Shown: piece by piece, positions 1 to 64,000 of the stretch
How the letters are laid out: every line of letters starts with the position of its first letter
How positions within the stretch are numbered: the stretch's first letter is position 1
Source: Komagataeibacter oboediens
GTDB taxonomy: Bacteria; Pseudomonadota; Alphaproteobacteria; Acetobacterales; Acetobacteraceae
NCBI RefSeq assembly: GCF_003207815.1
Contig: NZ_NKTX01000004.1
Coordinates: 62,001-126,000, forward strand
Direction: 5' to 3'
Length of the DNA stretch: 64,000 bases
The notes under the pieces: model-generated
What the model saw: the letters and a program-made list of their open reading frames with translations, nothing else
Databases searched by the model: none
What the model was told of the DNA's origin: nothing
Translations under genes and position numbers: made by a program

Positions 1-248
1 TAGGGTTCACGCTGGCGAGGCGAAAGTGTCGTGACATCAACGCCATCAATCTCGATGGAGCCTGCATCGGGCGTGATCAGCCCCAGTATGCACCGCAGCA
101 GCACAGACTTGCCCGTACCCGACCCGCCGATGACCACGAACGACGTGCCGCCCATGACATCAAGGTCCACCCCATCCAGCACCACCTTGGGGCCAAACGC
201 CTTTTTCAGGCCGCGGATGCGGATCTTGGGTGTCTGTGTGTCTGTCAT
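1..248 (-). CDS. ABC transporter ATP-binding protein, Mla/Ttg2-type (partial, C-terminus off window)
   Basis: This is the N-terminal 82 or so residues of an ABC ATPase that would power the adjacent MlaE-like permease in moving phospholipid between the inner and outer membranes. The start is the ATG at 246-248 on the minus strand. The Walker A motif GGSGTGKS is readable near residue 40, after the usual beta-strand and A-loop segment (RGLKKAFGPKVVLDGVDL). The start overlaps the end of the permease gene by ATGA, so the two are translationally coupled and the permease comes first. The rest of the protein, including Walker B and the signature motif, lies beyond the left edge. Confidence 0.9.
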   Translation of the reverse strand, partial: MTDTQTPKIRIRGLKKAFGPKVVLDGVDLDVMGGTSFVVIGGSGTGKSVLLRCILGLITPDAGSIEIDGVDVTTLSPRQREP

Positions 249-1042
249 TGGGAAAAGAACACGTCCGTCAGAAGATAGTCGAATGTCAGCAACAGGATCG
301 AGGCCGCAACCACGGCCGCCGTCGTCGCCGCCCCCACGCCTTCGGCCCCGCCCCGACTGTGATAGCCGTGATAGCAGCCCATAAGCGCGATCAGGAACCC
401 GAAGATGGCCGCCTTCACCAGCCCCACCGTCACGTCCATGACCTTGAGCGAGGCAATCGTGGCCGTGATATAGGCGGAAGCCGAGAAATCCAGCTTCATC
501 ACGCACACGGTAAACCCGCCCAGCACACCCAGTATGTCGGCCACCAGCACAAGGAACGGCAGCGCCAGCGTGCCCGCCACCAGCCGTGGCGTGACAAGAT
601 ACTTGATGGGATTGGTGGACAGGGTGGTCAGCGCGTCAATCTGGTCAGTCACCCGCATGGTGCCGATTTCAGCCGACATGGCGGCCCCCACCCGGCCCGC
701 CACCATCAACCCCGCCAGCACCGGCCCCAGTTCACGCGTGACCGCAAGGATGACAATCCCCGCAATGGCGTTCTGGGCATGGTACTGGGCAAAACCGGTA
801 TAGGACTGGAGCGCGATCACCCCGCCCGAAAACAGCGCCGTCAGGGCCACGACCGGCAGCGAGAAATAGCCGATTTCAACCAGCGTACCCCACAGCGTGC
901 GCCAGTAGAACGGGGGGCGGACCACATGCGACAGGGCAACGGCGGCAAACAGCGCCACCCGCCCCGCCATACGGACGATATCCAGAACGGCCCTGCCCAA
1001 TCCGGCAATAAAATCGAGTACGCCGTTCACGACGCCTCCCAC
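245..1042 (-). CDS. mlaE: MlaE-family lipid ABC transporter permease
   Basis: This is a 265-residue integral membrane permease of the MlaE/Ttg2B family. With the downstream ATPase it would form the inner-membrane part of a lipid transport system that maintains outer-membrane asymmetry. The family-typical central segment ELGPVLAGLMVAGRVGAAMS (about residues 104-123) and the following cytoplasmic EIGTMRVTDQIDAL motif are intact, with several hydrophobic helices before and after. The length is normal for the family. It is the first gene of an operon that continues off the left edge. An MCE-domain substrate-binding protein would be expected next and cannot be seen here. Confidence 0.93.
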   Translation of the reverse strand: MGGVVNGVLDFIAGLGRAVLDIVRMAGRVALFAAVALSHVVRPPFYWRTLWGTLVEIGYFSLPVVALTALFSGGVIALQSYTGFAQYHAQNAIAGIVILAVTRELGPVLAGLMVAGRVGAAMSAEIGTMRVTDQIDALTTLSTNPIKYLVTPRLVAGTLALPFLVLVADILGVLGGFTVCVMKLDFSASAYITATIASLKVMDVTVGLVKAAIFGFLIALMGCYHGYHSRGGAEGVGAATTAAVVAASILLLTFDYLLTDVFFSQ

Positions 1043-1160
1043 GCATGAGGGTGATCGCCAGACCGGATGACAGGTTCAGCAGACATATCCCTGCCGTAGC
1101 GCGGCAGGCCACCCACGTCAAAGCGAAAGCGCATGATGGACCACGACCACGCCCACGGGC

Positions 1161-2399
1161 CTACGGCGCGCCGGAGCCACCCAGGCGCCGGTTGCAGGCA
1201 TGGCGCCACATATTGCACGCCACCATGCAGCCCACGCCCGCCATGACCACCACCGCCAGCGGCGCGGGCGTGCGGAAGGCAACATGCCCCAGAATGAAGC
1301 CACTGGCCGCCGCAAGGGAAAACTGGATGGTGCCCATCAGTGCCGAAGCACTTCCCGCCTGATGGCCATGATGGGTCAACGCCAGCACCGTGGCGTTCGG
1401 CCCGATAAACCCGAGGCAGCCGGTAATGCTGCTGATCAGCACACAGACCAGCACGGGATGGGCAGGCCCCGCAACGCCCGCAAGCGACAGCGTCAGGCAT
1501 GCGGTCGCCGCCAGCAGGCAGCACGCAATGCCGCCATCAAGCAGCCGCGACAGGTCGATCCGGTGCACAAGGCTGCCGTTCATCTGCGCGCAGGCAATGA
1601 ATATCCCCGCATTCAGCCCGAAAAACACCCCGAACTGCGTAGGCGTGAACCCCAGCAGATGTTCGAACACCATGGGCGCGGAGGTGATGTAGGCAAACAT
1701 GACGAACGAGGAGAAACTGTTGATCAACGCACTGGACATGAACACCGGTTCACGCACCAGCCCGCCATAACGGGCGATCGTGCCGGTCAGGGAAAAGGCT
1801 ATGCGCCTGTCCACCGGCATGGTGTCGGGCATGGTAGCCAGTACCGTCACCAGACCTGCCGCACCATAGATGACCGCAATGATGAAAATCCACCGCCAGT
1901 GCCCCATCATCAGCACCAGGCTGCCCAGTGACGGTGCAAGGATGGGCATGACCCCGAACACCAGCATGAGCTGTGACATCATCCGCGCGCCGGCGGCCCC
2001 CGTCGCCACGTCACGCACGATGGCGCGTGGCAGAACCGCGCATGCCGCCCCGCCCAGCGCCGAGACAAACCGGCACAGGCAGAACAGGTCGAAGCTGGCG
2101 GCCATGGCGCACCCGACCGATCCCACCGTAAACAGCACCAGCCCGCCCAGCAGCGGCAGCCTGCGGCCCAGCCGGTCGGAAATGGGGCCAAGGCTGAACT
2201 GCCCCACCGCCAGCCCCGCGAACCACGCCGCCAGCGTGACCTGGCTGGCGCCCGCATGGCCACCGGCCAGTTCCGCATCCATGATGGGAAAGGCAGGCAG
2301 GTACATATCGGTCGCCAGTGGGCCGATGGCCGTCAGCAGCCCCAGCAGGGCAATCATCCAGAACGGCATGGCAGGGGCGGGAAGACTACGCGGGGGCAT
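1161..2399 (-). CDS. Bcr/CflA-family drug:proton antiporter (MFS)
   Basis: This 412-residue major facilitator has about 12 hydrophobic segments. The opening region contains TAIGPLATDMYLPAFP, the signature of the Bcr/CflA subfamily, in which Asp-Met-Tyr-Leu-Pro follows helix 1. The loop motif GPISDRLGRRLP matches MFS motif A between helices 2 and 3. The family exports drugs such as bicyclomycin, and also amino acids or sulfonamides, in exchange for protons. The actual substrate cannot be read from sequence. It stands alone, leftward, about 140 bp after the gmk stop. The 118-bp gap to mlaE shows no clear structure. Confidence 0.9.
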   Translation of the reverse strand: MPPRSLPAPAMPFWMIALLGLLTAIGPLATDMYLPAFPIMDAELAGGHAGASQVTLAAWFAGLAVGQFSLGPISDRLGRRLPLLGGLVLFTVGSVGCAMAASFDLFCLCRFVSALGGAACAVLPRAIVRDVATGAAGARMMSQLMLVFGVMPILAPSLGSLVLMMGHWRWIFIIAVIYGAAGLVTVLATMPDTMPVDRRIAFSLTGTIARYGGLVREPVFMSSALINSFSSFVMFAYITSAPMVFEHLLGFTPTQFGVFFGLNAGIFIACAQMNGSLVHRIDLSRLLDGGIACCLLAATACLTLSLAGVAGPAHPVLVCVLISSITGCLGFIGPNATVLALTHHGHQAGSASALMGTIQFSLAAASGFILGHVAFRTPAPLAVVVMAGVGCMVACNMWRHACNRRLGGSGAP

Positions 2400-2541
2400 G
2401 GGAATCCGAAAGACAGGGGATCAGGACGACGGCGGACGCCGCGCTATCGGCATATCCACGAATTCCCGGCACCTTGTCCATCATCCATGGTGCATGAAAC
2501 ACATGCGCGGCCGGGCTGGCCATGCAGCCCGCCTGTGCAGG

Positions 2542-3204
2542 TCAGATACCGAAGCTGGCCACCAGGTCCATCAGCCCCACCTGCCGGTGGCGTTCCAGCC
2601 TGGCCGCCACCAGCACGGCGCGGGCTTCCGCGATGGCCGTATCAAGATCGGAATTGATGATGACGTGGTCGAATTCATTCCAGTGCGAGATCTCGTCCCG
2701 CGCGGCCTGCATGCGGCGCGCGATCTCATCCGCCTCATCCGATGCGCGGCCATGCAGGCGGCGTTCGAGCTCCTCGATCGAAGGCGGCAGCACGAACAGG
2801 CTGATCACATCCCCCGGCAGGGCGGCGCGGATCTGGCGGTGCCCCTGCCAGTCAATGTCGAACACCATGTCGCGCCCCTCCGACAGGGCCTGTTCCACCG
2901 GGGCGCGGGGGGTGCCGTATCCCCGGCCGAACACGGTCGCCCATTCCAGCATCTCGCCCGCATCCGCCATGCGGGTGAATTCGTCCATGCTGCGGAAATG
3001 ATAATGGATCCCGTCCGTTTCCCCCGGTCGCGGCTGTCGGGTGGTCACGGATACGGAATGCAGCAGCTGCGGCTCCGACGCCCGTAACGCATTGGCAATG
3101 GTTGACTTGCCCGCACCGGATGGCGCTGAAATAACCAGACAGACCCCACGGCGCCGGACCGGGGCCGCAGGGGGCGTGCGGGGGGAAATGGGTGCTTGGG
3201 TCAT
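2542..3204 (-). CDS. gmk: Guanylate kinase
   Basis: Guanylate kinase phosphorylates GMP to GDP with ATP in purine nucleotide synthesis. The P-loop SAPSGAGKST is followed by the GMP-binding region (SVTTRQPRPGETDGIHYHF), both typical of the family. A start at 3204 gives 220 residues beginning MTQAPIS and has a good AAGGAGA ribosome site just upstream. An earlier in-frame start at 3249 lacks such a site and would add a non-conserved extension. The gene is divergent from the SDR at 3295. Confidence 0.95.
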   Translation of the reverse strand: MTQAPISPRTPPAAPVRRRGVCLVISAPSGAGKSTIANALRASEPQLLHSVSVTTRQPRPGETDGIHYHFRSMDEFTRMADAGEMLEWATVFGRGYGTPRAPVEQALSEGRDMVFDIDWQGHRQIRAALPGDVISLFVLPPSIEELERRLHGRASDEADEIARRMQAARDEISHWNEFDHVIINSDLDTAIAEARAVLVAARLERHRQVGLMDLVASFGI

Positions 3205-3294
3205 GCCGGTCTCCTTGGCGGTGGCGGTGCAAATGCGCGCCGGATGCATAAACGGGGTAGCGCAGTTCTAACAGGGAGTATGTAGTCTGCGAAT

Positions 3295-4128
3295 ATGAAA
3301 CAGGATTCGATACTCATTACCGGCGCGTCCTCGGGGATCGGACGCGGACTTGCCCTGGCCCTTGCCCGGCCGGGACGCACGCTGCATCTGGGTGGCCGTA
3401 ATGCCGACGCCCTGCGCGACGTGGCGACACGCTGCATTGCACGCGGCGCCGACGCCCGCGTGCAGGTGCGTGACGTGCGCGATCAGGCCGGCATGGAACA
3501 ATGGATTGGCACTGCGGGCCCGCTGGACCTGGTCTTTGCGTGCGCGGGCATAACCGCCTCCACCCGTGGAGAGGATGACGCGCCTCATGAACCCGATGCG
3601 CAGGTCCGCCGCATGTTCACGACCAACGTGGATGGTGTGCTGAACACGGTGCTGCCCGCGCTGCATGTCATGCGCGCGCAGCCACGCGGAAGCGACGGGG
3701 TGCGTGGACGCATCTGCGCCATGTCATCGGTGGCGGGACTTGTGTCCTTTCCCGGCACGCCGTCCTATTGCGCATCCAAGGCGGCGGTGGACCGCTTCAT
3801 GGTGGCGACAGGGGCCAACATGAAACGGGCAGGCATTGTCATGTCCAGCGTATGCTGCGGCTTTGTTGCCACCCCCATGACCGCGCAGAACGATTTCCAC
3901 ATGCCCGGCCTGACCCAGACAGGCGACGCGGTGCGCGCCATCCTGTCGGGTGTGGCGCGCGGCAGGCGACGCATCGCGTTCCCGTGGTGGCTGGCGGCGG
4001 GATCACGCTTCATGGACCTGCTGCCGATCCGGGTTGCCGAATACTATTATTACCGCCAGCCCGCAGGACAGGCAGGCACCATGGCGGAAACCGGGCTGAG
4101 CGCGGACCATGCCACGTCATCCACGTAA
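3295..4128 (+). CDS. Short-chain dehydrogenase/reductase
   Basis: This 277-residue classical SDR oxidoreductase has the NAD(P)-binding motif TGASSGIGRG near residue 10. The substrate-site Ser lies in SSVAGLVSFPG and the catalytic YxxxK in SYCASKAAVD. The N-terminal strand-turn with a following TLHLGGRN suggests NADP(H), but this is not certain. The C-terminal part contains a hydrophobic patch (WWLAAGSRFMDLLPI) seen in membrane-associated SDRs. The substrate is unknown. The gene is followed by the RND permease 63 bp later on the same strand, but no functional link is evident. Confidence 0.88.
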   Translation: MKQDSILITGASSGIGRGLALALARPGRTLHLGGRNADALRDVATRCIARGADARVQVRDVRDQAGMEQWIGTAGPLDLVFACAGITASTRGEDDAPHEPDAQVRRMFTTNVDGVLNTVLPALHVMRAQPRGSDGVRGRICAMSSVAGLVSFPGTPSYCASKAAVDRFMVATGANMKRAGIVMSSVCCGFVATPMTAQNDFHMPGLTQTGDAVRAILSGVARGRRRIAFPWWLAAGSRFMDLLPIRVAEYYYYRQPAGQAGTMAETGLSADHATSST

Positions 4129-4191
4129 ATCCGTGCGCATGCATTCCATCTGAATCAAGGACAACATGACCCGAACACCCGGAAACAGGCA

Positions 4192-7100
4192 GTGAACCTG
4201 TGCCGTATTTTTATCCTGCGTCCGGTCGCGACCACCCTGCTGGCGGCCGCCATTGTCCTGTCAGGCCTGTTCGCCTACCGGCTGTTGCCGGTGGGCGATC
4301 TGCCGGATATCGCCGTGCCGGTCATTTATGTCATGGCGACGCAGCCAGGCGCGTCCCCCCAGCAGATGGCCAGTTCCGTCACGACCCCGCTGGAACGCAG
4401 GCTGGGACAGGTCGCAGGCATAAGCGAGATTGAATCCGATTCCAGTCAGGATAACGCCTTCATCCTGCTGACATTCAATGAATCGACCAATATCGACGCC
4501 GCCGCCAATGACGTGGAGGCTGCCCTGCGCGCGGCCCGCGCCGACATGCCCGCGACATTGGAATCACAGCCGGAATACTGGAAGGCCAATCCGTCCGACA
4601 ACCCGATCATGATTCTGGCCCTGACATCGGACACGCAGCCGATGTCAGAGCTGTATGACATCGCCAAGACCCGCCTGCAGCCGCTGCTGGCGCAGGTGCA
4701 GGGCGTGGGCTGGGTTGAAATCGCGGGCAGTTCCGCCCCCGCCGTCCGGGTGGAAATCAACCCGTGGCCCCTGTTCAAATACGGGCTGGGGTTCGAGGAC
4801 ATCCGCTCTGCCCTGGCATCAGCCAACGCCAATACGCCCAAGGGCGTGATCGAAAACGACACCACGCGCTACACGCTGGCAACCAATGATCAGGCGCGCG
4901 TGGCCGCGCAGTACCGTGACCTTGTCATCGGCTACCGCGACAGCCACCCCGTGCGCCTGCAGGATGTGGCGAGCGTGCGCAACGGCGTTGAAAACGAACG
5001 CCAGGTCGGCTTCCTGAACGGGCACAAGGCCGTCATGGCCATCATCCGCCCCCGCGCCGGGGCCAACGTCATTCACGTGACGGACGAGATCAAGTCCCGT
5101 ATCCCCGCCCTGCGCGCGGCCCTGCCGGCGGGGGTGACGCTGACCCCTGCCATGGACCGGTCCATCACCATCCGCGCGTCGCTGGCCGATACGCAGTGGA
5201 CGCTGCTGGCGTCGGTACTGCTGGTGGTCGCCGTGGTGCTGGTGTTCCTGCGCACGCCACGGTCCACCCTGATCCCGGCCATTACGGTGCCCATTTCGCT
5301 GGCGGGGACGCTGGCGGTCATGTCGCTGTTCCATTTCTCGCTTGATATCCTCTCCCTCATGGCGCTGACGATCGCGACCGGCTTCGTGGTGGATGACGCC
5401 ATCGTGGTGCTGGAAAACATCGCCCGCCACATGGAGGCGGGCATGGGACGGATGCAGGCCGCCCTTCAGGGATCGCGTGAAATCGGGTTCACCGTCATGT
5501 CGATCACCATATCGCTGGTGGCGGTGTTCCTGCCGCTGCTGCTGCTGGGGGGCACGCCGGGCAAGGTCTTTTTCGAATTTTCCATGACGCTGGCCATTAC
5601 CGTCACCGTCTCGCTGGTGCTTGCCCTCAGCCTGACGCCCATGATGTGCAGCCTGCTGCTGGAAGTCAGCCATGATGCCCCCCTGCCCGCCGGCACGCCG
5701 TGGTGGCGGCGCTGGCCGCGCGCGGTGGGTGACTGGCTGGAAGCGGGCTACCTGCACCTGCTGCGGTTTTATGAACGTACGCTGGATGTGGCGCTGCGCC
5801 ACCACGTGCTGACCGCCGTGACCCTGCCGCTGAGCCTGGCGATCATGGTCGGGGTGATCGTGCTCATGCCCAAGGGGATCCTGCCCAAGGAAGACGTGGC
5901 CATGGTCATGAGCTTCTTCCGCGCCGACCAGACCACGTCCTTCCCTGCCATGACACAGAAAATCCGCGCCATAAGCGACGCCATGACCGCTGACCCCGAT
6001 ACGGAAGAAGTCGTCGCCTTTTCCGGCGACACCAATATCGAGGGACAGGCCTTCGCCCAGATGATCGACCGCAGCCAGCGCCGCGACGGTCCCGACCAGA
6101 TGATCGAACGCATTCATAAACGGCTGGCCAATATTCCCGGCCTTGATGTCTCCCTGTTCTCGGCGGGTGACATAAGCGGTGGTGGCGGGCGGCAGAAGGA
6201 AGGGGCATACCGCTACCTGCTGACCAGCGATGACGCGGATGCCCTGTACACATGGGTTCCCGCCCTGACGGCGGCGCTGCGCACGGACCCGGCCTTGCGG
6301 GATGTCACGACGGATATCATGAACAATGGTGCTGCAATCCATGCCGACATCATCCGCGACCTTGCGGCACGGTATCTGGTCACGCCACAGCTGGTCAGCA
6401 ACACGCTGTATGACGCATTCGGCCAGCGCATTGCGTCCAACATCTCCACGTCGCTTGCAACATACCATGTGGTGATGGAGGTGGCGGACCAGTACCGCAC
6501 GTCCCCCGATATCCTGCAGTCATTCCGCATTTCCACCGCTGGCGGCAGTCCCGGCGGCGGCACGGTGTCCAATACGGTGCGCGCGCGCATGGCCTCCTCC
6601 ACGCAGGCCAGCACCAGCACGCAGCTGAGCCAGCAGTCCTTCCGCAACGAAATCGCCAACAAACTGGCGGGCGGGGCAGCAGCGTCAAACGGGTCGGCCG
6701 TGTCGTCCAGCATGGAAACCATGATCCCGCTTTCGGATGTGACGCGGCTTGTGCCGCGCCCCACCGCGATTACGGTGTCACACCAGGGCGGGTTCGTCTC
6801 CGCCGCCATTTCCTTCAACCTCGCCCCCGGCAGGGCGTTGAGCGACGCGACGGCCACCATTGCCGACACCATGATCCGGCTGCATGTTCCCCCATCCATT
6901 CATGGCGGGTTTACCGGGCAGGCGGCACAGTTCCAGTCCGCCATCATAAACGAGGTGCTGATCTTCATCGCCGCCCTTGTCACGATCTATGTGACGCTGG
7001 GCATCCTGTATGAAAGCTACATTCACCCGCTGACCATCATGTCCACCCTGCCATCTGCCGGGGTCGGGGCGGTGCTGGCGCTATGGGCGCTGGGGCAGGA

Positions 7101-7485
7101 GTTTTCCCTGATCACCATGATCGGGATGATCCTGCTGGTGGGGATCGTCAAGAAGAACGCCATCCTGATCGTGGATTTCGCGCTGCATGCGGAACGCGAC
7201 CGCGGGCTGCCCCCGCAGCAGGCCATACGGGATGCCTGCATCCAGCGCTTCCGCCCGATCCTGATGACCACCCTGGCGGCGGCACTGGGCGCCGTGCCAC
7301 TGATCACAAATGGCGGCTACGGGGTGGAAATGCGTCGCCCGCTGGGCATTACGGTGGTGGGGGGGCTGATGATGAGCCAGCTGCTGACCCTCTACACCAC
7401 GCCGGTCATCTACCTGTACATGGAACACATCCGCATATGGACCCGGCGCACCGCCGCCCGGCTGCTTACGCGCAGGGCGAAATAA
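4192..7485 (+). CDS. RND-family efflux permease (HAE1-like)
   Basis: This 1097-residue inner-membrane proton antiporter belongs to the resistance-nodulation-division family. It begins at a GTG with ggaaacagg upstream. The first transmembrane helix (IFILRPVATTLLAAAIVLSG) is followed by a large periplasmic porter loop. Next comes a helix block with the proton-relay region ATGFVVDDAIVVLENIARH (two adjacent Asp in helix 4), then a second large loop, and the closing block with GIVKKNAILIVDFA. This is the usual two-fold repeat at near-full family length. It resembles MdtB/MdtC-type permeases. No membrane-fusion adaptor or outer-membrane channel gene lies on either side, so its partners must be encoded elsewhere. 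A nine-codon frame (4166-4195) overlaps its start. Confidence 0.92.
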   Translation: MNLCRIFILRPVATTLLAAAIVLSGLFAYRLLPVGDLPDIAVPVIYVMATQPGASPQQMASSVTTPLERRLGQVAGISEIESDSSQDNAFILLTFNESTNIDAAANDVEAALRAARADMPATLESQPEYWKANPSDNPIMILALTSDTQPMSELYDIAKTRLQPLLAQVQGVGWVEIAGSSAPAVRVEINPWPLFKYGLGFEDIRSALASANANTPKGVIENDTTRYTLATNDQARVAAQYRDLVIGYRDSHPVRLQDVASVRNGVENERQVGFLNGHKAVMAIIRPRAGANVIHVTDEIKSRIPALRAALPAGVTLTPAMDRSITIRASLADTQWTLLASVLLVVAVVLVFLRTPRSTLIPAITVPISLAGTLAVMSLFHFSLDILSLMALTIATGFVVDDAIVVLENIARHMEAGMGRMQAALQGSREIGFTVMSITISLVAVFLPLLLLGGTPGKVFFEFSMTLAITVTVSLVLALSLTPMMCSLLLEVSHDAPLPAGTPWWRRWPRAVGDWLEAGYLHLLRFYERTLDVALRHHVLTAVTLPLSLAIMVGVIVLMPKGILPKEDVAMVMSFFRADQTTSFPAMTQKIRAISDAMTADPDTEEVVAFSGDTNIEGQAFAQMIDRSQRRDGPDQMIERIHKRLANIPGLDVSLFSAGDISGGGGRQKEGAYRYLLTSDDADALYTWVPALTAALRTDPALRDVTTDIMNNGAAIHADIIRDLAARYLVTPQLVSNTLYDAFGQRIASNISTSLATYHVVMEVADQYRTSPDILQSFRISTAGGSPGGGTVSNTVRARMASSTQASTSTQLSQQSFRNEIANKLAGGAAASNGSAVSSSMETMIPLSDVTRLVPRPTAITVSHQGGFVSAAISFNLAPGRALSDATATIADTMIRLHVPPSIHGGFTGQAAQFQSAIINEVLIFIAALVTIYVTLGILYESYIHPLTIMSTLPSAGVGAVLALWALGQEFSLITMIGMILLVGIVKKNAILIVDFALHAERDRGLPPQQAIRDACIQRFRPILMTTLAAALGAVPLITNGGYGVEMRRPLGITVVGGLMMSQLLTLYTTPVIYLYMEHIRIWTRRTAARLLTRRAK

Positions 7486-7515
7486 AAAAAATCTTTCGAT
7501 AATCGAAAAAGGGGG

Positions 7516-7544
7516 TTGCGGGGTGCGACGGGGTCAGTTAAAAG
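7516..7544 (+). promoter_or_regulatory. Likely promoter of tRNA-Arg
   Basis: TTGCGG (7516-7521) and TAAAAG (7539-7544) are separated by 17 bp and lie about 12 bp before the mature tRNA 5' end. That fits a sigma-70 promoter for the tRNA gene. Just upstream, 7492-7506 holds the palindrome TTTCGAT-A-ATCGAAA. Confidence 0.5.
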
Positions 7545-7556
7545 CCGCCTCACAGC

Positions 7557-7633
7557 GCACCCGTAGCTCAACTGGATAGAGCACCAGACTACGAATCTGG
7601 GGGTTAGAGGTTCGAGTCCTTTCGGGTGCGCCA
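7557..7633 (+). tRNA. tRNA-Arg (anticodon ACG)
   Basis: This 77-nt cloverleaf has acceptor arms GCACCCG and CGGGTGC, the D-arm TAGCTCAACTGGATAGAGC, the anticodon arm CCAGA-CTACGAA-TCTGG with anticodon ACG, a T-arm with GGTTCGAGTCC, discriminator G and an encoded CCA. ACG is read as ICG after deamination and decodes CGU/CGC/CGA Arg codons. Confidence 0.97.
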
Positions 7634-7825
7634 CTTTCCTTACAATCAGTATATGTCTGTTGTGGCGCTACCTGTTCGGTCTGTGCCTGTCTGCATGTCC
7701 TGCTGCATGGTGCAGGACTGTGGCGCCATGAAATCATGCCCGGTTCAAAAGATGAGGTGCCTGCCGCCCCTGTGGCTGCTACACCGTTTCCTGATTTTTC
7801 CATTCGCTGAATTCAGGAAACAAGA

Positions 7826-9040
7826 ATGAGCGGGCCCAGCCTCCCCGAAAACATTCCCCCGCATGCGCCATCCGCAGGTCCTGGCGGCATCGTGGGCTGG
7901 ATTGACCGCAGGCTTCCGGTCATTAGCGGCTTTCGGCAGGAATATATTGATTTCCGCATGCCGAAAAACCTGAATGCCCTGTGGAATTTCGGGGCAATCC
8001 TGACCGCCGTGCTGGTGCTGATGCTGGCGACGGGCATTTTTCTGGCCATGAACTATACCCCGACCTCCGCCGGGGCGTTCATGTCGGTGGAAATGATCGA
8101 ACGCCAGCTGCCGGGTGGGTGGATGCTGCGCGCGATGCACATGACGGGGGCTAGCCTGTTCATGGCCGCCCTGTATATCCACCTGTTCCGCGGGCTGTAT
8201 TACGGGTCATACAAGCAGCCGCGCGAAATCCTGTGGCTGAGCGGGCTGGTCCTGCTGCTTATGGTCATGGTCACGGCGTTCGCGGGTTATGTGCTGCCAT
8301 GGGGACAGATGTCGTACTGGGGGGCGGATGTCGCGGGCAAGGCTGTTGGTGCCGTGCCGGTCATTGGCGGCACGCTGGAACACGTCATGGAAGGCAGCGA
8401 CCATCTGGGGGATATTTTCATCCACCGCTTTTTCGTGCTGCATTTCCTCATGGCGTTTGCCATCGTGGCTGTCGTCGCCATTCATGTGGCGGCGCTGCAT
8501 GTCAGCGGGCCGAACAACCCCGATGGCAGGCCGGTGCCCGAACGCCAGACCGTGCCCTTCCACCCTTATTACACCACCAAGGACCTGACGGGTCTCGTGC
8601 TGTTCGCGCTGGTTTTCGTGGCGCTGGCCTTCCTGTGGCCGGACCTGCTGTCGGAACCGGAAAATTACCGTCCCGCCAACCCCATGCACACACCTGCCGA
8701 TATTGAACCGGAATGGTATTTCCTGCCGTTCTACGGCCTGCTGCAATCCGTGCCGTCCAAGTTCGGTGGCCTGCTGGCAGCGGCGGGATCGATCCTGGTC
8801 CTGTTCGCGGTGCCCTGGCTGGACCGTTCGCCCATCCGCTCGGCACGTTTCCGCCCGGCCTGCCGGATCGGCATGGTGGGGCTGGTCATATCGTTCGTGC
8901 TGATGGGGCTGGTGGGGCGACATCATGCCGAAGGGGGCTGGATGATCGCAGGCCGGATCGCGGCACTGTACTATTTCGGCTACTTCCTTGTGCTGCTGCC
9001 GCTATGCGCGCGGCGCGAAGGGCAGCAGGCCGAAGGCTGA
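7826..9040 (+). CDS. Cytochrome b of a bc1-type complex (stand-alone gene)
   Basis: This 404-residue membrane protein is homologous to the cytochrome b subunit of ubiquinol:cytochrome c oxidoreductase, which carries hemes bL and bH and oxidises ubiquinol at the Qo site. The first pair of heme-ligand His lies in AMHMTGASLFMAALYIHLF and the second in VLHFLMAF...AIHVAALH. The Qo motif PEWYFLPFYG is intact, as are VLPWGQMSYWGA and the fourfold helix pattern of N- and C-terminal domains. A ribosome site (aggaaac) precedes the ATG at 7826. Neither a Rieske protein nor cytochrome c1 lies next to it, which is unusual: flanking genes are tRNA-Arg and a leftward DUF2721 gene. Confidence 0.9.
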   Translation: MSGPSLPENIPPHAPSAGPGGIVGWIDRRLPVISGFRQEYIDFRMPKNLNALWNFGAILTAVLVLMLATGIFLAMNYTPTSAGAFMSVEMIERQLPGGWMLRAMHMTGASLFMAALYIHLFRGLYYGSYKQPREILWLSGLVLLLMVMVTAFAGYVLPWGQMSYWGADVAGKAVGAVPVIGGTLEHVMEGSDHLGDIFIHRFFVLHFLMAFAIVAVVAIHVAALHVSGPNNPDGRPVPERQTVPFHPYYTTKDLTGLVLFALVFVALAFLWPDLLSEPENYRPANPMHTPADIEPEWYFLPFYGLLQSVPSKFGGLLAAAGSILVLFAVPWLDRSPIRSARFRPACRIGMVGLVISFVLMGLVGRHHAEGGWMIAGRIAALYYFGYFLVLLPLCARREGQQAEG

Positions 9041-9142
9041 AAAACCAAAGCTGAGTCTGGTGATGCTTTTTAAAAAAAACGACATCCGAACACTTCTGCC
9101 ATTTACCGATAAATGACTTTGGAACAGCATCCGGACATCGCG

Positions 9143-9658
9143 TCAGTCCACGATGTTGTTCATCATGTCCTTCTTGTGCGGCAGGAAGGTCGTAACCCGC
9201 AGGCCGTGCCACGCGACAAGGCTATCCCCAAGGAACATGGCCAGCGCAATGACGGTGCACACCAGCGCATTGCCGAACATAAGCACCAGCCACCACGCAA
9301 TGGCCGAATCCCGGACGCTACCCATGAACAGGGCAAAGGCCGAACCACAGGCCGACGCCCCACCCACACCCGCAAACAGGATGGAGGCATCCAGCAGCAG
9401 GGTACGGTAATGCAGATGCGTCAGTCGGCGTAACAGCAGCCCCGCACTTTCACCGCCCTTGTCATCCGCATTTTCCAGCTTGTCACGTACCGTCTCGATA
9501 TGATCACTGACACGGGCCAGTCGCGTGTTGAACATGTTCAGCAGCGTTCCGATACCCGACAGCATGAAAACGGGTGTCAGGGCGGTCTGGATCAGATGGG
9601 CCACGCCATCGACGGATGCATCGGGAACAAGGCCGGGGAAGGCAGACACGGCAGGCAT
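9143..9658 (-). CDS. DUF2721-family membrane protein
   Basis: This is a small membrane protein of about 171 residues. It has an N-terminal hydrophobic stretch (IQTALTPVFMLSGIGTLLNM), then an amphipathic RLARVSDHIETVRDKL segment and two or three further hydrophobic helices. The arrangement and the TRLARVxDRxR-like motif match DUF2721, a family of unknown function. The ATG at 9658 is chosen; a TTG six codons upstream is possible. It converges with the cytochrome b gene and shares no operon. Confidence 0.75.
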   Translation of the reverse strand: MPAVSAFPGLVPDASVDGVAHLIQTALTPVFMLSGIGTLLNMFNTRLARVSDHIETVRDKLENADDKGGESAGLLLRRLTHLHYRTLLLDASILFAGVGGASACGSAFALFMGSVRDSAIAWWLVLMFGNALVCTVIALAMFLGDSLVAWHGLRVTTFLPHKKDMMNNIVD

Positions 9659-9752
9659 ATCCTTGGTTACGCGCAAAGCCTGCGTTTTTTGGGGTTATCC
9701 CCGCCTGCGTCAAGGGGCACAGCCCATCTTATCCACAGTTAAGGAGGATCCC

Positions 9753-10025
9753 ATGTCACATAATTACGCCACACCGCTGACACCGGAAAAACGGCTGGCA
9801 CGGGTACTGACACGCATACCCGCGGACTGGGTGGTGAACATTGACCGCCAGCCCTCCTCGGCGGGAACGGGACAGTGGCGCGCACGCCTGACCATGCCCG
9901 GACACGAGACGCAGGACTGGACCGCCCCCCACGAAATGATGGTCGATGCGCTGGAAGCCGCATGGCGGCAGGCCCGCACGGTCGTGAATGTGGCGATGGG
10001 CAAACAGGATACAGTCAATAATTAA
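9753..10025 (+). CDS. Small conserved-looking protein of unknown function
   Basis: This 90-residue soluble protein begins MSHNYATPLTPEKRLARVL. The ATG at 9753 follows a very strong AAGGAGG ribosome site (9741-9747), which decides the start against longer in-frame readings. It has no signal peptide or membrane helix. The middle is rich in Trp and Arg (PADWVVN, GQWRARL) and the C-terminal half is probably helical (HEMMVDALEAAWRQARTVV). I do not recognise the family. It is divergent from the DUF2721 gene and followed by a 445-bp gap. Confidence 0.75.
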   Translation: MSHNYATPLTPEKRLARVLTRIPADWVVNIDRQPSSAGTGQWRARLTMPGHETQDWTAPHEMMVDALEAAWRQARTVVNVAMGKQDTVNN

Positions 10026-10470
10026 CCAATAGAATACAAACACAGCTTCGTGATTGGATATTCTGTATTCCTGACTGCCCGTAACGTACCTGTGTATTTT
10101 TTTACTGGTCACAGGGCAGAAAAAACATGCGCACACGATTGTTTGATGGATCGTGGAGAATGTTACGAAACCACTTCGTTCTTCCGTTTCCCTGCCCTTC
10201 CGTACTGCGATATCGTACGCATCCGGTCAGAAAACGCACATGTGTTCCCGACTGACCATATTTTGAACATTGTATGAAAAAAAAGGAAGATTGGGCAACG
10301 AATCCATCTGGATAGATGCCACTCCCCTGCGCCACCGCCCCGTATGCGGGGAAAAATCCCTATGTCATTACAGGACTGTCATGTCCCCGGACCGGGCCTG
10401 CCGGACCTGATGGGGGCCATTGACCCGCGGGGTTTTATACAACAGGAATGCGGACAGGGAGTTTAATACT
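10026..10470. other. 445-bp intergenic region upstream of the porin
   Basis: No convincing gene is present. The stretch is more AT-rich than its surroundings, with an A-run at about 10276-10283. It has a small perfect hairpin CCCCG-TATG-CGGGG (10338-10351). The final part, from 10380, is GC-rich and probably forms the porin 5' untranslated region, ending in AGGGAG before the ATG at 10471. A 75-codon open frame at 10050-10277 lacks a ribosome site and a coding-like composition. Confidence 0.5.
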
Positions 10471-12237
10471 ATGTCGGCAGGAAAATTGGCGCGTATTGGC
10501 GCGGTAGTTGTAATGGCAAGCGGAAGCGCATCCCTCGCCTTTCCCGAAGATGCGCGGGCTGACGATTATAGCGAACTCCTCGATATCCTGAAGGCCAAGG
10601 GCAGCCTGACACAGGGCGAGTACAGGGGGCTGCTGGCCCATCACATGCAGCACGTGCACGAAGCGGCAGCTGCCTCCAGCCGCGCGCCGCAATACATGCC
10701 CACACGTCATACGGCGGCTTCAACATCCACCCATACCCAGATGCGGACCGCGCTGGGCCAGCAGGTCGAGCCCCCCGGCCAGATCGGCATTGGCGGCGGT
10801 GGCATGGACCCCGACTATGTTCTGGCGCAGGCGCAGCAGGCGGCAGCCAGTGCGCAGGCCAGCGCCGCGTCGGCTGAATCCACATGGCTGGCCGCCCAGC
10901 ATTCCATGGGCCTTGGGGGCGGCCTGTCATTCGTGCGCATGGAAAAATACGAGGCCGGGAAAGGCCTGACCTTCAAGGCAGGCCCGATCGACATCAACCT
11001 GTCGGGCTTTATCAACGGGTTCTATACCTATAACAGCCCGGCTGGCGGCATGCCGGTCGCAGGCGGCGTCTCGACCGGATCGAGCGGATTCGATTCCTCG
11101 GCGCTGCGCAACGGCCTGCTGCCGGCAGGCCTGATCCTCAAGCTCAAGACCACGCAGAACGGCATTGACCTTGCGGCCGTCATGGGCATGTATCCGGGCA
11201 TCGACAATGCCAAGAACGGCGCCTTCAACGCCAATACCGGCGGCAGTCCGGTGGGCCTTGGCACCGCCGGCATCGATTTTCGTCAGGTGTACGTGACGGC
11301 GGGCAACAAGAAATGGGGCACGTTCAAGATTGGTCGTGACCTTGGCATCTTTGGCGGTGACGCGATCCTTGATGATGCGACCCTGCTGAGTGTCGGCTCC
11401 ACTGGCAGCAACTCGGCCCCGGGCAATACGTCGCTTGGCCGTATCGGCGTCGGTTATGTATATGCCGACTGGATTCCGCAGATTTCCTACCAGTCGCCCA
11501 CGATCAAGGGTTTCCAGGGCACGATCGGCATCCTGCAGCCGCTGGATGAGTTCGATTTCTCGGGTGATGACGCCAATGGCAATGCCTATTCGGCCAGTTC
11601 CACCCAGCACAGTTCGCCCATGATCCAGGGCAAGGTGACCTATGACTTCAAGATCGGTGGACTGAGTGCCCGCATCTGGGCCAGCTTCCTGACCCAGCAC
11701 CAGCAGGACCTGAGCCGCAACGAGATGACGATGGCGAGTTCCTCTGTACTGATCGATGGGGCTCCCCATACGCTTTCTACGCTAACCAGCACGGCCGTGC
11801 CGGTTGTACCGGGTGAAAAACATGGGGTTACGGCGGAAGCGGGCGAAATCGGCACGAAGCTGACCTACGGACCGGCACAGTTCGTGGGCTACTACTATCG
11901 CGGCAGCGGCCTGGGCACGACCGGCCTGTTCTTTGACGGTGTTGCCAGCAACGGGCGCAAGCGTGCATCGGAAGGCTACTATGTCCAGATGATGTATAAC
12001 TTCACCAAGAAGTTCAAACTGGTCGGAAGCTATGGTGTCAGTAACCTGTACCAGGCCCCGGGCGAGAACGATCCCGATCTGGTCCGCCGCAATGAATCCG
12101 AAGTAGGCGCGGCCTATTACAAGATGACCGACTGGCTGAACCTTGTGGCGGAATATGCCCATACCAGTTCGGCCGCCCATGGGCCGTACAAGGAAAGCGA
12201 CAACAGCGCATCCGGCGGTATGATCCTGCTGTTCTGA
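10471..12237 (+). CDS. Outer-membrane porin
   Basis: This is a 588-residue outer-membrane beta-barrel protein. An N-terminal signal segment (ARIGAVVVMASGSASLAFP) is followed by a short helical region with SELLDILKAKGSLTQGEYRGLLAHH, then an Ala/Gln-rich coiled stretch near residue 130. After that comes a barrel with alternating aromatic residues from about residue 160. The protein ends in Phe (GGMILLF), the signature recognised by the BAM machinery. The domain order resembles DcaP/OprP-like porins, which let small solutes or anions diffuse; specificity is not known. The start at 10471 has an AGGGAG site and gives the signal peptide directly. A partial copy of the window's hairpin repeat follows the gene. 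Confidence 0.88.
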   Translation: MSAGKLARIGAVVVMASGSASLAFPEDARADDYSELLDILKAKGSLTQGEYRGLLAHHMQHVHEAAAASSRAPQYMPTRHTAASTSTHTQMRTALGQQVEPPGQIGIGGGGMDPDYVLAQAQQAAASAQASAASAESTWLAAQHSMGLGGGLSFVRMEKYEAGKGLTFKAGPIDINLSGFINGFYTYNSPAGGMPVAGGVSTGSSGFDSSALRNGLLPAGLILKLKTTQNGIDLAAVMGMYPGIDNAKNGAFNANTGGSPVGLGTAGIDFRQVYVTAGNKKWGTFKIGRDLGIFGGDAILDDATLLSVGSTGSNSAPGNTSLGRIGVGYVYADWIPQISYQSPTIKGFQGTIGILQPLDEFDFSGDDANGNAYSASSTQHSSPMIQGKVTYDFKIGGLSARIWASFLTQHQQDLSRNEMTMASSSVLIDGAPHTLSTLTSTAVPVVPGEKHGVTAEAGEIGTKLTYGPAQFVGYYYRGSGLGTTGLFFDGVASNGRKRASEGYYVQMMYNFTKKFKLVGSYGVSNLYQAPGENDPDLVRRNESEVGAAYYKMTDWLNLVAEYAHTSSAAHGPYKESDNSASGGMILLF

Positions 12238-12287
12238 CACTGGTGGGGACCGCGTGATGGCCCTCGCCATGGTCCCTGTCCTTTAAC

Positions 12288-12334
12288 GTTTCTGGTGAAG
12301 CTTTTTGAAAAAAGGTGGCCCCCGGAAACTTTTA
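12288..12334 (+). repeat. Dispersed double-hairpin repeat, shortened copy (A)
   Basis: It keeps the left arm TTTCTGGTGAAGCTTTTT and the right end GGCCCCCGGAAACTTTTATT of the repeat family. The middle, containing the second half of hairpin 1 and the first half of hairpin 2, is missing. It lies between the porin and the oxidoreductase, both rightward. Confidence 0.7.
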
Positions 12335-12416
12335 TTCTACAGCGTCCCGCCCCGATTGCCGGGATACCGCACGTGCCTGATACTGGCCCCTGCGCACACC
12401 AGCGAAAGGGAAGCGG

Positions 12417-13505
12417 ATGTCCACACCATCACACTGGCCATTACGGGTCGGCCTCATCGGCTACGGTTTTGCCAGCCGCACCTTTCACGCCCCCCTGATC
12501 GCCGCAATACCGGGACTCAGGCTTGTCGCCATCAGTTCGGGACAACCGGAGACGGTGCTGCGCGACTGGCCGGAGGTCACGGTCACGGCGACACCCGATG
12601 CCCTGTTTGCCCTGCCGGATCTGGACATGGTGGTGATCGCCAGCCCAAACACCACTCATGCCGACCTTGCCATCACAGCGTTACGCGCCGGACTGCATGT
12701 GGTGGTGGACAAGCCGTTTACCACTACACTGGCGCAGGCGCGTATGGTGGCGCAGGTTGCGCGTGAACAGGGCCGGTTCCTGTCCGTTTTCCAGAACCGG
12801 CGATGGGACAGCGATTTTCTGGGCATCCGTACCCTGATCTCCAACGGGCAGATCGGGCGGATGACCGAACTGGAATCGCGCATGGACCGTTTCCGTCCGC
12901 AGGTGCGTGAACGCTGGCGCGAGACGGATGAAGCCGGGTGCGGCCTGTGGTTCGACCTGGGCCCGCACATGGCTGATCAGGCCCTGCAACTGTTTGGCCT
13001 GCCGGATCATGTACAGGCCAGTCTGGCCCGCCAGCGCGATGATGCACGCGGCAATGACTGGGCGCAGGTGCTGCTGACATATGGGGAAAGGCGGGTCAGC
13101 CTGCATTGCAGCCTGCTCTCGGCATGGAGCGGTCCACGCTTTGTCGTGCATGGTACACGCGGCACGGTGCTCAAACGCAGGACCGATCAGCAGGAAAATC
13201 AGCTTCGGTCCGGCATACGCCCCGGTGATCAGGGTTGGGGGGAAGATCCTGATGACCTGCTCGTCTTCGACGGCAGCGAAACACCGCGCGCATTTCCCAC
13301 CCCGCCGGGCGATTACCGGATCTATTACGCCATGCTACGCGATGCAATCATGGGCCGGGTGCTTAATCCCGTGCCCCCCATACAGGCCGTGGCCCTGATG
13401 GCGGTAATGGAAACCTGCGTGGATTCCAGCCAGCGCCGGATGGCGCTTCCTCTCCCCCTGACGGAACAGGAAAAAGACGACTGGCACCAGTCATGGCAGA
13501 ACTGA
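12417..13505 (+). CDS. Gfo/Idh/MocA-family oxidoreductase
   Basis: This 362-residue NAD(P)-dependent dehydrogenase of the glucose-fructose oxidoreductase/inositol dehydrogenase family has the Rossmann opening RVGLIGYGFASRTFHAPLI at residues 8-26. It also has the VVIASPNTTHADLA region and the family Lys in HVVVDKPFTTT (EKP-like motif, here DKP). The C-terminal half is the substrate domain, with GGxW-like GLWFDLGPHMADQAL carrying the conserved His. It most resembles the YdgJ-type subgroup, whose substrates are sugars or inositols. The start has an AAGGGAAGCGG site. It converges with the glycosyltransferase at 13637 through a repeat copy. Confidence 0.88.
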   Translation: MSTPSHWPLRVGLIGYGFASRTFHAPLIAAIPGLRLVAISSGQPETVLRDWPEVTVTATPDALFALPDLDMVVIASPNTTHADLAITALRAGLHVVVDKPFTTTLAQARMVAQVAREQGRFLSVFQNRRWDSDFLGIRTLISNGQIGRMTELESRMDRFRPQVRERWRETDEAGCGLWFDLGPHMADQALQLFGLPDHVQASLARQRDDARGNDWAQVLLTYGERRVSLHCSLLSAWSGPRFVVHGTRGTVLKRRTDQQENQLRSGIRPGDQGWGEDPDDLLVFDGSETPRAFPTPPGDYRIYYAMLRDAIMGRVLNPVPPIQAVALMAVMETCVDSSQRRMALPLPLTEQEKDDWHQSWQN

Positions 13506-13533
13506 CTCAATAACTATCCATGAAATACAAAGA

Positions 13534-13612
13534 AGTCTTTGGTGAAGCTTTTTTCAAAAAGGTTCAGAGAATGCCGCCCTTTTGAAAAAAGGGGGCACCC
13601 AGAAACTTTTAT
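13534..13612 (+). repeat. Dispersed double-hairpin repeat, full copy (B)
   Basis: The order is AAGTCTTTGGTGAAGC, hairpin 1 (GAAGCTTTTTTCAAAAAGGTTC), hairpin 2 (GCCGCCCTTTTGAAAAAAGGGGGC) and a closing CACCCAGAAACTTTTAT that is inverted with respect to the beginning. It sits between convergent genes (12417-13505 and 13637-15304), so it may end transcription from both sides. Confidence 0.85.
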
Positions 13613-13636
13613 CACCGGGTCATTCCGAAACGGTGC

Positions 13637-15304
13637 TTAAGGCGCTGCCGGTGGAACGACAGCATATAATCCGATTTCCAGATGCTTGCCGGTTGAATAA
13701 TTCAGTCCCGTCTGCTGCCCCAGTTCGTGCACGTCCAGACCGTTTTCCATGATGCGGGCGCTAAATGCCGCCAGATCCTGTGCACCCACCAGCGCCATGC
13801 CGCATTTCTGGTTCTGCTGCAGGAAGTCCGCCGCAGCCGTGGCATTGACCAGCCGCGTATCCTGCCCCAGCAGGAAGACAAGGCTGGGTTCCGAATCCGA
13901 AGTCGAGGCCACGATGGTCCGGGCACAGGGACGATGCGCGTCCACCATCGCCGCAAGGCGGGGGCTGAGCCATATGGTCTGCAACCGGGGAATGACGGTT
14001 GTAAAAAGACCGACATGGATGATGACGGCCGCAGCTATCGCCGCCATGGCCGCATGCAATGCCTGCCGGTGCAGGATCAGGTAACCGGACAGGACCAGCA
14101 GCGGCAGCGCGCCCGCAGGTACCAGCATGGCGGCAGGGGACACCATTCCTTCCATACGCCACAGCAGCACCGGTCCCGCAAACGCCAGAACCGACCCGAC
14201 CGTGAACCAGATCAGCCCATAGGCCGCAATAAGGCTGCGCGCCCATATTGCCCGTGGCCATTCCCAATCGGTGGGAAAGGACACAATCGCCGCCGCCGTC
14301 AGGATGGCAATGGCCGGATAGGTAGGCAGCACGTAATGCGGCAGCTTGGTCGCAATGGCCTCAAACACCAGCCAGTGCGGTACGATCCAGCACAGCAGGT
14401 AGCGCACGTGCGGCTGAAACCGGCGTTCCCATACAAAAGGCAGCCCCATGGCAGCAAAAATCGACCCCGGCCAGAACGCAATGGCGAACACCACCAGATG
14501 ATAGCCCGGCGGCAGGCCATGCGTTTCCTGTCCGCTGGCGACCTTGCCAAGGAAATTGCGCCCGACTGCCCGCGAAAAGAAGTCCCCGTGGCTGATGACC
14601 CCGATGGCGATGCACCACGGCAGTACGATGGCCAGCATGACCAGCCAGCCCCATGCAGGACGCAGCCGTTTCCACCAGTCAATGCGCCGTTCCACCAACG
14701 CCAGCGCAAGTGGCGTGCCAAATCCGGGGATCAGGATAACCGGCCCCTTCAGCATCAGCCCGCAGCCCAGCGCGATCCAGTACAGCAGGGCTGCGGCAAG
14801 CGGAGTGGCCAGGTCACGTTCCCGATCCAGATATGCACGCAGCAAACCGCATTGCGCCAGCAGCACAAACAGCAGCAGGGTCGTATCAATGGTGGCCATG
14901 CGCCCTTCGGCCGTCATCAGCACCGAGACAGCCAGCAGCCCCGCAGCCAGCAGGCCGCACATCGGCCCGAACAGGGCAGCCCCGATCCACGCCGTCAGAA
15001 CGGCGGAACCGGTTACCGCCAGAAGGGAGGGAATACGGTAGGGCCAGACCGCATGCCTGTCGTCCATGCCCGTCAGGCGCACGGCAGTGGCCTCAAGCCA
15101 GTATATGCCAGCAGGCTGGAGATAGCGGGGCTGATCCAGAAACCGGACATCGACATAATTGCCGCTGTGCAGCATCTGGGCCGTGGCTTCCATATAACGC
15201 GGCTCATCACGATCGAGCGGAGGAAGCGATGCACGCCCCGGCAGGAACAGGACAAACACGGACAGCGCCACAAGGATATAGTGGCGCAATGTCAAGCGCG
15301 TCAT
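13637..15304 (-). CDS. Glycosyltransferase family 39 (ArnT/PMT-like)
   Basis: This polytopic membrane glycosyltransferase of about 555 residues takes sugars from a polyprenyl-phosphate carrier and adds them to lipid A, protein or another periplasmic acceptor. The first periplasmic loop carries the catalytic Asp-Glu in LPPLDRDEPRYMEAT (about residues 27-41), and QPAGIYWLEA follows as in ArnT. About a dozen hydrophobic helices follow, then a C-terminal periplasmic domain. The ATG at 15304 is favoured by AAGGGA upstream; a GTG two codons earlier is possible. It directly follows the GT2 gene, which would make the lipid-linked donor, so the two likely act in one pathway. Confidence 0.88.
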   Translation of the reverse strand: MTRLTLRHYILVALSVFVLFLPGRASLPPLDRDEPRYMEATAQMLHSGNYVDVRFLDQPRYLQPAGIYWLEATAVRLTGMDDRHAVWPYRIPSLLAVTGSAVLTAWIGAALFGPMCGLLAAGLLAVSVLMTAEGRMATIDTTLLLFVLLAQCGLLRAYLDRERDLATPLAAALLYWIALGCGLMLKGPVILIPGFGTPLALALVERRIDWWKRLRPAWGWLVMLAIVLPWCIAIGVISHGDFFSRAVGRNFLGKVASGQETHGLPPGYHLVVFAIAFWPGSIFAAMGLPFVWERRFQPHVRYLLCWIVPHWLVFEAIATKLPHYVLPTYPAIAILTAAAIVSFPTDWEWPRAIWARSLIAAYGLIWFTVGSVLAFAGPVLLWRMEGMVSPAAMLVPAGALPLLVLSGYLILHRQALHAAMAAIAAAVIIHVGLFTTVIPRLQTIWLSPRLAAMVDAHRPCARTIVASTSDSEPSLVFLLGQDTRLVNATAAADFLQQNQKCGMALVGAQDLAAFSARIMENGLDVHELGQQTGLNYSTGKHLEIGLYAVVPPAAP

Positions 15305-15317
15305 GGGCACGGTCCCT

Positions 15318-16067
15318 TCAGCGTTCAGTAACGCGTTTCGGTATCCTGGCGCGGTTGTTCAGCCACATGACACCCAGTATGTCCCGAATGCCGACAATAG
15401 CCCGATTAAGGTTGGTATATTTGGACGTTCCATGCAGCCGGTTGCGATGATGAACCGAATAACAGGCCAGCGGCACCCCCCGCCTGCCCATAAGGGAGGG
15501 CAGGAAACGGTGCAGTCCCTCAAACTGCGGCAGCGCAAGGAAATCCTCACGCCGGAACGCTTTCAGCGATGCCCCCGTATCGGGGCAGCCATCATTCAGC
15601 AGGCGGCTGCGCAGGGCATTTGCAAAACGCGATGCCAGCCTGCGTGACATGGTATCACGCCGCTTGGTCCGCACACCCACGACCAGTGGAGCACGCCCCT
15701 CTGTCGTGCGGCATATATCCAGCATGGGTATGAAATCGGCAGGATTGTCCTGCCCATCGCCATCCAGCAGGATAACCCACTCACCCCGTGCGGCTTCAAC
15801 GCCGGTACGCAGGCCGGCCGACTTTCCGTAAACCGTATCATGGCCAAGGATACGCAGATCGGGCAGGATACCGTCGCGCCTTACGGCCTCAAGCTCCGCC
15901 ACGGTATCATCCGTACTACCGTCATCGACAAATATGACTTCAGCACGGGGCAACTGACCCAGGACAGCGGCAATTTCCTGACACAGGGGACGGATATTCG
16001 GTCCCTCGTTCAGAACAGCCGCGATTATGGAGACAACGGGGCGATCTTCCACCCCATTCCCTGTCAT
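15318..16067 (-). CDS. Glycosyltransferase family 2 (dolichyl-phosphate mannose synthase-like)
   Basis: This GT2 transferase has about 249 residues. The nucleotide-sugar region VSIIAAVLNEGPNI and EVIFVDDGSTDDT is followed by the metal-binding motif WVILLDGDGQDNPAD, in which D-G-D-G-Q-D is typical of DPM1/ArnC-like enzymes. It would transfer a sugar from a nucleotide donor to a polyprenyl phosphate for the next gene, GT39, 13 bp downstream. Unlike ArnC/GtrB it has no C-terminal transmembrane pair. Three in-frame starts are possible (TTG 16082, GTG 16079, ATG 16067); the ATG is listed. It begins only a few bases after the atpF stop. Confidence 0.87.
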   Translation of the reverse strand: MTGNGVEDRPVVSIIAAVLNEGPNIRPLCQEIAAVLGQLPRAEVIFVDDGSTDDTVAELEAVRRDGILPDLRILGHDTVYGKSAGLRTGVEAARGEWVILLDGDGQDNPADFIPMLDICRTTEGRAPLVVGVRTKRRDTMSRRLASRFANALRSRLLNDGCPDTGASLKAFRREDFLALPQFEGLHRFLPSLMGRRGVPLACYSVHHRNRLHGTSKYTNLNRAIVGIRDILGVMWLNNRARIPKRVTER

Positions 16068-16088
16068 GCCGGTTGTCACCAACGGTGA

Positions 16089-16583
16089 TCAGGCAGCACG
16101 CTGTGACAGGGCCGCCGGCAGGTCACCGATGGACTTGTCGATAATCTTGCCGTCCGTATCAGCGGGCAGGCTTGCGGCCAGCGTTTCCCGCGTGGCCTGA
16201 ATGGCGATATCAATAGCCGTTTCACGGACTTCACGCAGGGCGGAACGTTCCGCCGATGCAATCCGGTCCTTGGCCATCTGTTCACGGCGGGCTGCGATGT
16301 CCTCGGCGTCCTGACGGGCCTTGACTGCAATATTGGCAGCTTCACGCAGGGAATGTTCGACCAGTTCCTTGGCCTCGGCCAGAGCCGCTTCCCGGTCCCG
16401 CGTCGCATCCTCAAGCATCTGTTCGGCCTCACGGCGCAGACGCGCCGCTTCATCAAGCTCCGCGCGGATGCGCTCTGCCCGTCCGTCCAGTGCGCTCACC
16501 AGGGGTTTCCACAGCGAACGCCCGAACAGGACAAAGAACAGGACAAAGGCAACAGCCGACCAGAAACGGGGATCATGAAACAT
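16089..16583 (-). CDS. atpF: ATP synthase F0 subunit b
   Basis: This 164-residue peripheral-stalk subunit has one N-terminal membrane helix (FWSAVAFVLFFVLFGRSLWKPL), then a long charged helix rich in Ala, Glu and Arg that reaches F1. It is paired with the b' subunit just upstream, as in alphaproteobacteria and photosynthetic bacteria. It is the last ATP synthase gene of the F0 operon. F1 genes are not in this window, which agrees with the separate F0 and F1 operons of this class. Confidence 0.95.
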   Translation of the reverse strand: MFHDPRFWSAVAFVLFFVLFGRSLWKPLVSALDGRAERIRAELDEAARLRREAEQMLEDATRDREAALAEAKELVEHSLREAANIAVKARQDAEDIAARREQMAKDRIASAERSALREVRETAIDIAIQATRETLAASLPADTDGKIIDKSIGDLPAALSQRAA

Positions 16584-16613
16584 GATTATGACCTGTCTGT
16601 CTTGGGCAGCGCG

Positions 16614-17228
16614 TCAGAGACCACGTGCTGCCGCAGCAGAACCGACCTTTGCCGTCACGAAATCGGCCGGGGCGGCAATGCCGGATAACTGAAGGATCAG
16701 CGTTTCCGCCGTCGTTGTCGAAATCTCGCGCACGGATGCCAGTGCCTGCCCGCGTGCCTGTGCAATGCGGGTTTCGGCATCCTGGATTTCCGTCGCCAGA
16801 CGCGCGTTCATTTCCTCGGTCTGCCGGGCGGCGGCAAGACGTGCCTCCTCGACAACCTTGTCCACATTGGCCTGTGCATCCGCCAGCGCCTTGCGGCGGG
16901 CTTCATGCAGGTCGGCCACTGCTTCATCAGCGCGGGTCTTGGCCTTGTGCGCAATCCCGAGATCCGTCTCAATCGTCTGACGACGCAGCGACAGGACCTT
17001 TTCCACCTTCGGCAGGGCCGAACGGCTCAGCAGAAAGTACAGGACCAGGAAAATGCCAGCGCCCCATATCACCTGTCCGATGACATAGGGATTACCGAAA
17101 TCAAGCTGGGGCATGCCCTCGGCGCGCGCGCCAGGGGCAACCATGGCCATCAGCGGCAGAGCCAGCGCGGACGAGGCCAAGAGAGTCCCCGCCCTTCGGA
17201 TGTTGTCATACATCACGGCGCGCGCCAT
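16614..17228 (-). CDS. atpG: ATP synthase F0 subunit b'
   Basis: This 204-residue second b-type stalk subunit (b') has an N-terminal hydrophobic segment that may be a signal-like extension (LLASSALALPLMAMVAPGARA). A membrane helix (VIGQVIWGAGIFLVLYFLL) follows, then a long coiled-coil helix. The extension makes it longer than most b' subunits. It lies between atpE and atpF, in the standard alphaproteobacterial order. The symbol atpG is used for b' in some genomes and for gamma in others; here it means b'. Confidence 0.9.
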   Translation of the reverse strand: MARAVMYDNIRRAGTLLASSALALPLMAMVAPGARAEGMPQLDFGNPYVIGQVIWGAGIFLVLYFLLSRSALPKVEKVLSLRRQTIETDLGIAHKAKTRADEAVADLHEARRKALADAQANVDKVVEEARLAAARQTEEMNARLATEIQDAETRIAQARGQALASVREISTTTAETLILQLSGIAAPADFVTAKVGSAAAARGL

Positions 17229-17244
17229 GTTCGCCTCCAGCGTA

Positions 17245-17469
17245 TCAGACGAACAGGATCAGGAACGCGATCAGAAGCGCATACAGGGCGACGGCTTCCG
17301 TCAGGGCGAAGCCCAGCATGCCGAGACCGAACACGTGCGGACGCGCGGACGGGTTGCGCGCGATGCTGCTGACCAGCGTGGAGAAGATGTTACCCAGGCC
17401 AATGCCAACGCCAGCGAGGGCGATAACGGCGATACCGGCACCAATTTCACGGGCTGCTGCGATATCCAT
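17245..17469 (-). CDS. atpE: ATP synthase F0 subunit c
   Basis: This is the 74-residue proteolipid of the rotor ring. Helix 1 contains the Gly-rich [20 protein letters not shown], the polar loop has ARNPSARP, and helix 2 carries the proton-binding carboxylate Glu in [13 protein letters not shown] (residue about 58). No extra polar ligands of a Na+-binding type are seen, so the ring is expected to be proton-coupled. It sits between atpB and atpF' with normal spacing. Confidence 0.96.
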
Positions 17470-17530
17470 GTCTTGTTTTCCTTGTTTCAGACGTTCTGGA
17501 TTGAAATAGATGGAAGCGGGGAGCGACCCG

Positions 17531-18280
17531 TTAGTGGGCCACCGCCTCCCTCAGATAGATGCAGGTAAGGATTGCAAACACATAGGCCTGCAAGGCGCCA
17601 ACCAGCAATTCGAGTGCCATCAGCGCGATATTGATGACCACGGGACCAACGGCGATGATGTCACCGAAGAAGCCCAGACCGGCCAGCATGATCGTGAAGG
17701 CGGCAAACATGTCGAACATCACGTGACCGGCGACCATGTTGGCAAACAGACGGATCGACAGGCTCACGGGACGCGAAAGAAAGGAAAGGATCTCGATCGG
17801 GATCAGCAGCGGGGCCAGGGCCTTTGGGGCGCCGGCGGGCATGAAGTGGGCAAAGAATTTTGCCCCCTGCACCTTGAGCGACACGATGATCGAGAGGCAG
17901 AACACCATCAGTGCCAGCGCCAGTGTCACGGCGATATGGCTGGTGAAGGCAAAGGAGAAGGGCAGCAGGCCGAGGTAATTCCCGACCAGGATGAAGAAGA
18001 ACAGTGTGAACACAAACGGGAAGAAAGCCCGGCCTTCCGGGCCAATCGTATCAACCGCCATGTTGTAGATGAAGTCGTAGCACATTTCGGCCGCGGACTG
18101 CAGCCGCCCCGGCACCACCGCAGCGGGCCGCATGCCCACGTACAGGAATGCCAGAACCACAATGGCGGCAACAATCATCATCATGGGGGACTGGCTGAAC
18201 CGCAGGGATTCGCCAAGTGCACCCAAAACTGGATGGAGCTCGAACTGACCGAGCGCGTCGATGGATGATCCGGCCGCCAA
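17531..18280 (-). CDS. atpB: ATP synthase F0 subunit a
   Basis: This 249-residue stator subunit forms the proton half-channels against the c-ring. The penultimate helix region contains [18 protein letters not shown], with the essential Arg of the LRLFANMxAGH family motif (here [11 protein letters not shown]). The N-terminal segment and the [19 protein letters not shown] block are also typical, and length is normal. It follows atpI by 12 bp and precedes atpE by about 61 bp in one leftward operon. Confidence 0.96.
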
Positions 18281-18292
18281 CTTCGTTCTTCC

Positions 18293-18634
18293 CTATATCC
18301 GTCCGGGACCGTCATCCGGTCCCGTTGCCTTAGTGTTTATGGCATCGGGCCTGACAAGACGCCAGACATTAAGCACACCTGCCACACCGCCCAAGAGCGA
18401 AAAGACAATAAGAAACCAGGGCTTCGTATGCAGCCAGTGGTCAAGCCCCCAGCCAATCGCAACCCCGACCACAAGCGCCGACACAAGTTCCGTTCCTGAC
18501 CTGATCACCAGGCCCAGATCGGACAGTGTCCCACCGGTGTCACGTTCCACGGCTGCGGGCGGGTTCAGACGCTCACGGGCCGCTTCCAGTCGCCGGTCAA
18601 AGGACTCGTCGGACGGATCGTTATCCTTATCCAC
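18293..18634 (-). CDS. atpI: ATP synthase protein I
   Basis: This small membrane protein of about 113 residues helps assembly of the c-ring and stability of F0F1, and is usually the first gene of the F0 operon. It has a charged N-terminus (DKDNDPSDESFDRRLEAARE) and two hydrophobic helices (LVSALVVGVAIGWGLDHWL and PWFLIVFSLLGGVAGVLNVW), the AtpI/AtpZ-type pattern. Two GTG starts are possible. The one at 18634 has GGGAGG at proper distance, whereas at 18643 the same site would touch the codon. Confidence 0.9.
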   Translation of the reverse strand: MDKDNDPSDESFDRRLEAARERLNPPAAVERDTGGTLSDLGLVIRSGTELVSALVVGVAIGWGLDHWLHTKPWFLIVFSLLGGVAGVLNVWRLVRPDAINTKATGPDDGPGRI

Positions 18635-18662
18635 TTCTCGCACCTCCCAAGGGTGCAGGCGC

Positions 18663-18691
18663 TAGCTAACGATGCTGCAATAACCTGTCAA
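18663..18691 (-). promoter_or_regulatory. Promoter of the F0 ATP synthase operon
   Basis: Read on the minus strand, TTGACA (18691-18686) and TAGCTA (18668-18663) are separated by exactly 17 bp and end about 29 bp before the chosen atpI start. This is one of the best sigma-70 matches in the window and fits a strongly expressed housekeeping operon. Confidence 0.7.
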
Positions 18692-18759
18692 GCAACGGGT
18701 GGCAAACAAACACGCCACCCCTGCATCTTTTTTCCCATATCGGGGAGTACGCCCGCCCT

Positions 18760-19533
18760 TTAATCGCCCGAGGAACCACCGGGAATGACGTCGTACCCGG
18801 CACTGCCGGGGAACGCGCCGGGCGGGGGGGCATCAGCGGGTTCGACATGAATGGCCTGGTTCACGTCGGGTCCGATCTCACGCGCGTTGATTGCGGTCCC
18901 ATGGTCCCCCGTAACGCCGGTGCCGATGGCGTGCAGCGTCGCCCCCGGCTTGAGCCAGGCGACAAGGCGGCTTGCATTCTTTTCCCCCACGTACACGACG
19001 CTATGGTCGCGCATGATCACGCCCTGCACCCCGCCCTGCATGTCATACAGCGGGGCAAGGATGGTGCCGTCCACCGGCACGTCCGGCCCGATGCTGGGGG
19101 AGTCCAACGGCATCGGCGCCGTAGCGGGCGGGCGTACGTCGGCAATACGCCGCCCACGTGGGCCCGTTACGGCATAGGCCCGCACGATGGGATGACCGAT
19201 GCCCTTCAGGCCATTGACGCTGACCTGTTCGCCCGGACGCGCGATGGCGGGAAGCTGCTCACCAAGGTCATGGGAGAAAAAGACCTGCGTGCCATCGGCA
19301 AGCAGCATGCCCGACAGCTGTCCCGCCGGGCTCAGGATATACTGCGTCATCAGGCCGGTGGTGACCGGCAGGGGGCTCATGTCGAACACCGGCGCGACCT
19401 GTGCCGCAGCCGGGGCGGCTGGTGCAGGCTGTGCGCCGCCCTTGCCGGCGGCATGGGCACCGCCCGCCGCCAGACTGCCAGCCACAAGCACGCCCGCAAG
19501 CAGGCGGCAGGAGGAACGTCGATGAATGTCCAT
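18760..19533 (-). CDS. Secreted protein of unknown function with two internal repeats
   Basis: This 257-residue protein has a clear Sec signal peptide ([18 protein letters not shown], cleavage after AHA near residue 28) and an Ala/Pro-rich linker. It then has two related units of about 70 residues. Unit 1 runs from [20 protein letters not shown] to [17 protein letters not shown]. Unit 2 runs from [20 protein letters not shown] to [19 protein letters not shown]. Each reads as hydrophobic beta strands ending in a Gly-rich turn, compatible with a small OB-like barrel. I do not recognise a named family. It would sit in the periplasm or outside the cell, and it lies alone between purH and the atp operon. 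Confidence 0.75.
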
Positions 19534-19631
19534 GCGGGTACCCGTCTTTCGTCTGTCTTAACCCCGGTCGTCCACCGGGCGTGCTATCTCATGCCATCCC
19601 TGACGCGCAGGCAAGGGGGCTGGCTGTGGGA

Positions 19632-21212
19632 TCAGTGCCGGAAATGGCGCATACCTGTGAAAACCATCGCGATGCCGGCCCTGTCGGCAGCGGCGATCAC
19701 CTCGTCATCACGGATCGAGCCTCCGGGCTGGATCACGGCAGTGGCGCCTGCGGCGATGGCGGCCTCAAGACCGTCCGCGAAGGGGAAGAACGCATCCGAC
19801 GCCACGACGCTGCCCTGTGTCAGCGGATGGTCGATGCCTGCTTCCTTTGCCGCGTCGGCGCTTTTGGTTGCGGCGATGCGCGCGGAATCAACGCGGCTCA
19901 TCTGGCCTGCGCCAATCCCCACCGTGCTCTGGTCCTTGGCATAGACGATGGCGTTCGACTTGACGTGCTTGGCCACACGGAAGGCAAAGATCAGGTCCGC
20001 CATTTCCGCCGGAGTCGGCGCACGCTTCGTCACCACCTTCAGGGCATCGGGCGTGATGCGCCCATTATCGCGCGTCTGCGCCAGGAAGCCGCCAGCCACC
20101 GACCGCACTACCACGCCACCGGCTGCCGGGTCCGGCAGTGCGCCGGTCAGCAGCAGGCGCAGGTTCTTCTTGCGCGCAAGGATCTGGCGTGCCTCCTCAG
20201 TAGCGTCGGGGGCCACGATCACTTCGGTGAAAATCGCGGCGATGCGTGATGCCGCTTCGGCTTCCAGCGTGCGATTGAGCGCCACGATCCCGCCAAAGGC
20301 CGAAACCGGGTCACACCGCAGCGCCCTGTCCCATGCTTCCGCCTGTGTCGCCGCCACGGCCACCCCACAAGGGTTGGCGTGCTTGACGATCACCACGGCG
20401 GGCGCGTCGAATTCGGCCACGGCCTCGAACGCCGCATCCGTGTCGTTGATGTTGTTGTAGGACAAGGACTTGCCCTGCACCTGTGTTGCCGTGGCCACGC
20501 CGGGGCGGGTGGACCCGTCGGTATAGAAAGCCGCTTTCTGGTGCGGGTTTTCGCCGTAGCGCAGGCTCTCGCGCTTTTCGCCGGCAACGATCATGCGCGA
20601 CGGCAGCTCCTCGCCTTCCTGTTTTGCAAACCATGCGGCGATGGCGGCGTCATACGCCGCCGTGCGGGCATAGGCGGCACCGGCCAGCACCTTACGCTGT
20701 TCAAGCGTGGTGCCACCGTTTTCCAGCGCGGTGATGATGTCGCCATACTGAGCCGGATCGGTGACGATGGCGACATGGGCATGGTTCTTGGCCGCGGCAC
20801 GGATCAGGGCGGGGCCACCGATGTCGATATTCTCGATACAGTCATCCGCACCGGCACCCGACGCCACCGTGGCCTCGAACGGGTACAGGTTGACGGCCAC
20901 GAGGTCGATCGGGGCAATCCCGTGTTCTTCCATCTGACTGACATGCGCGGGCAGGTCCCGCCGCCCAAGGATGCCACCATGCACCTGCGGCACCAATGTC
21001 TTGACACGACCATCAAGGATTTCCGGAAACCCGGTATGTTCGGACACGTCGCGCACGGCGATCCCGGCCTCACGCAGGGTTCGGGCGGAACCACCCGTCG
21101 AGAGGATTTCCGCGCCATGGGCGACAAGGGCGCGGGCAAGATCAAGCAGGCCCTTCTTGTCGGAAACGGAAATCAGGGCACGCCGAACCGGCACGGTCTT
21201 CGGGGGGGTCAT
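19632..21212 (-). CDS. purH: Bifunctional AICAR transformylase / IMP cyclohydrolase
   Basis: This two-domain enzyme of about 526 residues catalyses the last two steps of purine synthesis. The N-terminal IMP cyclohydrolase domain begins [20 protein letters not shown] and contains [13 protein letters not shown] and [12 protein letters not shown]-like segments. The C-terminal transformylase domain contains the KHANPCGVA motif (catalytic Lys-His) and ends with [15 protein letters not shown]. The ATG at 21212 with AAAGG upstream is preferred over a GTG six codons earlier. No purine riboswitch was recognised in the 206 bp before it. Confidence 0.96.
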
Positions 21213-21436
21213 CAGCGGGTGACCTTTCACGCAAGCTGGAAATGAGCCAATGCGGGAGGCTTAGTCCAACCGCGGGAGGCTGGGCAATAAGCGAAATGGC
21301 ATAATGGCCCCGTGCCGGTCGGAAACCGGCCCCGGCAGCACGACCGCTGTCTGTCAGCAGCGGCACGCACGCCAGACCAACCCGCACCAACCGGACAGGC
21401 ACTGCCCGCCCACAGGCCAGGCGGATAGCCTGTGCC

Positions 21437-23278
21437 CTATCCATCATCCGGGTGCTGCAGGGTGTGGGCATACTGCGCCAGCATGGCGCGGACTTCCTGC
21501 CCGTCCGTTGCTTCCAGTGCACGACAGGCCATGCGGCGGCAGTCATCCATGGCAGCGGCCCGGATGGCCCGCTTCACCCGTGGTACCGCAGACGCATGCA
21601 TGGAAAAGGACCGCACCCCCAGCCCCACCAGCAGCGGCACCGCCTGCGGATCGGACGCCAGTTCCCCACAGACGGAAACCGGCCTGCGCTGCCGCAGCCC
21701 CGCATCCGCCGTCATGCGCATAAGCCGCAGCACGGCCGGGTGCAGCGGGTCATACAATGCCGCCACATCCGTCGCGGCACGATCGGCGGCGAGAGTGTAC
21801 ATGGTCAGGTCATTCGTGCCGATGGCCAGGAATTCGGCTTCCTGCGCCAGCACATCCGTCATCAGGGCCGCAGCGGGTGTTTCAATCATGATGCCAAGCG
21901 GCGGCAGGGGATCCGGTATCTTCACCCCCCTGCGCCGCAGCCTGCGCCCGACGCGGGCATAGATCTCACGCGCGGCCTGCAGTTCCTCCAGCAGGGAAAC
22001 CATGGGCAGCAGCACCCGTACCGGCCCCGCATGGGCCGCGCGCAGGATCGCGGCAAACTGCGTTTCCAGCAGCGCGCGGTGCTGGAGCAGCAGCCGGATG
22101 CCACGCACCGCCAGCGCCGGATTGGCGTCACCTCCATTGCCAATTCCCACGCGTGACAGGGCATCGCTGTTTTTTTCGCTGCCCCAGTCCACCACGCGGA
22201 TCGTGACCGGGTCCCCCGCCATGGCCTCGATCAGGGGCAGATAGATGGCTTCCTGCAGCTCTTCATCAGGCAGCGTATCCGTGTTCATGAACAGGAATTC
22301 GCTGCGCAGCAGCCCGATGCCCGCCGCCCCCGACTGCGCGACCATGGGCAGTTCGGCCGGGATTTCCAGATTGGCCTGAAGCGTCAGCACCTCCCCGCTG
22401 GACAGTCGCGCGGGCAGGCGACGCAGGCGGCCAAGCATCTGGCGTTCACGGGCGTAGGACGCAACCTCGACCCGGGCCGCCGCCGCCGTGCGGCTGGACG
22501 GACGCACGATGACCCGTCCCGTCGCCCCGTCCACCACCAGCCGCGTGCGCCGTCCCACCTGCGCCAGCAGACCATGGGCCGCCAGCACGGCGGGAATGCC
22601 CAACGCGCGCAGCAGGATGGCGGTATGCCCGGTGCTGCCGCCTTCTTCCGTCACGACGGCGGCAATGCGGGAGGGATCGATCAGGGCGGCATCAGCGGGA
22701 CGCAACTGCTCCGCGACCAGGATGGCCCCATCGGGCAGGGTGGAAAAGGACCGGTAGGGCGTGCCACTGAGGTTACGGACCAGCCTGCGCCCGATTTCAC
22801 GGAATTCGCCCGCCCGCCTGCGTGCGGCCACGGCATCTTCCCCCTGCGGTGCAGGACGGCCGGGCGGGGCTAGCATGAGGGCCGCCAGCGTCTCGGTTTC
22901 CTGCATGACGGCGGCTTCGGCCAGCATGCCCTGTTCCAGCCGCGCCTCGATCCCGCGCCGCAGGCGCGACGGCCCGAGCATGCGGCGGTAGACTTCCAGC
23001 AGGGAACCGATTTCCACCTGTCCGTCTTCCGGCAGCAGCGCCAGACGGTCATGCAGCCGGCCAAGCTGGGCCACGGAACGGCTTATGGCGTCATGCAGGC
23101 GGGTACGTTCGTGCGCGGGATCACAATCCCGGCGCGCCATGTCCACTGGCGGGGGGGCGGGTTCATGCGCGACGGCGGCATACCCGATCGCAACCCCGGA
23201 TGAAACGGGCTGGCCTTCCAGCCGGACTTCTCCCGCGCGGGGACGCTGCTTCGGACGGCGTTCAGTCGTCTTCATCAA
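21437..23278 (-). CDS. ptsI: PTS enzyme I (phosphoenolpyruvate-protein phosphotransferase)
   Basis: This 613-residue enzyme I takes phosphate from PEP and passes it to HPr. The swivel domain carries the active-site His in GGSTGHTAILLRALGIPAV. The PEP-binding barrel has GIGLLRSEFLFM, IGTNDLTMYTLAADR and the catalytic Cys region VCGELASDPQAV. There is no N-terminal GAF domain, so it is an ordinary EI rather than a PtsP-type EI-Ntr. Its start lies 17 bp inside the end of the HPr gene. No sugar-specific permease (EIIB/EIIC) is encoded nearby, so the chain is likely regulatory. Confidence 0.94.
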   Translation of the reverse strand: MMKTTERRPKQRPRAGEVRLEGQPVSSGVAIGYAAVAHEPAPPPVDMARRDCDPAHERTRLHDAISRSVAQLGRLHDRLALLPEDGQVEIGSLLEVYRRMLGPSRLRRGIEARLEQGMLAEAAVMQETETLAALMLAPPGRPAPQGEDAVAARRRAGEFREIGRRLVRNLSGTPYRSFSTLPDGAILVAEQLRPADAALIDPSRIAAVVTEEGGSTGHTAILLRALGIPAVLAAHGLLAQVGRRTRLVVDGATGRVIVRPSSRTAAAARVEVASYARERQMLGRLRRLPARLSSGEVLTLQANLEIPAELPMVAQSGAAGIGLLRSEFLFMNTDTLPDEELQEAIYLPLIEAMAGDPVTIRVVDWGSEKNSDALSRVGIGNGGDANPALAVRGIRLLLQHRALLETQFAAILRAAHAGPVRVLLPMVSLLEELQAAREIYARVGRRLRRRGVKIPDPLPPLGIMIETPAAALMTDVLAQEAEFLAIGTNDLTMYTLAADRAATDVAALYDPLHPAVLRLMRMTADAGLRQRRPVSVCGELASDPQAVPLLVGLGVRSFSMHASAVPRVKRAIRAAAMDDCRRMACRALEATDGQEVRAMLAQYAHTLQHPDDG

Positions 23279-23558
23279 ACCCGGCCCCGACCAGCCGCGT
23301 CAGGGCTCTGAGCGCCTGCGGCCCCTGCGGACCGGAGGTCGTGATGGTGACGGTCTCCCCCCTGCCCGCACCCAGCATCATAAGTCCCATGATGGAATGG
23401 CCCGAAACCGTCATGCCCGCATGGGTGACATCAACGCCCGCGTCGAATTTTTCCGCTACCGTCACGAATTTCGCGGCCGCGCGCGCATGCAGCCCGCGCT
23501 GGTTCACGATTTCCACATCCGCCTGGTGCGATGCGGGCTGCGCTGCCGCTTCAGCCAC
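23262..23558 (-). CDS. ptsH: HPr phosphocarrier protein
   Basis: This 98-residue phosphocarrier has the active-site His in NQRGLHARAAAKFV and the regulatory Ser in SGHSIMGLMMLGAGRG, the target of HPr kinase. The best start is the GTG at 23558 (MAEAAAQPAS...), which overlaps the EIIA stop and has AGG six bases before it. A longer reading to 23807 only adds an out-of-frame shadow of the EIIA gene. It overlaps ptsI at its 3' end. The presence of both His and Ser sites together with hprK upstream suggests dual control. Confidence 0.92.
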   Translation of the reverse strand: MAEAAAQPASHQADVEIVNQRGLHARAAAKFVTVAEKFDAGVDVTHAGMTVSGHSIMGLMMLGAGRGETVTITTSGPQGPQALRALTRLVGAGFDEDD

Positions 23559-24009
23559 CGTGGCCTGCCACGCTGTCCGTCTCGCCCACGCATTCCCCGA
23601 CACCGGACAGACAGGCCGCCGGCAGGTGGGATGCCACGGATATGTACCGCCTGCCTGCCGCTTCCGCGCCATTGAGGCAGTCCTGCATATCCGCATGACC
23701 CCGCATCTGCGCCAGCTTGACCAGCATGGGCATGTTGACCCCCGCCAGCACTTCCACCCGGTCGGTTTCCAGAACGGACACCGCGACATTCGATGGCGTG
23801 CTGCCAAACATGTCGGTCAGCAGAATGACGCCCTGACCACTATCGACCGAGTCGATGGCCTGCTGCAGGGCCGTCCGGCATGTACCAGGCAGGGAGGTGG
23901 AGGTAACATTGAACACCGTCGCCTGCGCCTGCGGACCGACGACGTGTTCGAGTTCCCCCTTCAGGGTCTCGCCAAGGACACCATGCATCACGAACACAAG
24001 ACCGATCAT
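23551..24009 (-). CDS. PTS EIIA component, mannose family
   Basis: This 152-residue EIIA domain of the mannose type has the phosphorylatable His at residue 8 (MIGLVFVMHGVLGE) and the typical VILLTDMFGSTPSNVAV segment near residue 80. The ATG at 24009 overlaps the rapZ stop by ATGA and is clearly right; upstream in-frame codons are the shadow of rapZ. In alphaproteobacteria this protein ends a phosphorelay from EI and HPr without sugar transport. It is thought to affect regulators such as ChvG/ChvI or central metabolism. Confidence 0.92.
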   Translation of the reverse strand: MIGLVFVMHGVLGETLKGELEHVVGPQAQATVFNVTSTSLPGTCRTALQQAIDSVDSGQGVILLTDMFGSTPSNVAVSVLETDRVEVLAGVNMPMLVKLAQMRGHADMQDCLNGAEAAGRRYISVASHLPAACLSGVGECVGETDSVAGHGG

Positions 24010-24989
24010 TGCGGGTCTTTCTGCTCCGTTGTTTCCGGCAGCCCGCGGGGCCGGTTGGCCCACCGCCAGCTGCTGCGGCCCTGACGGGCCAGTTCACGAT
24101 GCATGATCACCACCGGCCATGCATCATGTGGATGGGTATGCCCGACACGTTGTGCAAGCCTGAGGGCAAGCGCCTCCACCAGCGTGACGGAGCGGTGCCG
24201 CCCCCCCGAACAGCCAATGGCGATGGTGGCGTATTTCTTGCCTTCCTGCACGAAGCGCGGCAGCACCAGTTCCAGCAGCCCCGCGATCCGGTCCAGGAAT
24301 TCCTGATAATCCGGGTCACGGGCCACATAATCAGCCACGTCCTGGTCCAGCCCGGTCATGGAGGACAGGGCTGGGTCATAATAGGGATTGGTCAGGAAAC
24401 GGGCGTCGAACACCATGTCAGCTTCCCGCGGCAGGCCTGCAGGAAAGGCGAAGGACATGAGGGCCACCGTCAGGCCATCAAGTCCCCCCGCCGTCCATTC
24501 CCCGAACCGGGCCTCGACCAGCTGCCGCAGTTCCGGCGGGGGCAGGTCGGAGGTGTCGATCACCACATCCGCCGCTTCACGCAGGGGGGATGTCAGGCGG
24601 ATTTCAGCTTCGATCCCTTCCTTCACTGTGCCATGAACGGCCTGAGGGTGACGCCTTCGGGTGGCCGTGTAGCGGCGCAGCAGGACGCTTTCCTCGGCTG
24701 TTGCATAAATCAGTTCCGCATTCAGCGCCGGGTTGACCCGCAGCCGTGCCAGCGCCTCCAGCACGGCAGACGCATCAAACCCGCGCGTGCGGGAATCCAC
24801 ACCCACCGCCACCGGACGTTCGGCACGCGCCACGATTTCGTCCAGCATGCCCAGTGGCGGATTGTCGATCACCTCGTGCCCCAGATCCTCCAGAATACGC
24901 AGGATCGAGGACTTGCCTGCCCCGGACAGCCCGGTGACAAGCAAGATACGACGGGGAAGGGGTGTGTCTTCATGCATGGTGTCAGTCAC
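24006..24989 (-). CDS. rapZ: RNase adapter / nucleotide-binding protein RapZ
   Basis: This 327-residue protein of the RapZ (YvcJ) family has an N-terminal P-loop LVTGLSGAGKSSILRILEDL and, in the C-terminal domain, the conserved IAIGCSGGRHRSVTLVE motif. In E. coli RapZ presents the sRNA GlmZ to RNase E to set glucosamine-6-phosphate synthase levels. In alphaproteobacteria its targets are less known. The start is a GTG at 24989 with AGGG upstream; ATG 24977 is an alternative. It lies in the PTS-Ntr operon between hprK and EIIA, the usual place. Confidence 0.94.
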   Translation of the reverse strand: MTDTMHEDTPLPRRILLVTGLSGAGKSSILRILEDLGHEVIDNPPLGMLDEIVARAERPVAVGVDSRTRGFDASAVLEALARLRVNPALNAELIYATAEESVLLRRYTATRRRHPQAVHGTVKEGIEAEIRLTSPLREAADVVIDTSDLPPPELRQLVEARFGEWTAGGLDGLTVALMSFAFPAGLPREADMVFDARFLTNPYYDPALSSMTGLDQDVADYVARDPDYQEFLDRIAGLLELVLPRFVQEGKKYATIAIGCSGGRHRSVTLVEALALRLAQRVGHTHPHDAWPVVIMHRELARQGRSSWRWANRPRGLPETTEQKDPQ

Positions 24990-25111
24990 GCAAAACCCTG
25001 ACTTCTGTCAGCCACATGCCCAATGACAAATCGCGGTCTCATGGCGGGATCGGAACCTTTTCGTGAATCCATTGTTCCCCGAACGGGCTGCAATGGAAAG
25101 TGGCGACGATA

Positions 25112-25555
25112 TCACATCTGTCTTTCATCCAGCAGTTGCCTGTCACCGGCAACGCAATCCAGGACCAGCCCGATCCGGGCTACGGCGGAGGGCTGTGCCG
25201 GATCAAGGAAAAACACCGGTTGCCCCACTACCTTATCACGCTTGGGCGCCGGGGGGAGTCGCGGCGGGTAATCCGTGGGAGAAACCAGCCTTGCAACAGC
25301 CACAACGCGCACGCGCGCGCGATAGGGCATGCGCACGATCCCGATGCCGCGCACTTCCAGAAGGCCCGCAAGTGCCGGGGGCGCACTGGCCCAGCCTGCA
25401 TGCATGCAGACCCGGTCATCGGCCACAAGGTCATACCCCGCGTCGATCAGACGCAGCAGCAGGTCGGATTTCCCGGCACCCGACGGCCCGCAGAGCATGA
25501 TGCCCTGCTTCCCCCGCGCGGCGCAGGACGCATGGATCTGGACCGGGTCATTCAT
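25112..25555 (-). CDS. hprK: HPr kinase/phosphorylase, short alphaproteobacterial type
   Basis: This 147-residue protein is only the C-terminal catalytic domain of HPr kinase. The Walker A motif MLCGPSGAGKSDLLLRLID is followed by DLVADDRV, carrying the acidic catalytic residues, and by the LLEVRGIGIVRMPY segment, the HprK signature. The lack of the N-terminal domain found in Firmicutes is normal for alphaproteobacteria. It would phosphorylate the HPr Ser encoded 1.5 kb downstream. There is no good ribosome site before the ATG. Confidence 0.92.
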   Translation of the reverse strand: MNDPVQIHASCAARGKQGIMLCGPSGAGKSDLLLRLIDAGYDLVADDRVCMHAGWASAPPALAGLLEVRGIGIVRMPYRARVRVVAVARLVSPTDYPPRLPPAPKRDKVVGQPVFFLDPAQPSAVARIGLVLDCVAGDRQLLDERQM

Positions 25556-25654
25556 GGATGAAGGAGGTATCCGAAAAACGTCATTTCGGGGATGGAAAAT
25601 TTTTTATGGACAAAACATGACCATTTTGTGATTCTGACTTCAATGGAAGAAATC

Positions 25655-26002
25655 ATGCCGTTCCGCCCTTCACCGGAAATACACATCCGGCACCTGACCG
25701 GCTTCGATGCCACAACCGGGCAGTTCCCTGCTGGCCTGTTTCCCCAGATCCGGCAGGCGCTGGCAACGGGCATGGCCCAACTGGACCAGCAGGGCATGGG
25801 GGCGGACAATGTCACCCGCATCACCTTTACGCTGCGTGAAACCGACGGGTTCAGCACCTGCTTTCCCCTTCTGAACGATCTGTTCGGCCGCACCTGTCCC
25901 GCAACGACACTGCGGCTGGTCAAGCAGTTCGAGCGGACCGGGCAACTGGCGGAAATCGAACTGGTCGCTTTGCCCACACAGGCTGACGACACACTATCCT
26001 GA
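25655..26002 (+). CDS. RidA/YjgF-family protein
   Basis: This protein has about 115 residues and the YjgF/RidA fold pattern: TTGQFPAGLFPQIRQALATGMAQLDQQG (helix), then NVTRITFTLRETDGFSTCFPLLNDLFG and a closing beta strand region LAEIELVAL. RidA enzymes hydrolyse reactive enamine or imine intermediates. The canonical Pro-Ala-Arg-x-x-Val segment is present only as CPATTLRLVKQF, so activity is uncertain and it may be a non-canonical Rid subgroup. The start at 25655 (MPFRPSPE) has GGAAGA just upstream; earlier Met codons at 25592 and 25643 lack one. Confidence 0.7.
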   Translation: MPFRPSPEIHIRHLTGFDATTGQFPAGLFPQIRQALATGMAQLDQQGMGADNVTRITFTLRETDGFSTCFPLLNDLFGRTCPATTLRLVKQFERTGQLAEIELVALPTQADDTLS

Positions 26003-26214
26003 TACAGCCGCCAGCAATAAACACCTGGTCAGAAGACAAAAGTTTCCGTCTTGCGCCTTTTCCGGACAGATTCAGTAAAATCTTGTCAGACACATCCTGA
26101 ATAAGCGCCGGAGGTTCACTGCGCAGACTGTCTGAAAGAAAGGCGGCAAACGCAGATCAGTTCCGTGTGGAGACTGTCTGTCGGACAGACATTTATTTCT
26201 GGAAAGAAGGAAAG

Positions 26215-26290
26215 TGGTGGAGCTGAGGGGAATCGAACCCCTGACCTCCTCATTGCGAACGAGGCGCTCTCCCATCTGAGCTACAGCCCC
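26215..26290 (-). tRNA. tRNA-Ala (anticodon CGC)
   Basis: This 76-nt cloverleaf is read on the minus strand. The acceptor is GGGGCTG/CAGCTCC with one G-T pair, the D-arm is TAGCTCAGATGGGAGAGC, the anticodon arm CCTCG-TTCGCAA-TGAGG has anticodon CGC, the T-arm has GGTTCGATTCC, the discriminator is A and CCA is encoded. It decodes GCG. Confidence 0.97.
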
Positions 26291-26434
26291 ACATTCCTCG
26301 CGCGATAGATACCGTGCACAGGCAGTAAGTCAAGACCCATTTTTGGGCGCACAATCGCTTTTCTCTCCTGCCCGCCGCCGTCATAGTAGTTGTATGCGGG
26401 CGTGCCGGACACTAAATTCTGTTTCCCATCATCC

Positions 26435-26755
26435 ATGAAGGTTGGCCCGTTGATCACCATTATCTTTAACCTGCTGGCTGAACTCATACAGCTTTATTAC
26501 TATGTGGTGATGCTGGCCTGTCTGTTCAGCTTCCTGCTGGGATTCGGCATTCTGGACCCGCGGAACCAGATTGTCTGGAACATCTCCAACTTCCTGTTCC
26601 GCATGACCGAGCCGGTGCTGCGCCCCATCCGCAACATCCTGCCGAACATTGGCAATATCGATCTCAGCCCGCTCGTACTGCTGCTCCTGCTGCAGTACGT
26701 GGTGATGCCCGTCATGGGCAAGATCTACGGCATGCTTATGGTCGGCATTGCATAA
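26435..26755 (+). CDS. YggT-family membrane protein
   Basis: This small membrane protein of about 106 residues has two hydrophobic blocks (IFNLLAELIQLYYYVVMLACLF and LSPLVLLLLLQYVVMPVMG). They are separated by the conserved loop FRMTEPVLRPIRNILPNIGNIDLSP, which is diagnostic for YggT. The family is linked to cell shape, division or turgor control in several bacteria, but its molecular role is not settled. The start at 26435 gives the usual length although no strong ribosome site is visible. Confidence 0.9.
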   Translation: MKVGPLITIIFNLLAELIQLYYYVVMLACLFSFLLGFGILDPRNQIVWNISNFLFRMTEPVLRPIRNILPNIGNIDLSPLVLLLLLQYVVMPVMGKIYGMLMVGIA

Positions 26756-26853
26756 AAGCCGTGGCGGCGGGCTATCCCCCCCACGGCGAAGGCGGATATA
26801 ATGTATTGTGGCCTTGGCTTTCCTTCGGGCCGGATTTCAGGAGTTATCATTAA

Positions 26854-27303
26854 ATGAAAAAAACGAACCGTTTCCTGGCGCTCGTCGCGGCTCTGCCGCT
26901 TGCAGCCGCCCTGTCCGGCGCACCTGCACATGCACAGGGCTTTGGCGGCCTGACCGGTGGCTCGTCGGGTGAACTTGGCAAGGCTGCCGGCCTGCTGTCG
27001 GGCAGCGGCCTGAACGTGCCGTCCGTCTCGTCGCTCGCTCCCTCCAACGTCACGGGCCTGCTGAGCTACTGCGTGCAGAACAACTACCTGCAGGGCAACA
27101 GCCCCACCACGCTGCTGTCCTCGCTGAAGCAGAAGGCTGGCCTTGATACCTCCAGCACCCAGTACACCAACGGCCAGAACGGTATCCTGGATACCGGAAA
27201 CGGCAACACGTTCTCGCTGTCGTCGCTGACCGGGAACCTCAAGCAGAAGGTATCGACCAAGGTGTGTAACGCCGTGCTGAAGCAGGGCAAGTCCCTGCTC
27301 TGA
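26854..27303 (+). CDS. DUF2501-family secreted protein
   Basis: This 149-residue exported protein has a typical signal peptide (MKKTNRFLALVAALPLAAAL, cleavage after AHA near residue 27). A Gly/Ser-rich linker is followed by a domain with two Cys (SYCVQNNYLQG and KVCNAVLKQGKSLL), which could form a disulfide in the periplasm. This pattern matches DUF2501 (YjjA-like), a family with no established function. Leu/Ser-rich low-complexity composition is normal for the family. It converges with hemJ. Confidence 0.82.
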   Translation: MKKTNRFLALVAALPLAAALSGAPAHAQGFGGLTGGSSGELGKAAGLLSGSGLNVPSVSSLAPSNVTGLLSYCVQNNYLQGNSPTTLLSSLKQKAGLDTSSTQYTNGQNGILDTGNGNTFSLSSLTGNLKQKVSTKVCNAVLKQGKSLL

Positions 27304-27313
27304 TCCGGTGAAT

Positions 27314-27347
27314 GGTTGTCCGCCTGCCTCAGAACGGGCGGACAACC
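27314..27347. terminator. Inverted repeat between DUF2501 and hemJ
   Basis: GGTTGTCCGCC (27314-27324) and GGCGGACAACC (27337-27347) form a perfect 11-bp stem with a 12-nt loop. It lies at the junction of the convergent genes and covers the hemJ stop codon. There is no T-run, so it may be a processing or pausing structure rather than a classical terminator. Confidence 0.5.
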
Positions 27348-27778
27348 ACCATGATGACGATGATCATCATAAGAACGGTCGGCACTTCATTCGCCATGCG
27401 ATAGAACCGTTCGGGGCGGGTATTGCGGTCATTGGCGAAATCACGCCGCCACCGCCCGCACGCGCCATTGAACCCCGCCATCGCCAGCACGCAGGCAAGC
27501 TTGGTGATCCACCAGCCCGAGTGCCAGTCAACCAGCCCCGGGATGGCCGACAGCAGCCCACCAAACAGGAATGTGCTGATCATGGCCGGCATCATGATGA
27601 AGCGCAGCAGCTTGTATTCCATCACCTTGAACCGTTCGGATTCTGCCGTGCCCGGCGCCACCTGGCAGTGATAGACAAACAGCCGCGGCAGATAGAATAG
27701 CCCCGCCATCCATGCAATGAACGACATGATGTGGAATGCCTTCAGCCACAGCATGATGGACGCCAGCGCATCAATCAT
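27329..27778 (-). CDS. hemJ: Protoporphyrinogen IX oxidase, HemJ type
   Basis: This membrane protein of about 149 residues has four hydrophobic helices. The conserved His in MLWLKAFHIMSFIAWMAGLF and the Lys/Arg region LVDWHSGWWITKLACVLAM are typical of HemJ, which oxidises protoporphyrinogen IX to protoporphyrin IX in heme synthesis. The ATG at 27778 overlaps the stop of the HAD gene by 8 bp, fixing the start. A longer open frame to 28045 is only the HAD gene read out of frame. It forms an operon with hemE and the HAD hydrolase. Confidence 0.92.
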   Translation of the reverse strand: MIDALASIMLWLKAFHIMSFIAWMAGLFYLPRLFVYHCQVAPGTAESERFKVMEYKLLRFIMMPAMISTFLFGGLLSAIPGLVDWHSGWWITKLACVLAMAGFNGACGRWRRDFANDRNTRPERFYRMANEVPTVLMMIIVIMVVVRPF

Positions 27779-28487
27779 GCGCGGCACCGTGCGGTTTCTG
27801 GCTGTCCAGGATACGCCGCAGCAGCGGCACGAACTGGTCAAGATGCGTGATCCGCAGCAGCCCCGGCCATGATGGCGCGGGCAGGTCGGCAGACCGTAAC
27901 AGCACGCATGCCATGCCCGCCGCCTGTGCTGCGCGTGCGCCGGTATCGGTATCTTCCAGCACGATGCAGTTCTCAGGCGGCACGTCCTGCGCCTTCGCCG
28001 CCGCCAGATAGACCGCAGGGTCCGGCTTGGGCTGGCCCATGTCACGGGCGGAATGGATGTGCGCAGGCGCGATCAGTTCATCCAGCCCGGTGCGGCCGAA
28101 TTTCGCCTCCATTTCCATGACAGAGGAATTGGAACCGATCCGGTAGGGCAGGCCCAGCGCCGCCACACCGCGCAGCATGGCGGGCGCACCGTCTATGGTT
28201 TCCGCCTCGCTGCGCATGAGGGTGACAAGGTTGTGCTGCATCTGCGCAGGCCAGTCATCGGGCAGGATTATGCCCTCCGCCTGCTCGATTTCATGTTTCA
28301 GCGCCGTCAGGGCGTGACCGGCAAAGCGCCGGACCGCGTCCTCGTCACTGATGGCCAGACCATATTCACGCAAGGTGCGGGCAATCATGCGGCATGACGG
28401 CCCCTCGCTGTCGATCAGGACACCGTCACAGTCAAAAATGACCAGTCTGAGCGCGCCATCAGGACGCAGGGCGGCAGGTAACATCAT
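27771..28487 (-). CDS. HAD-family hydrolase (phosphoglycolate phosphatase-like)
   Basis: This 238-residue haloacid dehalogenase-type phosphatase has motif I VIFDCDGVLIDSEG (nucleophile Asp and the acid-base Asp). It has a cap domain of helical type, motif II in RIGSNSSVMEMEAKFG, Lys in GQPKPDPAVYLAAA, and the acidic motif IV VLEDTDTGARAA. The substrate is not evident; close families act on phosphoglycolate or hexose phosphates. It is embedded between hemE and hemJ with 0-8 bp spacing, so it is cotranscribed with heme genes although no heme role is known. Confidence 0.88.
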   Translation of the reverse strand: MMLPAALRPDGALRLVIFDCDGVLIDSEGPSCRMIARTLREYGLAISDEDAVRRFAGHALTALKHEIEQAEGIILPDDWPAQMQHNLVTLMRSEAETIDGAPAMLRGVAALGLPYRIGSNSSVMEMEAKFGRTGLDELIAPAHIHSARDMGQPKPDPAVYLAAAKAQDVPPENCIVLEDTDTGARAAQAAGMACVLLRSADLPAPSWPGLLRITHLDQFVPLLRRILDSQKPHGAAHD

Positions 28488-29549
28488 TCATACATCCCGT
28501 ATGGTCTTGATCAGGTCGCCCACATGTTCCGGGGGCGTGGTGGGAATGACCCCATGGCCAAGATTGAAGACATGGGGGCGTCCCTTCATCGCATCACGGA
28601 TGGCGCGGGCTTCGGCACGCATGCCTTCACCACCCGCCAGCACGCGGATCGGGTCAAGGTTGCCCTGCAGCACCAGCGTGTCAGGCACTTTTTCCGCAAC
28701 GGCCTTCATGTCGGCCCCGGTATCCAGGGCCATCGCGTTTACGCCGGTCACATGCCCGTATTCAATCGCCATGAGCCCGGCCAGACGCGGGAAGCCGATG
28801 ACCGGCACACCGGGATGGCGGGCGTTGATGATTTCGGTAATCCGGCGTGCGGGTTCAATGACATGCTTGCGGAACTGTGACGGCGGCAGCAGGCCCGACC
28901 AGCTGTCAAACAGCATGACCGCTTCAGCCCCGGCGCTGATCTGGTTGCACAGCATGTCCGCGGTGGAGGTGGTCAGCAGGTCGATCAGCCGGTCAAAGAA
29001 TGCGGGATCGGTATAGGCCAGCCTGCGTGTTTCCTCGAACTCACGCGATCCATGGCCTTCCACCATGTAGCACGCCACCGTAAACGGCGCGCCGGCAAAG
29101 CCGATCAGCGTGACCTGTCCCGGTCTGGCCGGACCGATCGCCTCCGGACCGTCAACAGCCTTGCGCAGCCGCCCCAGCGTTTCCATGACCGGGCGGGTCG
29201 CCTGTTCTACCCGTGTCGGGTCCAGCTGGTCCAGGTCGGCCTGTGAACGGACCGCCCCCAGGACTGGCCCCCTGCCCGGCACGAATTCCAGCGACTGCCC
29301 CATTGCCCATGGCAGGATGAGGATATCGGAAAACAGGATCGCCCCATCCATGCCAAAGCGGCGGATGGGCTGCAGCGTGAGGTCCACCGCCATGTCCGGG
29401 GTCATGCAGCGGGTTATGAAATCCGCCTTTTCACGCAGCGCCCGGAATTCTGGCAGGAACCGGCCCGCCTGCCGCATCAGCCATACCGGAGGTGGCCATG
29501 TTGCCTCTCCCAACAGGGTGGCGAGCAGGGGTTTGCGTGTTTCAGTCAT
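28488..29549 (-). CDS. hemE: Uroporphyrinogen decarboxylase
   Basis: This 353-residue enzyme converts uroporphyrinogen III to coproporphyrinogen III by removing four carboxylates. The N-terminal signature PPVWLMRQAGRFLPEFRALR is intact, including the Arg residues that bind substrate, and the active-site Asp region DGAILFSDILILPWAMG follows. Length is standard. It heads a leftward operon with the HAD hydrolase and hemJ. In many alphaproteobacteria hemE borders the chromosomal replication origin, and the gap to its right here has matching features. Confidence 0.96.
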   Translation of the reverse strand: MTETRKPLLATLLGEATWPPPVWLMRQAGRFLPEFRALREKADFITRCMTPDMAVDLTLQPIRRFGMDGAILFSDILILPWAMGQSLEFVPGRGPVLGAVRSQADLDQLDPTRVEQATRPVMETLGRLRKAVDGPEAIGPARPGQVTLIGFAGAPFTVACYMVEGHGSREFEETRRLAYTDPAFFDRLIDLLTTSTADMLCNQISAGAEAVMLFDSWSGLLPPSQFRKHVIEPARRITEIINARHPGVPVIGFPRLAGLMAIEYGHVTGVNAMALDTGADMKAVAEKVPDTLVLQGNLDPIRVLAGGEGMRAEARAIRDAMKGRPHVFNLGHGVIPTTPPEHVGDLIKTIRDV

Positions 29550-29955
29550 CGATCCGTCGTTCTGTTTCGTTGTGGCCGGACTATCTCGTACTTTCGCCGT
29601 GACGGATAGCGGGCAGGCACAACGCGCGCGCCTCTTTCAAAACAATAAAAGAAAAGAGAAAGAAAATTTTTGATGTGCTTTAAGTGCTGTGGATGACGGG
29701 GTACCCACGTTTCCGAAAATGTACCCCACTTTTCCCACAGAGTGTACAGTTTCCGACTCCAAGGATTCCCGCGCCTGTGGACGGTTATCCAGAATGTACC
29801 GACATAAGCCTGTGTACAACCCACCGCGAATGGAGGTGTACCCATTGTCCACGGTACTCGGTACGGCACAGAATTGTTTGGAGTACTGTCCCCATGTACC
29901 CCAGTACTCGAACGCGCCGAAATTCATGTTTCACTTCGGTAGTACGGAGAGGGCA
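29550..29955. other. Candidate chromosomal replication origin (oriC)
   Basis: This 406-bp non-coding gap lies between divergent hemE and maf, the known oriC neighbourhood in alphaproteobacteria such as Caulobacter. Seen directly: an A/G-rich tract (29638-29670) that could unwind, and DnaA-box-like 9-mers (TTWTNCACA allowing one mismatch) at 29688-29696 (reverse), 29731-29739, 29785-29793 and 29811-29819 (reverse). A weaker one is at 29845-29853. The GTAC tetramer is also strongly overrepresented. Highly expressed genes on the left (atp, heme) and right (dnaK, pqq) are mostly oriented away from it. That this is oriC is inference; no skew calculation was possible. Confidence 0.7.
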
Positions 29956-30022
29956 ATGCCAGACGACTCGAATTTAGTACTAAAGCCCCTGCCATTACAG
30001 GCGGAGTCGCCCGCGATAGTAC
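29588..30022. repeat. GTAC-motif array across the hemE-maf gap and the start of maf
   Basis: GTAC occurs at 29588, 29701, 29721, 29744, 29796, 29814, 29838, 29854, 29861, 29883, 29896, 29904, 29942, 29977 and 30019. That is 15 copies in 435 bp where fewer than two are expected by chance. Two extended forms recur: TGTACCCCA-like (29720, 29837, 29895) and AGTACTCG-like (29853, 29903, 30018). Confidence 0.85.
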
Positions 30023-30600
30023 TCGCCAGCCGCTCCAGCGCACGGCGGAGTCTGCTGGAATCGGCGGGAGTGCGGGCGGATTACAGATCGGCGGATGTTG
30101 ATGAACACGCCATTCGCGATGATGCCCGTGCCCGCGGCATGGCGCCGGGGCAGACGGCCTTTGAACTGGCCCGCGCCAAGGCCCGCGCCGTCAGTGTGGA
30201 CCGCGGCGCGATCGTGATCGGGGCGGATCAGATGCTGTCATGTGAAGGGGCATGGTTTGACAAGCCGGAAAGCCTGGACAGGGCCCGCCAGCAGTTACGC
30301 ATGCTGCGCGGCAGGCCGCATGTCCTGCATACGGCGGTGGTGATGCTGCGTGACGGGGTCGAGGTCTGGCGGCATGTCGCCTGTCCCGTGCTGCACATGC
30401 GTGTGTTCAGCGACTCCTTTCTCGAGCGGTATCTGGCGATCGAAGGCGATGCGATTCTGTCCTGTGTCGGGTGTTACCGGCTGGAGGGCATGGGCATTCA
30501 CCTGTTTTCCCGGGTGGAAGGGGAACATTCCGCCATTATGGGACTGCCCCTGCTGGCGGTGCTGCAGGCTCTGCGGGCACAGCATATCATCCTGCAATAA
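29956..30600 (+). CDS. maf: Maf-family nucleotide pyrophosphatase
   Basis: This 214-residue protein of the Maf family hydrolyses non-canonical or pyrimidine nucleoside triphosphates to monophosphates. The family opening IVLASRSSARRSLLESAGV and the catalytic Asp region VIGADQML are clear, as is GDAILSCVGCYRLEGMG. The ATG at 29956 follows GGAGAGGG. An earlier in-frame ATG at 29689 would read through the origin-like region and is rejected. The first 25 codons contain codons unusual for this genome (TTA GTA CTA, ATA GTA). In other alphaproteobacteria maf is followed by aroE, coaE and dnaQ; here a tRNA follows instead. Confidence 0.92.
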   Translation: MPDDSNLVLKPLPLQAESPAIVLASRSSARRSLLESAGVRADYRSADVDEHAIRDDARARGMAPGQTAFELARAKARAVSVDRGAIVIGADQMLSCEGAWFDKPESLDRARQQLRMLRGRPHVLHTAVVMLRDGVEVWRHVACPVLHMRVFSDSFLERYLAIEGDAILSCVGCYRLEGMGIHLFSRVEGEHSAIMGLPLLAVLQALRAQHIILQ

Positions 30601-30697
30601 ATTGGATTGTGGGGGGTTGCATTGCCCGGGGCTTACGGTTATACCCCGCGAACCGGACCACGGCGGACCATCGAAACGGTCAGTCAGTCAGGACAGT

Positions 30698-30773
30698 GGG
30701 GCCATAGCTCAGTTGGGAGAGCGCCTGAATGGCATTCAGGAGGTCAGGGGTTCGACTCCCCTTGGCTCCACCA
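30698..30773 (+). tRNA. tRNA-Ala (anticodon GGC)
   Basis: This 76-nt cloverleaf has acceptor GGGGCCA/TGGCTCC, D-arm TAGCTCAGTTGGGAGAGC, anticodon arm CCTGA-ATGGCAT-TCAGG with anticodon GGC, T-arm GGTTCGACTCC, discriminator A and encoded CCA. It decodes GCC and GCU and follows maf by about 100 bp. Confidence 0.97.
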
Positions 30774-30927
30774 GATTCCTTATCTGGTACCCCCCTTAAA
30801 AAACAGAATAGTGTGTTTTCACTGTTTTAGTGAGAGATAGGGTAAGCACGTACCTGCCCGTGCAGGTGCCCTGTCTATCGGATTGTGGACATATACTGTT
30901 CGACCTCCGCTTGCGATTTCAAAAACA

Positions 30928-31010
30928 AGAAGTTTTTGGGTGCCGCCTTTTTTCAAAAAAGACGGTGTTACCTGAAGATTCTTGGAAAAAACTTCACCAA
31001 AAACGTTTCC
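30928..31010 (-). repeat. Dispersed double-hairpin repeat, full copy (C)
   Basis: This copy is in the opposite orientation. On the minus strand it reads CGTTTTTGGTGAAGTTTTTT, a first hairpin ending GAATCTTCAG, then GCCGTC-like hairpin 2 with TTTTTTGAAAAAAGGCGGC and CACCCAAAAACTTCTT. It lies just past the stop of the MATE gene, which converges with tRNA-Ala. Confidence 0.8.
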
Positions 31011-31030
31011 AGGATCTGCCAGGCCACGGC

Positions 31031-32464
31031 TCAGGTGGAATGATCGAGTTCGTCGAGTTCGATCAGCCCCGCCTCGCCCGTCTGCGCGGGGGGAAGATCC
31101 GGCATGGCCGGTTCCGTCGCCCTGTCGCCCGGATGCAGCCTGCGGACCACGCCAAAGGCGGTCATGACCGCGCAGGACCCGAATAATACGCACCCCAGCA
31201 CCTGTCCCACCTGTACTCCGGCGGGACCGAACTGCATGCCAAACCATACGAACGGAATGGTGCCCAGTGTCGCCCGTCCCCAGTTGAACAGGGTCGAATA
31301 CAGTGGGAAGCCCAGATTGTTGAAGGCGGAATTGGCCACAAACAGCATGCCGATAAAAACGTAACCGGCAATTGTCCAGTTACAGAACAGGTGGATCAGC
31401 ATGGCCGCCGTGCCCTGCGCCGAAAATACCCGCACCACAATGTCCTGCGCCAGGAACAGAACGGCCCAGGTAATGGCCACACAGCCCGCGACCAGCCACA
31501 GGGAGGCCACCAGTGTGTCGCGCACCCGGTCCAGCTTTCCCGCCCCCAGATTCTGCGACATGATCGGCCCCACCGATCCTGTCAGGGCAAAGACGAACGC
31601 GAACGCCACCGGCACGATCCGGTCGATGGTCGCCTGCCCCGCAATGGCCGCCAGCCCGAAGCTGGCCATGGCATGAGTGACGAACACGCTGCCCACCGGG
31701 GTCGCCAGATTGGTCAGGATGGCAGGCATCGCCACCTGACCCACCAGACGGGTGTCCGCCATGACATGGGTGCGTACCGGCAGTGCCAGCAGCCCGTGCC
31801 GACGTGCACAGCGAAAGCCCACCAGTGCTACAGCCAGGCGCGAAAGGATGGTGCTGATCGCAGCCCCCTTCAGCCCCAGCCCCATCACCACGATCAGCAG
31901 CGGATCGGCAATGGCCGTGATCATGGCCCCCATCAGGGTCACGTTCATGGAAATGCGCGCTGCCCCGATGGCCCGTAACAGGCCTGAACACCCCATTCCC
32001 GCCGCGATCAGCGGCAGCCCGGGCGAGACGATTTCAAGAAAAAGGGTTGCCTGTCGTGCGGCTTCCCCTTTTGCCCCCAGCAGTGCAAGCAGTGGTGTGG
32101 CCAGCCATGCCGTGAACAGGCCGATCACCAGGCACGCGCCCATCATGAACATACCGAAGGAAGACGCGACACGTTGCGCCTGCTCCATCTTGCCTGCGCC
32201 AATCAGCCGGCCGGTAATGGCCCCGATGCCGATGGACAGGCCGATGGACACGGCAATCTGCACATAGCTGATCACGCCGGAAAACCCGATTGCGGCGGTC
32301 AGCGCGGGATCACCCAGCCATGAGATGTAGAAAAGGTTCAGCAGGTCGACAATGAAGACCGCCATAAGCCCGATGGCGCCGGTCCCGGCCATGACCACAA
32401 CGTGGCGAACGATATGCCCCGTGCAGAAGGTGGCTTTTGGTCGGGTTACGGTATGTCCCCCCAT
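31031..32464 (-). CDS. MATE-family efflux transporter
   Basis: This multidrug and toxin extrusion transporter has about 477 residues and 12 hydrophobic helices in two homologous halves. The half-molecule motifs (ALTAAIGFSGVISYVQIAVS and NLATPVGSVFVTHAMASFG) and GSVGPIMSQNLGAG, a typical second-half loop, support the call. It would export cationic compounds using proton or sodium gradients. The ATG at 32464 has AGGA seven bases upstream; an ATG at 32491 has no clear site. It is transcribed leftward from a 500-bp non-coding region and ends at repeat copy C. Confidence 0.88.
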   Translation of the reverse strand: MGGHTVTRPKATFCTGHIVRHVVVMAGTGAIGLMAVFIVDLLNLFYISWLGDPALTAAIGFSGVISYVQIAVSIGLSIGIGAITGRLIGAGKMEQAQRVASSFGMFMMGACLVIGLFTAWLATPLLALLGAKGEAARQATLFLEIVSPGLPLIAAGMGCSGLLRAIGAARISMNVTLMGAMITAIADPLLIVVMGLGLKGAAISTILSRLAVALVGFRCARRHGLLALPVRTHVMADTRLVGQVAMPAILTNLATPVGSVFVTHAMASFGLAAIAGQATIDRIVPVAFAFVFALTGSVGPIMSQNLGAGKLDRVRDTLVASLWLVAGCVAITWAVLFLAQDIVVRVFSAQGTAAMLIHLFCNWTIAGYVFIGMLFVANSAFNNLGFPLYSTLFNWGRATLGTIPFVWFGMQFGPAGVQVGQVLGCVLFGSCAVMTAFGVVRRLHPGDRATEPAMPDLPPAQTGEAGLIELDELDHST

Positions 32465-32731
32465 TCGGGTGTCCTGTCTGCTGGCGTTCATATGGTCAGG
32501 CCGGAGCTGCCGCGCTCGTGGCGTGCATGATGCGGGGCAATGAAATCTGGCACAAGGGCCATGTGCAGCCGGTCTTTTCGACCGGTCCGAAAAAATATGG
32601 GCGCATGCCGTATATATTGTCAGTGCATTGTGCGGTGCAAAATAAACAGATGAATTGTGCAGTGCAAAAAAAGTAAAATTTCATTTTTATTTATATTTAT
32701 GTTGACCTGTTAAAATAAGCATGTCATACAG

Positions 32732-32862
32732 AATCACACGAAGCGATCAGGCTTCCATAAAAACAAAGAACATCCGGAAAAAATACCGGAATGGGTGCAG
32801 CACCTTCAGTGTCCGCATCCCCCTGGCAGGGTCCCCCGTAACGGGGGGCCCTGTTTTTTTGC
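32732..32862 (+). ncRNA. Candidate small RNA
   Basis: A possible promoter (TTGACC at 32702-32707, 17-bp spacer, CATACA at 32725-32730) lies about 100 bp ahead of a very strong intrinsic terminator at 32827-32860. No upstream rightward gene needs this terminator, which is why a short transcript is proposed. The putative RNA contains a small CCGG-A-rich loop-CCGG stem (about 32774-32789). The -10 match is weak, so the 5' end is only a guess. Confidence 0.4.
32827..32860 (+). terminator. Strong rho-independent terminator
   Basis: CAGGGTCCCCCG pairs fully with CGGGGGGCCCTG through a TAA loop (12 bp, one G-T pair) and is followed by seven T. The right-hand orientation is clear. It ends the candidate small RNA. 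Confidence 0.85.
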
Positions 32863-32981
32863 GCATGGCATAAAATAATGGGTGCCATCCGTCTTTTACG
32901 TATCTTGTCCCGATTGGCTTTCTCTACTGTGGCGTCGGTTCCCACGCTGGTGGAAACCATTCCGTTGAGGGAGGAATACCA

Positions 32982-33185
32982 ATGTCCAGACTGACTGCGG
33001 CCGAACGCAATGCCCTGCCGGATTCAGCCTTTGCCCTGCCGGGGCGGCGCTATCCGATACCGGATGCGACCCACGCGCGCGACGCGCTGGCCCGGGCGAG
33101 CGAAATGCTGCATCGCGGTGACCTGACACAACAGGAATACGACACCGTGGTTGCCCGCGCCCATGCCGTGCTGGAAAATGAATAG
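32982..33185 (+). CDS. Small protein of unknown function
   Basis: This 67-residue protein starts MSRLTAAERNALPDSAFALP after a good GAGGGAGGAAT ribosome site. The segment NALPDSAFALPGRRYPIPDATHARDALARA resembles a short motif found in many small bacterial and phage proteins, in which LP-x-S-x-FA-x-P is followed by an Ala/His helix. The C-terminal half is a charged helix (RGDLTQQEYDTVVARAHAVL). There is no membrane segment. Its function is unknown to me. It converges with etfA through a shared terminator. Confidence 0.75.
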   Translation: MSRLTAAERNALPDSAFALPGRRYPIPDATHARDALARASEMLHRGDLTQQEYDTVVARAHAVLENE

Positions 33186-33195
33186 GCACGCATGA

Positions 33196-33231
33196 AAAAG
33201 GGCGCGGAAGTATCCCTCCGCGCCCCTTTTG
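33196..33231. terminator. Bidirectional terminator between the small gene and etfA
   Basis: AAAAGGGCGCGGA pairs with TCCGCGCCCCTTTT (stem 33200-33208 with 33217-33225), flanked by an A-run on one side and a T-run on the other. It can therefore serve both convergent genes. Confidence 0.8.
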
Positions 33232-33254
33232 CGTGCGTATGAAGCGGTCAGGCG

Positions 33255-34193
33255 TCAGCCTGCCTTGTCCAGTTCCGCTTCAAGCTGCGGCAGGATGGTG
33301 AACAGGTCGCCCACGATCCCGTAATCCGCGACCTGGAAGATCGGTGCTTCGGGGTCCTTGTTCACCGCAACGATCACCTTGCTGTCTTTCATCCCGGCCA
33401 GATGCTGGATCTGACCCGAAATCCCCATGGCGATATACAGTTCCGGCGCCACGATCTTGCCGGTCTGGCCCACCTGGTATTCGTTGGACACGAAGCCCTT
33501 GTCCACCGCTGCGCGCGAAGCGCCGATGGCGGCACCCAGACGGTCGGCCAGCGGTTCCAGCAGCTTGAAGTTTTCTTCGTTCTGCATGCCATTACCGCCC
33601 GAAACCACAACGCGGGCGGATTCCAGTTCCGGCCGTTCGGACTTCGACAGTTCGGTGGCGACGAAAGTGGACCCACCCGGACCTGCGGGCAGGGCCACTT
33701 CCTCGATCACCGCATTGCCGCCTTCGCTTGCCACCGGATCGAAGGAAGATGCGCGGACCGTGATGATCTTTTTTGCATCCGCCGACTTTACCGTCGCCAG
33801 CGCGCTGCCGGCATAGATGGGACGGACAAAGGTATCGGCGTCGTTGATGGCGACGATATCAGGGATCGGCTGCACATCCAGCAGCGCGGCCGTGCGCGGC
33901 AGGACGTTCTTCGCCGTAGCAGATGACGCCGCCAGGATATGGCTGTAACCCGACGCCAGATCCGCCAGCAGGGCGGCAACCGGTTCGGCCAGTTCGCTGC
34001 TGCCGGTGGTGTCAGTAACCTGCAGTACCTTTTTCACGCCCGGAATGGCGGCGGCGGATTTTGCAGCGGCAGCCGCGTCCGGCCCGGTGACCAGCACATC
34101 GACATCGCCCAGCTGGCTGGCGGCCGCAATGGCGGAACGCGAGGCCTGGCGGATCGCCCCGGCTTCATGATCCAGATAAACGAGTACGGTCAT
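33255..34193 (-). CDS. etfA: Electron transfer flavoprotein alpha subunit
   Basis: This 312-residue alpha subunit of the FAD/AMP-containing ETF dimer accepts electrons from acyl-CoA and other dehydrogenases. The C-terminal FAD-binding segment [20 protein letters not shown] is the family signature, followed by [20 protein letters not shown]. The N-terminal domain is also normal. It starts 2 bp after the etfB stop, so the subunits are translationally coupled, and ETF-QO lies just upstream, giving the whole path to ubiquinone. Confidence 0.96.
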
Positions 34194-34195
34194 GA

Positions 34196-34945
34196 TCAGA
34201 TCACCTTTGCTTCGTTACGCAGACGCGACACCAGTTCCGCTGCCGAGTCGAGCTTGATCCCCGCCTTGCGTTCAGGCGGTTCGGCAACCGAGATCACGCT
34301 CAGTCGCGGCGTCATGTCCACGCCCAGATCGGCAGGCGTGATCTTTTCCATCGGCTTCTTGCGCGCCTTCATGATGTTGGGCAGCGAAGCGTAGCGCGGC
34401 TCGTTCAGGCGCAGGTCTGCGGTAATGATGGCCGGCAGCGCCAGCTTTACGGTCTGGGACCCGCCATCAATCTCGCGCGTGACGGTTACCGCGGCATCGG
34501 CCACGTCCACCTTGGAGGCAAAGGTCGCCTGCGGGCGGCCCAGCAGGCCCGCCAGCATCTGCCCGGTGGCGTTCATGTCATCATCAATGGCCTGCTTGCC
34601 AAGGATGATCAGGTCGGGCTTTTCCTTTTCCACCAGTGCCTTGAGCACCTTGGCCACCGAAAGCGGTTCGGTCACCACATCGGTTTCCACCAGAATGGAC
34701 CGGTCGGCCCCCATGGCCATGGCCGTGCGCAGCGTGTCCTGCGCCTTGGGCTCACCGATCGAAACCGCGACGATTTCGCTCACCACGCCTTTTTCCTTCA
34801 GGCGCACGGCTTCCTCAACCGCGATTTCATCAAACGGATTCATGGACATCTTGACGCCGGCGGTTTCAACACCGGAACCATCGGCTTTCACTCGCGGTTT
34901 GATGTTGTAATCAATCACGCGCTTAACGGGTACAAGAACCTTCAT
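34196..34945 (-). CDS. etfB: Electron transfer flavoprotein beta subunit
   Basis: This 249-residue beta subunit of ETF opens [14 protein letters not shown]. It contains [21 protein letters not shown] and the ETF-beta signature region [22 protein letters not shown], and ends with the recognition-loop part [14 protein letters not shown] that docks to partner dehydrogenases. The start at 34945 is fixed by homology; the longer frame upstream is non-conserved. It lies 71 bp downstream of the ETF-QO gene, in the same operon. Confidence 0.96.
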
Positions 34946-35016
34946 TGCATATTTGCCTGTCTGTCTTCGGATAAGGGCAATCGGTGTGGCAGATACATAC
35001 CGTACCTGCCATATGA

Positions 35017-36681
35017 TTACATCCCGCCGGGATAGTTCGGACCGCCTGCCCCCTCCGGCGTGACCCAGTCGATGTTCTGGGCGGGGTCCTTGATGTCGCA
35101 AGTCTTGCAGTGGACGCAGTTCTGCGCGTTGATCTGCAGGTGGGGGTCCGTGCCCTCATCCGCCACTTCATAAACGGCTGCCGGGCAGTACCGGCTTTCG
35201 GGGGAGCGGAACACATCCCAGTTCACCGTCTTCCACAGCGACATGTTGCGGACCTTCAGGTGAACCGGCTGGTCTTCTTCATGATTGGTGTTGGACAGGA
35301 AGACCGAGGACAGGCGATCGAACGTGATCTTGCCATCGGGCTTTGGATAACTGATCTTTTCCGAAATCGAGGCCGGTTCCAGCACTTCGTTGTCGCTGTG
35401 CCGCGTATGCAGCGTCCATGGTGCGCGGCCACGCAGCAGCATGGCGTCGATGCCCGAATACAGCGCGCCGCCCTTCATGCCGAATTTGGCGAAGGCGGGG
35501 CGGATGTTGCGTACCGAACGCAGTTCCGTCCACAGCCAGGAATCCCGGATGCGGCGGGTATAGGATCCCGGTTCCACCCGGTCCGTCGCCAGCGCTTCCG
35601 CCACGGCTTCCGCCGCCAGCATGCCCGACTTCATGGCCGTGTGGGTGCCTTTGATCTTGGGTACGTTCAGGAAGCCTGCCGTATCGCCAATCAGTGCCCC
35701 GCCGGGGAAGGTCAGGCGCGGGATAGACTGGATTCCCCCTTCGGACAGCGCACGCGCGCCATAGGCGATGCGGCGACCGCCCTCGAAATACGGGCGGAAG
35801 GCCGGGTGCAGCTTCACGCGCTGCATTTCATCAAACGGGGACAGCCATGTGTTGGGATAGTCCAGTCCCGTGACAAACCCGTAGGACACCAGGTTGTCAC
35901 CAAAATGGTACATCCACGCCCCGCCATAGGTCCGGTCATCCAGCGGCCAGCCAAAGCTGTGCTGCACCAGTCCGGGGCGATGCATTTCCCTGGGGATTTC
36001 CCACAGTTCCTTGATACCCAGCCCGTAGGTCTGCGGGTCCACGCCCTTGCGCAGGTTGTACATCGCCGTGACCTGCTTGGTCAGCGACCCGCGGCAGCCT
36101 TCTGCAAACAGCGTGTATTTCGCGCGCAGTTCCATGCCCGGCGCGTAATTGTCGCCTGGCTTGCCATCGCGGCCGATGCCCATGTCCCCGGTGGCGACGC
36201 CGGTTACCCGGCCGCTATCGTCCACCAGCACCTCCGCACCCGCGAAACCGGGATAGATCTCGACCCCCAGTTCTTCCGCCCGGCCCGCAAGCCAGCGGCA
36301 GAAATCGCCAAGGCTTACGATATGGTTGCCGTGGTTGCTCATGTGCGGCATCACGCGGTCAAGGAACGGGATTTCAAGGCTGCCGTTCCGTGTCAGGTAG
36401 AGCATCTGCTCCTCTGTCACGGGCGTGTTCAGCGGGGCCCCTTCCTCGCGCCAGTGCGGCAGGAGTTCCGCAAGCGCACGGGGTTCGATCACGGCACCGG
36501 ACAGGATATGGGCGCCAATCTCGCTGCCTTTCTCAATCAGGCAGACGCTCGCCTCGGGGGCAACCTGCCGCAGCCGGATCGCCGCCGCCAGCCCCGATGG
36601 GCCGCCGCCAACAATAACGACATCGAATTCCATAGTCTCGCGCGGGGTCTCGCTCATACCTCTGTTGTCCTCTTGCGTCAT
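35017..36681 (-). CDS. Electron transfer flavoprotein-ubiquinone oxidoreductase
   Basis: This 554-residue membrane-associated enzyme passes electrons from ETF to ubiquinone. It has an N-terminal FAD site ([18 protein letters not shown]) and the ubiquinone-binding midsection. At the C-terminus there is a [4Fe-4S] ferredoxin-like domain with Cys in YCPAAVYEV and [19 protein letters not shown]. Length fits the family. Starts at 36681 and 36657 are both possible; neither has an ideal ribosome site. The operon ETF-QO-etfB-etfA suggests oxidation of fatty acyl-CoA, branched-chain acyl-CoA or sarcosine-type substrates feeding the quinone pool. Confidence 0.95.
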
Positions 36682-36812
36682 GACCGGGGTGACATGGGAT
36701 GAATGGGATGAATGGGATTACACTGTATAGCAGTGCTTCCTAGAACCGTTTGGTGCGCGAATAAAGGCTTGTTGCGCATTCCGTTCCTTCGGTCCGTGCA
36801 ATGGCGGTGCGT

Positions 36813-37454
36813 TCAGGGTGCTGCCGTCCCGCGGGCCAGTTCGTCCGTTGCCCGCCATTCCGGGCCGACATAGTTGACGATCAGTGTCCTGCGTATGCCC
36901 GTCATCGGGCGCGGGACGAAGCCGTGCCATGACCGGGCGGATGGTATGAACAGCAACCCCGAATTGAACATGCCCGAAGCCCGCGCCACGACCGCGCCCG
37001 ATGCGGTCATGAGGTCGGTGCCCCACTGTGTCGCCTGCGCACCCATGGAAAGTGAGATCACAAGCGTCAGCCGCTTGGCGCCGATATCGGTATGCGGCTC
37101 CAGCCAGAAACCATCCGTATCAAGGCATAGTTCAAGGCGCAGGGCCGCGTTTTCAAGATGGGCGTCGCACCTGTCCGCAAAGGCGGCGCGTGTCTGCGTC
37201 GTGTCAAACAGGGTTGCCAGATGGTCCAGCGCCGTGTTCGCCGCGCGTTGCGCGGGCGTGATGAACAGCCGTTTCCCGTTGCGTCCCGCCCGCTGGCCAC
37301 CACTGTCGCCACCTATGAAACGGGCATCTGGCGTCCATGTCACCAGTGCCGCGGCCACCGGCGCGGGCAGTACGTCATAAAGCTGCCAGTGCGGAAAGGG
37401 CCACGGCGTAGCCGGCGTGGCGGCAAGGGCTGCGATGACGCAATTCGTTTCCAT
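36813..37454 (-). CDS. 2-oxoglutarate/Fe(II)-dependent oxygenase family protein
   Basis: This 213-residue protein has the double-stranded beta-helix iron site. His and Asp lie in WLEPHTDIGAKRLTLVISL (HxD), a distal His in ARSWHGFVPRPM, and the 2-oxoglutarate-binding Arg in TGIRRTLIVNYV. Related enzymes hydroxylate proteins or small molecules and need oxygen. It lies 57 bp downstream of hemN in the same direction and so may share the low-oxygen promoter of that operon, which is odd for an oxygenase. The substrate is unknown. Confidence 0.8.
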   Translation of the reverse strand: METNCVIAALAATPATPWPFPHWQLYDVLPAPVAAALVTWTPDARFIGGDSGGQRAGRNGKRLFITPAQRAANTALDHLATLFDTTQTRAAFADRCDAHLENAALRLELCLDTDGFWLEPHTDIGAKRLTLVISLSMGAQATQWGTDLMTASGAVVARASGMFNSGLLFIPSARSWHGFVPRPMTGIRRTLIVNYVGPEWRATDELARGTAAP

Positions 37455-37511
37455 GGGAAAAGGTTCTGCTGCTCTGGGCCTGCGCTGCCATCGGGGGCGG
37501 CGGCCTGTGGG

Positions 37512-38879
37512 TTACAGGGCGCTGGCGTGGCGGGTGGCACTGTCCGCTGTCAGGTACCGGTCGAAGGCGGCGGCGACGTGGCGCACGAACTGGCGCCCCT
37601 TTTCCGTGACCTGTATCTGGCGGCCGGTGATGCGGACCAGCCCATCCGCCACCATGGGAGCCAGATGCGCCAGTTCGGGGACAAAATGGCTGGTGGGCAG
37701 GTGATACTGCGCGCAGACCTCCGCCAGATCGACCCGCAGGTCGCACATGACCTGTTCTATGATCGCGGCGCGCACATGATCATCCGCATCCAGCTTCACA
37801 CCGCGCACGACAGGCAGGCTGTCGGGGCTGTTTCCCATAAGCCGGGCATAGGCGGCGGACGAGACGGCATTTTGCGTCATGCCGCCGGGAAGCGAGGAAA
37901 TGGCCGATGCCCCCACGCCGATCAGGGCCGGTGCCGTATCGGTGGTATAGCCCTGGAAATTACGGTGCAGCGTGCCGGAGGCCATGGCACGCGCCATGCT
38001 GTCGTGCGGGCTGACGTAATGATCCAGGCCCACCGGCAGGAAGCCTTCGTTACGCAGGGTCGCGTCAATCGCCGCGCGCTGGGCAATGCGCGTCTGCGGG
38101 CCGGGCAGGTCGCCCACCGGCATCAGGTTCTGGCGCTTCTGTTTCCATGGCACATGCGCATAACCGAAAACTGCCAGACGATCGGGATGCAGGCTGGCCA
38201 CCGCGCGGGCCGTGCGCGCCACGCCTGCCGTGTCCTGCCGTGGCAGGCCGTAGATCAGGTCGATGTTGATGGAGTTCACCCCCGCATCCCGCAGGGCGGT
38301 CAGGCAGTCGCTGGTCTGTTCCCAGCTCTGGATCCGGCCACAGGCGTCCTGCACGTCCGCATCAAGATCCTGCACGCCCATGCTGGCGCGGTTGAACCCG
38401 AGTTCATGCAGAAGGGCCGGATAGTCGGGGGGAAGATGCCGGGGATCGACCTCGATGCTGATTTCGGCATCCGGAGCGATATCGAAATCCCGGCGGATGG
38501 CCTGCATGACGCGGCGCATGGCGCTGGCCGGGAGTGTCGTGGGCGTGCCACCGCCCCATTGCAGGTGCGTGACCCGGCGGCCGGGGCCGATCAGGGTGAT
38601 GATGCGGCGCAGTTCCTCATGCAGCAGGGCGGCATAGGCGGCCCGCGCATCCGCATTGCGCAGAACGGCGGTATTGCACCCGCAGAACCGGCACAGCGTG
38701 TCACAGAAGGGAACATGCAAATAAAGGGAAACCGGCTGGTCCGCCGGGAGGGAGGACAGCCACGCACGGCTGTCGTCCGGTCCCACCGCATCACTGAACT
38801 GCGCTGCGGTGGGGTAACTGGTGTAACGCGGCAGGTTGCCCCCATAACGGGAAAGCAGGGAACTGTCCGCCGCGTTCAT
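37512..38879 (-). CDS. hemN: Oxygen-independent coproporphyrinogen III oxidase
   Basis: This 455-residue radical SAM enzyme converts coproporphyrinogen III to protoporphyrinogen IX without oxygen. The [4Fe-4S]/SAM motif CDTLCRFCGC (CxxxCxxCxC) lies near residue 60 after YLHVPF. The family-specific HLQWGGGTPTTL and SMGVQDLDADVQ segments and a C-terminal HemN domain follow. The N-terminal LPRYTSYPTAAQF motif separates true HemN from HemW. It lies 4 bp after ompW, under a perfect FNR box, which fits induction when oxygen is scarce. Confidence 0.95.
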   Translation of the reverse strand: MNAADSSLLSRYGGNLPRYTSYPTAAQFSDAVGPDDSRAWLSSLPADQPVSLYLHVPFCDTLCRFCGCNTAVLRNADARAAYAALLHEELRRIITLIGPGRRVTHLQWGGGTPTTLPASAMRRVMQAIRRDFDIAPDAEISIEVDPRHLPPDYPALLHELGFNRASMGVQDLDADVQDACGRIQSWEQTSDCLTALRDAGVNSINIDLIYGLPRQDTAGVARTARAVASLHPDRLAVFGYAHVPWKQKRQNLMPVGDLPGPQTRIAQRAAIDATLRNEGFLPVGLDHYVSPHDSMARAMASGTLHRNFQGYTTDTAPALIGVGASAISSLPGGMTQNAVSSAAYARLMGNSPDSLPVVRGVKLDADDHVRAAIIEQVMCDLRVDLAEVCAQYHLPTSHFVPELAHLAPMVADGLVRITGRQIQVTEKGRQFVRHVAAAFDRYLTADSATRHASAL

Positions 38880-38883
38880 GCCA

Positions 38884-39690
38884 TTAGAACCGGTAGGCGA
38901 TACCGGCGGAAACGACGGTCGGGTCCAGCGAATCGTGGGCCATGACCTTCACGCTTTCGTTGCCATTTTCGGCCCATGCGTGCATGCGCACGAACATCTG
39001 CTTCACGTCGAAATTGAAGAACCAGTTGCCAACCAGCTGGTAATCCACACCGGCGTTGATGGACGGACCACCGGTAAAGCCGGAGTTCAGCTTCGTCGTG
39101 CCCAGCGCATTGCCAGCAGCGTTCATGTTGTGGAACCACATGAACGTGCCACCCACACCCACATACGGGTTCAGGCGCTTGTGCGGACGGAAGTGCCACG
39201 CGACCGTGACCGTCGGCGGCAGCACCCATGCGCTGCCAACATCCAGCTTGCCACCGACATTGGCACCTTCGGCCGCCACTTCATGACGGGTGCTGGTGGC
39301 GATCAGGTCCAGCGAGATGTTGTCGGTCACGAAGTATTCGAACGTCAGTTCCGGCATGACCTGGTTGGTGGTCTTGATGCGGGTGCCGCTTACTACGCCA
39401 TACGGGCTGCCATTGACGCTGGCCCAGACCTTGCTGTCACGATCTTCCGGCAGCACGCCCACGGCGGACAGGCGGATCATGAAGTCACCCTTGCCCAGGC
39501 CGATCTTGGTGGTCGCGCAGGTCTGGAAGATGCCGCAGTGGCCGTTACGGGGCTGTGCCACGGCCACGGGCTGTGCCAGCGGTGCATTGACGTAGGTGGA
39601 GGGTGCTGTCGTCTGCGCATGGACCGCGACAGGTGCCAGTGCCGTGGCGCCCAGTGCAGCCGACATGGCGAGTTTACGAATGTTCTTCAT
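38884..39690 (-). CDS. ompW: OmpW-family outer-membrane protein
   Basis: This 268-residue small beta-barrel has signal peptide MKNIRKLAMSAALGATALAP ending AHA and the OmpW signature pattern KGDFMIRLSAVGVLPED, TFEYFVTDNISLDLIA and NPYVGVGGTFMWF. The C-terminal barrel strand ends in YRF with terminal Phe. OmpW proteins form an eight-stranded hydrophobic channel and are induced at low oxygen by FNR in enterobacteria. Here too a perfect FNR box lies 106 bp upstream. It is the first gene of an ompW-hemN-oxygenase operon. An N-terminal insertion with two Cys (NGHCGIFQTCATTK) is somewhat unusual. Confidence 0.92.
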   Translation of the reverse strand: MKNIRKLAMSAALGATALAPVAVHAQTTAPSTYVNAPLAQPVAVAQPRNGHCGIFQTCATTKIGLGKGDFMIRLSAVGVLPEDRDSKVWASVNGSPYGVVSGTRIKTTNQVMPELTFEYFVTDNISLDLIATSTRHEVAAEGANVGGKLDVGSAWVLPPTVTVAWHFRPHKRLNPYVGVGGTFMWFHNMNAAGNALGTTKLNSGFTGGPSINAGVDYQLVGNWFFNFDVKQMFVRMHAWAENGNESVKVMAHDSLDPTVVSAGIAYRF

Positions 39691-39796
39691 CGTGAGCAGA
39701 CCCTAGTTTCATTCCGGCTGGCATGCAGACGGGATCGTTAAGAATGTTCAATTTGATTTGTTAGGTGCAGAAATCACGCTCACCTAGCATTCGGCT

Positions 39797-39810
39797 TTGA
39801 TATGAATCAA
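39797..39810. promoter_or_regulatory. FNR box upstream of ompW-hemN
   Basis: TTGATATGAATCAA is a perfect match to the FNR consensus TTGAT-N4-ATCAA. It is 106 bp before the ompW ATG and overlaps the stop region of the neighbouring gene that ends at 39811. Confidence 0.85.
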
Positions 39811-40296
39811 TCAGGACGGGTGAACTATTTCCTTATTACGGTCCAGCCTGACTGTTCTTTTGGTAATGTGGCTTGTGGAACACAGTTTCCGGACCGGGCT
39901 GTCCTGATTTATCGCCCGGTTACTATAGGAAAACATGCGTATTGCATCGCATCCCAGTTCGCGTGCCAGTGTTTCCATGGCCGGGATCAGCGCATCCACG
40001 ATCTTCTGCCGCTGGGTATAGGACAGGGTGATGATGTAATCCGATGTCAGCGTATCACCCGAATACAGGTCGAACCCCCGGCGGAAGGTAGCCATGGCGC
40101 AGGGTGGCCGGGCAATGCCGTAATGGGCGACCAGAATCCCTTCCCGCACGCGGGGGCCGGACCGGGCCAGCCTGCGTCCGATGCGTATCCAGTCCTGCAT
40201 GGAGATATGCGGCAGGGCGATCCTGATCAACGGATAGAGCAACGGGACATCTGCAGGGTCCAGTCGTCGGACCATAGGCGGGGGGACGGCCTGCAC
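39811..40296 (-). CDS. Putative GNAT-like acyltransferase, function unknown
   Basis: This is a soluble protein of about 161 residues. The order of elements, VRRLDPADVPLLYPLIRIAL, GILVAHYGIARPPCAMATFRR, YIITLSYTQRQKIVDALIPA and a helix with ETLARELGCDAIRMF, resembles the GNAT N-acetyltransferase fold. The acetyl-CoA-binding Q/RxxGxG/A motif is not clear, so catalysis is uncertain. The start is a GTG at 40296 with GAGGA upstream; ATG 40275 is an alternative. It is divergent from the FNR-type regulator, and an FNR box lies between them, suggesting low-oxygen control. Confidence 0.65.
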   Translation of the reverse strand: MQAVPPPMVRRLDPADVPLLYPLIRIALPHISMQDWIRIGRRLARSGPRVREGILVAHYGIARPPCAMATFRRGFDLYSGDTLTSDYIITLSYTQRQKIVDALIPAMETLARELGCDAIRMFSYSNRAINQDSPVRKLCSTSHITKRTVRLDRNKEIVHPS

Positions 40297-40371
40297 GCGT
40301 CGGATTTTCCTCGGGCTGGAGGTTTTTATTGGTTACAGGCCTGTTTACCTGATATTTCGCGGCGGAACGCA

Positions 40372-40385
40372 TTGATTTACATCAA
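40372..40385. promoter_or_regulatory. FNR box between the GNAT-like gene and the FNR regulator
   Basis: TTGATTTACATCAA is a second perfect FNR consensus. It is 75 bp before the leftward gene and 118 bp before the regulator, so it could govern both, including autoregulation. Confidence 0.85.
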
Positions 40386-40446
40386 TCCATCGGCCATACT
40401 CCCCACATCTTGGCAAATGCATTAGTGTATTTCTAGGGAGCCAGGC

Positions 40447-40494
40447 ATGTCCGGTTACTTCGGCGCCGGAACGCAGGCGCCTGAAAGTGATTAG
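40447..40494 (+). CDS. Possible 15-residue upstream peptide of the FNR regulator
   Basis: An ATG at 40447 with AGGGAG upstream opens MSGYFGAGTQAPESD and stops at 40494, nine bases before the regulator ATG. The regulator's own ribosome site (TAGGAATAA) includes this stop codon. This arrangement allows translational coupling. Whether the peptide is made is unknown. Confidence 0.4.
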   Translation: MSGYFGAGTQAPESD

Positions 40495-40503
40495 GAATAA
40501 TTT

Positions 40504-41271
40504 ATGTCGGATATGCCTTCGTGTCAGTTTGAATCGAGGCCTCGGCGTATCGTCATCGGGTCGTCCGGCGTGCAGACGGATTTCTGCACGACGTGCAGCG
40601 TCCGCCCCACCAGCGTGTGCAGCGTGATCGGACCGGATGACATTTCCCGCCTGTCGGATGCGGCGGTGGAAACCATTATCCCCCCCGGTCGTGGTTTTAT
40701 CGAGGAAGGCGCGCCGGCCACCGACTTTTTCAACGTCACGTCCGGCACGGTCAAGCTGTTCAAGGCATTGCCTGATGGGCGGCGGCAGATCACGGGTTTT
40801 GCCTCGCCCGGGCATTTCCTCGGGCTTGCGGTGTCGGACAATTACGCCTTTGGCGCGGAAGCGGTCGATACCGTGCGGGTCTGCCGTTTTTCACGCGACA
40901 AGATGGCCGACCTGCTGGATGATTTTCCCAAGCTGGAACGCCGCCTGCTGGAAGAAGCATCCAACGAACTTGTCGCCGCCCAGAACCAGATGCTGCTGCT
41001 CGGGCGCAAGACCGCGCGCGAACGCGTGGCCAGCTTCCTGCTGGATCAGATGCATGCAAGCCAGCTGCCCGGTCACGAAAGTAATGGCGGCCGACTGCAC
41101 CTGCCCATGACGCGTGGTGATATTGCCGATTACCTTGGCCTGACCATCGAAACCGTCAGCCGCACGCTTAGCTGGATGCGTAGCCAGGGCATGATCGAGG
41201 TGGGCAAGGGCTATGCCATCACCATCGTGTCGGCGGCGAAGCTTGACGTGCTGGCGGCGGGCAATACCTAG
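40504..41271 (+). CDS. FNR-type Crp-family transcription regulator
   Basis: This 255-residue regulator has three clustered Cys near the N-terminus (FCTTCSVRPTSVC) and a fourth at VRVCRF near residue 127. These can hold an oxygen-sensitive [4Fe-4S] cluster. The cyclic-nucleotide-type sensor barrel, dimer helix and HTH follow. The recognition helix IETVSRTLSWM has the Glu, Ser and Arg of FNR, predicting recognition of TTGAT half-sites, and two such perfect boxes lie within 700 bp. It likely activates ompW-hemN and controls itself when oxygen is low. FNR-type regulators are known in acetic acid bacteria. Its 3' end overlaps the convergent AI-2E transporter gene by 4 bp. Confidence 0.93.
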   Translation: MSDMPSCQFESRPRRIVIGSSGVQTDFCTTCSVRPTSVCSVIGPDDISRLSDAAVETIIPPGRGFIEEGAPATDFFNVTSGTVKLFKALPDGRRQITGFASPGHFLGLAVSDNYAFGAEAVDTVRVCRFSRDKMADLLDDFPKLERRLLEEASNELVAAQNQMLLLGRKTARERVASFLLDQMHASQLPGHESNGGRLHLPMTRGDIADYLGLTIETVSRTLSWMRSQGMIEVGKGYAITIVSAAKLDVLAAGNT

Positions 41272-42530
41272 TCATCCTGTCCCGCCTGCCTGTCATCAGG
41301 CGGATCGGGTGCATCCGTAAACAGCGGTTTGGGCGGGGTCGTGCGTGCAGGTCCCCCCACGATATGGCCGATCGGAGTCAGGATCTCGACATGGTCGCAG
41401 ATGATCTTGAACACCGCCAGCAGGGGCACCGACAGGAACGCCCCGAAAATGCCCCACAGCCAGTCCCAGAACATCAGTGACGCCATGACCAGAACCGGGT
41501 TGAGCGTGAACCGCCGCGCCAGCACCATGGGGGTGATCGTTTCCCCTTCCGTCAGGTGGATGCACAGATAGATGGCGGGTGGCAGCAGTGCCTGCCATGC
41601 GGACGGGTAAACGAACAGTCCCACAAGGAAATAGATGATGATCCCCATCATCGGTCCGATAATGGGAATGTAGTTCAGCAGGAACGCCATCACCCCCCAC
41701 AGCAGCGGGTTGGGCATGCCCAGCAGCCAGCACTGCGCCATGTTCACCAGCCCGACGAGGCTGTTGATGATGGTGATGGTGGCCAGATACTGTGAAACGT
41801 TCCGTTCGATCTGGTAGGCGATCTGTACCGTGCGCCGTTTGTCGGCGAAGGTCGGCATGATCTCCACAAAGCGGCGCAGCAGGCTGTCCCCCTGCGCCAG
41901 CAGGAAGAACAGCATCAGGATCATGGTGAAGAACTGACCCATGAAGGCCTGCGTGCCCAGCAGGATGGACGAACTGAACCGGTCCAGGCCGCCCGTGCTG
42001 GGGGTTGATACCACAATGACATGGCCATCGGCCGTATCGGTCACGGCGGCCGGGTGGTCCACATGGCCGCCTGCGATGGTCATGAAATTGTGGATACGGT
42101 CGGATGCGCTGGTCAGGAGCTGGAACGGACCGCGCAGGAAGGCAAGGCGTTCCTGCAGCGTATTGATCGCCTCGGGTGCGCGTTCCAGCCAGCCGGTGGC
42201 GGGAACGGAAATGGCGGTCCCCACCGCGCCGACAATGCCGAACACACACAGGATCAGGCACAGGGCCGCCAGCGGCTTGGGCAGGCGCAGCCGTGTGTGC
42301 AGGAAGCGCAGCGGCGTGGACAGCAGCAGGTTCACCACCAGCGCCAGGATCATGGGCAGGATGATGGCGGACGCGAAATACAGGGTATAGAAAACCGCCA
42401 GCACGCTCAGCAGCAGAAGGCAGGCGGTGCGCGTGTCGATGCGGCTGTGGCGCATGACCTCGATGGCGCGCTGCTGCTGCACCTGTTCATAAGATGGCTG
42501 CTGTGGGGGTGGCTCTGTCTCGGGCGGCAT
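41268..42530 (-). CDS. AI-2E family transporter (PerM-like)
   Basis: This 420-residue membrane protein has about eight helices. The N-terminal pair (RTACLLLLSVLAVFYTLYFA and IILPMILALVVNLLL), a long soluble loop, and the C-terminal block with MGIIIYFLVGLFVYP and GETITPMVLARRFTLNPVLV are typical of the UPF0118/AI-2E exporter family. Known members export autoinducer-2 or act as Na+/H+ exchangers; the function here is not determined. The ATG at 42530 follows AGGACCTGATC. It converges with the FNR regulator. Confidence 0.88.
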   Translation of the reverse strand: MPPETEPPPQQPSYEQVQQQRAIEVMRHSRIDTRTACLLLLSVLAVFYTLYFASAIILPMILALVVNLLLSTPLRFLHTRLRLPKPLAALCLILCVFGIVGAVGTAISVPATGWLERAPEAINTLQERLAFLRGPFQLLTSASDRIHNFMTIAGGHVDHPAAVTDTADGHVIVVSTPSTGGLDRFSSSILLGTQAFMGQFFTMILMLFFLLAQGDSLLRRFVEIMPTFADKRRTVQIAYQIERNVSQYLATITIINSLVGLVNMAQCWLLGMPNPLLWGVMAFLLNYIPIIGPMMGIIIYFLVGLFVYPSAWQALLPPAIYLCIHLTEGETITPMVLARRFTLNPVLVMASLMFWDWLWGIFGAFLSVPLLAVFKIICDHVEILTPIGHIVGGPARTTPPKPLFTDAPDPPDDRQAGQDD

Positions 42531-42743
42531 GATCAGGTCCTGAGGTGGTGCTGGCGTGGCCCCAACGGCTGTGGTGTTTCCTGTGGCCGCTTAATTCGTA
42601 TCGTACCAATCCGTTCCTTATGGCGGCATATGGGGGGCAGGACCAAGGTTTTTGGCACATTCCCGCTACGCAACCATTGCAGGGGGTGATGGTGCGTACA
42701 CGCTAACGTGAATTTTTGGGCCCCATATGGCGGGAGACGGTAC

Positions 42744-42772
42744 TTGAAAGCAGGATTGGACAGGGGTCAAAT
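42744..42772 (+). promoter_or_regulatory. Possible pqqA promoter
   Basis: TTGAAA (42744-42749) and TCAAAT (42767-42772) are spaced by 17 bp, about 54 bp before the pqqA ATG. The -35 is good and the -10 weak. Confidence 0.4.
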
Positions 42773-42825
42773 ACCCCAAGACGAAGGCCTGCCGCCTTCT
42801 GGAACTGCAATCAATGGAGAGTCCC

Positions 42826-42906
42826 ATGGCCTGGAATACCCCCAAGATCGTTGAAGTCCCCCTGGGTGCCGAGATCAACAGCTACGTCTGCGGCGAAAAG
42901 AAGTAA
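42826..42906 (+). CDS. pqqA: PQQ precursor peptide PqqA
   Basis: This 26-residue ribosomal peptide is the precursor of pyrroloquinoline quinone. It contains the invariant Glu16 and Tyr20 in AEINSY, which PqqE crosslinks and which supply all carbon and nitrogen of PQQ. The N-terminal MAWNTPKIVEVPLG is typical. A GGAGA site precedes the ATG. PQQ is the cofactor of periplasmic glucose and alcohol dehydrogenases that define acetic acid bacteria. A strong hairpin follows the stop. Confidence 0.97.
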   Translation: MAWNTPKIVEVPLGAEINSYVCGEKK

Positions 42907-42916
42907 GATGGAAACA

Positions 42917-42950
42917 TCGCCGCCTGTCTCGCACAGGCGGCGATTTTCTT
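42917..42950 (+). terminator. Attenuator-like terminator between pqqA and pqqB
   Basis: TCGCCGCCTGT and ACAGGCGGCGA form a perfect 11-bp stem with loop CTCGC, followed by TTTTCTTTT. It would stop most transcripts after pqqA, giving much more precursor peptide than enzyme mRNA. Confidence 0.85.
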
Positions 42951-42965
42951 TTACAGTCTGCGTCC

Positions 42966-43889
42966 ATGATCGACATTATCGTTCTCGGCGCGGCGGCGGG
43001 TGGCGGATTTCCACAATGGAATTCCAACGCTCCCGGTTGCAGGCGGGCCAGGGCCGGCGATCCGGCAGCCCTGCCCCGCACACAGGCTTCCATCGCCATA
43101 AGTGGGGATGGAAAGAACTGGTTCGTGGTCAATGCCTCCCCCGACCTGCGGGCCCAGATAAACCAGACCCCGGCCCTGCACCCCAGCGAAGGCCTGCGGT
43201 CCACGCCCATCGCCGGTGTCATCCTGACGGGCGGCGAGGTGGATACCATCACCGGCCTGCTGACCCTGCGCGAACGTCAGCCCTTTACCCTGCTGGCAAC
43301 ACCCGAAGTGCTGTCCATGCTGGACGCCAATCCCATTTTTGAAGCCCTGAACCGCGCGGTCGTGACCCGCACGCCTATGGGACTCGATCAGTCGCTGGCG
43401 CTGAAGCTGGGTGACGGCACGCCAGCCGGGCTGACCATCGTACCGTTCGCGGTGCCGGGCAAGGTGCCGCTTTATGCCGAGTCCGGGCCGGACCCGGCGG
43501 CAATCTGTGAAAATGGCGAAACGGTCGGGCTGGAAATATCCGACGGGCAGCATCGTGTCTGTTTCGTGCCCGGCTGCGCGCGCATGACCGACAACCTGCG
43601 CGTGCGCCTGCGTGGGGCGGATGCCGTGTTCTTTGATGGCACGCTATGGGTTGATGACGAGATGGTCCGCGCGGGACTGGGTGAGAAAACCGGTCGCCGC
43701 ATGGGCCATATGTCCATTGATGGCATGGACGGCACCATTGCTGCCCTGCGTGACCTGAGCATCAAACGCAAGATTTTCATACATATCAACAATTCCAACC
43801 CTGTCCTTCTGGCGGATTCGCCCGAACGCGCCGCCGTCGAGGCCGCAGGGTGGGAAGTCTCCCACGACGGGATGAGGATTACGGCATGA
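42966..43889 (+). CDS. pqqB: PQQ biosynthesis protein PqqB
   Basis: This 307-residue protein has the metallo-beta-lactamase fold. The opening IDIIVLGAAAGGGFPQWNSN is the PqqB signature. PqqB acts between PqqE and PqqC, hydroxylating the crosslinked Tyr-derived intermediate. Later metal-site regions (VILTGGEVDTITGLL) deviate from the canonical HxHxDH, as is normal for PqqB. It overlaps pqqC by ATGA. Confidence 0.96.
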   Translation: MIDIIVLGAAAGGGFPQWNSNAPGCRRARAGDPAALPRTQASIAISGDGKNWFVVNASPDLRAQINQTPALHPSEGLRSTPIAGVILTGGEVDTITGLLTLRERQPFTLLATPEVLSMLDANPIFEALNRAVVTRTPMGLDQSLALKLGDGTPAGLTIVPFAVPGKVPLYAESGPDPAAICENGETVGLEISDGQHRVCFVPGCARMTDNLRVRLRGADAVFFDGTLWVDDEMVRAGLGEKTGRRMGHMSIDGMDGTIAALRDLSIKRKIFIHINNSNPVLLADSPERAAVEAAGWEVSHDGMRITA

Positions 43890-44623
43890 GCGCACCCCTG
43901 CTTTCCCCCGATGAACTGGAAGCCGCACTGCGCGCCATCGGGGCGGAACGCTATCACAACCTGCACCCCTTCCACCGTGCGCTGCATGACGGGCGGCTGA
44001 AGCGCGGGCAGGTGCAGGCATGGGCGCTGAACCGCTATTATTACCAGGCCAGCATCCCGGCCAAGGACGCAACGCTGCTTGCCCGCCTGCCCACGGCGGA
44101 ACTGCGGCGTGAATGGCGCAGGCGGCTGGTGGACCATGATGGTGATGCACCGGGCACGGGCGGCGTGGCACGCTGGCTGAAGCTGACCGACGGGCTGGGG
44201 CTGGACCGTGCCTATGTCGAATCGCTCGAAGGGCTGCTGCCCGCCACGCGGTTCGCGGTGGATGCCTATGTGGCGTTCGTGCGCGACCGGTCCATTCTTG
44301 AAGCCATTGCTTCATCACTGACCGAACTGTTCTCGCCCACCATCATCAGTGAGCGGGTCGCGGGCATGCTGCGGCATTATGATTTCATTACGCCCGAAAC
44401 GCTAGCCTACTTCCAGCCGCGTCTGACGCAGGCCCCGCGTGATTCCGATTTCGCGCTGGGTTACGTGAAGGAAAATGCCCGCACGCCCGAACAGCAGCAG
44501 GCGGTACTGGGCGCGCTGAAGTTCAAGTGTGGCGTATTGTGGGCCATGCTGGATGAACTGGAATACGCCTATGTCAATCCCGGCCGCATTCCCCCCGGCG
44601 CGTTCCGCCCGGATGTGGCATGA
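43886..44623 (+). CDS. pqqC: Pyrroloquinoline-quinone synthase PqqC
   Basis: This 245-residue all-helical oxidase performs the last ring closure and eight-electron oxidation of PQQ synthesis without a metal. HPFHRALHDGRLKRGQVQ and WALNRYYYQASIPAKDA contain His, Tyr and Arg residues that line the active site. The ATG at 43886 overlaps the pqqB stop and gives the expected length. It overlaps pqqD by ATGA. Confidence 0.96.
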   Translation: MSAPLLSPDELEAALRAIGAERYHNLHPFHRALHDGRLKRGQVQAWALNRYYYQASIPAKDATLLARLPTAELRREWRRRLVDHDGDAPGTGGVARWLKLTDGLGLDRAYVESLEGLLPATRFAVDAYVAFVRDRSILEAIASSLTELFSPTIISERVAGMLRHYDFITPETLAYFQPRLTQAPRDSDFALGYVKENARTPEQQQAVLGALKFKCGVLWAMLDELEYAYVNPGRIPPGAFRPDVA

Positions 44624-44901
44624 CCACAGGTCTTACGGATGACAGCGTTATCCGTTTCGCGCGCGGGGTCCGGCTACAGCATGACCGCGTGCGTGAACGG
44701 TGGATCATCCAGGCTCCCGAACGCGCCTTCATCCCCGATCCCATCGCGGCGGAGGTGCTGAAACTGGTTGATGGCACGCGTACGCTGGGTCAGATCGTGG
44801 CGGATCTGGCCAACCGTTTCGCGGCCCCGGTTGATGTGATCGGCCGCGATGTCCATGTCATGGTCAGTGACCTTATGACGCGGCAGGTGCTGGTGGCATG
44901 A
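44620..44901 (+). CDS. pqqD: PQQ peptide chaperone PqqD
   Basis: This 93-residue winged-helix RiPP recognition element binds PqqA and delivers it to PqqE. The pattern VRLQHDRVRERWIIQAPERA, DPIAAEVLKLVDGTRTLGQI and the C-terminal helix DVHVMVSDLMTRQVL is typical. It overlaps both neighbours by ATGA, implying near-equal translation of C, D and E. Confidence 0.95.
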   Translation: MTTGLTDDSVIRFARGVRLQHDRVRERWIIQAPERAFIPDPIAAEVLKLVDGTRTLGQIVADLANRFAAPVDVIGRDVHVMVSDLMTRQVLVA

Positions 44902-46004
44902 CAGAAACCATCCTTTCCCCCATGAGCCTTCTGGCGGAACTGACGCATCGCTGCCCGTTGCAGTGCCCGTACTGTTCCAACCCGCTGGCGCTGGAACCGC
45001 GCCGCAACGAACTGTCCACGCAGGACTGGATCAGCGTGCTGGACCAGGCCGCGGAAATGGGCGTGCTGCAGGTCCATTTCTCGGGCGGGGAACCGATGAG
45101 CCGCCCGGACCTGCCCGACCTGATCCGTCATGCGGTGGGGCTGGGTCTTTACACCAACCTCATTACCTCTGGCGTGCTGCTGAACGAAAAGACCTTTCCC
45201 GTGCTGGTGGATGCCGGGCTGGATCATGTCCAGCTGTCCTTTCAGGATATCGATACCGCCAATGCCGAACATGTGGGCGGCATGAAGGGCGCGCAGGCGC
45301 GCAAGCTGGAAGCTGCACGTCTGATTGCGGCGGATGGCATGCCACTGACGCTGAACTTCGTCATATACCGCGAAAATGCCGACCGCGTGCCACAGATGCT
45401 GGATGCGGCGGTGGAAATGGGCGCGCGCCGGGTCGAGATCGCGCATACGCAGTATTATGGCTGGGGGCTGGCCAATCGCGAGGCCCTCATGCCCACGGCG
45501 GCACAGCTTGAACAGACCACGCAGGCAGTGGAAGCCGCGCGTCAGAAATACGCCGGCCGCCTGACCATAGATTACGTCACGCCCGATTATTATGCCGACC
45601 GTCCCAAACCCTGCATGGGGGGCTGGGGGCGTCGGTTCATCAATATCTCGCCCTCGGGCCGGGTGCTGCCCTGCCATGCGGCCGAAACGATCCCCAATGT
45701 CGCCTTTCCCGATGTGCGGCATGATACGCTTGCACATATCTGGCGCGACTCCCCGCTGTTCACCATGTTCCGGGGTACGGACTGGATGCCCCAGCCGTGT
45801 CGCAGCTGTGACCAGCGGGAAAAGGACTGGGGAGGCTGCCGCTGTCAGGCGCTTGCGCTGGCGGGGAATGCCGCGGCGACCGATCCCGTATGCAGCCGGG
45901 CACCCGATCATGACCGTGTCGTCCGGGTGCTGGAAACCCTGCCTGCCGAACCGCCACCATTCCGCTACCGCCGGTATGCCCGCGCTACGGATGAGGTCGG
46001 CTGA
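44898..46004 (+). CDS. pqqE: PqqA peptide cyclase PqqE (radical SAM)
   Basis: This 368-residue radical SAM/SPASM enzyme forms the Glu-Tyr carbon-carbon bond in PqqA. The SAM cluster motif CPLQCPYCSN (CxxxCxxC) lies near residue 19, and FSGGEPMSRPDL follows. The SPASM domain has Cys in KPCMGGWG, GRVLPCHAAE, QPCRSCDQREKDWGGCRCQ and DPVCSRA, binding two auxiliary clusters. No pqqF protease follows, as in other acetic acid bacteria. The 3' end overlaps the convergent sensor kinase gene by 20 bp. Confidence 0.96.
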   Translation: MTETILSPMSLLAELTHRCPLQCPYCSNPLALEPRRNELSTQDWISVLDQAAEMGVLQVHFSGGEPMSRPDLPDLIRHAVGLGLYTNLITSGVLLNEKTFPVLVDAGLDHVQLSFQDIDTANAEHVGGMKGAQARKLEAARLIAADGMPLTLNFVIYRENADRVPQMLDAAVEMGARRVEIAHTQYYGWGLANREALMPTAAQLEQTTQAVEAARQKYAGRLTIDYVTPDYYADRPKPCMGGWGRRFINISPSGRVLPCHAAETIPNVAFPDVRHDTLAHIWRDSPLFTMFRGTDWMPQPCRSCDQREKDWGGCRCQALALAGNAAATDPVCSRAPDHDRVVRVLETLPAEPPPFRYRRYARATDEVG

Positions 46005-47778
46005 CCTCCGGCTTCACATCCACCCGCGGCAGGCAGATCACGAAGCGCGCACCCTGGACATGGCCATCGGCGTCGATGCGGTTTTCGGCACTGATGGTGC
46101 CGCGCAGGGCTTCGATGATCTGCTTGCTGATGGACAGGCCAAGACCCGAGTGCTGCCCGAAATTCTCGCTGCTGGGGCGTTCCGAATAAAAACGGTCGAA
46201 AATATTGTCCAGCTTGGCCTGCGGAATGCCCGGTCCTTCATCACTGACCGCGATTTCGACCATGCCGCCTGCCGGCACCGCGCTCAGCAGGATCTTGCCA
46301 TCGGGCGGGGAAAAGGAAATCGCGTTGCCGATCAGGTTGCGCAGGACCTGCACCAGCCTGTCTTCCACCGCAAGGACGGTCAGCCGCCGTTCGGGACTGT
46401 CGCCGCTGCTGGCCACCGCCATGTAGGGCTGTCCCGGCTGGCGGGTGGTCTGGTGTATTTCCACCAGTACCGACAGCAGCGGCACTATGGCCACCGGTTC
46501 CGCGCGCGCGCGCGACAGTTCGGCATCCACACGGCTGGCGTCGGCAATGTCGGTAATCAGGCGGTCGAGTCGGCGCACGTCATCGTTGATGATCGACAGC
46601 AGCCGCTGCTGGCGTACGGGGTCGTCGATGCGCAGCAGGCTTTCGATGGCCGAGCGGATGGAGGACAGTGGGTTCTTGATTTCATGGCTGACATCGGCAG
46701 CAAACCGTTCGATGGCGTCCATCCGGGCCCATAGCGCGCTGGCGCTGTCCTGAAGCGCGCGGGCGACTTCGCCGATTTCATCGCGTCGCGCCAGCAGGCG
46801 TTCGGGCACCACGTCCGTACGGCTGGAGGATTCGCGCATGGTATGGGCGGATGCCGCCAGTCGCAGCAGTGGGCGCGCGATGGTCAGTGACAGGTACCAT
46901 GACAGCAGGATGGTCAGCGCCAGCGCCATGAGGAACAGCGACAGGATGGACGACCGCACGGCAAACAGCGAACGGTCCACGTCACGTGCTTCCCGCGTAA
47001 GCTGAATGATGCCCACCGTTGTCCGCCCGTCATGCATGACGGGTTCGGCCACCGTAACCATAAGCTGGTGGTTGGCGTTACGGCGGATATAGGGCGGTAT
47101 TTCCATGACCCGCGTGCCATCCGGCTGGGTCACTGGCTGGATGGAAGGATCGGAATCCGGCGTGTCCAGCGTCATGATCCGCTCACCCGACAGGGTGGGC
47201 AGCTGTGCCAGGAGCCAGTTGTACAGCCGTTCGCCCATGTTGACCGACGGGGGATACAGCGGGGAATGCTCATCCTCCTCCGCCGCGGGGGGCACAGGGG
47301 GGCTGGCGGTATTGCCGTGGCGACCGGCCTGTTCCACGCGACTGTCCGCCACGATCTGCCCGTCGGGGGCGAACAGGCGGGCATGTGCGCTGGGGCTTGG
47401 TTCGGTCAGGCGCAGCAGCAGCGGGCGGGCAAGATTGGGTTCGAGCGTCACGTCATGGCGCGAGACGATGACAGCACTCTGTCCCAGCGCGCCGGCATAG
47501 ATGCAGGCCTGTTCACGCAGCGCCGAAACCTCGGCTTCCAGCAGGCTGTTCTGGAACTGCGTCAGGTACAGCAGCGTCAGCGCCAGCAGCCCCAGCGGCA
47601 GCGTATTGACCAGCAGGATGCGCCGCATGAGCGGCGAAACCAGCCGGGTGCGGTATTCCATGAATTCCGCGACCGCGTTCCTGCCCTCCCCGCTCCACCG
47701 GCGCGGGATCAGGCGGCGCAGGGGGGTAAGGACAGCCGGGGGCAGGGAAAGAACGGGACGCGGCACCGGCTGGGTCAT
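45985..47778 (-). CDS. chvG: Sensor histidine kinase, ChvG/ExoS type
   Basis: This 597-residue membrane kinase has an N-terminal helix ([20 protein letters not shown]), then a large periplasmic sensor region of about 200 residues. A second helix ([20 protein letters not shown]) is followed by HAMP, the phospho-accepting His in [19 protein letters not shown], and the ATPase with [18 protein letters not shown] and [12 protein letters not shown]. ChvG responds to acid and cell-envelope stress in rhizobia and Agrobacterium. In those species chvG-chvI usually neighbours hprK and the PTS-Ntr genes; here they are 20 kb apart. It follows chvI by a 4-bp overlap. Confidence 0.9.
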
Positions 47779-48485
47779 TCTTCCTTGTAACGGTAGCCGA
47801 TTCCGTACAGGGTCTCGATCTGGTTGAATTCCTCATCGACCTGGCGGAATTTCTTGCGCACGCGCTTGATATGGCTGTCGATCGTGCGGTCATCGACATA
47901 GATGTTCTCGCCATATGCCGCGTCAATCAGCTGGTCACGTGACTTGACCAGGCCGGGACGTGCGGCAAGCGCCTTGACCAGCAGGAATTCGGTAACCGTA
48001 AGCTGGATATCGCGGCCATGCCACAGGCACTGGTGCCGCGTTTCATCCAGCGACAGCCCGCCCCGTACCATGGTGCCGGTGGGGCTTACGCCTGCAGCCT
48101 CGCTGCGGCTGACCTCGTTGCGGCGCAGCAGCGCACGGATGCGTTCCAGCAGCAGGCGCTGGGAAAAGGGCTTGGTGATGTAGTCATCCGCCCCCAGCCG
48201 CAGGCCCATCAGCTGGTCGACCTCCTCATCCTTGGAAGACAGGAAAATGATCGGCAGTTGCGAGCGCGCGCGCAGGCGCTGCAGCAGTTCCATCCCGTCC
48301 ATGCGCGGCATCTTGATATCCAGCACCGCCAGATCCGCCGGCCGTGACGACAGACCGTGCAGCGCACTTTCGCCATCGGTATAGGTGCGGACAATGAATC
48401 CCTCCGCCTCCAGCGTCATCTGCACGGAGGTCAGGATGTTCCTGTCATCATCAACCAGCACGATCGTCTGTTTCGTTGGCTCCAT
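47775..48485 (-). CDS. chvI: Response regulator, ChvI type (OmpR family)
   Basis: This 236-residue two-domain regulator has a receiver with acidic pocket [10 protein letters not shown], phospho-Asp in [17 protein letters not shown] and Lys in [15 protein letters not shown] winged-helix DNA-binding domain follows, with [28 protein letters not shown]. The ATG at 48485 is used; the longer frame adds a non-conserved leader. It pairs with the kinase downstream and would control envelope and acid-adaptation genes. Confidence 0.93.
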
Positions 48486-48728
48486 GGGGGGTCTCTTTTC
48501 GCTCCTCTGCCGATGCGGGCATGGCCGCCGGTTCTTGTCCGGCGCACGTATGTAGCATAGCGTCATATTCACCCGCATGTCATGAGGGGATGCGGGTATC
48601 CTGCTTCACTGGAACGTCCATGACGTTCCGGCTGTTCCATGGAATCGGGACAAGTTGCGCAAAAACGGCATGCCTGCCGGGAACGCAATGCCTTGTCCAT
48701 TGGCCAGCCGTTACCTACTTGTAAGAGC
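48486..48728. promoter_or_regulatory. Divergent chvI-grpE control region with three inverted repeats
   Basis: Perfect inverted repeats occur at ACCCGCAT (48571-48578)/ATGCGGGT (48590-48597), GGAACGTC-CAT-GACGTTCC (48611-48629) and TTCCATGGAA (48635-48644). A weak heat-shock-type match CTTGTC-N16-CCTACTT (48692-48720) lies right before grpE. Confidence 0.5.
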
Positions 48729-49334
48729 ATGAGCGAGAACACAGACCCCACCCCCTTTGCCGATGCCGCAAACGGCGACGGCACACCCAACCCCGCGACG
48801 GCCGAGCATTCCGGCCAGGCGCCGGAAGCTCAGGCCGGGCAGGCCGCGGTCGATCCGCGCATAGCCGAACTGGAGGCCGAGGTCGCGACCCTGCGTGACA
48901 AATGGGTCCGTGCAGAAGCCGAAACCCAGAACGTGCGCAACCGCGCCAAGCGCGAGGTGGAAGACGCCCGGCAGTACGCCGTGCAGAAATTCGCCAAGGA
49001 CGTGGTCGAAGCGGCCGAAAACCTCAAGCGCGCGCTGGCCAGCCTGCCCCAGCCGACCGAAGGCGAGGACAACATCCTGACGCGCATGCGCGAAGGGATC
49101 GAAAGCACCGAACGGTCGTTCGTGGGCATTCTGGAACGCAATGGCATCAAGGCGGAAGACGCAAAGGGCAAGCCCTTTGACGCCAACCTCCATCAGGCCA
49201 TGGCCGAACAGCATAGCGACGAACACGCGCAGGGCACCGTGATGGAGGCCTGGACCCCCGCATGGACGCTGCACGGGCGGCTGCTCAAGCCGGCAATGGT
49301 TGTCGTGTCAAAGGGGCCGGCGCAGGCAGGGTGA
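48729..49334 (+). CDS. grpE: Nucleotide exchange factor GrpE
   Basis: This 201-residue co-chaperone releases ADP from DnaK. A disordered acidic N-terminus is followed by a long dimerising helix (ELEAEVATLRDKWVRAEAET) and the conserved VRNRAKREVEDARQYAVQKF. The C-terminal beta domain contains FDANLHQAMAEQHSDEH and LLKPAMVVVSKG. The ATG at 48729 is used; the upstream in-frame extension is non-conserved. It lies 185 bp upstream of dnaK on the same strand. Confidence 0.95.
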   Translation: MSENTDPTPFADAANGDGTPNPATAEHSGQAPEAQAGQAAVDPRIAELEAEVATLRDKWVRAEAETQNVRNRAKREVEDARQYAVQKFAKDVVEAAENLKRALASLPQPTEGEDNILTRMREGIESTERSFVGILERNGIKAEDAKGKPFDANLHQAMAEQHSDEHAQGTVMEAWTPAWTLHGRLLKPAMVVVSKGPAQAG

Positions 49335-49361
49335 AATCGTTTCCGCGCATGTCTTCAGACC

Positions 49362-49390
49362 CTTGAAAGCTGCGCGGGGGCTGCCTACAT
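49362..49390 (+). promoter_or_regulatory. Likely RpoH (sigma-32) promoter of dnaK
   Basis: CTTGAA (49362-49367), a 16-bp spacer and CCTACAT (49384-49390) match the alphaproteobacterial heat-shock pattern CTTGAA-N16/17-CCYATNT with one deviation. It lies in the grpE-dnaK gap, about 130 bp before dnaK. Confidence 0.55.
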
Positions 49391-49519
49391 CGGATGGTAA
49401 CACCGGTGCCATGGGCGGATGTGGAACAGACAGTCCGCCCCCTCACCGGACGATATTGAAGAAAGGGTCTGCCCCGATGCTTCGGGTCCGGGCAGGCCGC
49501 TGAAAAGGAGAGTATCTGA

Positions 49520-51433
<1,914 letters not shown>

Positions 51434-51467
51434 TCGCCGCAAGGCGTCATACAGGCTCCGGAATGGA

Positions 51468-51539
51468 GGGCGGGCCTTCGGGCCCGCCCGACCTTTCCAC
51501 CAGGGTGGCGCCCGTGCTTCTGTGAAGACGGGCGCTTTT
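51468..51539 (+). terminator. Two hairpins after dnaK
   Basis: GGGCGGGCC-TTCG-GGCCCGCCC (51468-51489) is a perfect 9-bp stem with a UUCG loop. The second, GCGCCCGT/ACGGGCGC (51508-51535), is followed by TTTT. They should end most dnaK transcripts before dnaJ, helping keep DnaK in excess. Confidence 0.75.
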
Positions 51540-51623
51540 CATATTCTGCACAACAACACTATTCTGGAACGCGAGGATCGTGCCGCAAGGATGCCGGGCG
51601 GCCGCGTTTGCTAGAGGACCCAC

Positions 51624-52751
51624 ATGGCCACCAAGATAGATTATTACGCAGTCCTTGAAGTTTCTCGCGATGCCAATGGTGACGAGATCAAGCGGGCGTA
51701 TCGCAAGCTGGCCATGAAGTACCATCCCGACCGGAACCCCGGGGATGCGGAAGCGGAAAACAGGTTCAAGGAAATCAACGAAGCCTACGACGTGCTGAAG
51801 GACGACCAGAAGCGCGCGGCCTATGACCGGTTCGGCCATGCGGCGTTCGAGGGCGGTGGTCCCGGCGCTGGCGGCTTTGATTTCGGTGGTGGAGGTCTGG
51901 GCGACATTTTCGAACAGATGTTCGGCGACATGATGGGCGGCAGGCGCGGTGGCCGCCGTTCGGGTGCCGACCTGCAGGTGCAGGTGACCATCACCTTTGC
52001 TGAGGCCTTTGCCGGCGTTAAGAAAAAGATCACCGTTCCCACCCGCGTCACCTGCGAAAGCTGTGACGGCACCGGGTCGGCGGACAAGGATGCACAGCCC
52101 GAAACCTGCCCGTCGTGCCATGGCGCGAGGAAGGTACGTGCGCAGCAGGGCTTCTTTTTCGTGGAACGTCCCTGCCCCACCTGTCATGGCTCGGGCCGCC
52201 TGATCCGCAATCCGTGCAAGGAATGTCACGGTACCGGCACGGTGGAAAAGAACCGCACCATTGAGGTCACGATCCCCGCCGGGGTGGAAGATGGCACCCG
52301 CATCCGTATTTCCGGCGAAGGGGAATCCGGCGGCAAGGGCGTGCCCGCAGGCGATCTGTATGTCCATGTATCGGTTGAACAGCATGCGATCTTCCAGCGC
52401 GATGGCGCCAACATCTACTGCCGCGTGCCCGTGCGCATGGCGCAGGCCGCCCTCGGCACCGAAATCGAGGTGCCGGTCGTGGACGGGTCGCGCACCAAGG
52501 TCAAGATTCCGGCAGGAACCCAGACGGGCGAACATTTCCGCCTGCGCGGCAAGGGGTTTTCGGTCCTGCGGTCTTCCGCCCGTGGCGATATGTATATCCA
52601 GGTCGTGGTGGAAACGCCGCGCCATCTGACCAAGCGCCAGCGCGAACTGCTGGAGGAATTTGAAGGCGACGCCGCGGGTCATGCCAAGGGCAGCCCCGAA
52701 AGCACCGGTTTCTTCAGCAAGGTGAAGGATTTTTTTGAAGGCAAGCTGTAA
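51624..52751 (+). CDS. dnaJ: Chaperone DnaJ (Hsp40)
   Basis: This 375-residue co-chaperone stimulates DnaK ATPase and delivers clients. The J domain has the invariant HPD in [12 protein letters not shown] Gly/Phe-rich stretch ([18 protein letters not shown]) is followed by four zinc-binding CxxCxGxG-type repeats ([32 protein letters not shown]) and a C-terminal client domain. The second repeat ends GAR rather than GxG. It lies 190 bp downstream of dnaK. Confidence 0.97.
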
Positions 52752-52826
52752 GCCGCCTCTTTCCTGAACTGACATGCAAGGGCGGCGGTTGAAATGACAG
52801 ATTATTCAGGTGTAGGGTCGTGGTCA

Positions 52827-52898
52827 CTATTCATGGTGAATCCCCCCCAACTTGCACCATGAATAGGCCCAGGCGGCGCGATCCCCCGGTCGCGCCGC
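52827..52898 (+). promoter_or_regulatory. Double hairpin in the dapB leader
   Basis: CTATTCATGGTG (52827-52838) and CACCATGAATAG (52855-52866) form a perfect 12-bp stem with a C-rich loop. Directly after it, GGCGGCGCG/CGCGCCGC (52872-52898) forms a second stem followed by TATTTCTAT. It could terminate dnaJ or act as a cis element for dapB, 35 bp downstream. Confidence 0.55.
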
Positions 52899-52932
52899 TA
52901 TTTCTATATCTGGACAATGGTGGAGAAGCTCA

Positions 52933-53724
52933 ATGAACGCGCAGTCATTGCGTATCGGGATCGCGGGCCTGAACGGGCGCGTGGGTCGCCTGCTGGCTGA
53001 AGAAGTGCCCGCCGGTGACGCCATTCTGGCTGGTGGCACGACACGTGATGGGCAGAAAGTCGCGGGTATCGAATGCCCGGTATATGCCGATATTGCCGAA
53101 CTGGCGCGTCATTGCGATGTCGTGATTGATTTCACCCATGCCGATACGGTTGTTCCGCATGCAACGGCACTGACTGAAACCGGTACCGCATGGGTGCTGG
53201 GTACGACGGGCCTGTCCCCGGCGCAGCAGCAGGCGGTTGATGCGGCGGCACAGAAGATCGCGGTGGTGCAGGCTGCCAATTTCTCCCCCGGTGTGACGCT
53301 GGTCACCCGGCTGGCGCGGCAGATGGCCGCCGTCCTGCCCGGCAGTGAATATGATGCCGAAATTCTGGAGATGCATCACCGGCAGAAGGTCGATGCCCCA
53401 TCGGGCACGGCGCTGGCCATGGGCCGCGCGGTAGCCGCAGGCCGTGGTGTAAGGCTGGAAGATCATATCGAAAGTGGTCGCGACGGACATACCGGCCCGC
53501 GCGCGGATGGGGCGATCGGCTTCGCCGCCCTGCGTGGTGGGCAGATCGTGGGCGAGCACTCGGTCATTTTTACATCGGGGCATGAACAGATCAGCCTGAC
53601 CCACCGGTCTTTTGACCGTCGGGTCTATGCCACCGGCGCGGTCCGGGCGGCGCGGTGGCTGTCGGGGCGTGCGCCCGGCCTTTATGATATGGAAGACGTA
53701 CTGGGGCTGGACCGCCCTGCATAA
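52933..53724 (+). CDS. dapB: 4-hydroxy-tetrahydrodipicolinate reductase
   Basis: This 263-residue enzyme of lysine and diaminopimelate synthesis begins [19 protein letters not shown], the NAD(P)-binding GxxGxxG. The substrate signature [19 protein letters not shown] holds the catalytic His and Lys, and the VLGTTGLSP segment is present. It is a short member of the family but all motifs are there. A GGTGGAG site lies before the ATG. The product supplies cell-wall meso-diaminopimelate and lysine. Confidence 0.96.
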
Positions 53725-53867
53725 CCGGGCATGCCGGGGGTGTGGCGTGGGATGGTGGTATTCAGGGAAATGGCTTGACGCTTGGTCCTGTTTCGGCCAA
53801 ACGCATGCGATCGTACGCCCGGTTTCGCAGGCGTTATTCTACTCCACACGAGGCAGACAGGACCATC

Positions 53868-55055
53868 ATGCGTAATAAAGGCGATTTTCTGTTTACATCG
53901 GAATCGGTATCCGAAGGGCATCCCGACAAGGTCGCCGACCGGATCAGTGATACCGTTCTCGATGCATTCCTGACGGCAGACGGTGAATCGCGCGTTGCGT
54001 GTGAAACGATGGTCACCACCAACCGCATCATCCTTGCGGGTGAAGTCCGTGGCCCGGCCTCCGTCACCCCCGACCTGCTGATTCAGGGCGCGCGCGACGC
54101 GGTGAAGGACATCGGCTACGATCAGGCCGGTTTCTCATGGCGCAATGCCGAGGTGGAATACTACCTCCACGCACAGTCCGCCGATATTGCCGTGGGCGTG
54201 GACAGCGCCGGTGAAAAGGACGAGGGCGCTGGCGACCAGGGCATCATGTTCGGTTTCGCCACGCGTGAAACCGAAAGCCTGATGCCTGCGCCGCTGTTCT
54301 ATGCGCATGATATCCTGCACCGCGTGCGTGACCTGCGTAAGGCTGGCGACCCGCGTGCCGCAGCCCTGCAGCCGGACGCCAAGAGCCAGGTCACCCTGCG
54401 CTATGTCGATGGCAAGCCCGTTGGCGCCACTTCCGTCGTGATTTCCACCCAGCACGTTGAAGGGGCCAGCCAGGCCACCATCCGTGAGGAACTGGGCAGC
54501 ATCGTGCGCGACGTCCTGCCGGAAGGCTGGATGCCGCCGGAAGATGAATTCTACGTTAACCCCACCGGCGTGTTCGTCATCGGCGGGCCGGATGGTGACT
54601 GCGGCCTGACGGGGCGCAAGATCATCGTGGATACCTATGGCGGTGCGGCACCGCATGGCGGTGGCGCGTTCTCGGGCAAGGATCCGACGAAGGTTGATCG
54701 TTCGGCGGCCTATGCCTGCCGTTACCTGGCGAAGAATGTTGTGGCGGCTGGTCTTGCTGATCGCTGCACGCTGCAGATTTCCTACGCCATTGGCGTGTCT
54801 CATCCGCTGTCGGTCTATGTTGACCTGGATGGCACGGGCAAGGATGTCGATGAGGAAAAGCTGGGCCGCGTGCTGCGTGAGGTCATGGACCTGTCTCCGC
54901 GCGGTATCCGCAAGCATCTGCGCCTGAACCGTCCGATCTACACCCAGACCTCCGCTTACGGCCACTTTGGCCGCACGCCGGATGCGGCGAAGGACGATTT
55001 CACGTGGGAACAGACCGATCTGGTCGGTGCCCTGCGTGGTGCCTTCAACCGCTAA
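53868..55055 (+). CDS. metK: S-adenosylmethionine synthetase
   Basis: This 395-residue enzyme makes SAM from methionine and ATP. It opens [20 protein letters not shown]. The hexapeptide GAGDQG and the P-loop-like [19 protein letters not shown] are intact. The ATG at 53868 is preceded by AGGA; the frame further upstream is not conserved. No SAM riboswitch of the SAM-II type was recognised in the 143 bp before it. A shortened hairpin repeat follows and probably terminates it. Confidence 0.97.
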
Positions 55056-55061
55056 AAGACG

Positions 55062-55108
55062 GTAAAATTTTCTGGACGCCGCCTTTTTTCGGAAAGGCGG
55101 CATTCTGG
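55062..55108 (+). repeat. Dispersed double-hairpin repeat, partial copy (D)
   Basis: Only hairpin 2 is kept (GCCGCCTTTTTTCGGAAAGGCGGC) with flanking AAAATTTTCTGGAC and ATTCTGGCGG. It lies directly after metK and is a plausible terminator. Confidence 0.65.
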
Positions 55109-55287
55109 CGGGTTCATTCTTCCGCCTGCTTTGGCCTATATACGGGCCGGAGCCCATCGGGGGCTTGCCATGACTGCTTGCAAAAGCCGGTCATGGCAGC
55201 CCCCGCTGTGTTTTTCCCCCGCCCCAATGGGGTAATCATGCCGTGCGGCGTGCACCACGCGGCAGCAGGAGCAGGATTTTCGGACAT

Positions 55288-55992
55288 ATGACGGCCTCTG
55301 TGGATGTAAAGGCATCTCCTGACCGGCTTTACGGGCGTCAGCGCGGCCATCCGCTGCGTCCCCGCCAGCAGCGGCTTCTGGACCAGACATTGCTCCGGAT
55401 GCGGTTCCCGGAATCCGCCATTGCGGACCCGGCGGCCGGTTTCGGCCACAGGCCGGCGCAGATATGGCTGGAAGTCGGTTTTGGCGGTGGCGAACATTCC
55501 CTGGCCCAGCATGCCGCCCATCCGGATGTCGGCTATATCGCGTGCGAAGTCTTTGAAAACGGGCTGTGTTCCCTGCTGTCCCGCGTCGTGCCGGATGATG
55601 AGGAGGCAACCGCCCCGGTCCCTGATATGCTGCGGATATGGGATGAAGATGCCCGCATCCTGCTGCGCGGCCTGCCCGATGCGTCCATTGACCGCCTGTT
55701 TCTCATGTTTCCTGATCCGTGGCCCAAGTCACGCCATGCGAAGCGGCGTTTTGTCCACCCCGAAACGGTGAAGCAGGCTGCCCGTATCCTGCGTCCGGGT
55801 GCGGTCTGGCGCGTAGCCAGCGATGACCCGACCTATCAGGCATGGGTTGAGGAAGTCATGGGTGCGCAGGAACTGTTTGAAACGGCGCCGCCCGCAACAC
55901 TCCGTCCCGAAGGCTGGCCCCCCACCCGTTACGAAGCCAAGGCGCTGAAAGCAGGCCGTCAGCCATTGTACTGGACCTTTATCCGGCGCTGA
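55288..55992 (+). CDS. trmB: tRNA (guanine-N7-)-methyltransferase
   Basis: This SAM-dependent enzyme has about 234 residues and methylates G46 in the tRNA variable loop. The SAM-binding motif LEVGFGGGEHSLAQHA and the family-specific FPDPWPKSRHAKRRF are both present, as is the C-terminal GWPPTRYEAKALKAGR. The ATG at 55288 gives a normal length. Its placement after metK, whose product it uses, is common in alphaproteobacteria. Confidence 0.95.
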   Translation: MTASVDVKASPDRLYGRQRGHPLRPRQQRLLDQTLLRMRFPESAIADPAAGFGHRPAQIWLEVGFGGGEHSLAQHAAHPDVGYIACEVFENGLCSLLSRVVPDDEEATAPVPDMLRIWDEDARILLRGLPDASIDRLFLMFPDPWPKSRHAKRRFVHPETVKQAARILRPGAVWRVASDDPTYQAWVEEVMGAQELFETAPPATLRPEGWPPTRYEAKALKAGRQPLYWTFIRR

Positions 55993-56002
55993 GAGACGGT
56001 TG

Positions 56003-56085
56003 GAAAAGTTTTTGGTGAAGCTTTTTTCAAAAAGCTTCAGGAATGCCGCCTTTTAACAAGGCAGCAGCCAGAAATTTTTATTCTT
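56003..56085 (+). repeat. Dispersed double-hairpin repeat, full copy (E)
   Basis: The order is GAAAAGTTTTTGGTGAAGC, hairpin 1 GAAGCTTTTTTCAAAAAGCTTC (perfect 10-bp arms), hairpin 2 with GCCGCCTTTTAACAAGGC, and CAGCCAGAAATTTTTATT. It lies between convergent trmB and the SDR gene. Confidence 0.88.
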
Positions 56086-56091
56086 TCTCAT

Positions 56092-57033
56092 TTATGACAG
56101 CGATGTGCCGGTCAGCCGCTCCGCCACCTGCCACAGCCGTCGTGCAATGGTCAGGTCGCGGGCGGCGGGCGGAACGAAGGCGTCGGTAACATGTCCTCGA
56201 CGTTCACCCTGGCCGCTCGGTCCGTAATAGCCACCATCACGAGCTTCCGGCGCCATGGCTGCGAATTCGATGGGCAGCGCGCCGTGGGCTGCGGACTGTC
56301 CCATAAGGCGGAACGCCCAGACCGCGCCGATGCGGGTAAGCCGTTCCTGCAACCCCTGTTCCGTATCCAGCCTGCTGGTGGCGATATCGGTCCTGGCCCA
56401 GCCGGGATGGGCGGCAATGGAATGCAGGGGCCAGCCGTGCGTGCGCGCCTGACGGTCCAGTTCGAGCGCCAGGATCAGGTCGGCCAGCTTGCTTTGCCGG
56501 TAGGCGCGGAAGGGGGCATAACGGCGGCGGGCCTGCAGGTCGTCAAACACGATCTGCCCGGTCAGGGCGGCAAGGCTTGCCACCGTCACCACCCGGCCAC
56601 CGTGCGGGACCGCGCATAACAGGGGTCGCAGGCGGGCCGTCAGTGCAAAGGGACCAAGGAAATTGGTGCCAAACTGCATTTCGAAACCATCGCGTGTTTC
56701 CATGCGGTGCGGTGTGCCCATGACGCCCGCGTTGTTGACCAGAACGTCCAGCCTGTCGGTTTCCTCCGCCAGTGCATGGGCAAAGGTCGCGATTGATTCA
56801 AGGCTCGAGACATCAAGCAGCCGGAACGTGGCATCCGCCCCGGGCGCGTCAAGCTGCAGGCGCGTCAGTGCGGCCAGTCCCTTGTCGGGATTGCGCCCCG
56901 TCAGGATGACCCGGGCCCCGCGTGACGCCAGGCCAAGGGCCGTCTGGTAGCCAAGGCCGCCAGTGGCCCCGGTGACAAGGGCAAGGCGTCCGTCCATGCG
57001 TGGGGCCTGCCGAATGGTCCAGTGTCTGGTCAT
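56092..57033 (-). CDS. Short-chain dehydrogenase/reductase (retinol dehydrogenase-like)
   Basis: This 313-residue SDR has the cofactor motif LVTGATGGLGYQTALGLASRG near residue 20, VNNAGVMG near residue 95, and an active site with Ser in VVTVASLAALTG and YRQSKLADL (YxxxK: Tyr-Arg-Gln-Ser-Lys). The arrangement, with the long C-terminal WARTDIATS segment, resembles the retinol dehydrogenase/WWOX-like subgroup. The substrate is unknown. The start overlaps the DedA stop by ATGA, so they share an operon. A longer upstream frame to 57528 is a shadow of dedA. Confidence 0.87.
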   Translation of the reverse strand: MTRHWTIRQAPRMDGRLALVTGATGGLGYQTALGLASRGARVILTGRNPDKGLAALTRLQLDAPGADATFRLLDVSSLESIATFAHALAEETDRLDVLVNNAGVMGTPHRMETRDGFEMQFGTNFLGPFALTARLRPLLCAVPHGGRVVTVASLAALTGQIVFDDLQARRRYAPFRAYRQSKLADLILALELDRQARTHGWPLHSIAAHPGWARTDIATSRLDTEQGLQERLTRIGAVWAFRLMGQSAAHGALPIEFAAMAPEARDGGYYGPSGQGERRGHVTDAFVPPAARDLTIARRLWQVAERLTGTSLS

Positions 57034-57698
57034 GTGTCCGCCTGTTCCTTGGGTTGATGCATTTCCTTCAGGGCTGCGGCTTCCACCTGCGCCGTCAGGC
57101 GCGCTTCGTGCCGGCGCAGGAAGATGATGGCGCATACCATCACAATTCCGCCCACTATTGCGACGGTTATGCCCACCGGGCCGGAAATGCGTGTGATCCT
57201 GTGGCCCAGATAATAGGCGGCATAGGCATATCCACCGGCCCATATCGTGCCGCCCAGCGCATTGTACACCAGAAATCTGGACCACGGCATATGGTTGGCC
57301 CCCGCCAGCAGGGCCACGAATACACGCAGGATGGCAAGGAACCGTCCCGCGCAGACGATGATCCCCCCATACCGCGCGAACAGATAGCGGCCGGTCTGGA
57401 GGCGCCGCAGCGTCAGCCCCACCTTGGGCCCATGGCGTTCCAGCAGCGGGTAGCCAAGCCAGCGTCCGATCAGGTAGCCAAGGTTGTCCCCTGTAATCGC
57501 GCCCACGATCGCGGCCGTCGCCACCCATGCAATATCCAGCCGGTGGGTGGTGGCGCAGTAGATCGCGGCCGAAATGACCAGGGTTTCCGCCGGCAGGGGG
57601 ATTCCCATGCTTTCCAGCATGACAATGACGCCAATCACGCCATAGCCGTAATGCTGGAAAAGATGTTCAAGATGCTGAAGCAGCGGACTACCTGTCAC
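57030..57698 (-). CDS. DedA-family membrane protein
   Basis: This inner-membrane protein has about 222 residues and contains the DedA (SNARE-associated) motifs LESMGIPLPAETLVISAAI, GDNLGYLIGRWLG and the conserved Arg in AGRFLAILRVFVALLAG. The family is involved in undecaprenyl-phosphate recycling and membrane homeostasis. The start is uncertain: GTG at 57698 gives the usual N-terminus just before the YGYGVIGV segment. Starts at 57797 or 57830 would run into the divergent peptidase gene. No clear ribosome site is seen for any. Confidence 0.85.
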   Translation of the reverse strand: MTGSPLLQHLEHLFQHYGYGVIGVIVMLESMGIPLPAETLVISAAIYCATTHRLDIAWVATAAIVGAITGDNLGYLIGRWLGYPLLERHGPKVGLTLRRLQTGRYLFARYGGIIVCAGRFLAILRVFVALLAGANHMPWSRFLVYNALGGTIWAGGYAYAAYYLGHRITRISGPVGITVAIVGGIVMVCAIIFLRRHEARLTAQVEAAALKEMHQPKEQADT

Positions 57699-57795
57699 AA
57701 ATAAAAAGAGTATGTAGGGTATGGACGACAGAGCGTAAAACGCGGTGTGTGCAATTCCGATACCATTGTCACGCACAAATGGCAGGAGCAAGAAC

Positions 57796-59793
57796 ATGAC
57801 CCAGTCCAGCACCAGCGCCACGACAGGCACCGGGGTGCGCCCCTATGGCACATGGCCCTCACCCGTCAGCGCGGCACTTGTGGCGGGAAAGACGGTTTCC
57901 CTGTCGGATGTGCGGGTGGATGGGCGTGACATCTACTGGATCGAGGGGCGCCCGGCCGAAGGGGGACGGCGCGTGCTGGTCCGTGCCCGTGCGGGACAGG
58001 TGGAAGACGTGACCCCTGCCCCGTTTGATGTCGGCACCCGGGTACATGAATATGGCGGCGGTGCGTATGCGGTGTGTCAGGGTATCATTGCGTTCAGCAA
58101 CCGTCGCGACGGCAGCCTGTGGCTGGTGGAAGGCGGGACGCCGCGCTGCCTCTCGACCGGGGCTGGGCTGTGGTATGCCGACCTGACACTCAGCCCCGAC
58201 GGCCGCTTCCTGTTCTGCGTGCGGGAAGACCACCGCGCGGAAGACGAGGAACCTGCCGCCGCCATCGTGGTGCTGGACTGTACGGCGACGGTGGATCCTG
58301 CGTTCAATGGGGGGACACCGCTGGTCATGGGGCCGGATTTCCTGTCTTCCCCCCGCCCCTCGCCCGATGGGCGGTATATGGCATGGATCGAATGGGACCA
58401 TCCCGCCATGCCGTGGGATGCGACGCGCCTGCGTGTCGCCACCCTGCTGCAGGAAGGCGATGATCCGCCGCGCCTTGCCGCCCCGTGGAGTGCCGCGGGC
58501 GATGACGCGCAGATGGAATCGGTCATTGAACCCTGCTGGGACGCGGCGGGGCGGTTGCTGGCGCTGTCTGATCGCAGCGGATGGTGGAATCTTTACCGGT
58601 TCGATACGACGTCCTCCCCCCCCGTGGCGCTGGCCCCCATGGAAGCCGAAATCGGCCAGCCCCACTGGGTGTTCGGCCTGCGCAGTTACGTGCCGCTGGC
58701 GGATGGCAGCATCCTTGCCATGGTCATCAACGATGGCGATACCCGGATGGTTTCCATCCGTGACGGCGTGGTGACGCCGCTGGACCTTGGCCACCCGTCC
58801 GGCTGCCCCGTCCCGGTGGAAGGGGACGGGTTCGCGTGGCTGGATGCGCCGCCTGATAACGCGGCGGCGGTCGTGCGCGGCCAGCCGGGCCATGCGCCAC
58901 AGGTGCTGCGGCGGGCAACGGAGCTGCCGCTGGCGGCAGCCGACATCGCCCGCCCTGCCCCGATCCATTTTCCCCTGCCCGGTGGTGAGGGCACGGGACA
59001 TGCCTTTTTCTATGCGCCCGCCAATACCCGGTATCGCGGGCCGGACGGCGAAAAGCCGCCGCTGGTTGTTGTCGCCCATGGGGGCCCGACCGGACGCGCC
59101 AATCCCGCCTTTTCATTCAAGGTGCAGTGGTGGACCAGCCGGGGGTTCGCCGTGGTTGACGTCAATTATGGTGGTTCGACCGGTTTTGGCCGCGCCTACC
59201 GGCAACGGCTGGAACGGCAGTGGGGCGTGGTGGACGTGGATGACTGCATTGCCGCCTGCCAGTACCTTGCCACGACCGGGCAGGTTGACCCGGCCCGTAT
59301 CGTCATACGTGGCAGCAGCGCGGGCGGTCTGACCGTGCTGCTGGCACTGGCGCGCTCCAGCCTGTTCGCGGCGGGTACCAGTCTGTATGGCGTGACCGAC
59401 CTGCGGGCTCTGGCGCAGGATACCCACAAGTTTGAATCACGTTATCTGGATACGCTGGTTGGTCCCTACCCTGCGGATGAGGCAACCTATCTGGCCCGTT
59501 CGCCCATAACACAGGTGGCGGACATCCGGGTGCCGGTCCTGTTCCTGCAGGGGCTGGATGACCGGGTGGTGCCCCCCGCGCAGGCACGGTCCATGGTCGC
59601 CGCCCTGCGCGGACGTGGGGTGCCGTGTGCATTGTACGAGTTTGAGGGCGAAGGCCATGGTTTCCGGCAGGAAGCCACCATCCGGCAGGCATGGGAACTG
59701 GAACTGGCATTTTACCAGCAGGTGCTCAGGCTGCCCGTCTCCCCTGCCCTGCGCGTGGCCCTGATTGCTGACCCCCAGCCCTCCCACGCATAA
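57796..59793 (+). CDS. S9-family serine peptidase (prolyl oligopeptidase-like)
   Basis: This 665-residue cytosolic peptidase has an N-terminal beta-propeller-like half with blades such as LTLSPDGRFLFCVREDH and RPSPDGRYMAWIEWD. The C-terminal alpha/beta-hydrolase has nucleophile Ser in RGSSAGGLTVLLAL, Asp in GLDDRVVPPAQA and His in EGEGHGFRQEA. The layout matches acylaminoacyl-peptidase or DPP-type S9 enzymes, which remove N-terminal blocked residues or dipeptides. The ATG at 57796 follows an AGGAGC site. There is no signal peptide. Confidence 0.9.
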   Translation: MTQSSTSATTGTGVRPYGTWPSPVSAALVAGKTVSLSDVRVDGRDIYWIEGRPAEGGRRVLVRARAGQVEDVTPAPFDVGTRVHEYGGGAYAVCQGIIAFSNRRDGSLWLVEGGTPRCLSTGAGLWYADLTLSPDGRFLFCVREDHRAEDEEPAAAIVVLDCTATVDPAFNGGTPLVMGPDFLSSPRPSPDGRYMAWIEWDHPAMPWDATRLRVATLLQEGDDPPRLAAPWSAAGDDAQMESVIEPCWDAAGRLLALSDRSGWWNLYRFDTTSSPPVALAPMEAEIGQPHWVFGLRSYVPLADGSILAMVINDGDTRMVSIRDGVVTPLDLGHPSGCPVPVEGDGFAWLDAPPDNAAAVVRGQPGHAPQVLRRATELPLAAADIARPAPIHFPLPGGEGTGHAFFYAPANTRYRGPDGEKPPLVVVAHGGPTGRANPAFSFKVQWWTSRGFAVVDVNYGGSTGFGRAYRQRLERQWGVVDVDDCIAACQYLATTGQVDPARIVIRGSSAGGLTVLLALARSSLFAAGTSLYGVTDLRALAQDTHKFESRYLDTLVGPYPADEATYLARSPITQVADIRVPVLFLQGLDDRVVPPAQARSMVAALRGRGVPCALYEFEGEGHGFRQEATIRQAWELELAFYQQVLRLPVSPALRVALIADPQPSHA

Positions 59794-59813
59794 GAAGCTG
59801 TCTGATCCGGACG

Positions 59814-59892
59814 AAAGGTTTTTGGTGAATCCTTTTCAAAAAGATTCAGATAACGCCGCCTTTATGGAAAAAGGCGGCACCCGGAAACTTTC
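59814..59892 (+). repeat. Dispersed double-hairpin repeat, full copy (F)
   Basis: GAAAGGTTTTTGGTGAATCC, hairpin 1 (GAATCCTTTTCAAAAAGATTC), hairpin 2 (GCCGCCTTTATGGAAAAAGGCGGC) and CACCCGGAAACTTTC occur in the usual order. It lies between the convergent peptidase and sugar-porter genes, next to an ordinary terminator. Confidence 0.88.
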
Positions 59893-59910
59893 ATGACTTC
59901 ACCTGACGCA

Positions 59911-59945
59911 AAACGGGCGCCCCTGACCGGGACGCCCGTTTTTTA
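59911..59945. terminator. Bidirectional terminator before the sugar porter stop
   Basis: AAACGGGCG (59911-59919) and CGCCCGTTT (59933-59941) form the stem and a T-run follows on the plus strand. The A-run on the other side allows use by the leftward gene too. Confidence 0.8.
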
Positions 59946-59977
59946 ATGCTACCGACCGAACCCGGCGGTGTGGAGTA

Positions 59978-61456
59978 TTATTCTTCTTCCTCGACAATGG
60001 CGGTGTTGCCGCGTGTCGGACGGAAGCGACCCTCGCGCAGTGCTTCCTCGATGTCTTCCAGCGAGGCGCCGCGCGTTTCAGGCACCATGAAATACACGAA
60101 CAGGACCGACAGCAGGTTCACCCCGGCGTAGAACCACATCGTGCCGCCCAGCGTGATCTTGGTGACCAGCGTCAGCGCCGTACTGGTCACCAGCAGGTCA
60201 CTGCCCCACAGCATGGCCGAATGCAGGCTGGTGGCGTTGCCACGCATGGACAGCGGGAACATTTCCGCCCCCAGCAGCCAGCCCACGACCTGGATGCCAC
60301 CGGCATTGAACACCATGAACAGCAGCATGAAGGCAATGATCAGCCAGCTGCCCATGCTGCCCGGCTGCGGGTGCAGCAGGAACATGATGCCAAGGCCGAT
60401 CAGGCTGAGCACGCTGCCCGGTCCCATGACCAGCACAAGCCTGCGGCGACCGATGCGGTCGACAATGTTCGACCCCAGCACGGTCATGACCAGATAGATG
60501 ATCGAGATGCCGATGCTGGCCATAAGCGCGGATGAGCTGCCAAACCCCGCATCCGACAGGAAGGTCGGCGCGTAGTAGATCATCATTTCCAGGCCGCCTG
60601 CCTGCGTGAAGAAGGCGACGCCAAGTGCGGCCACAAGGGCCGGGCGCACCCATGGCTGGCGCAGGCCACGCCAGCCGATGTCGCGCGGGTCGGTTTCCTC
60701 GTTCGCATTGGCGTGGATGCGGCGCATTTCGCGGCGGATGTCACGTTCGGAGGTACGGATGCGCTGCAGCTGCTCCAGCGCGGAATCAAGGCTTTCATGT
60801 TCTGCCGCCCAGCGCGGGCTTTTGGGCAGGAAGAACATGGAAATGAACACGATGGCAGCAGGAATGGCGGCGATCGCCACCATCGGCCGCCAGCCCCATG
60901 CATCACGTGCGGCAAAGCCGATGATGTTGGCGGCGAAGATGCCGATGCCAATGGCGATGTTGAACATCGTGACCATGTGCCCGCGCTTGTGCGCTGGCGC
61001 CAGTTCCGAGATGTACATGGGTACCACCTGCGTGGATCCGCCAACCGCCAGCCCGAGGAACACACGTGAAATGATCAGCGTGTAGACATCGGGCGAGAAG
61101 GCGCAGGCCAGCGCGCCCAGCACGAAAATGGCCGTCACGATCATGATGGACTTGCGGCGCCCGTAATGTTCGGACATCCACCCGGTCAGCAGCGATCCCA
61201 TCACGGCGCCAGCCAGAATGGCGGAGGCTACCATCTCCTGATAGAAGCTGCTGAGGTGGAAATCATGCGTGATCAGCAGCAGCGCCCCCGAGACGATCCC
61301 GGTATCGTAACCATAGAGGCCGCCACAGATTGCGGCCACGATGGCTGCGAGCCATAAGGTCTTGCGTGCGTTGGGGGAAATCTCGATCTGGGACATGTCG
61401 GGCAACGGTTCCGTTGCCTCTGGCGTGGGGTGTGCTGGTGGGGTCTGGTTATTCAT
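59978..61456 (-). CDS. Sugar porter (MFS, proton symporter type)
   Basis: This 492-residue 12-helix transporter of the sugar porter family has helix 1 motif GGLYGYDTGIVSGALL and loop GWMSEHYGRRKSIM. It also has RVFLGLAVGGSTQVVPMYISELAPAHKRG and the C-terminal VPETRGASLEDIEE (PETKG-like), all diagnostic. It resembles GalP/XylE-type hexose or pentose symporters; the sugar is not determinable. The ATG at 61456 follows AAGG-cacccgc; the frame upstream is not conserved. An acidic VEEEE tail ends the protein. Confidence 0.92.
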   Translation of the reverse strand: MNNQTPPAHPTPEATEPLPDMSQIEISPNARKTLWLAAIVAAICGGLYGYDTGIVSGALLLITHDFHLSSFYQEMVASAILAGAVMGSLLTGWMSEHYGRRKSIMIVTAIFVLGALACAFSPDVYTLIISRVFLGLAVGGSTQVVPMYISELAPAHKRGHMVTMFNIAIGIGIFAANIIGFAARDAWGWRPMVAIAAIPAAIVFISMFFLPKSPRWAAEHESLDSALEQLQRIRTSERDIRREMRRIHANANEETDPRDIGWRGLRQPWVRPALVAALGVAFFTQAGGLEMMIYYAPTFLSDAGFGSSSALMASIGISIIYLVMTVLGSNIVDRIGRRRLVLVMGPGSVLSLIGLGIMFLLHPQPGSMGSWLIIAFMLLFMVFNAGGIQVVGWLLGAEMFPLSMRGNATSLHSAMLWGSDLLVTSTALTLVTKITLGGTMWFYAGVNLLSVLFVYFMVPETRGASLEDIEEALREGRFRPTRGNTAIVEEEE

Positions 61457-61520
61457 GCGGGTGCCTTTTCCTTCCTTCTTCTTATAATTCATCCGTAACG
61501 GCCGGGTTCCCGGGGCGGGG

Positions 61521-62957
61521 TCAACCGTCCCGGAGGGCATGGGTCTGCACGGCGGCTTTCATGCTGGCGACCTGACGCAGTGCGTCACGCAGGCGGGACC
61601 AGTCATCGGCCGTCGCGATGGGCTGCCAGATGGCTTCCACCGTTTCGACAGACATCACGCACGCGATCCCATTGTGGAAATATGGCTGTGACAGATCGAC
61701 GCCCGGCACCGGTTCATGGCGCATGATCCGGTCGTGCAGGGATCGGAAACTGTCCTGCGCATAAAAGTCTCCACGCGGTCCTGTTACGGCACGTTTCTGG
61801 CTCTGTTCGCCACCATACCAGTCAAAAAATGGAAATTCAAACCCAATCTGGCTTTCATCCATGAAAGAAAAAAGACATTCACGCAGACTGGTGGATGATT
61901 TTCTTGAAATATCTTTCAGCCCAAGCCGATTAAGCACTGAAATATCAAGAAAACGTTCATATCGTTCCCAGAAGTCATCAAAAATACTTTGGATGTTCTC
62001 AAGCGTGGAAAGGGAAAGCAGGCATTCTCCCAGCCGTGCCACATTCCACATCATCGCCTCTGGCTGGCGGCCGTAGGCATACAGGCCGGAATGATCGAAA
62101 TAGGCGGCGGTGAAGGTCGGGTTGAACGTGGGCGCGAACCGCCATGGCCCGTAATCGAAACTTTCGCCGGTAATGTTGATGTTATCGGTGTTCAGCACCC
62201 CGTGCACGAAGCCGGCCGTCATCCACTGCGCGGTCATTTCGGCAATGCGGGTCGTGGCGGCGTCATACAGGGCGGCGGCAGGATCAGCAGCACCAGCGAG
62301 GTGGGGGTAGTAGGTTTCGATCACATATTCCACCAGCCGGGTCAGGCTGGCGCGGTCCTGATGGGCGACAAGGCGCTGGAACGTGCCGATGCGGATATGG
62401 GAATGGCTCAGCCGCGCCAGAACGCATGAACGCGTGGGGGACGGTTCGTCGCCACGGTGCAGGTTTTCCCCCGTTTCCACCACGCTCAGCGTGCGCGAGG
62501 TCCGTACGCCCGCGGCATCCAGCCGTTCGCTGGCCAGGATTTCGCGCACGCCCCCCTTTAGCGTCAGGCGGCCATCGCCACCACGTGACCATGGCGTGGT
62601 GCCGCTGCCCTTGGTGCCAATATCCAGCACGCGCCGGTCCACGCTGTCCTCCAGCTGCGCAAACAGGAAGCCGCGCCCGTCCCCCAGGTCGGGGTTGTAC
62701 GCCCGGAACTGATGGCCGTGATAGCGCAGGGCCAGTGGCTGCGGCAGCGAACCGGGCAGGGGATCGAAATATCCGAAATGGCGCACCCATTCTGCGTCAC
62801 TGAGCGTATCCAGCCCGATGCGGGGTGAGACGTCATCATTCCGGTAGCGCAGGATGTGCGCGGGGAAGGCGGCGGCCTGCACCACGTCATAGAATTCATC
62901 CCCCAGCCTGCTGTGATGGGTCAGGGGAATGTAATGGTCAGAAAATGGCATTTTCAT
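61521..62957 (-). CDS. selO: Protein adenylyltransferase SelO (YdiU family)
   Basis: This pseudokinase of about 478 residues transfers AMP to protein hydroxyls in redox homeostasis. The glycine-rich LDIGTKGSGTTPWSRGGDGR and LTLKGGVREILASERL regions lead into FVHGVLNTDNINITGESFDYGP, the SelO catalytic loop and metal-binding DYG. There is no C-terminal selenocysteine or Cys; the end is HALRDG. The Met at 62957 (MKMPFSDHYIPL) matches the family start; the frame before it reads through the neighbouring gene's end. It follows the hydratase-family gene by 22 bp. Confidence 0.92.
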   Translation of the reverse strand: MKMPFSDHYIPLTHHSRLGDEFYDVVQAAAFPAHILRYRNDDVSPRIGLDTLSDAEWVRHFGYFDPLPGSLPQPLALRYHGHQFRAYNPDLGDGRGFLFAQLEDSVDRRVLDIGTKGSGTTPWSRGGDGRLTLKGGVREILASERLDAAGVRTSRTLSVVETGENLHRGDEPSPTRSCVLARLSHSHIRIGTFQRLVAHQDRASLTRLVEYVIETYYPHLAGAADPAAALYDAATTRIAEMTAQWMTAGFVHGVLNTDNINITGESFDYGPWRFAPTFNPTFTAAYFDHSGLYAYGRQPEAMMWNVARLGECLLSLSTLENIQSIFDDFWERYERFLDISVLNRLGLKDISRKSSTSLRECLFSFMDESQIGFEFPFFDWYGGEQSQKRAVTGPRGDFYAQDSFRSLHDRIMRHEPVPGVDLSQPYFHNGIACVMSVETVEAIWQPIATADDWSRLRDALRQVASMKAAVQTHALRDG

Positions 62958-62979
62958 ATACTTTATGTGTGATAATAAA

Positions 62980-64000
62980 TTATCGTCTGTCCGGACCGGC
63001 GGTGCCCAGGCCCAGGGGTGAACAGGCATGGTCATGCAGACAGGCTGCAATTTCATGCGGGGAAACGGCATTAACGCATTCGGGTCTCCAGTTTGGGGCA
63101 TTATCCTTGTCAATCAGGCGGGCGCGCACGCCTTCGGCAAAGTCGGGACGCAGTAGCAGGTGGCAGACCAGCTGGAATTCCTGTTCCAGCACATGGTCCA
63201 GATCCGGCAGGGTGCGGGCGGCATGGTAGGCCGCCAGTGTCAGGCACAGCGAAAACGGGCAGGCACGCGTCATTGCCGCCAGGTCGTCACGCGCCCAGTC
63301 GGCCTTATGCGCCTGCAGCCTGCGTAGCAGGTCGGGCAGGTCGGGCGCATCATAGACGGTCGCGATGGCTGCCGTGTCCGGTCCCCCTGGCATCGGGGGA
63401 CATGGCGGGAGGCTGTCCATGACCCGGCCCGCAGGTGTGTGGGTCAGCGCCTGCCTTATGGCGTCCAGCGTGGTGGAATGGGCCATCCGGTCGGCAAATC
63501 CCGCATCCAGCGCCATTGTCGCGTTCATTCGTCCGCCCGTCAGCGCAAGGCGCAGTCCGCTCATGCCGGGCGCGCGGGACAGCAGGTAGGACCCGCCCGC
63601 GTCCGGCGTAAGCGCAATGGCGGTTTCCGGCATGGCGAGGACGGCGCGTTCGGTCACGATCCGGTACCGGACATGGCCACCCAGCCCGATCCCGCCACCC
63701 ATGGCGATGCCATCCATGAAGGACACGACCGGCTTTGGATACCCGGCAAGCGTGGCGGCAAGGCGGTAGCTGCGCCGGAAGGGCATGGCCCCGGCCTCAA
63801 GACCATGTGTTGCCAGCCGGTCGCGTATGGCGCGGATATCGCCCCCCGCGCAGAAGGCGCGCGGGCTGGCGCTGTCGATCAGCACGGTTTCGACCGCCCC
63901 ATCGTCACGCCACGCGCGCAGGCAGGCGTCAATGCGGTCCAGCATGTCCATGTTCAGGGCGTTGAGTGCCGCAGGCCTGTTGAGCGTAATGCGGCCCAGC
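62980..64000 (-). CDS. Enoyl-CoA hydratase/isomerase family protein, 3-hydroxyisobutyryl-CoA hydrolase-like (partial, N-terminus off window)
   Basis: About 339 residues of a crotonase-fold protein are visible; the first residues are beyond the right edge (in-frame LGRITLNRPAALNALNMDML is readable at the edge). The oxyanion-hole motif SPRAFCAGGDIRAIRD and FMDGIAMGGGIGLGGHVRYR are clear, with MPETAIALTPDAGGSYLLSR following. The length and the C-terminal extension with FAEGVRARLIDKDNAPNW are typical of 3-hydroxyisobutyryl-CoA hydrolases of valine breakdown. The link to the ETF system in the same window is only suggestive. Confidence 0.88.
   Translation of the reverse strand, partial: LGRITLNRPAALNALNMDMLDRIDACLRAWRDDGAVETVLIDSASPRAFCAGGDIRAIRDRLATHGLEAGAMPFRRSYRLAATLAGYPKPVVSFMDGIAMGGGIGLGGHVRYRIVTERAVLAMPETAIALTPDAGGSYLLSRAPGMSGLRLALTGGRMNATMALDAGFADRMAHSTTLDAIRQALTHTPAGRVMDSLPPCPPMPGGPDTAAIATVYDAPDLPDLLRRLQAHKADWARDDLAAMTRACPFSLCLTLAAYHAARTLPDLDHVLEQEFQLVCHLLLRPDFAEGVRARLIDKDNAPNWRPECVNAVSPHEIAACLHDHACSPLGLGTAGPDRR

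Follow-up and report, generated by a model that had tools for sequence, protein, structure and literature searches.

The window, that is, the whole stretch of 64,000 nucleotides that was analysed, contains at 29588-30022 a region that extends from the gap beside hemE into a maf-like gene, and in which GTAC tetramers are interleaved with DnaA boxes, partly lying inside them, at a rigid spacing. Based on the hemE-maf gap, the DnaA boxes, an A/G-rich tract and a switch in GC skew, we consider this stretch likely to be the chromosome origin of Komagataeibacter. Alphaproteobacterial origins are expected beside hemE, and the origin of Caulobacter adjoins this gene. The window's HemE protein and that of Komagataeibacter intermedius TF2 are 99% identical. 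On the 3.0 Mb contig of a congener (G012), negative GC skew gives way to positive at 1.82-1.98 Mb; the array is found at 1.967 Mb, and dnaA is near position 1. A second switch, in the opposite direction, occurs at 0.47-0.62 Mb. In the window itself, the cumulative GC skew reaches its minimum at 34001-38000, several kb rightward of the array, presumably in or near the electron-transfer flavoprotein region, according to gene names taken from the translations of open reading frames. Our reading of the hemE-maf gap as the origin differs from the oriC placement in the relevant passage of a report on Acetobacter pasteurianus 386B, where strand-biased sequences and Ori-Finder were used to place it near dnaA (PMC3751514).

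The elements of the region are listed below by their positions in the window. Conservation refers to 27 representative origins, and the palindromic GTAC sites are given without a strand.

28488-29549, minus strand: hemE, uroporphyrinogen decarboxylase, left neighbour (open reading frame; NCBIfam TIGR01464 above cut-off)
29588-29591: outlying GTAC near the hemE start; identical offset in 12 of 12 named Komagataeibacter loci
29639-29671, plus strand: A/G-rich tract, candidate unwinding element by its sequence; A-rich at the same place in a 21-row alignment
29688-29696, minus strand: DnaA box 1, TGTGGATGA, adjoining the A-rich tract; 27 of 27 share the first three letters, the others are kept in 41-89%
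29701-29704: GTAC site A (GGGGTACCC); kept in 27 of 27, a score partly built in, as explained for site B
29721-29724: GTAC site B (YGTACCCC); kept in 27 of 27, a score partly built in, as for site A, because two GTACs at a distance of 20 bp served to select the representatives
29731-29739, plus strand: DnaA box 2, TTTCCCACA; 67-100% conserved per position
29744-29747: GTAC site C; kept in 24 of 27
29785-29793, plus strand: DnaA box TTATCCAGA; first six letters 93-100% conserved
29796-29799: lineage-specific GTAC; kept in 2 of 27
29811-29819, minus strand: TGTGTACAA, with GTAC site E at 29814; GTAC kept in 27 of 27
29838-29841: lineage-specific GTAC; kept in 3 of 27
29845-29853, plus strand: DnaA box TTGTCCACG; the relative at locus L036 has TTATCCACA
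29854-29864: GTAC sites F1 (29854) and F2 (29861), GTACTCGGTAC; kept in 21 and 23 of 27
29883-29886: GTAC site G1; kept in 20 of 27
29887-29895, plus strand: TGTCCCCAT, whose TCCCCA is the Caulobacter W-box consensus (as given in the part of PMC4285127 used here)
29896-29899: GTAC site G2; kept in 26 of 27
29904-29907: GTAC site G3; kept in 14 of 27
29942-29945: GTAC upstream of maf; its offset from site A is common to Komagataeibacter and Gluconacetobacter representatives except Ga. entanii, where it is 10 bp further from site A
29956-30600, plus strand: maf-like gene, right neighbour (from an in-frame ATG of the open reading frame; Pfam PF02545 Maf above cut-off)
29977-29980: GTAC in TTTAGTACTAAA, first maf codons; recurs, to about 10 bp, in Novacetimonas, Gluconacetobacter and most Acetobacter representatives
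30019-30022: GTAC inside maf; offset kept in three Komagataeibacter and three of four Gluconacetobacter representatives

The best conserved element is TGTGTACAA at site E, with eight letters at 100% and the ninth at 96% in the representatives; its reverse is the DnaA-box-like TTGTACACA. At 29926-29937 there is also ATGTTTCACTTC, which we take to resemble half a parS site and which has a similar stretch in the aligned Novacetimonas sequence.

GTAC density and the probable unit under selection

The original prediction counted fifteen GTAC tetramers in these 435 bp and put the chance expectation below two. The count is exact, and the GTAC rate in the remainder of the window (1.71 per kb, no 435 bp containing more than 4) gives an expectation of 0.74, for which the Poisson P of the observed number is 4e-15. 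None of 2000 dinucleotide shuffles of the stretch reaches 15 (mean 2.5, maximum 8). In the organism's own genome (G000; 3.78 Mb in 278 contigs), a pattern of three GTACs with gaps of at most 30 bp has 24 forward matches, seven of them at the origin locus, which is the only place where they form a long overlapping chain, and twenty 20-kb samples from a complete congener chromosome contain at most 5 GTAC per 435 bp. A similar density was therefore not found elsewhere in the pattern search of the genome, in the window or in the congener samples. A second, small cluster, with four GTACs within 34 bp, is located in the same genome at C228:10851-10884. As for other motifs, GATC, the one used by Dam and SeqA, does not occur in the 435 bp, and GANTC occurs 4 times, compared with 92 in the 64 kb and about 0.6 expected.

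Among 136 tetramers, GTAC shows the strongest enrichment in the 27 representative origins, with 280 occurrences versus 47.9 by a first-order Markov model (5.8-fold), an expectation that is inflated by the array itself; the next enriched palindromic tetramer is CATG, at 1.6-fold. The letters of site G1 are kept in 78-89% of the representatives, the eight positions to their left in 15-44%, and the two to their right in 30% and 15%. Lineages also bear extra GTACs at positions of their own and with differing flanks: 58 GTACs lie outside the recurrent positions, a number little above the inflated 47.9 and well above the approximately 15 expected at window background. Since the GTAC cores survive where their flanks drift, the tetramer itself seems to be selected, and from these comparisons the palindromic GTAC seems to be the selected unit of the array. 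The two extended forms that had been described around the tetramers, TGTACCCCA and AGTACTCG, do exist, but neither is an invariant unit, as the GTAC is kept where the flanks differ.

Conservation of the array in the Acetobacteraceae

The comparison of hemE-maf gaps in relatives shows that the array is conserved; neither of the two outcomes that the original prediction named as refuting it, similar density elsewhere or no conservation, was obtained in the sequences searched. At least 10 GTAC are present in the 900 bp upstream of hemE in 67 of 80 named loci, including all Komagataeibacter, Novacetimonas, Gluconacetobacter, Acetobacter and Gluconobacter of the set. The other named loci are five deeper relatives with 6-9 GTAC and eight with 0-3, namely six Bombella, Parasaccharibacter apium and Acetobacteraceae B3987. 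The GTAC spacings of 20, 23 and 70-71 bp recur from genomes of 32% GC (L243) to 71% GC (L092), and in most acetic acid bacteria they are followed by spacings of 40, 7, 22, 13 and 8.

We also searched for an array signature consisting of box 1 and sites A and B, with up to three mismatches and the reversed sequence as control. It has one match each in 59 of 249 family genomes, representing 27 of 102 genera (three of the 59 matches, in G188, G190 and G115, are doubtful), against 2 of 249 genomes for the reversed control; it misses real arrays, for example those of G163, G213, G253 and G284, with 10-11 GTAC each. Class-wide, 3 of 385 genomes match, all three of them Acetobacteraceae. In eight small genomes (genus codes g57 and g125) the signature is situated about 20-27 kb from hemE, which indicates that the array is not a hemE promoter; the three of these genomes counted as representatives have 10-12 GTAC. 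This separation of hemE and signature probably explains the zeros of the Bombella type upstream of hemE. Taken as a whole, the array is very probably a working origin element of the acetic acid bacteria. A large clade of the Acetobacteraceae has GGGGACGCA, GGGGAGGCA or GGGGATGCA at the position of site A instead of GGGGTACCC, an alternative element seen upstream of hemE in L253, L255, L256, L258, L261, L265 and L268.

A solitary methyltransferase and its co-occurrence with the array

Besides a CcrM-like enzyme, a second PF01555 enzyme of about 300 aa was found by score in 19 of 19 Komagataeibacter genomes, G000 included, and was confirmed with a protein query in 5 of the 19. In G000, this solitary beta-class methyltransferase is encoded outside the window, at C111:307932-308714. 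Beta-class N4-cytosine methyltransferases carry an S/TPPY motif ahead of an FxGxG motif, and 11 translations of the enzyme have TSPPY followed by DPF(M/A/V)G(T/A)GT. Among solved chains, the nearest are N4-cytosine methyltransferases by their annotation, with adenine enzymes next in the same list, and the best model in the defence library is a generic type II methyltransferase; the literature search found no paper on the nearest solved structures. From these motifs and matches, the predicted chemistry is probably N4-cytosine (m4C-like). The CcrM-like enzyme of G000 scores 621 bits against the Caulobacter CcrM model, below the cut-off of 830, and in L207 a methyltransferase-like open reading frame with a DPPY motif (2476-3831) lies directly downstream of the CcrM-like gene.

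At an E value of 1e-20, 113 of 249 family genomes have the solitary enzyme, a number that includes weak 32% matches in G187 and G230 and a gene split over contig ends in G223; at 1e-25 it is found in 4 of 385 class genomes, all four in the Acetobacteraceae. The gene order in G000, G031 and G026 is tim44, mltA, methyltransferase, di-haem cytochrome peroxidase and a Smr-domain gene, with secB ahead of tim44 in G000 and G026; G012 has the same flanks, the gene after the enzyme lying outside the scan. Pfam scans of 19 flanking open reading frames in L196, L197, L199 and L245 revealed no restriction endonuclease near the enzyme; three of these reading frames gave no Pfam match, and all three overlap real genes on the opposite strand. 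In L196 and L199 the gene directly after the methyltransferase is the cytochrome peroxidase, which has no match in the defence library. In six genomes of five deeper genera the enzyme is encoded 5-9 kb from hemE. A second copy, 60% identical, is present beside the usual one in G209 (C1:2003438-2004202; L365). A premature stop in G249 and G090 was considered and rejected, as the aligned translations have no internal stop. More distant relatives, at 44-53% identity, are found on a Paracoccus plasmid (NZ_CP067127.1, 258461-259339; L272) and in Synechococcus phages (H3-H13). Neither the plasmid relatives (Paracoccus, 49-53%) nor the phage relatives (Synechococcus and uncultured phage, 44-50%) indicate a specificity, and neither of the two plasmid regions with such relatives contains an annotated restriction endonuclease.

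Only two of the 59 signature genomes, G188 and G190, lack the methyltransferase, and each of them has 2 GTACs in 330 bp. Of the 89 genomes whose origin was located, 50 carry the enzyme; 35 of these 50 have at least 3 GTAC in 330 bp, the other 15 having fewer, and none of the 39 without the enzyme reaches this number. The GTAC of site A is kept in 12 of the 39 genomes scored without the enzyme, three of these 12 being less than 90% complete, and is missing in one enzyme-bearing genome (G246). This wider association is confounded by ancestry, because enzyme and array follow large clades of the HemE tree, in which the located-origin genomes provide a single well-supported independent pair; the same ground weakens the idea that the enzyme is tracked by site A on its own.

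Within the acetic-acid-bacteria clade, origin GTACs number 6-14 in each of the 28 placed enzyme-bearing genomes, while the three without the enzyme have 1 (G071), 0 (G157) and 0 (G107) in the 1.5 kb upstream of hemE, these three having been picked after their lack of the enzyme was noticed. They nest in the clade (31 rows, support 100/99), and a tree that groups the 28 enzyme-bearing rows without them is rejected at a modest p of 0.037, in a test whose group was named after the tree was seen. In all three, maf adjoins hemE without the kinase gene of the deeper genera; a close enzyme match is absent, with no match in G071 and only 33% matches in G157 and G107. In the 2.0 Mb genome of G107 (L368; L366), the place of the array is taken by about 270 bp with 14 perfect TTATCCACA boxes. 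Nine more enzyme-bearing signature genomes outside the tree (G074, G250, G064, G067, G088, G090, G111, G112 and G127) have 8-13 GTAC, and G073 has neither the enzyme nor a HemE match.

The joint absence of array and enzyme suggests a methylation-based control of replication start that would use a different tag than that of E. coli, although it may represent one event in fast-evolving genomes that lost other genes too. That the array and the methyltransferase are unrelated, and that shared ancestry plus genome reduction produced their joint distribution, is a possibility that we consider rather unlikely. The changes on the tree that can be counted as independent are few, the exceptions lie outside the acetic-acid-bacteria clade, and the lineage of G107, G071 and G157 may have shed many genes. 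Small or AT-rich genomes that bear the enzyme (g65, G031 and G249) nevertheless keep 7-11 GTACs; moreover, of the five supported tree-independent pairs, 2.0-3.8 show the array together with the enzyme and 0 show the opposite, with no difference in the rest, the pairs being too few for significance (p 0.06-0.5). We infer a GTAC specificity for the enzyme, other specificities being possible for such a methyltransferase, and regard it as reasonably probable that it is the writer of the array.

Known systems and possible mechanisms

The original prediction compared the locus with Dam and SeqA at the origin of E. coli. The likeness now includes a candidate enzyme for GTAC methylation, a conserved solitary methyltransferase predicted to be N4-cytosine-like and missing in the three placed clade genomes that have no array. 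In both cases a palindromic tetramer is dense at the origin and overlaps DnaA sites, as described for E. coli oriC in the portion of PMC4285127 considered, and a solitary methyltransferase is here the candidate writer. The differences are that the tetramer is GTAC instead of GATC and that the enzyme is, by its predicted chemistry, of m4C type instead of m6A. In addition, GATC is present in the dnaA promoter region of E. coli, unlike GTAC in G000, where 500 bp of the dnaA promoter region contain no GTAC at all. To our knowledge, methylation-timed initiation has been worked out in detail mainly for Dam and SeqA, and for CcrM in a different role.

With respect to novelty, the suggestion of a new type of origin control goes too far, since clusters of motifs of orphan methylases at origins have already been described in four lineages (PMC4752239). 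In that study (Blow 2016), a search of methylomes for conserved motif clusters led to four orphan enzymes, all of which have clusters at putative origins: GATC, TTAA in Arthrobacter, CTCGAG in Nocardia and CTAG in haloarchaea (PMC4752239). Neither GTAC nor Acetobacter appears in its main text. The case presented here resembles those clusters in that an orphan enzyme is conserved along with a motif cluster of orthologous origins, the two tending, inside the acetic-acid-bacteria clade, to be present or absent together, with few independent events and exceptions in deeper lineages; it differs from them in motif and lineage, and in that the motif of the enzyme is here deduced from the cluster, whereas there it came from methylomes (PMC4752239). 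The GTAC cluster is conserved at orthologous origin positions, and the conserved methyltransferase (113 of 249 family genomes) has no cognate restriction enzyme in the flanks scanned at four loci. Judged from sequence alone, array and enzyme would be a fifth orphan-methyltransferase origin cluster.

The Caulobacter origin, with its CtrA, G- and W-boxes and CcrM/GANTC, offers a further comparison, since the locus has the W-box-like TCCCCA and the genome a CcrM-like enzyme, while the GANTC count of the stretch is four; we know of no description of a dense GTAC array for Caulobacter. An alphaproteobacterial GTAC methyltransferase, M.RsaI from Rhodobacter blasticus 28/5, makes m4C (PMC6256690), which fits the chemistry predicted for our candidate. 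M.RsaI differs in coming from the strain that yields the restriction enzyme RsaI; the likeness noted here is one of predicted m4C chemistry. Among the literature matches listed for GTAC methylation in acetic acid bacteria and for GTAC at origins, which left aside subscription journals and REBASE, none concerns this array, and no methylation data for an acetic acid bacterium were among them. Another lineage with its own tetramer, a candidate enzyme and relatives without both makes it testable whether such clocks arise repeatedly, and the GTAC case in particular whether m4C can fill the role of m6A. These tests are easy in acetic acid bacteria, which can be cultivated and are used in industry, and the precise map of the origin concerns strains used for cellulose and vinegar production.

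The account that we favour as the most likely mechanism, with moderate confidence, is a Dam-like timing by methylation. The solitary methyltransferase would methylate GTAC; after replication, the dense sites of the origin would stay hemimethylated for a time; their methylation state would alter the loading of DnaA, whether by a direct effect on boxes like TTGTACACA or via a reader protein; and the altered loading would stop origins from refiring at once. The hemimethylation, the chemistry and the effect on DnaA are steps that we infer. In a narrower version, which we regard as tentative and on the whole unlikely, an N4-cytosine mark within DnaA boxes (TTGTACACA) and at the flanking GTACs would gate DnaA directly, the orphan enzyme would serve as the origin clock with no SeqA-like reader, and the origin would have been rebuilt from plain TTATCCACA boxes once the G107 lineage had lost the enzyme.

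Instead of methylation, which would then be irrelevant, a sequence-specific protein could bind unmodified GTAC half-sites and build a rigid nucleoprotein complex. The rigid spacings and the near-invariant sites are consistent with such a protein, and some deeper-clade genomes without the methyltransferase keep the GTAC at site A; however, variable flanks and extra lineage-specific GTACs would be odd for a long binding motif, there is no array within the clade where there is no methyltransferase, and no partner protein was found. We therefore consider a binding protein of this kind doubtful.

Less probable still is that the GTACs are mainly part of divergent DnaA sites of this lineage, both TTGTACACA and low-affinity sites with a CCCCA end, and that the region is an ordinary DnaA array. 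The reverse of TGTGTACAA is one letter off TTATACACA, which we take to be an E. coli DnaA box, and G107 has its perfect boxes in place of the array. Against this reading, most of the GTAC sites are unlike a DnaA box, and RDHTT, the motif with which DnaA reads DNA, is the same in the translated genomes with the array and in those without it. Moreover, the fifth letter of the DnaA box consensus is free, and the GTAC of site E is kept in every representative despite this freedom. Two related candidates were rejected. An altered specificity of DnaA is contradicted by the intact RDHTT in the DnaA domains translated, and a neighbouring G-to-N change occurs alike in G000, which has the array, and in G021, G022 and G023, which do not. 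A second DnaA-like protein is contradicted by the single DnaA_C match in G000 and in all 18 congeners. Finally, a chance or compositional cluster without function has practically no likelihood left, being refuted by the conservation of the array and of its spacing across genera, by the Poisson and shuffle statistics, and by the enrichment of GTAC far beyond that of CATG among palindromic tetramers.
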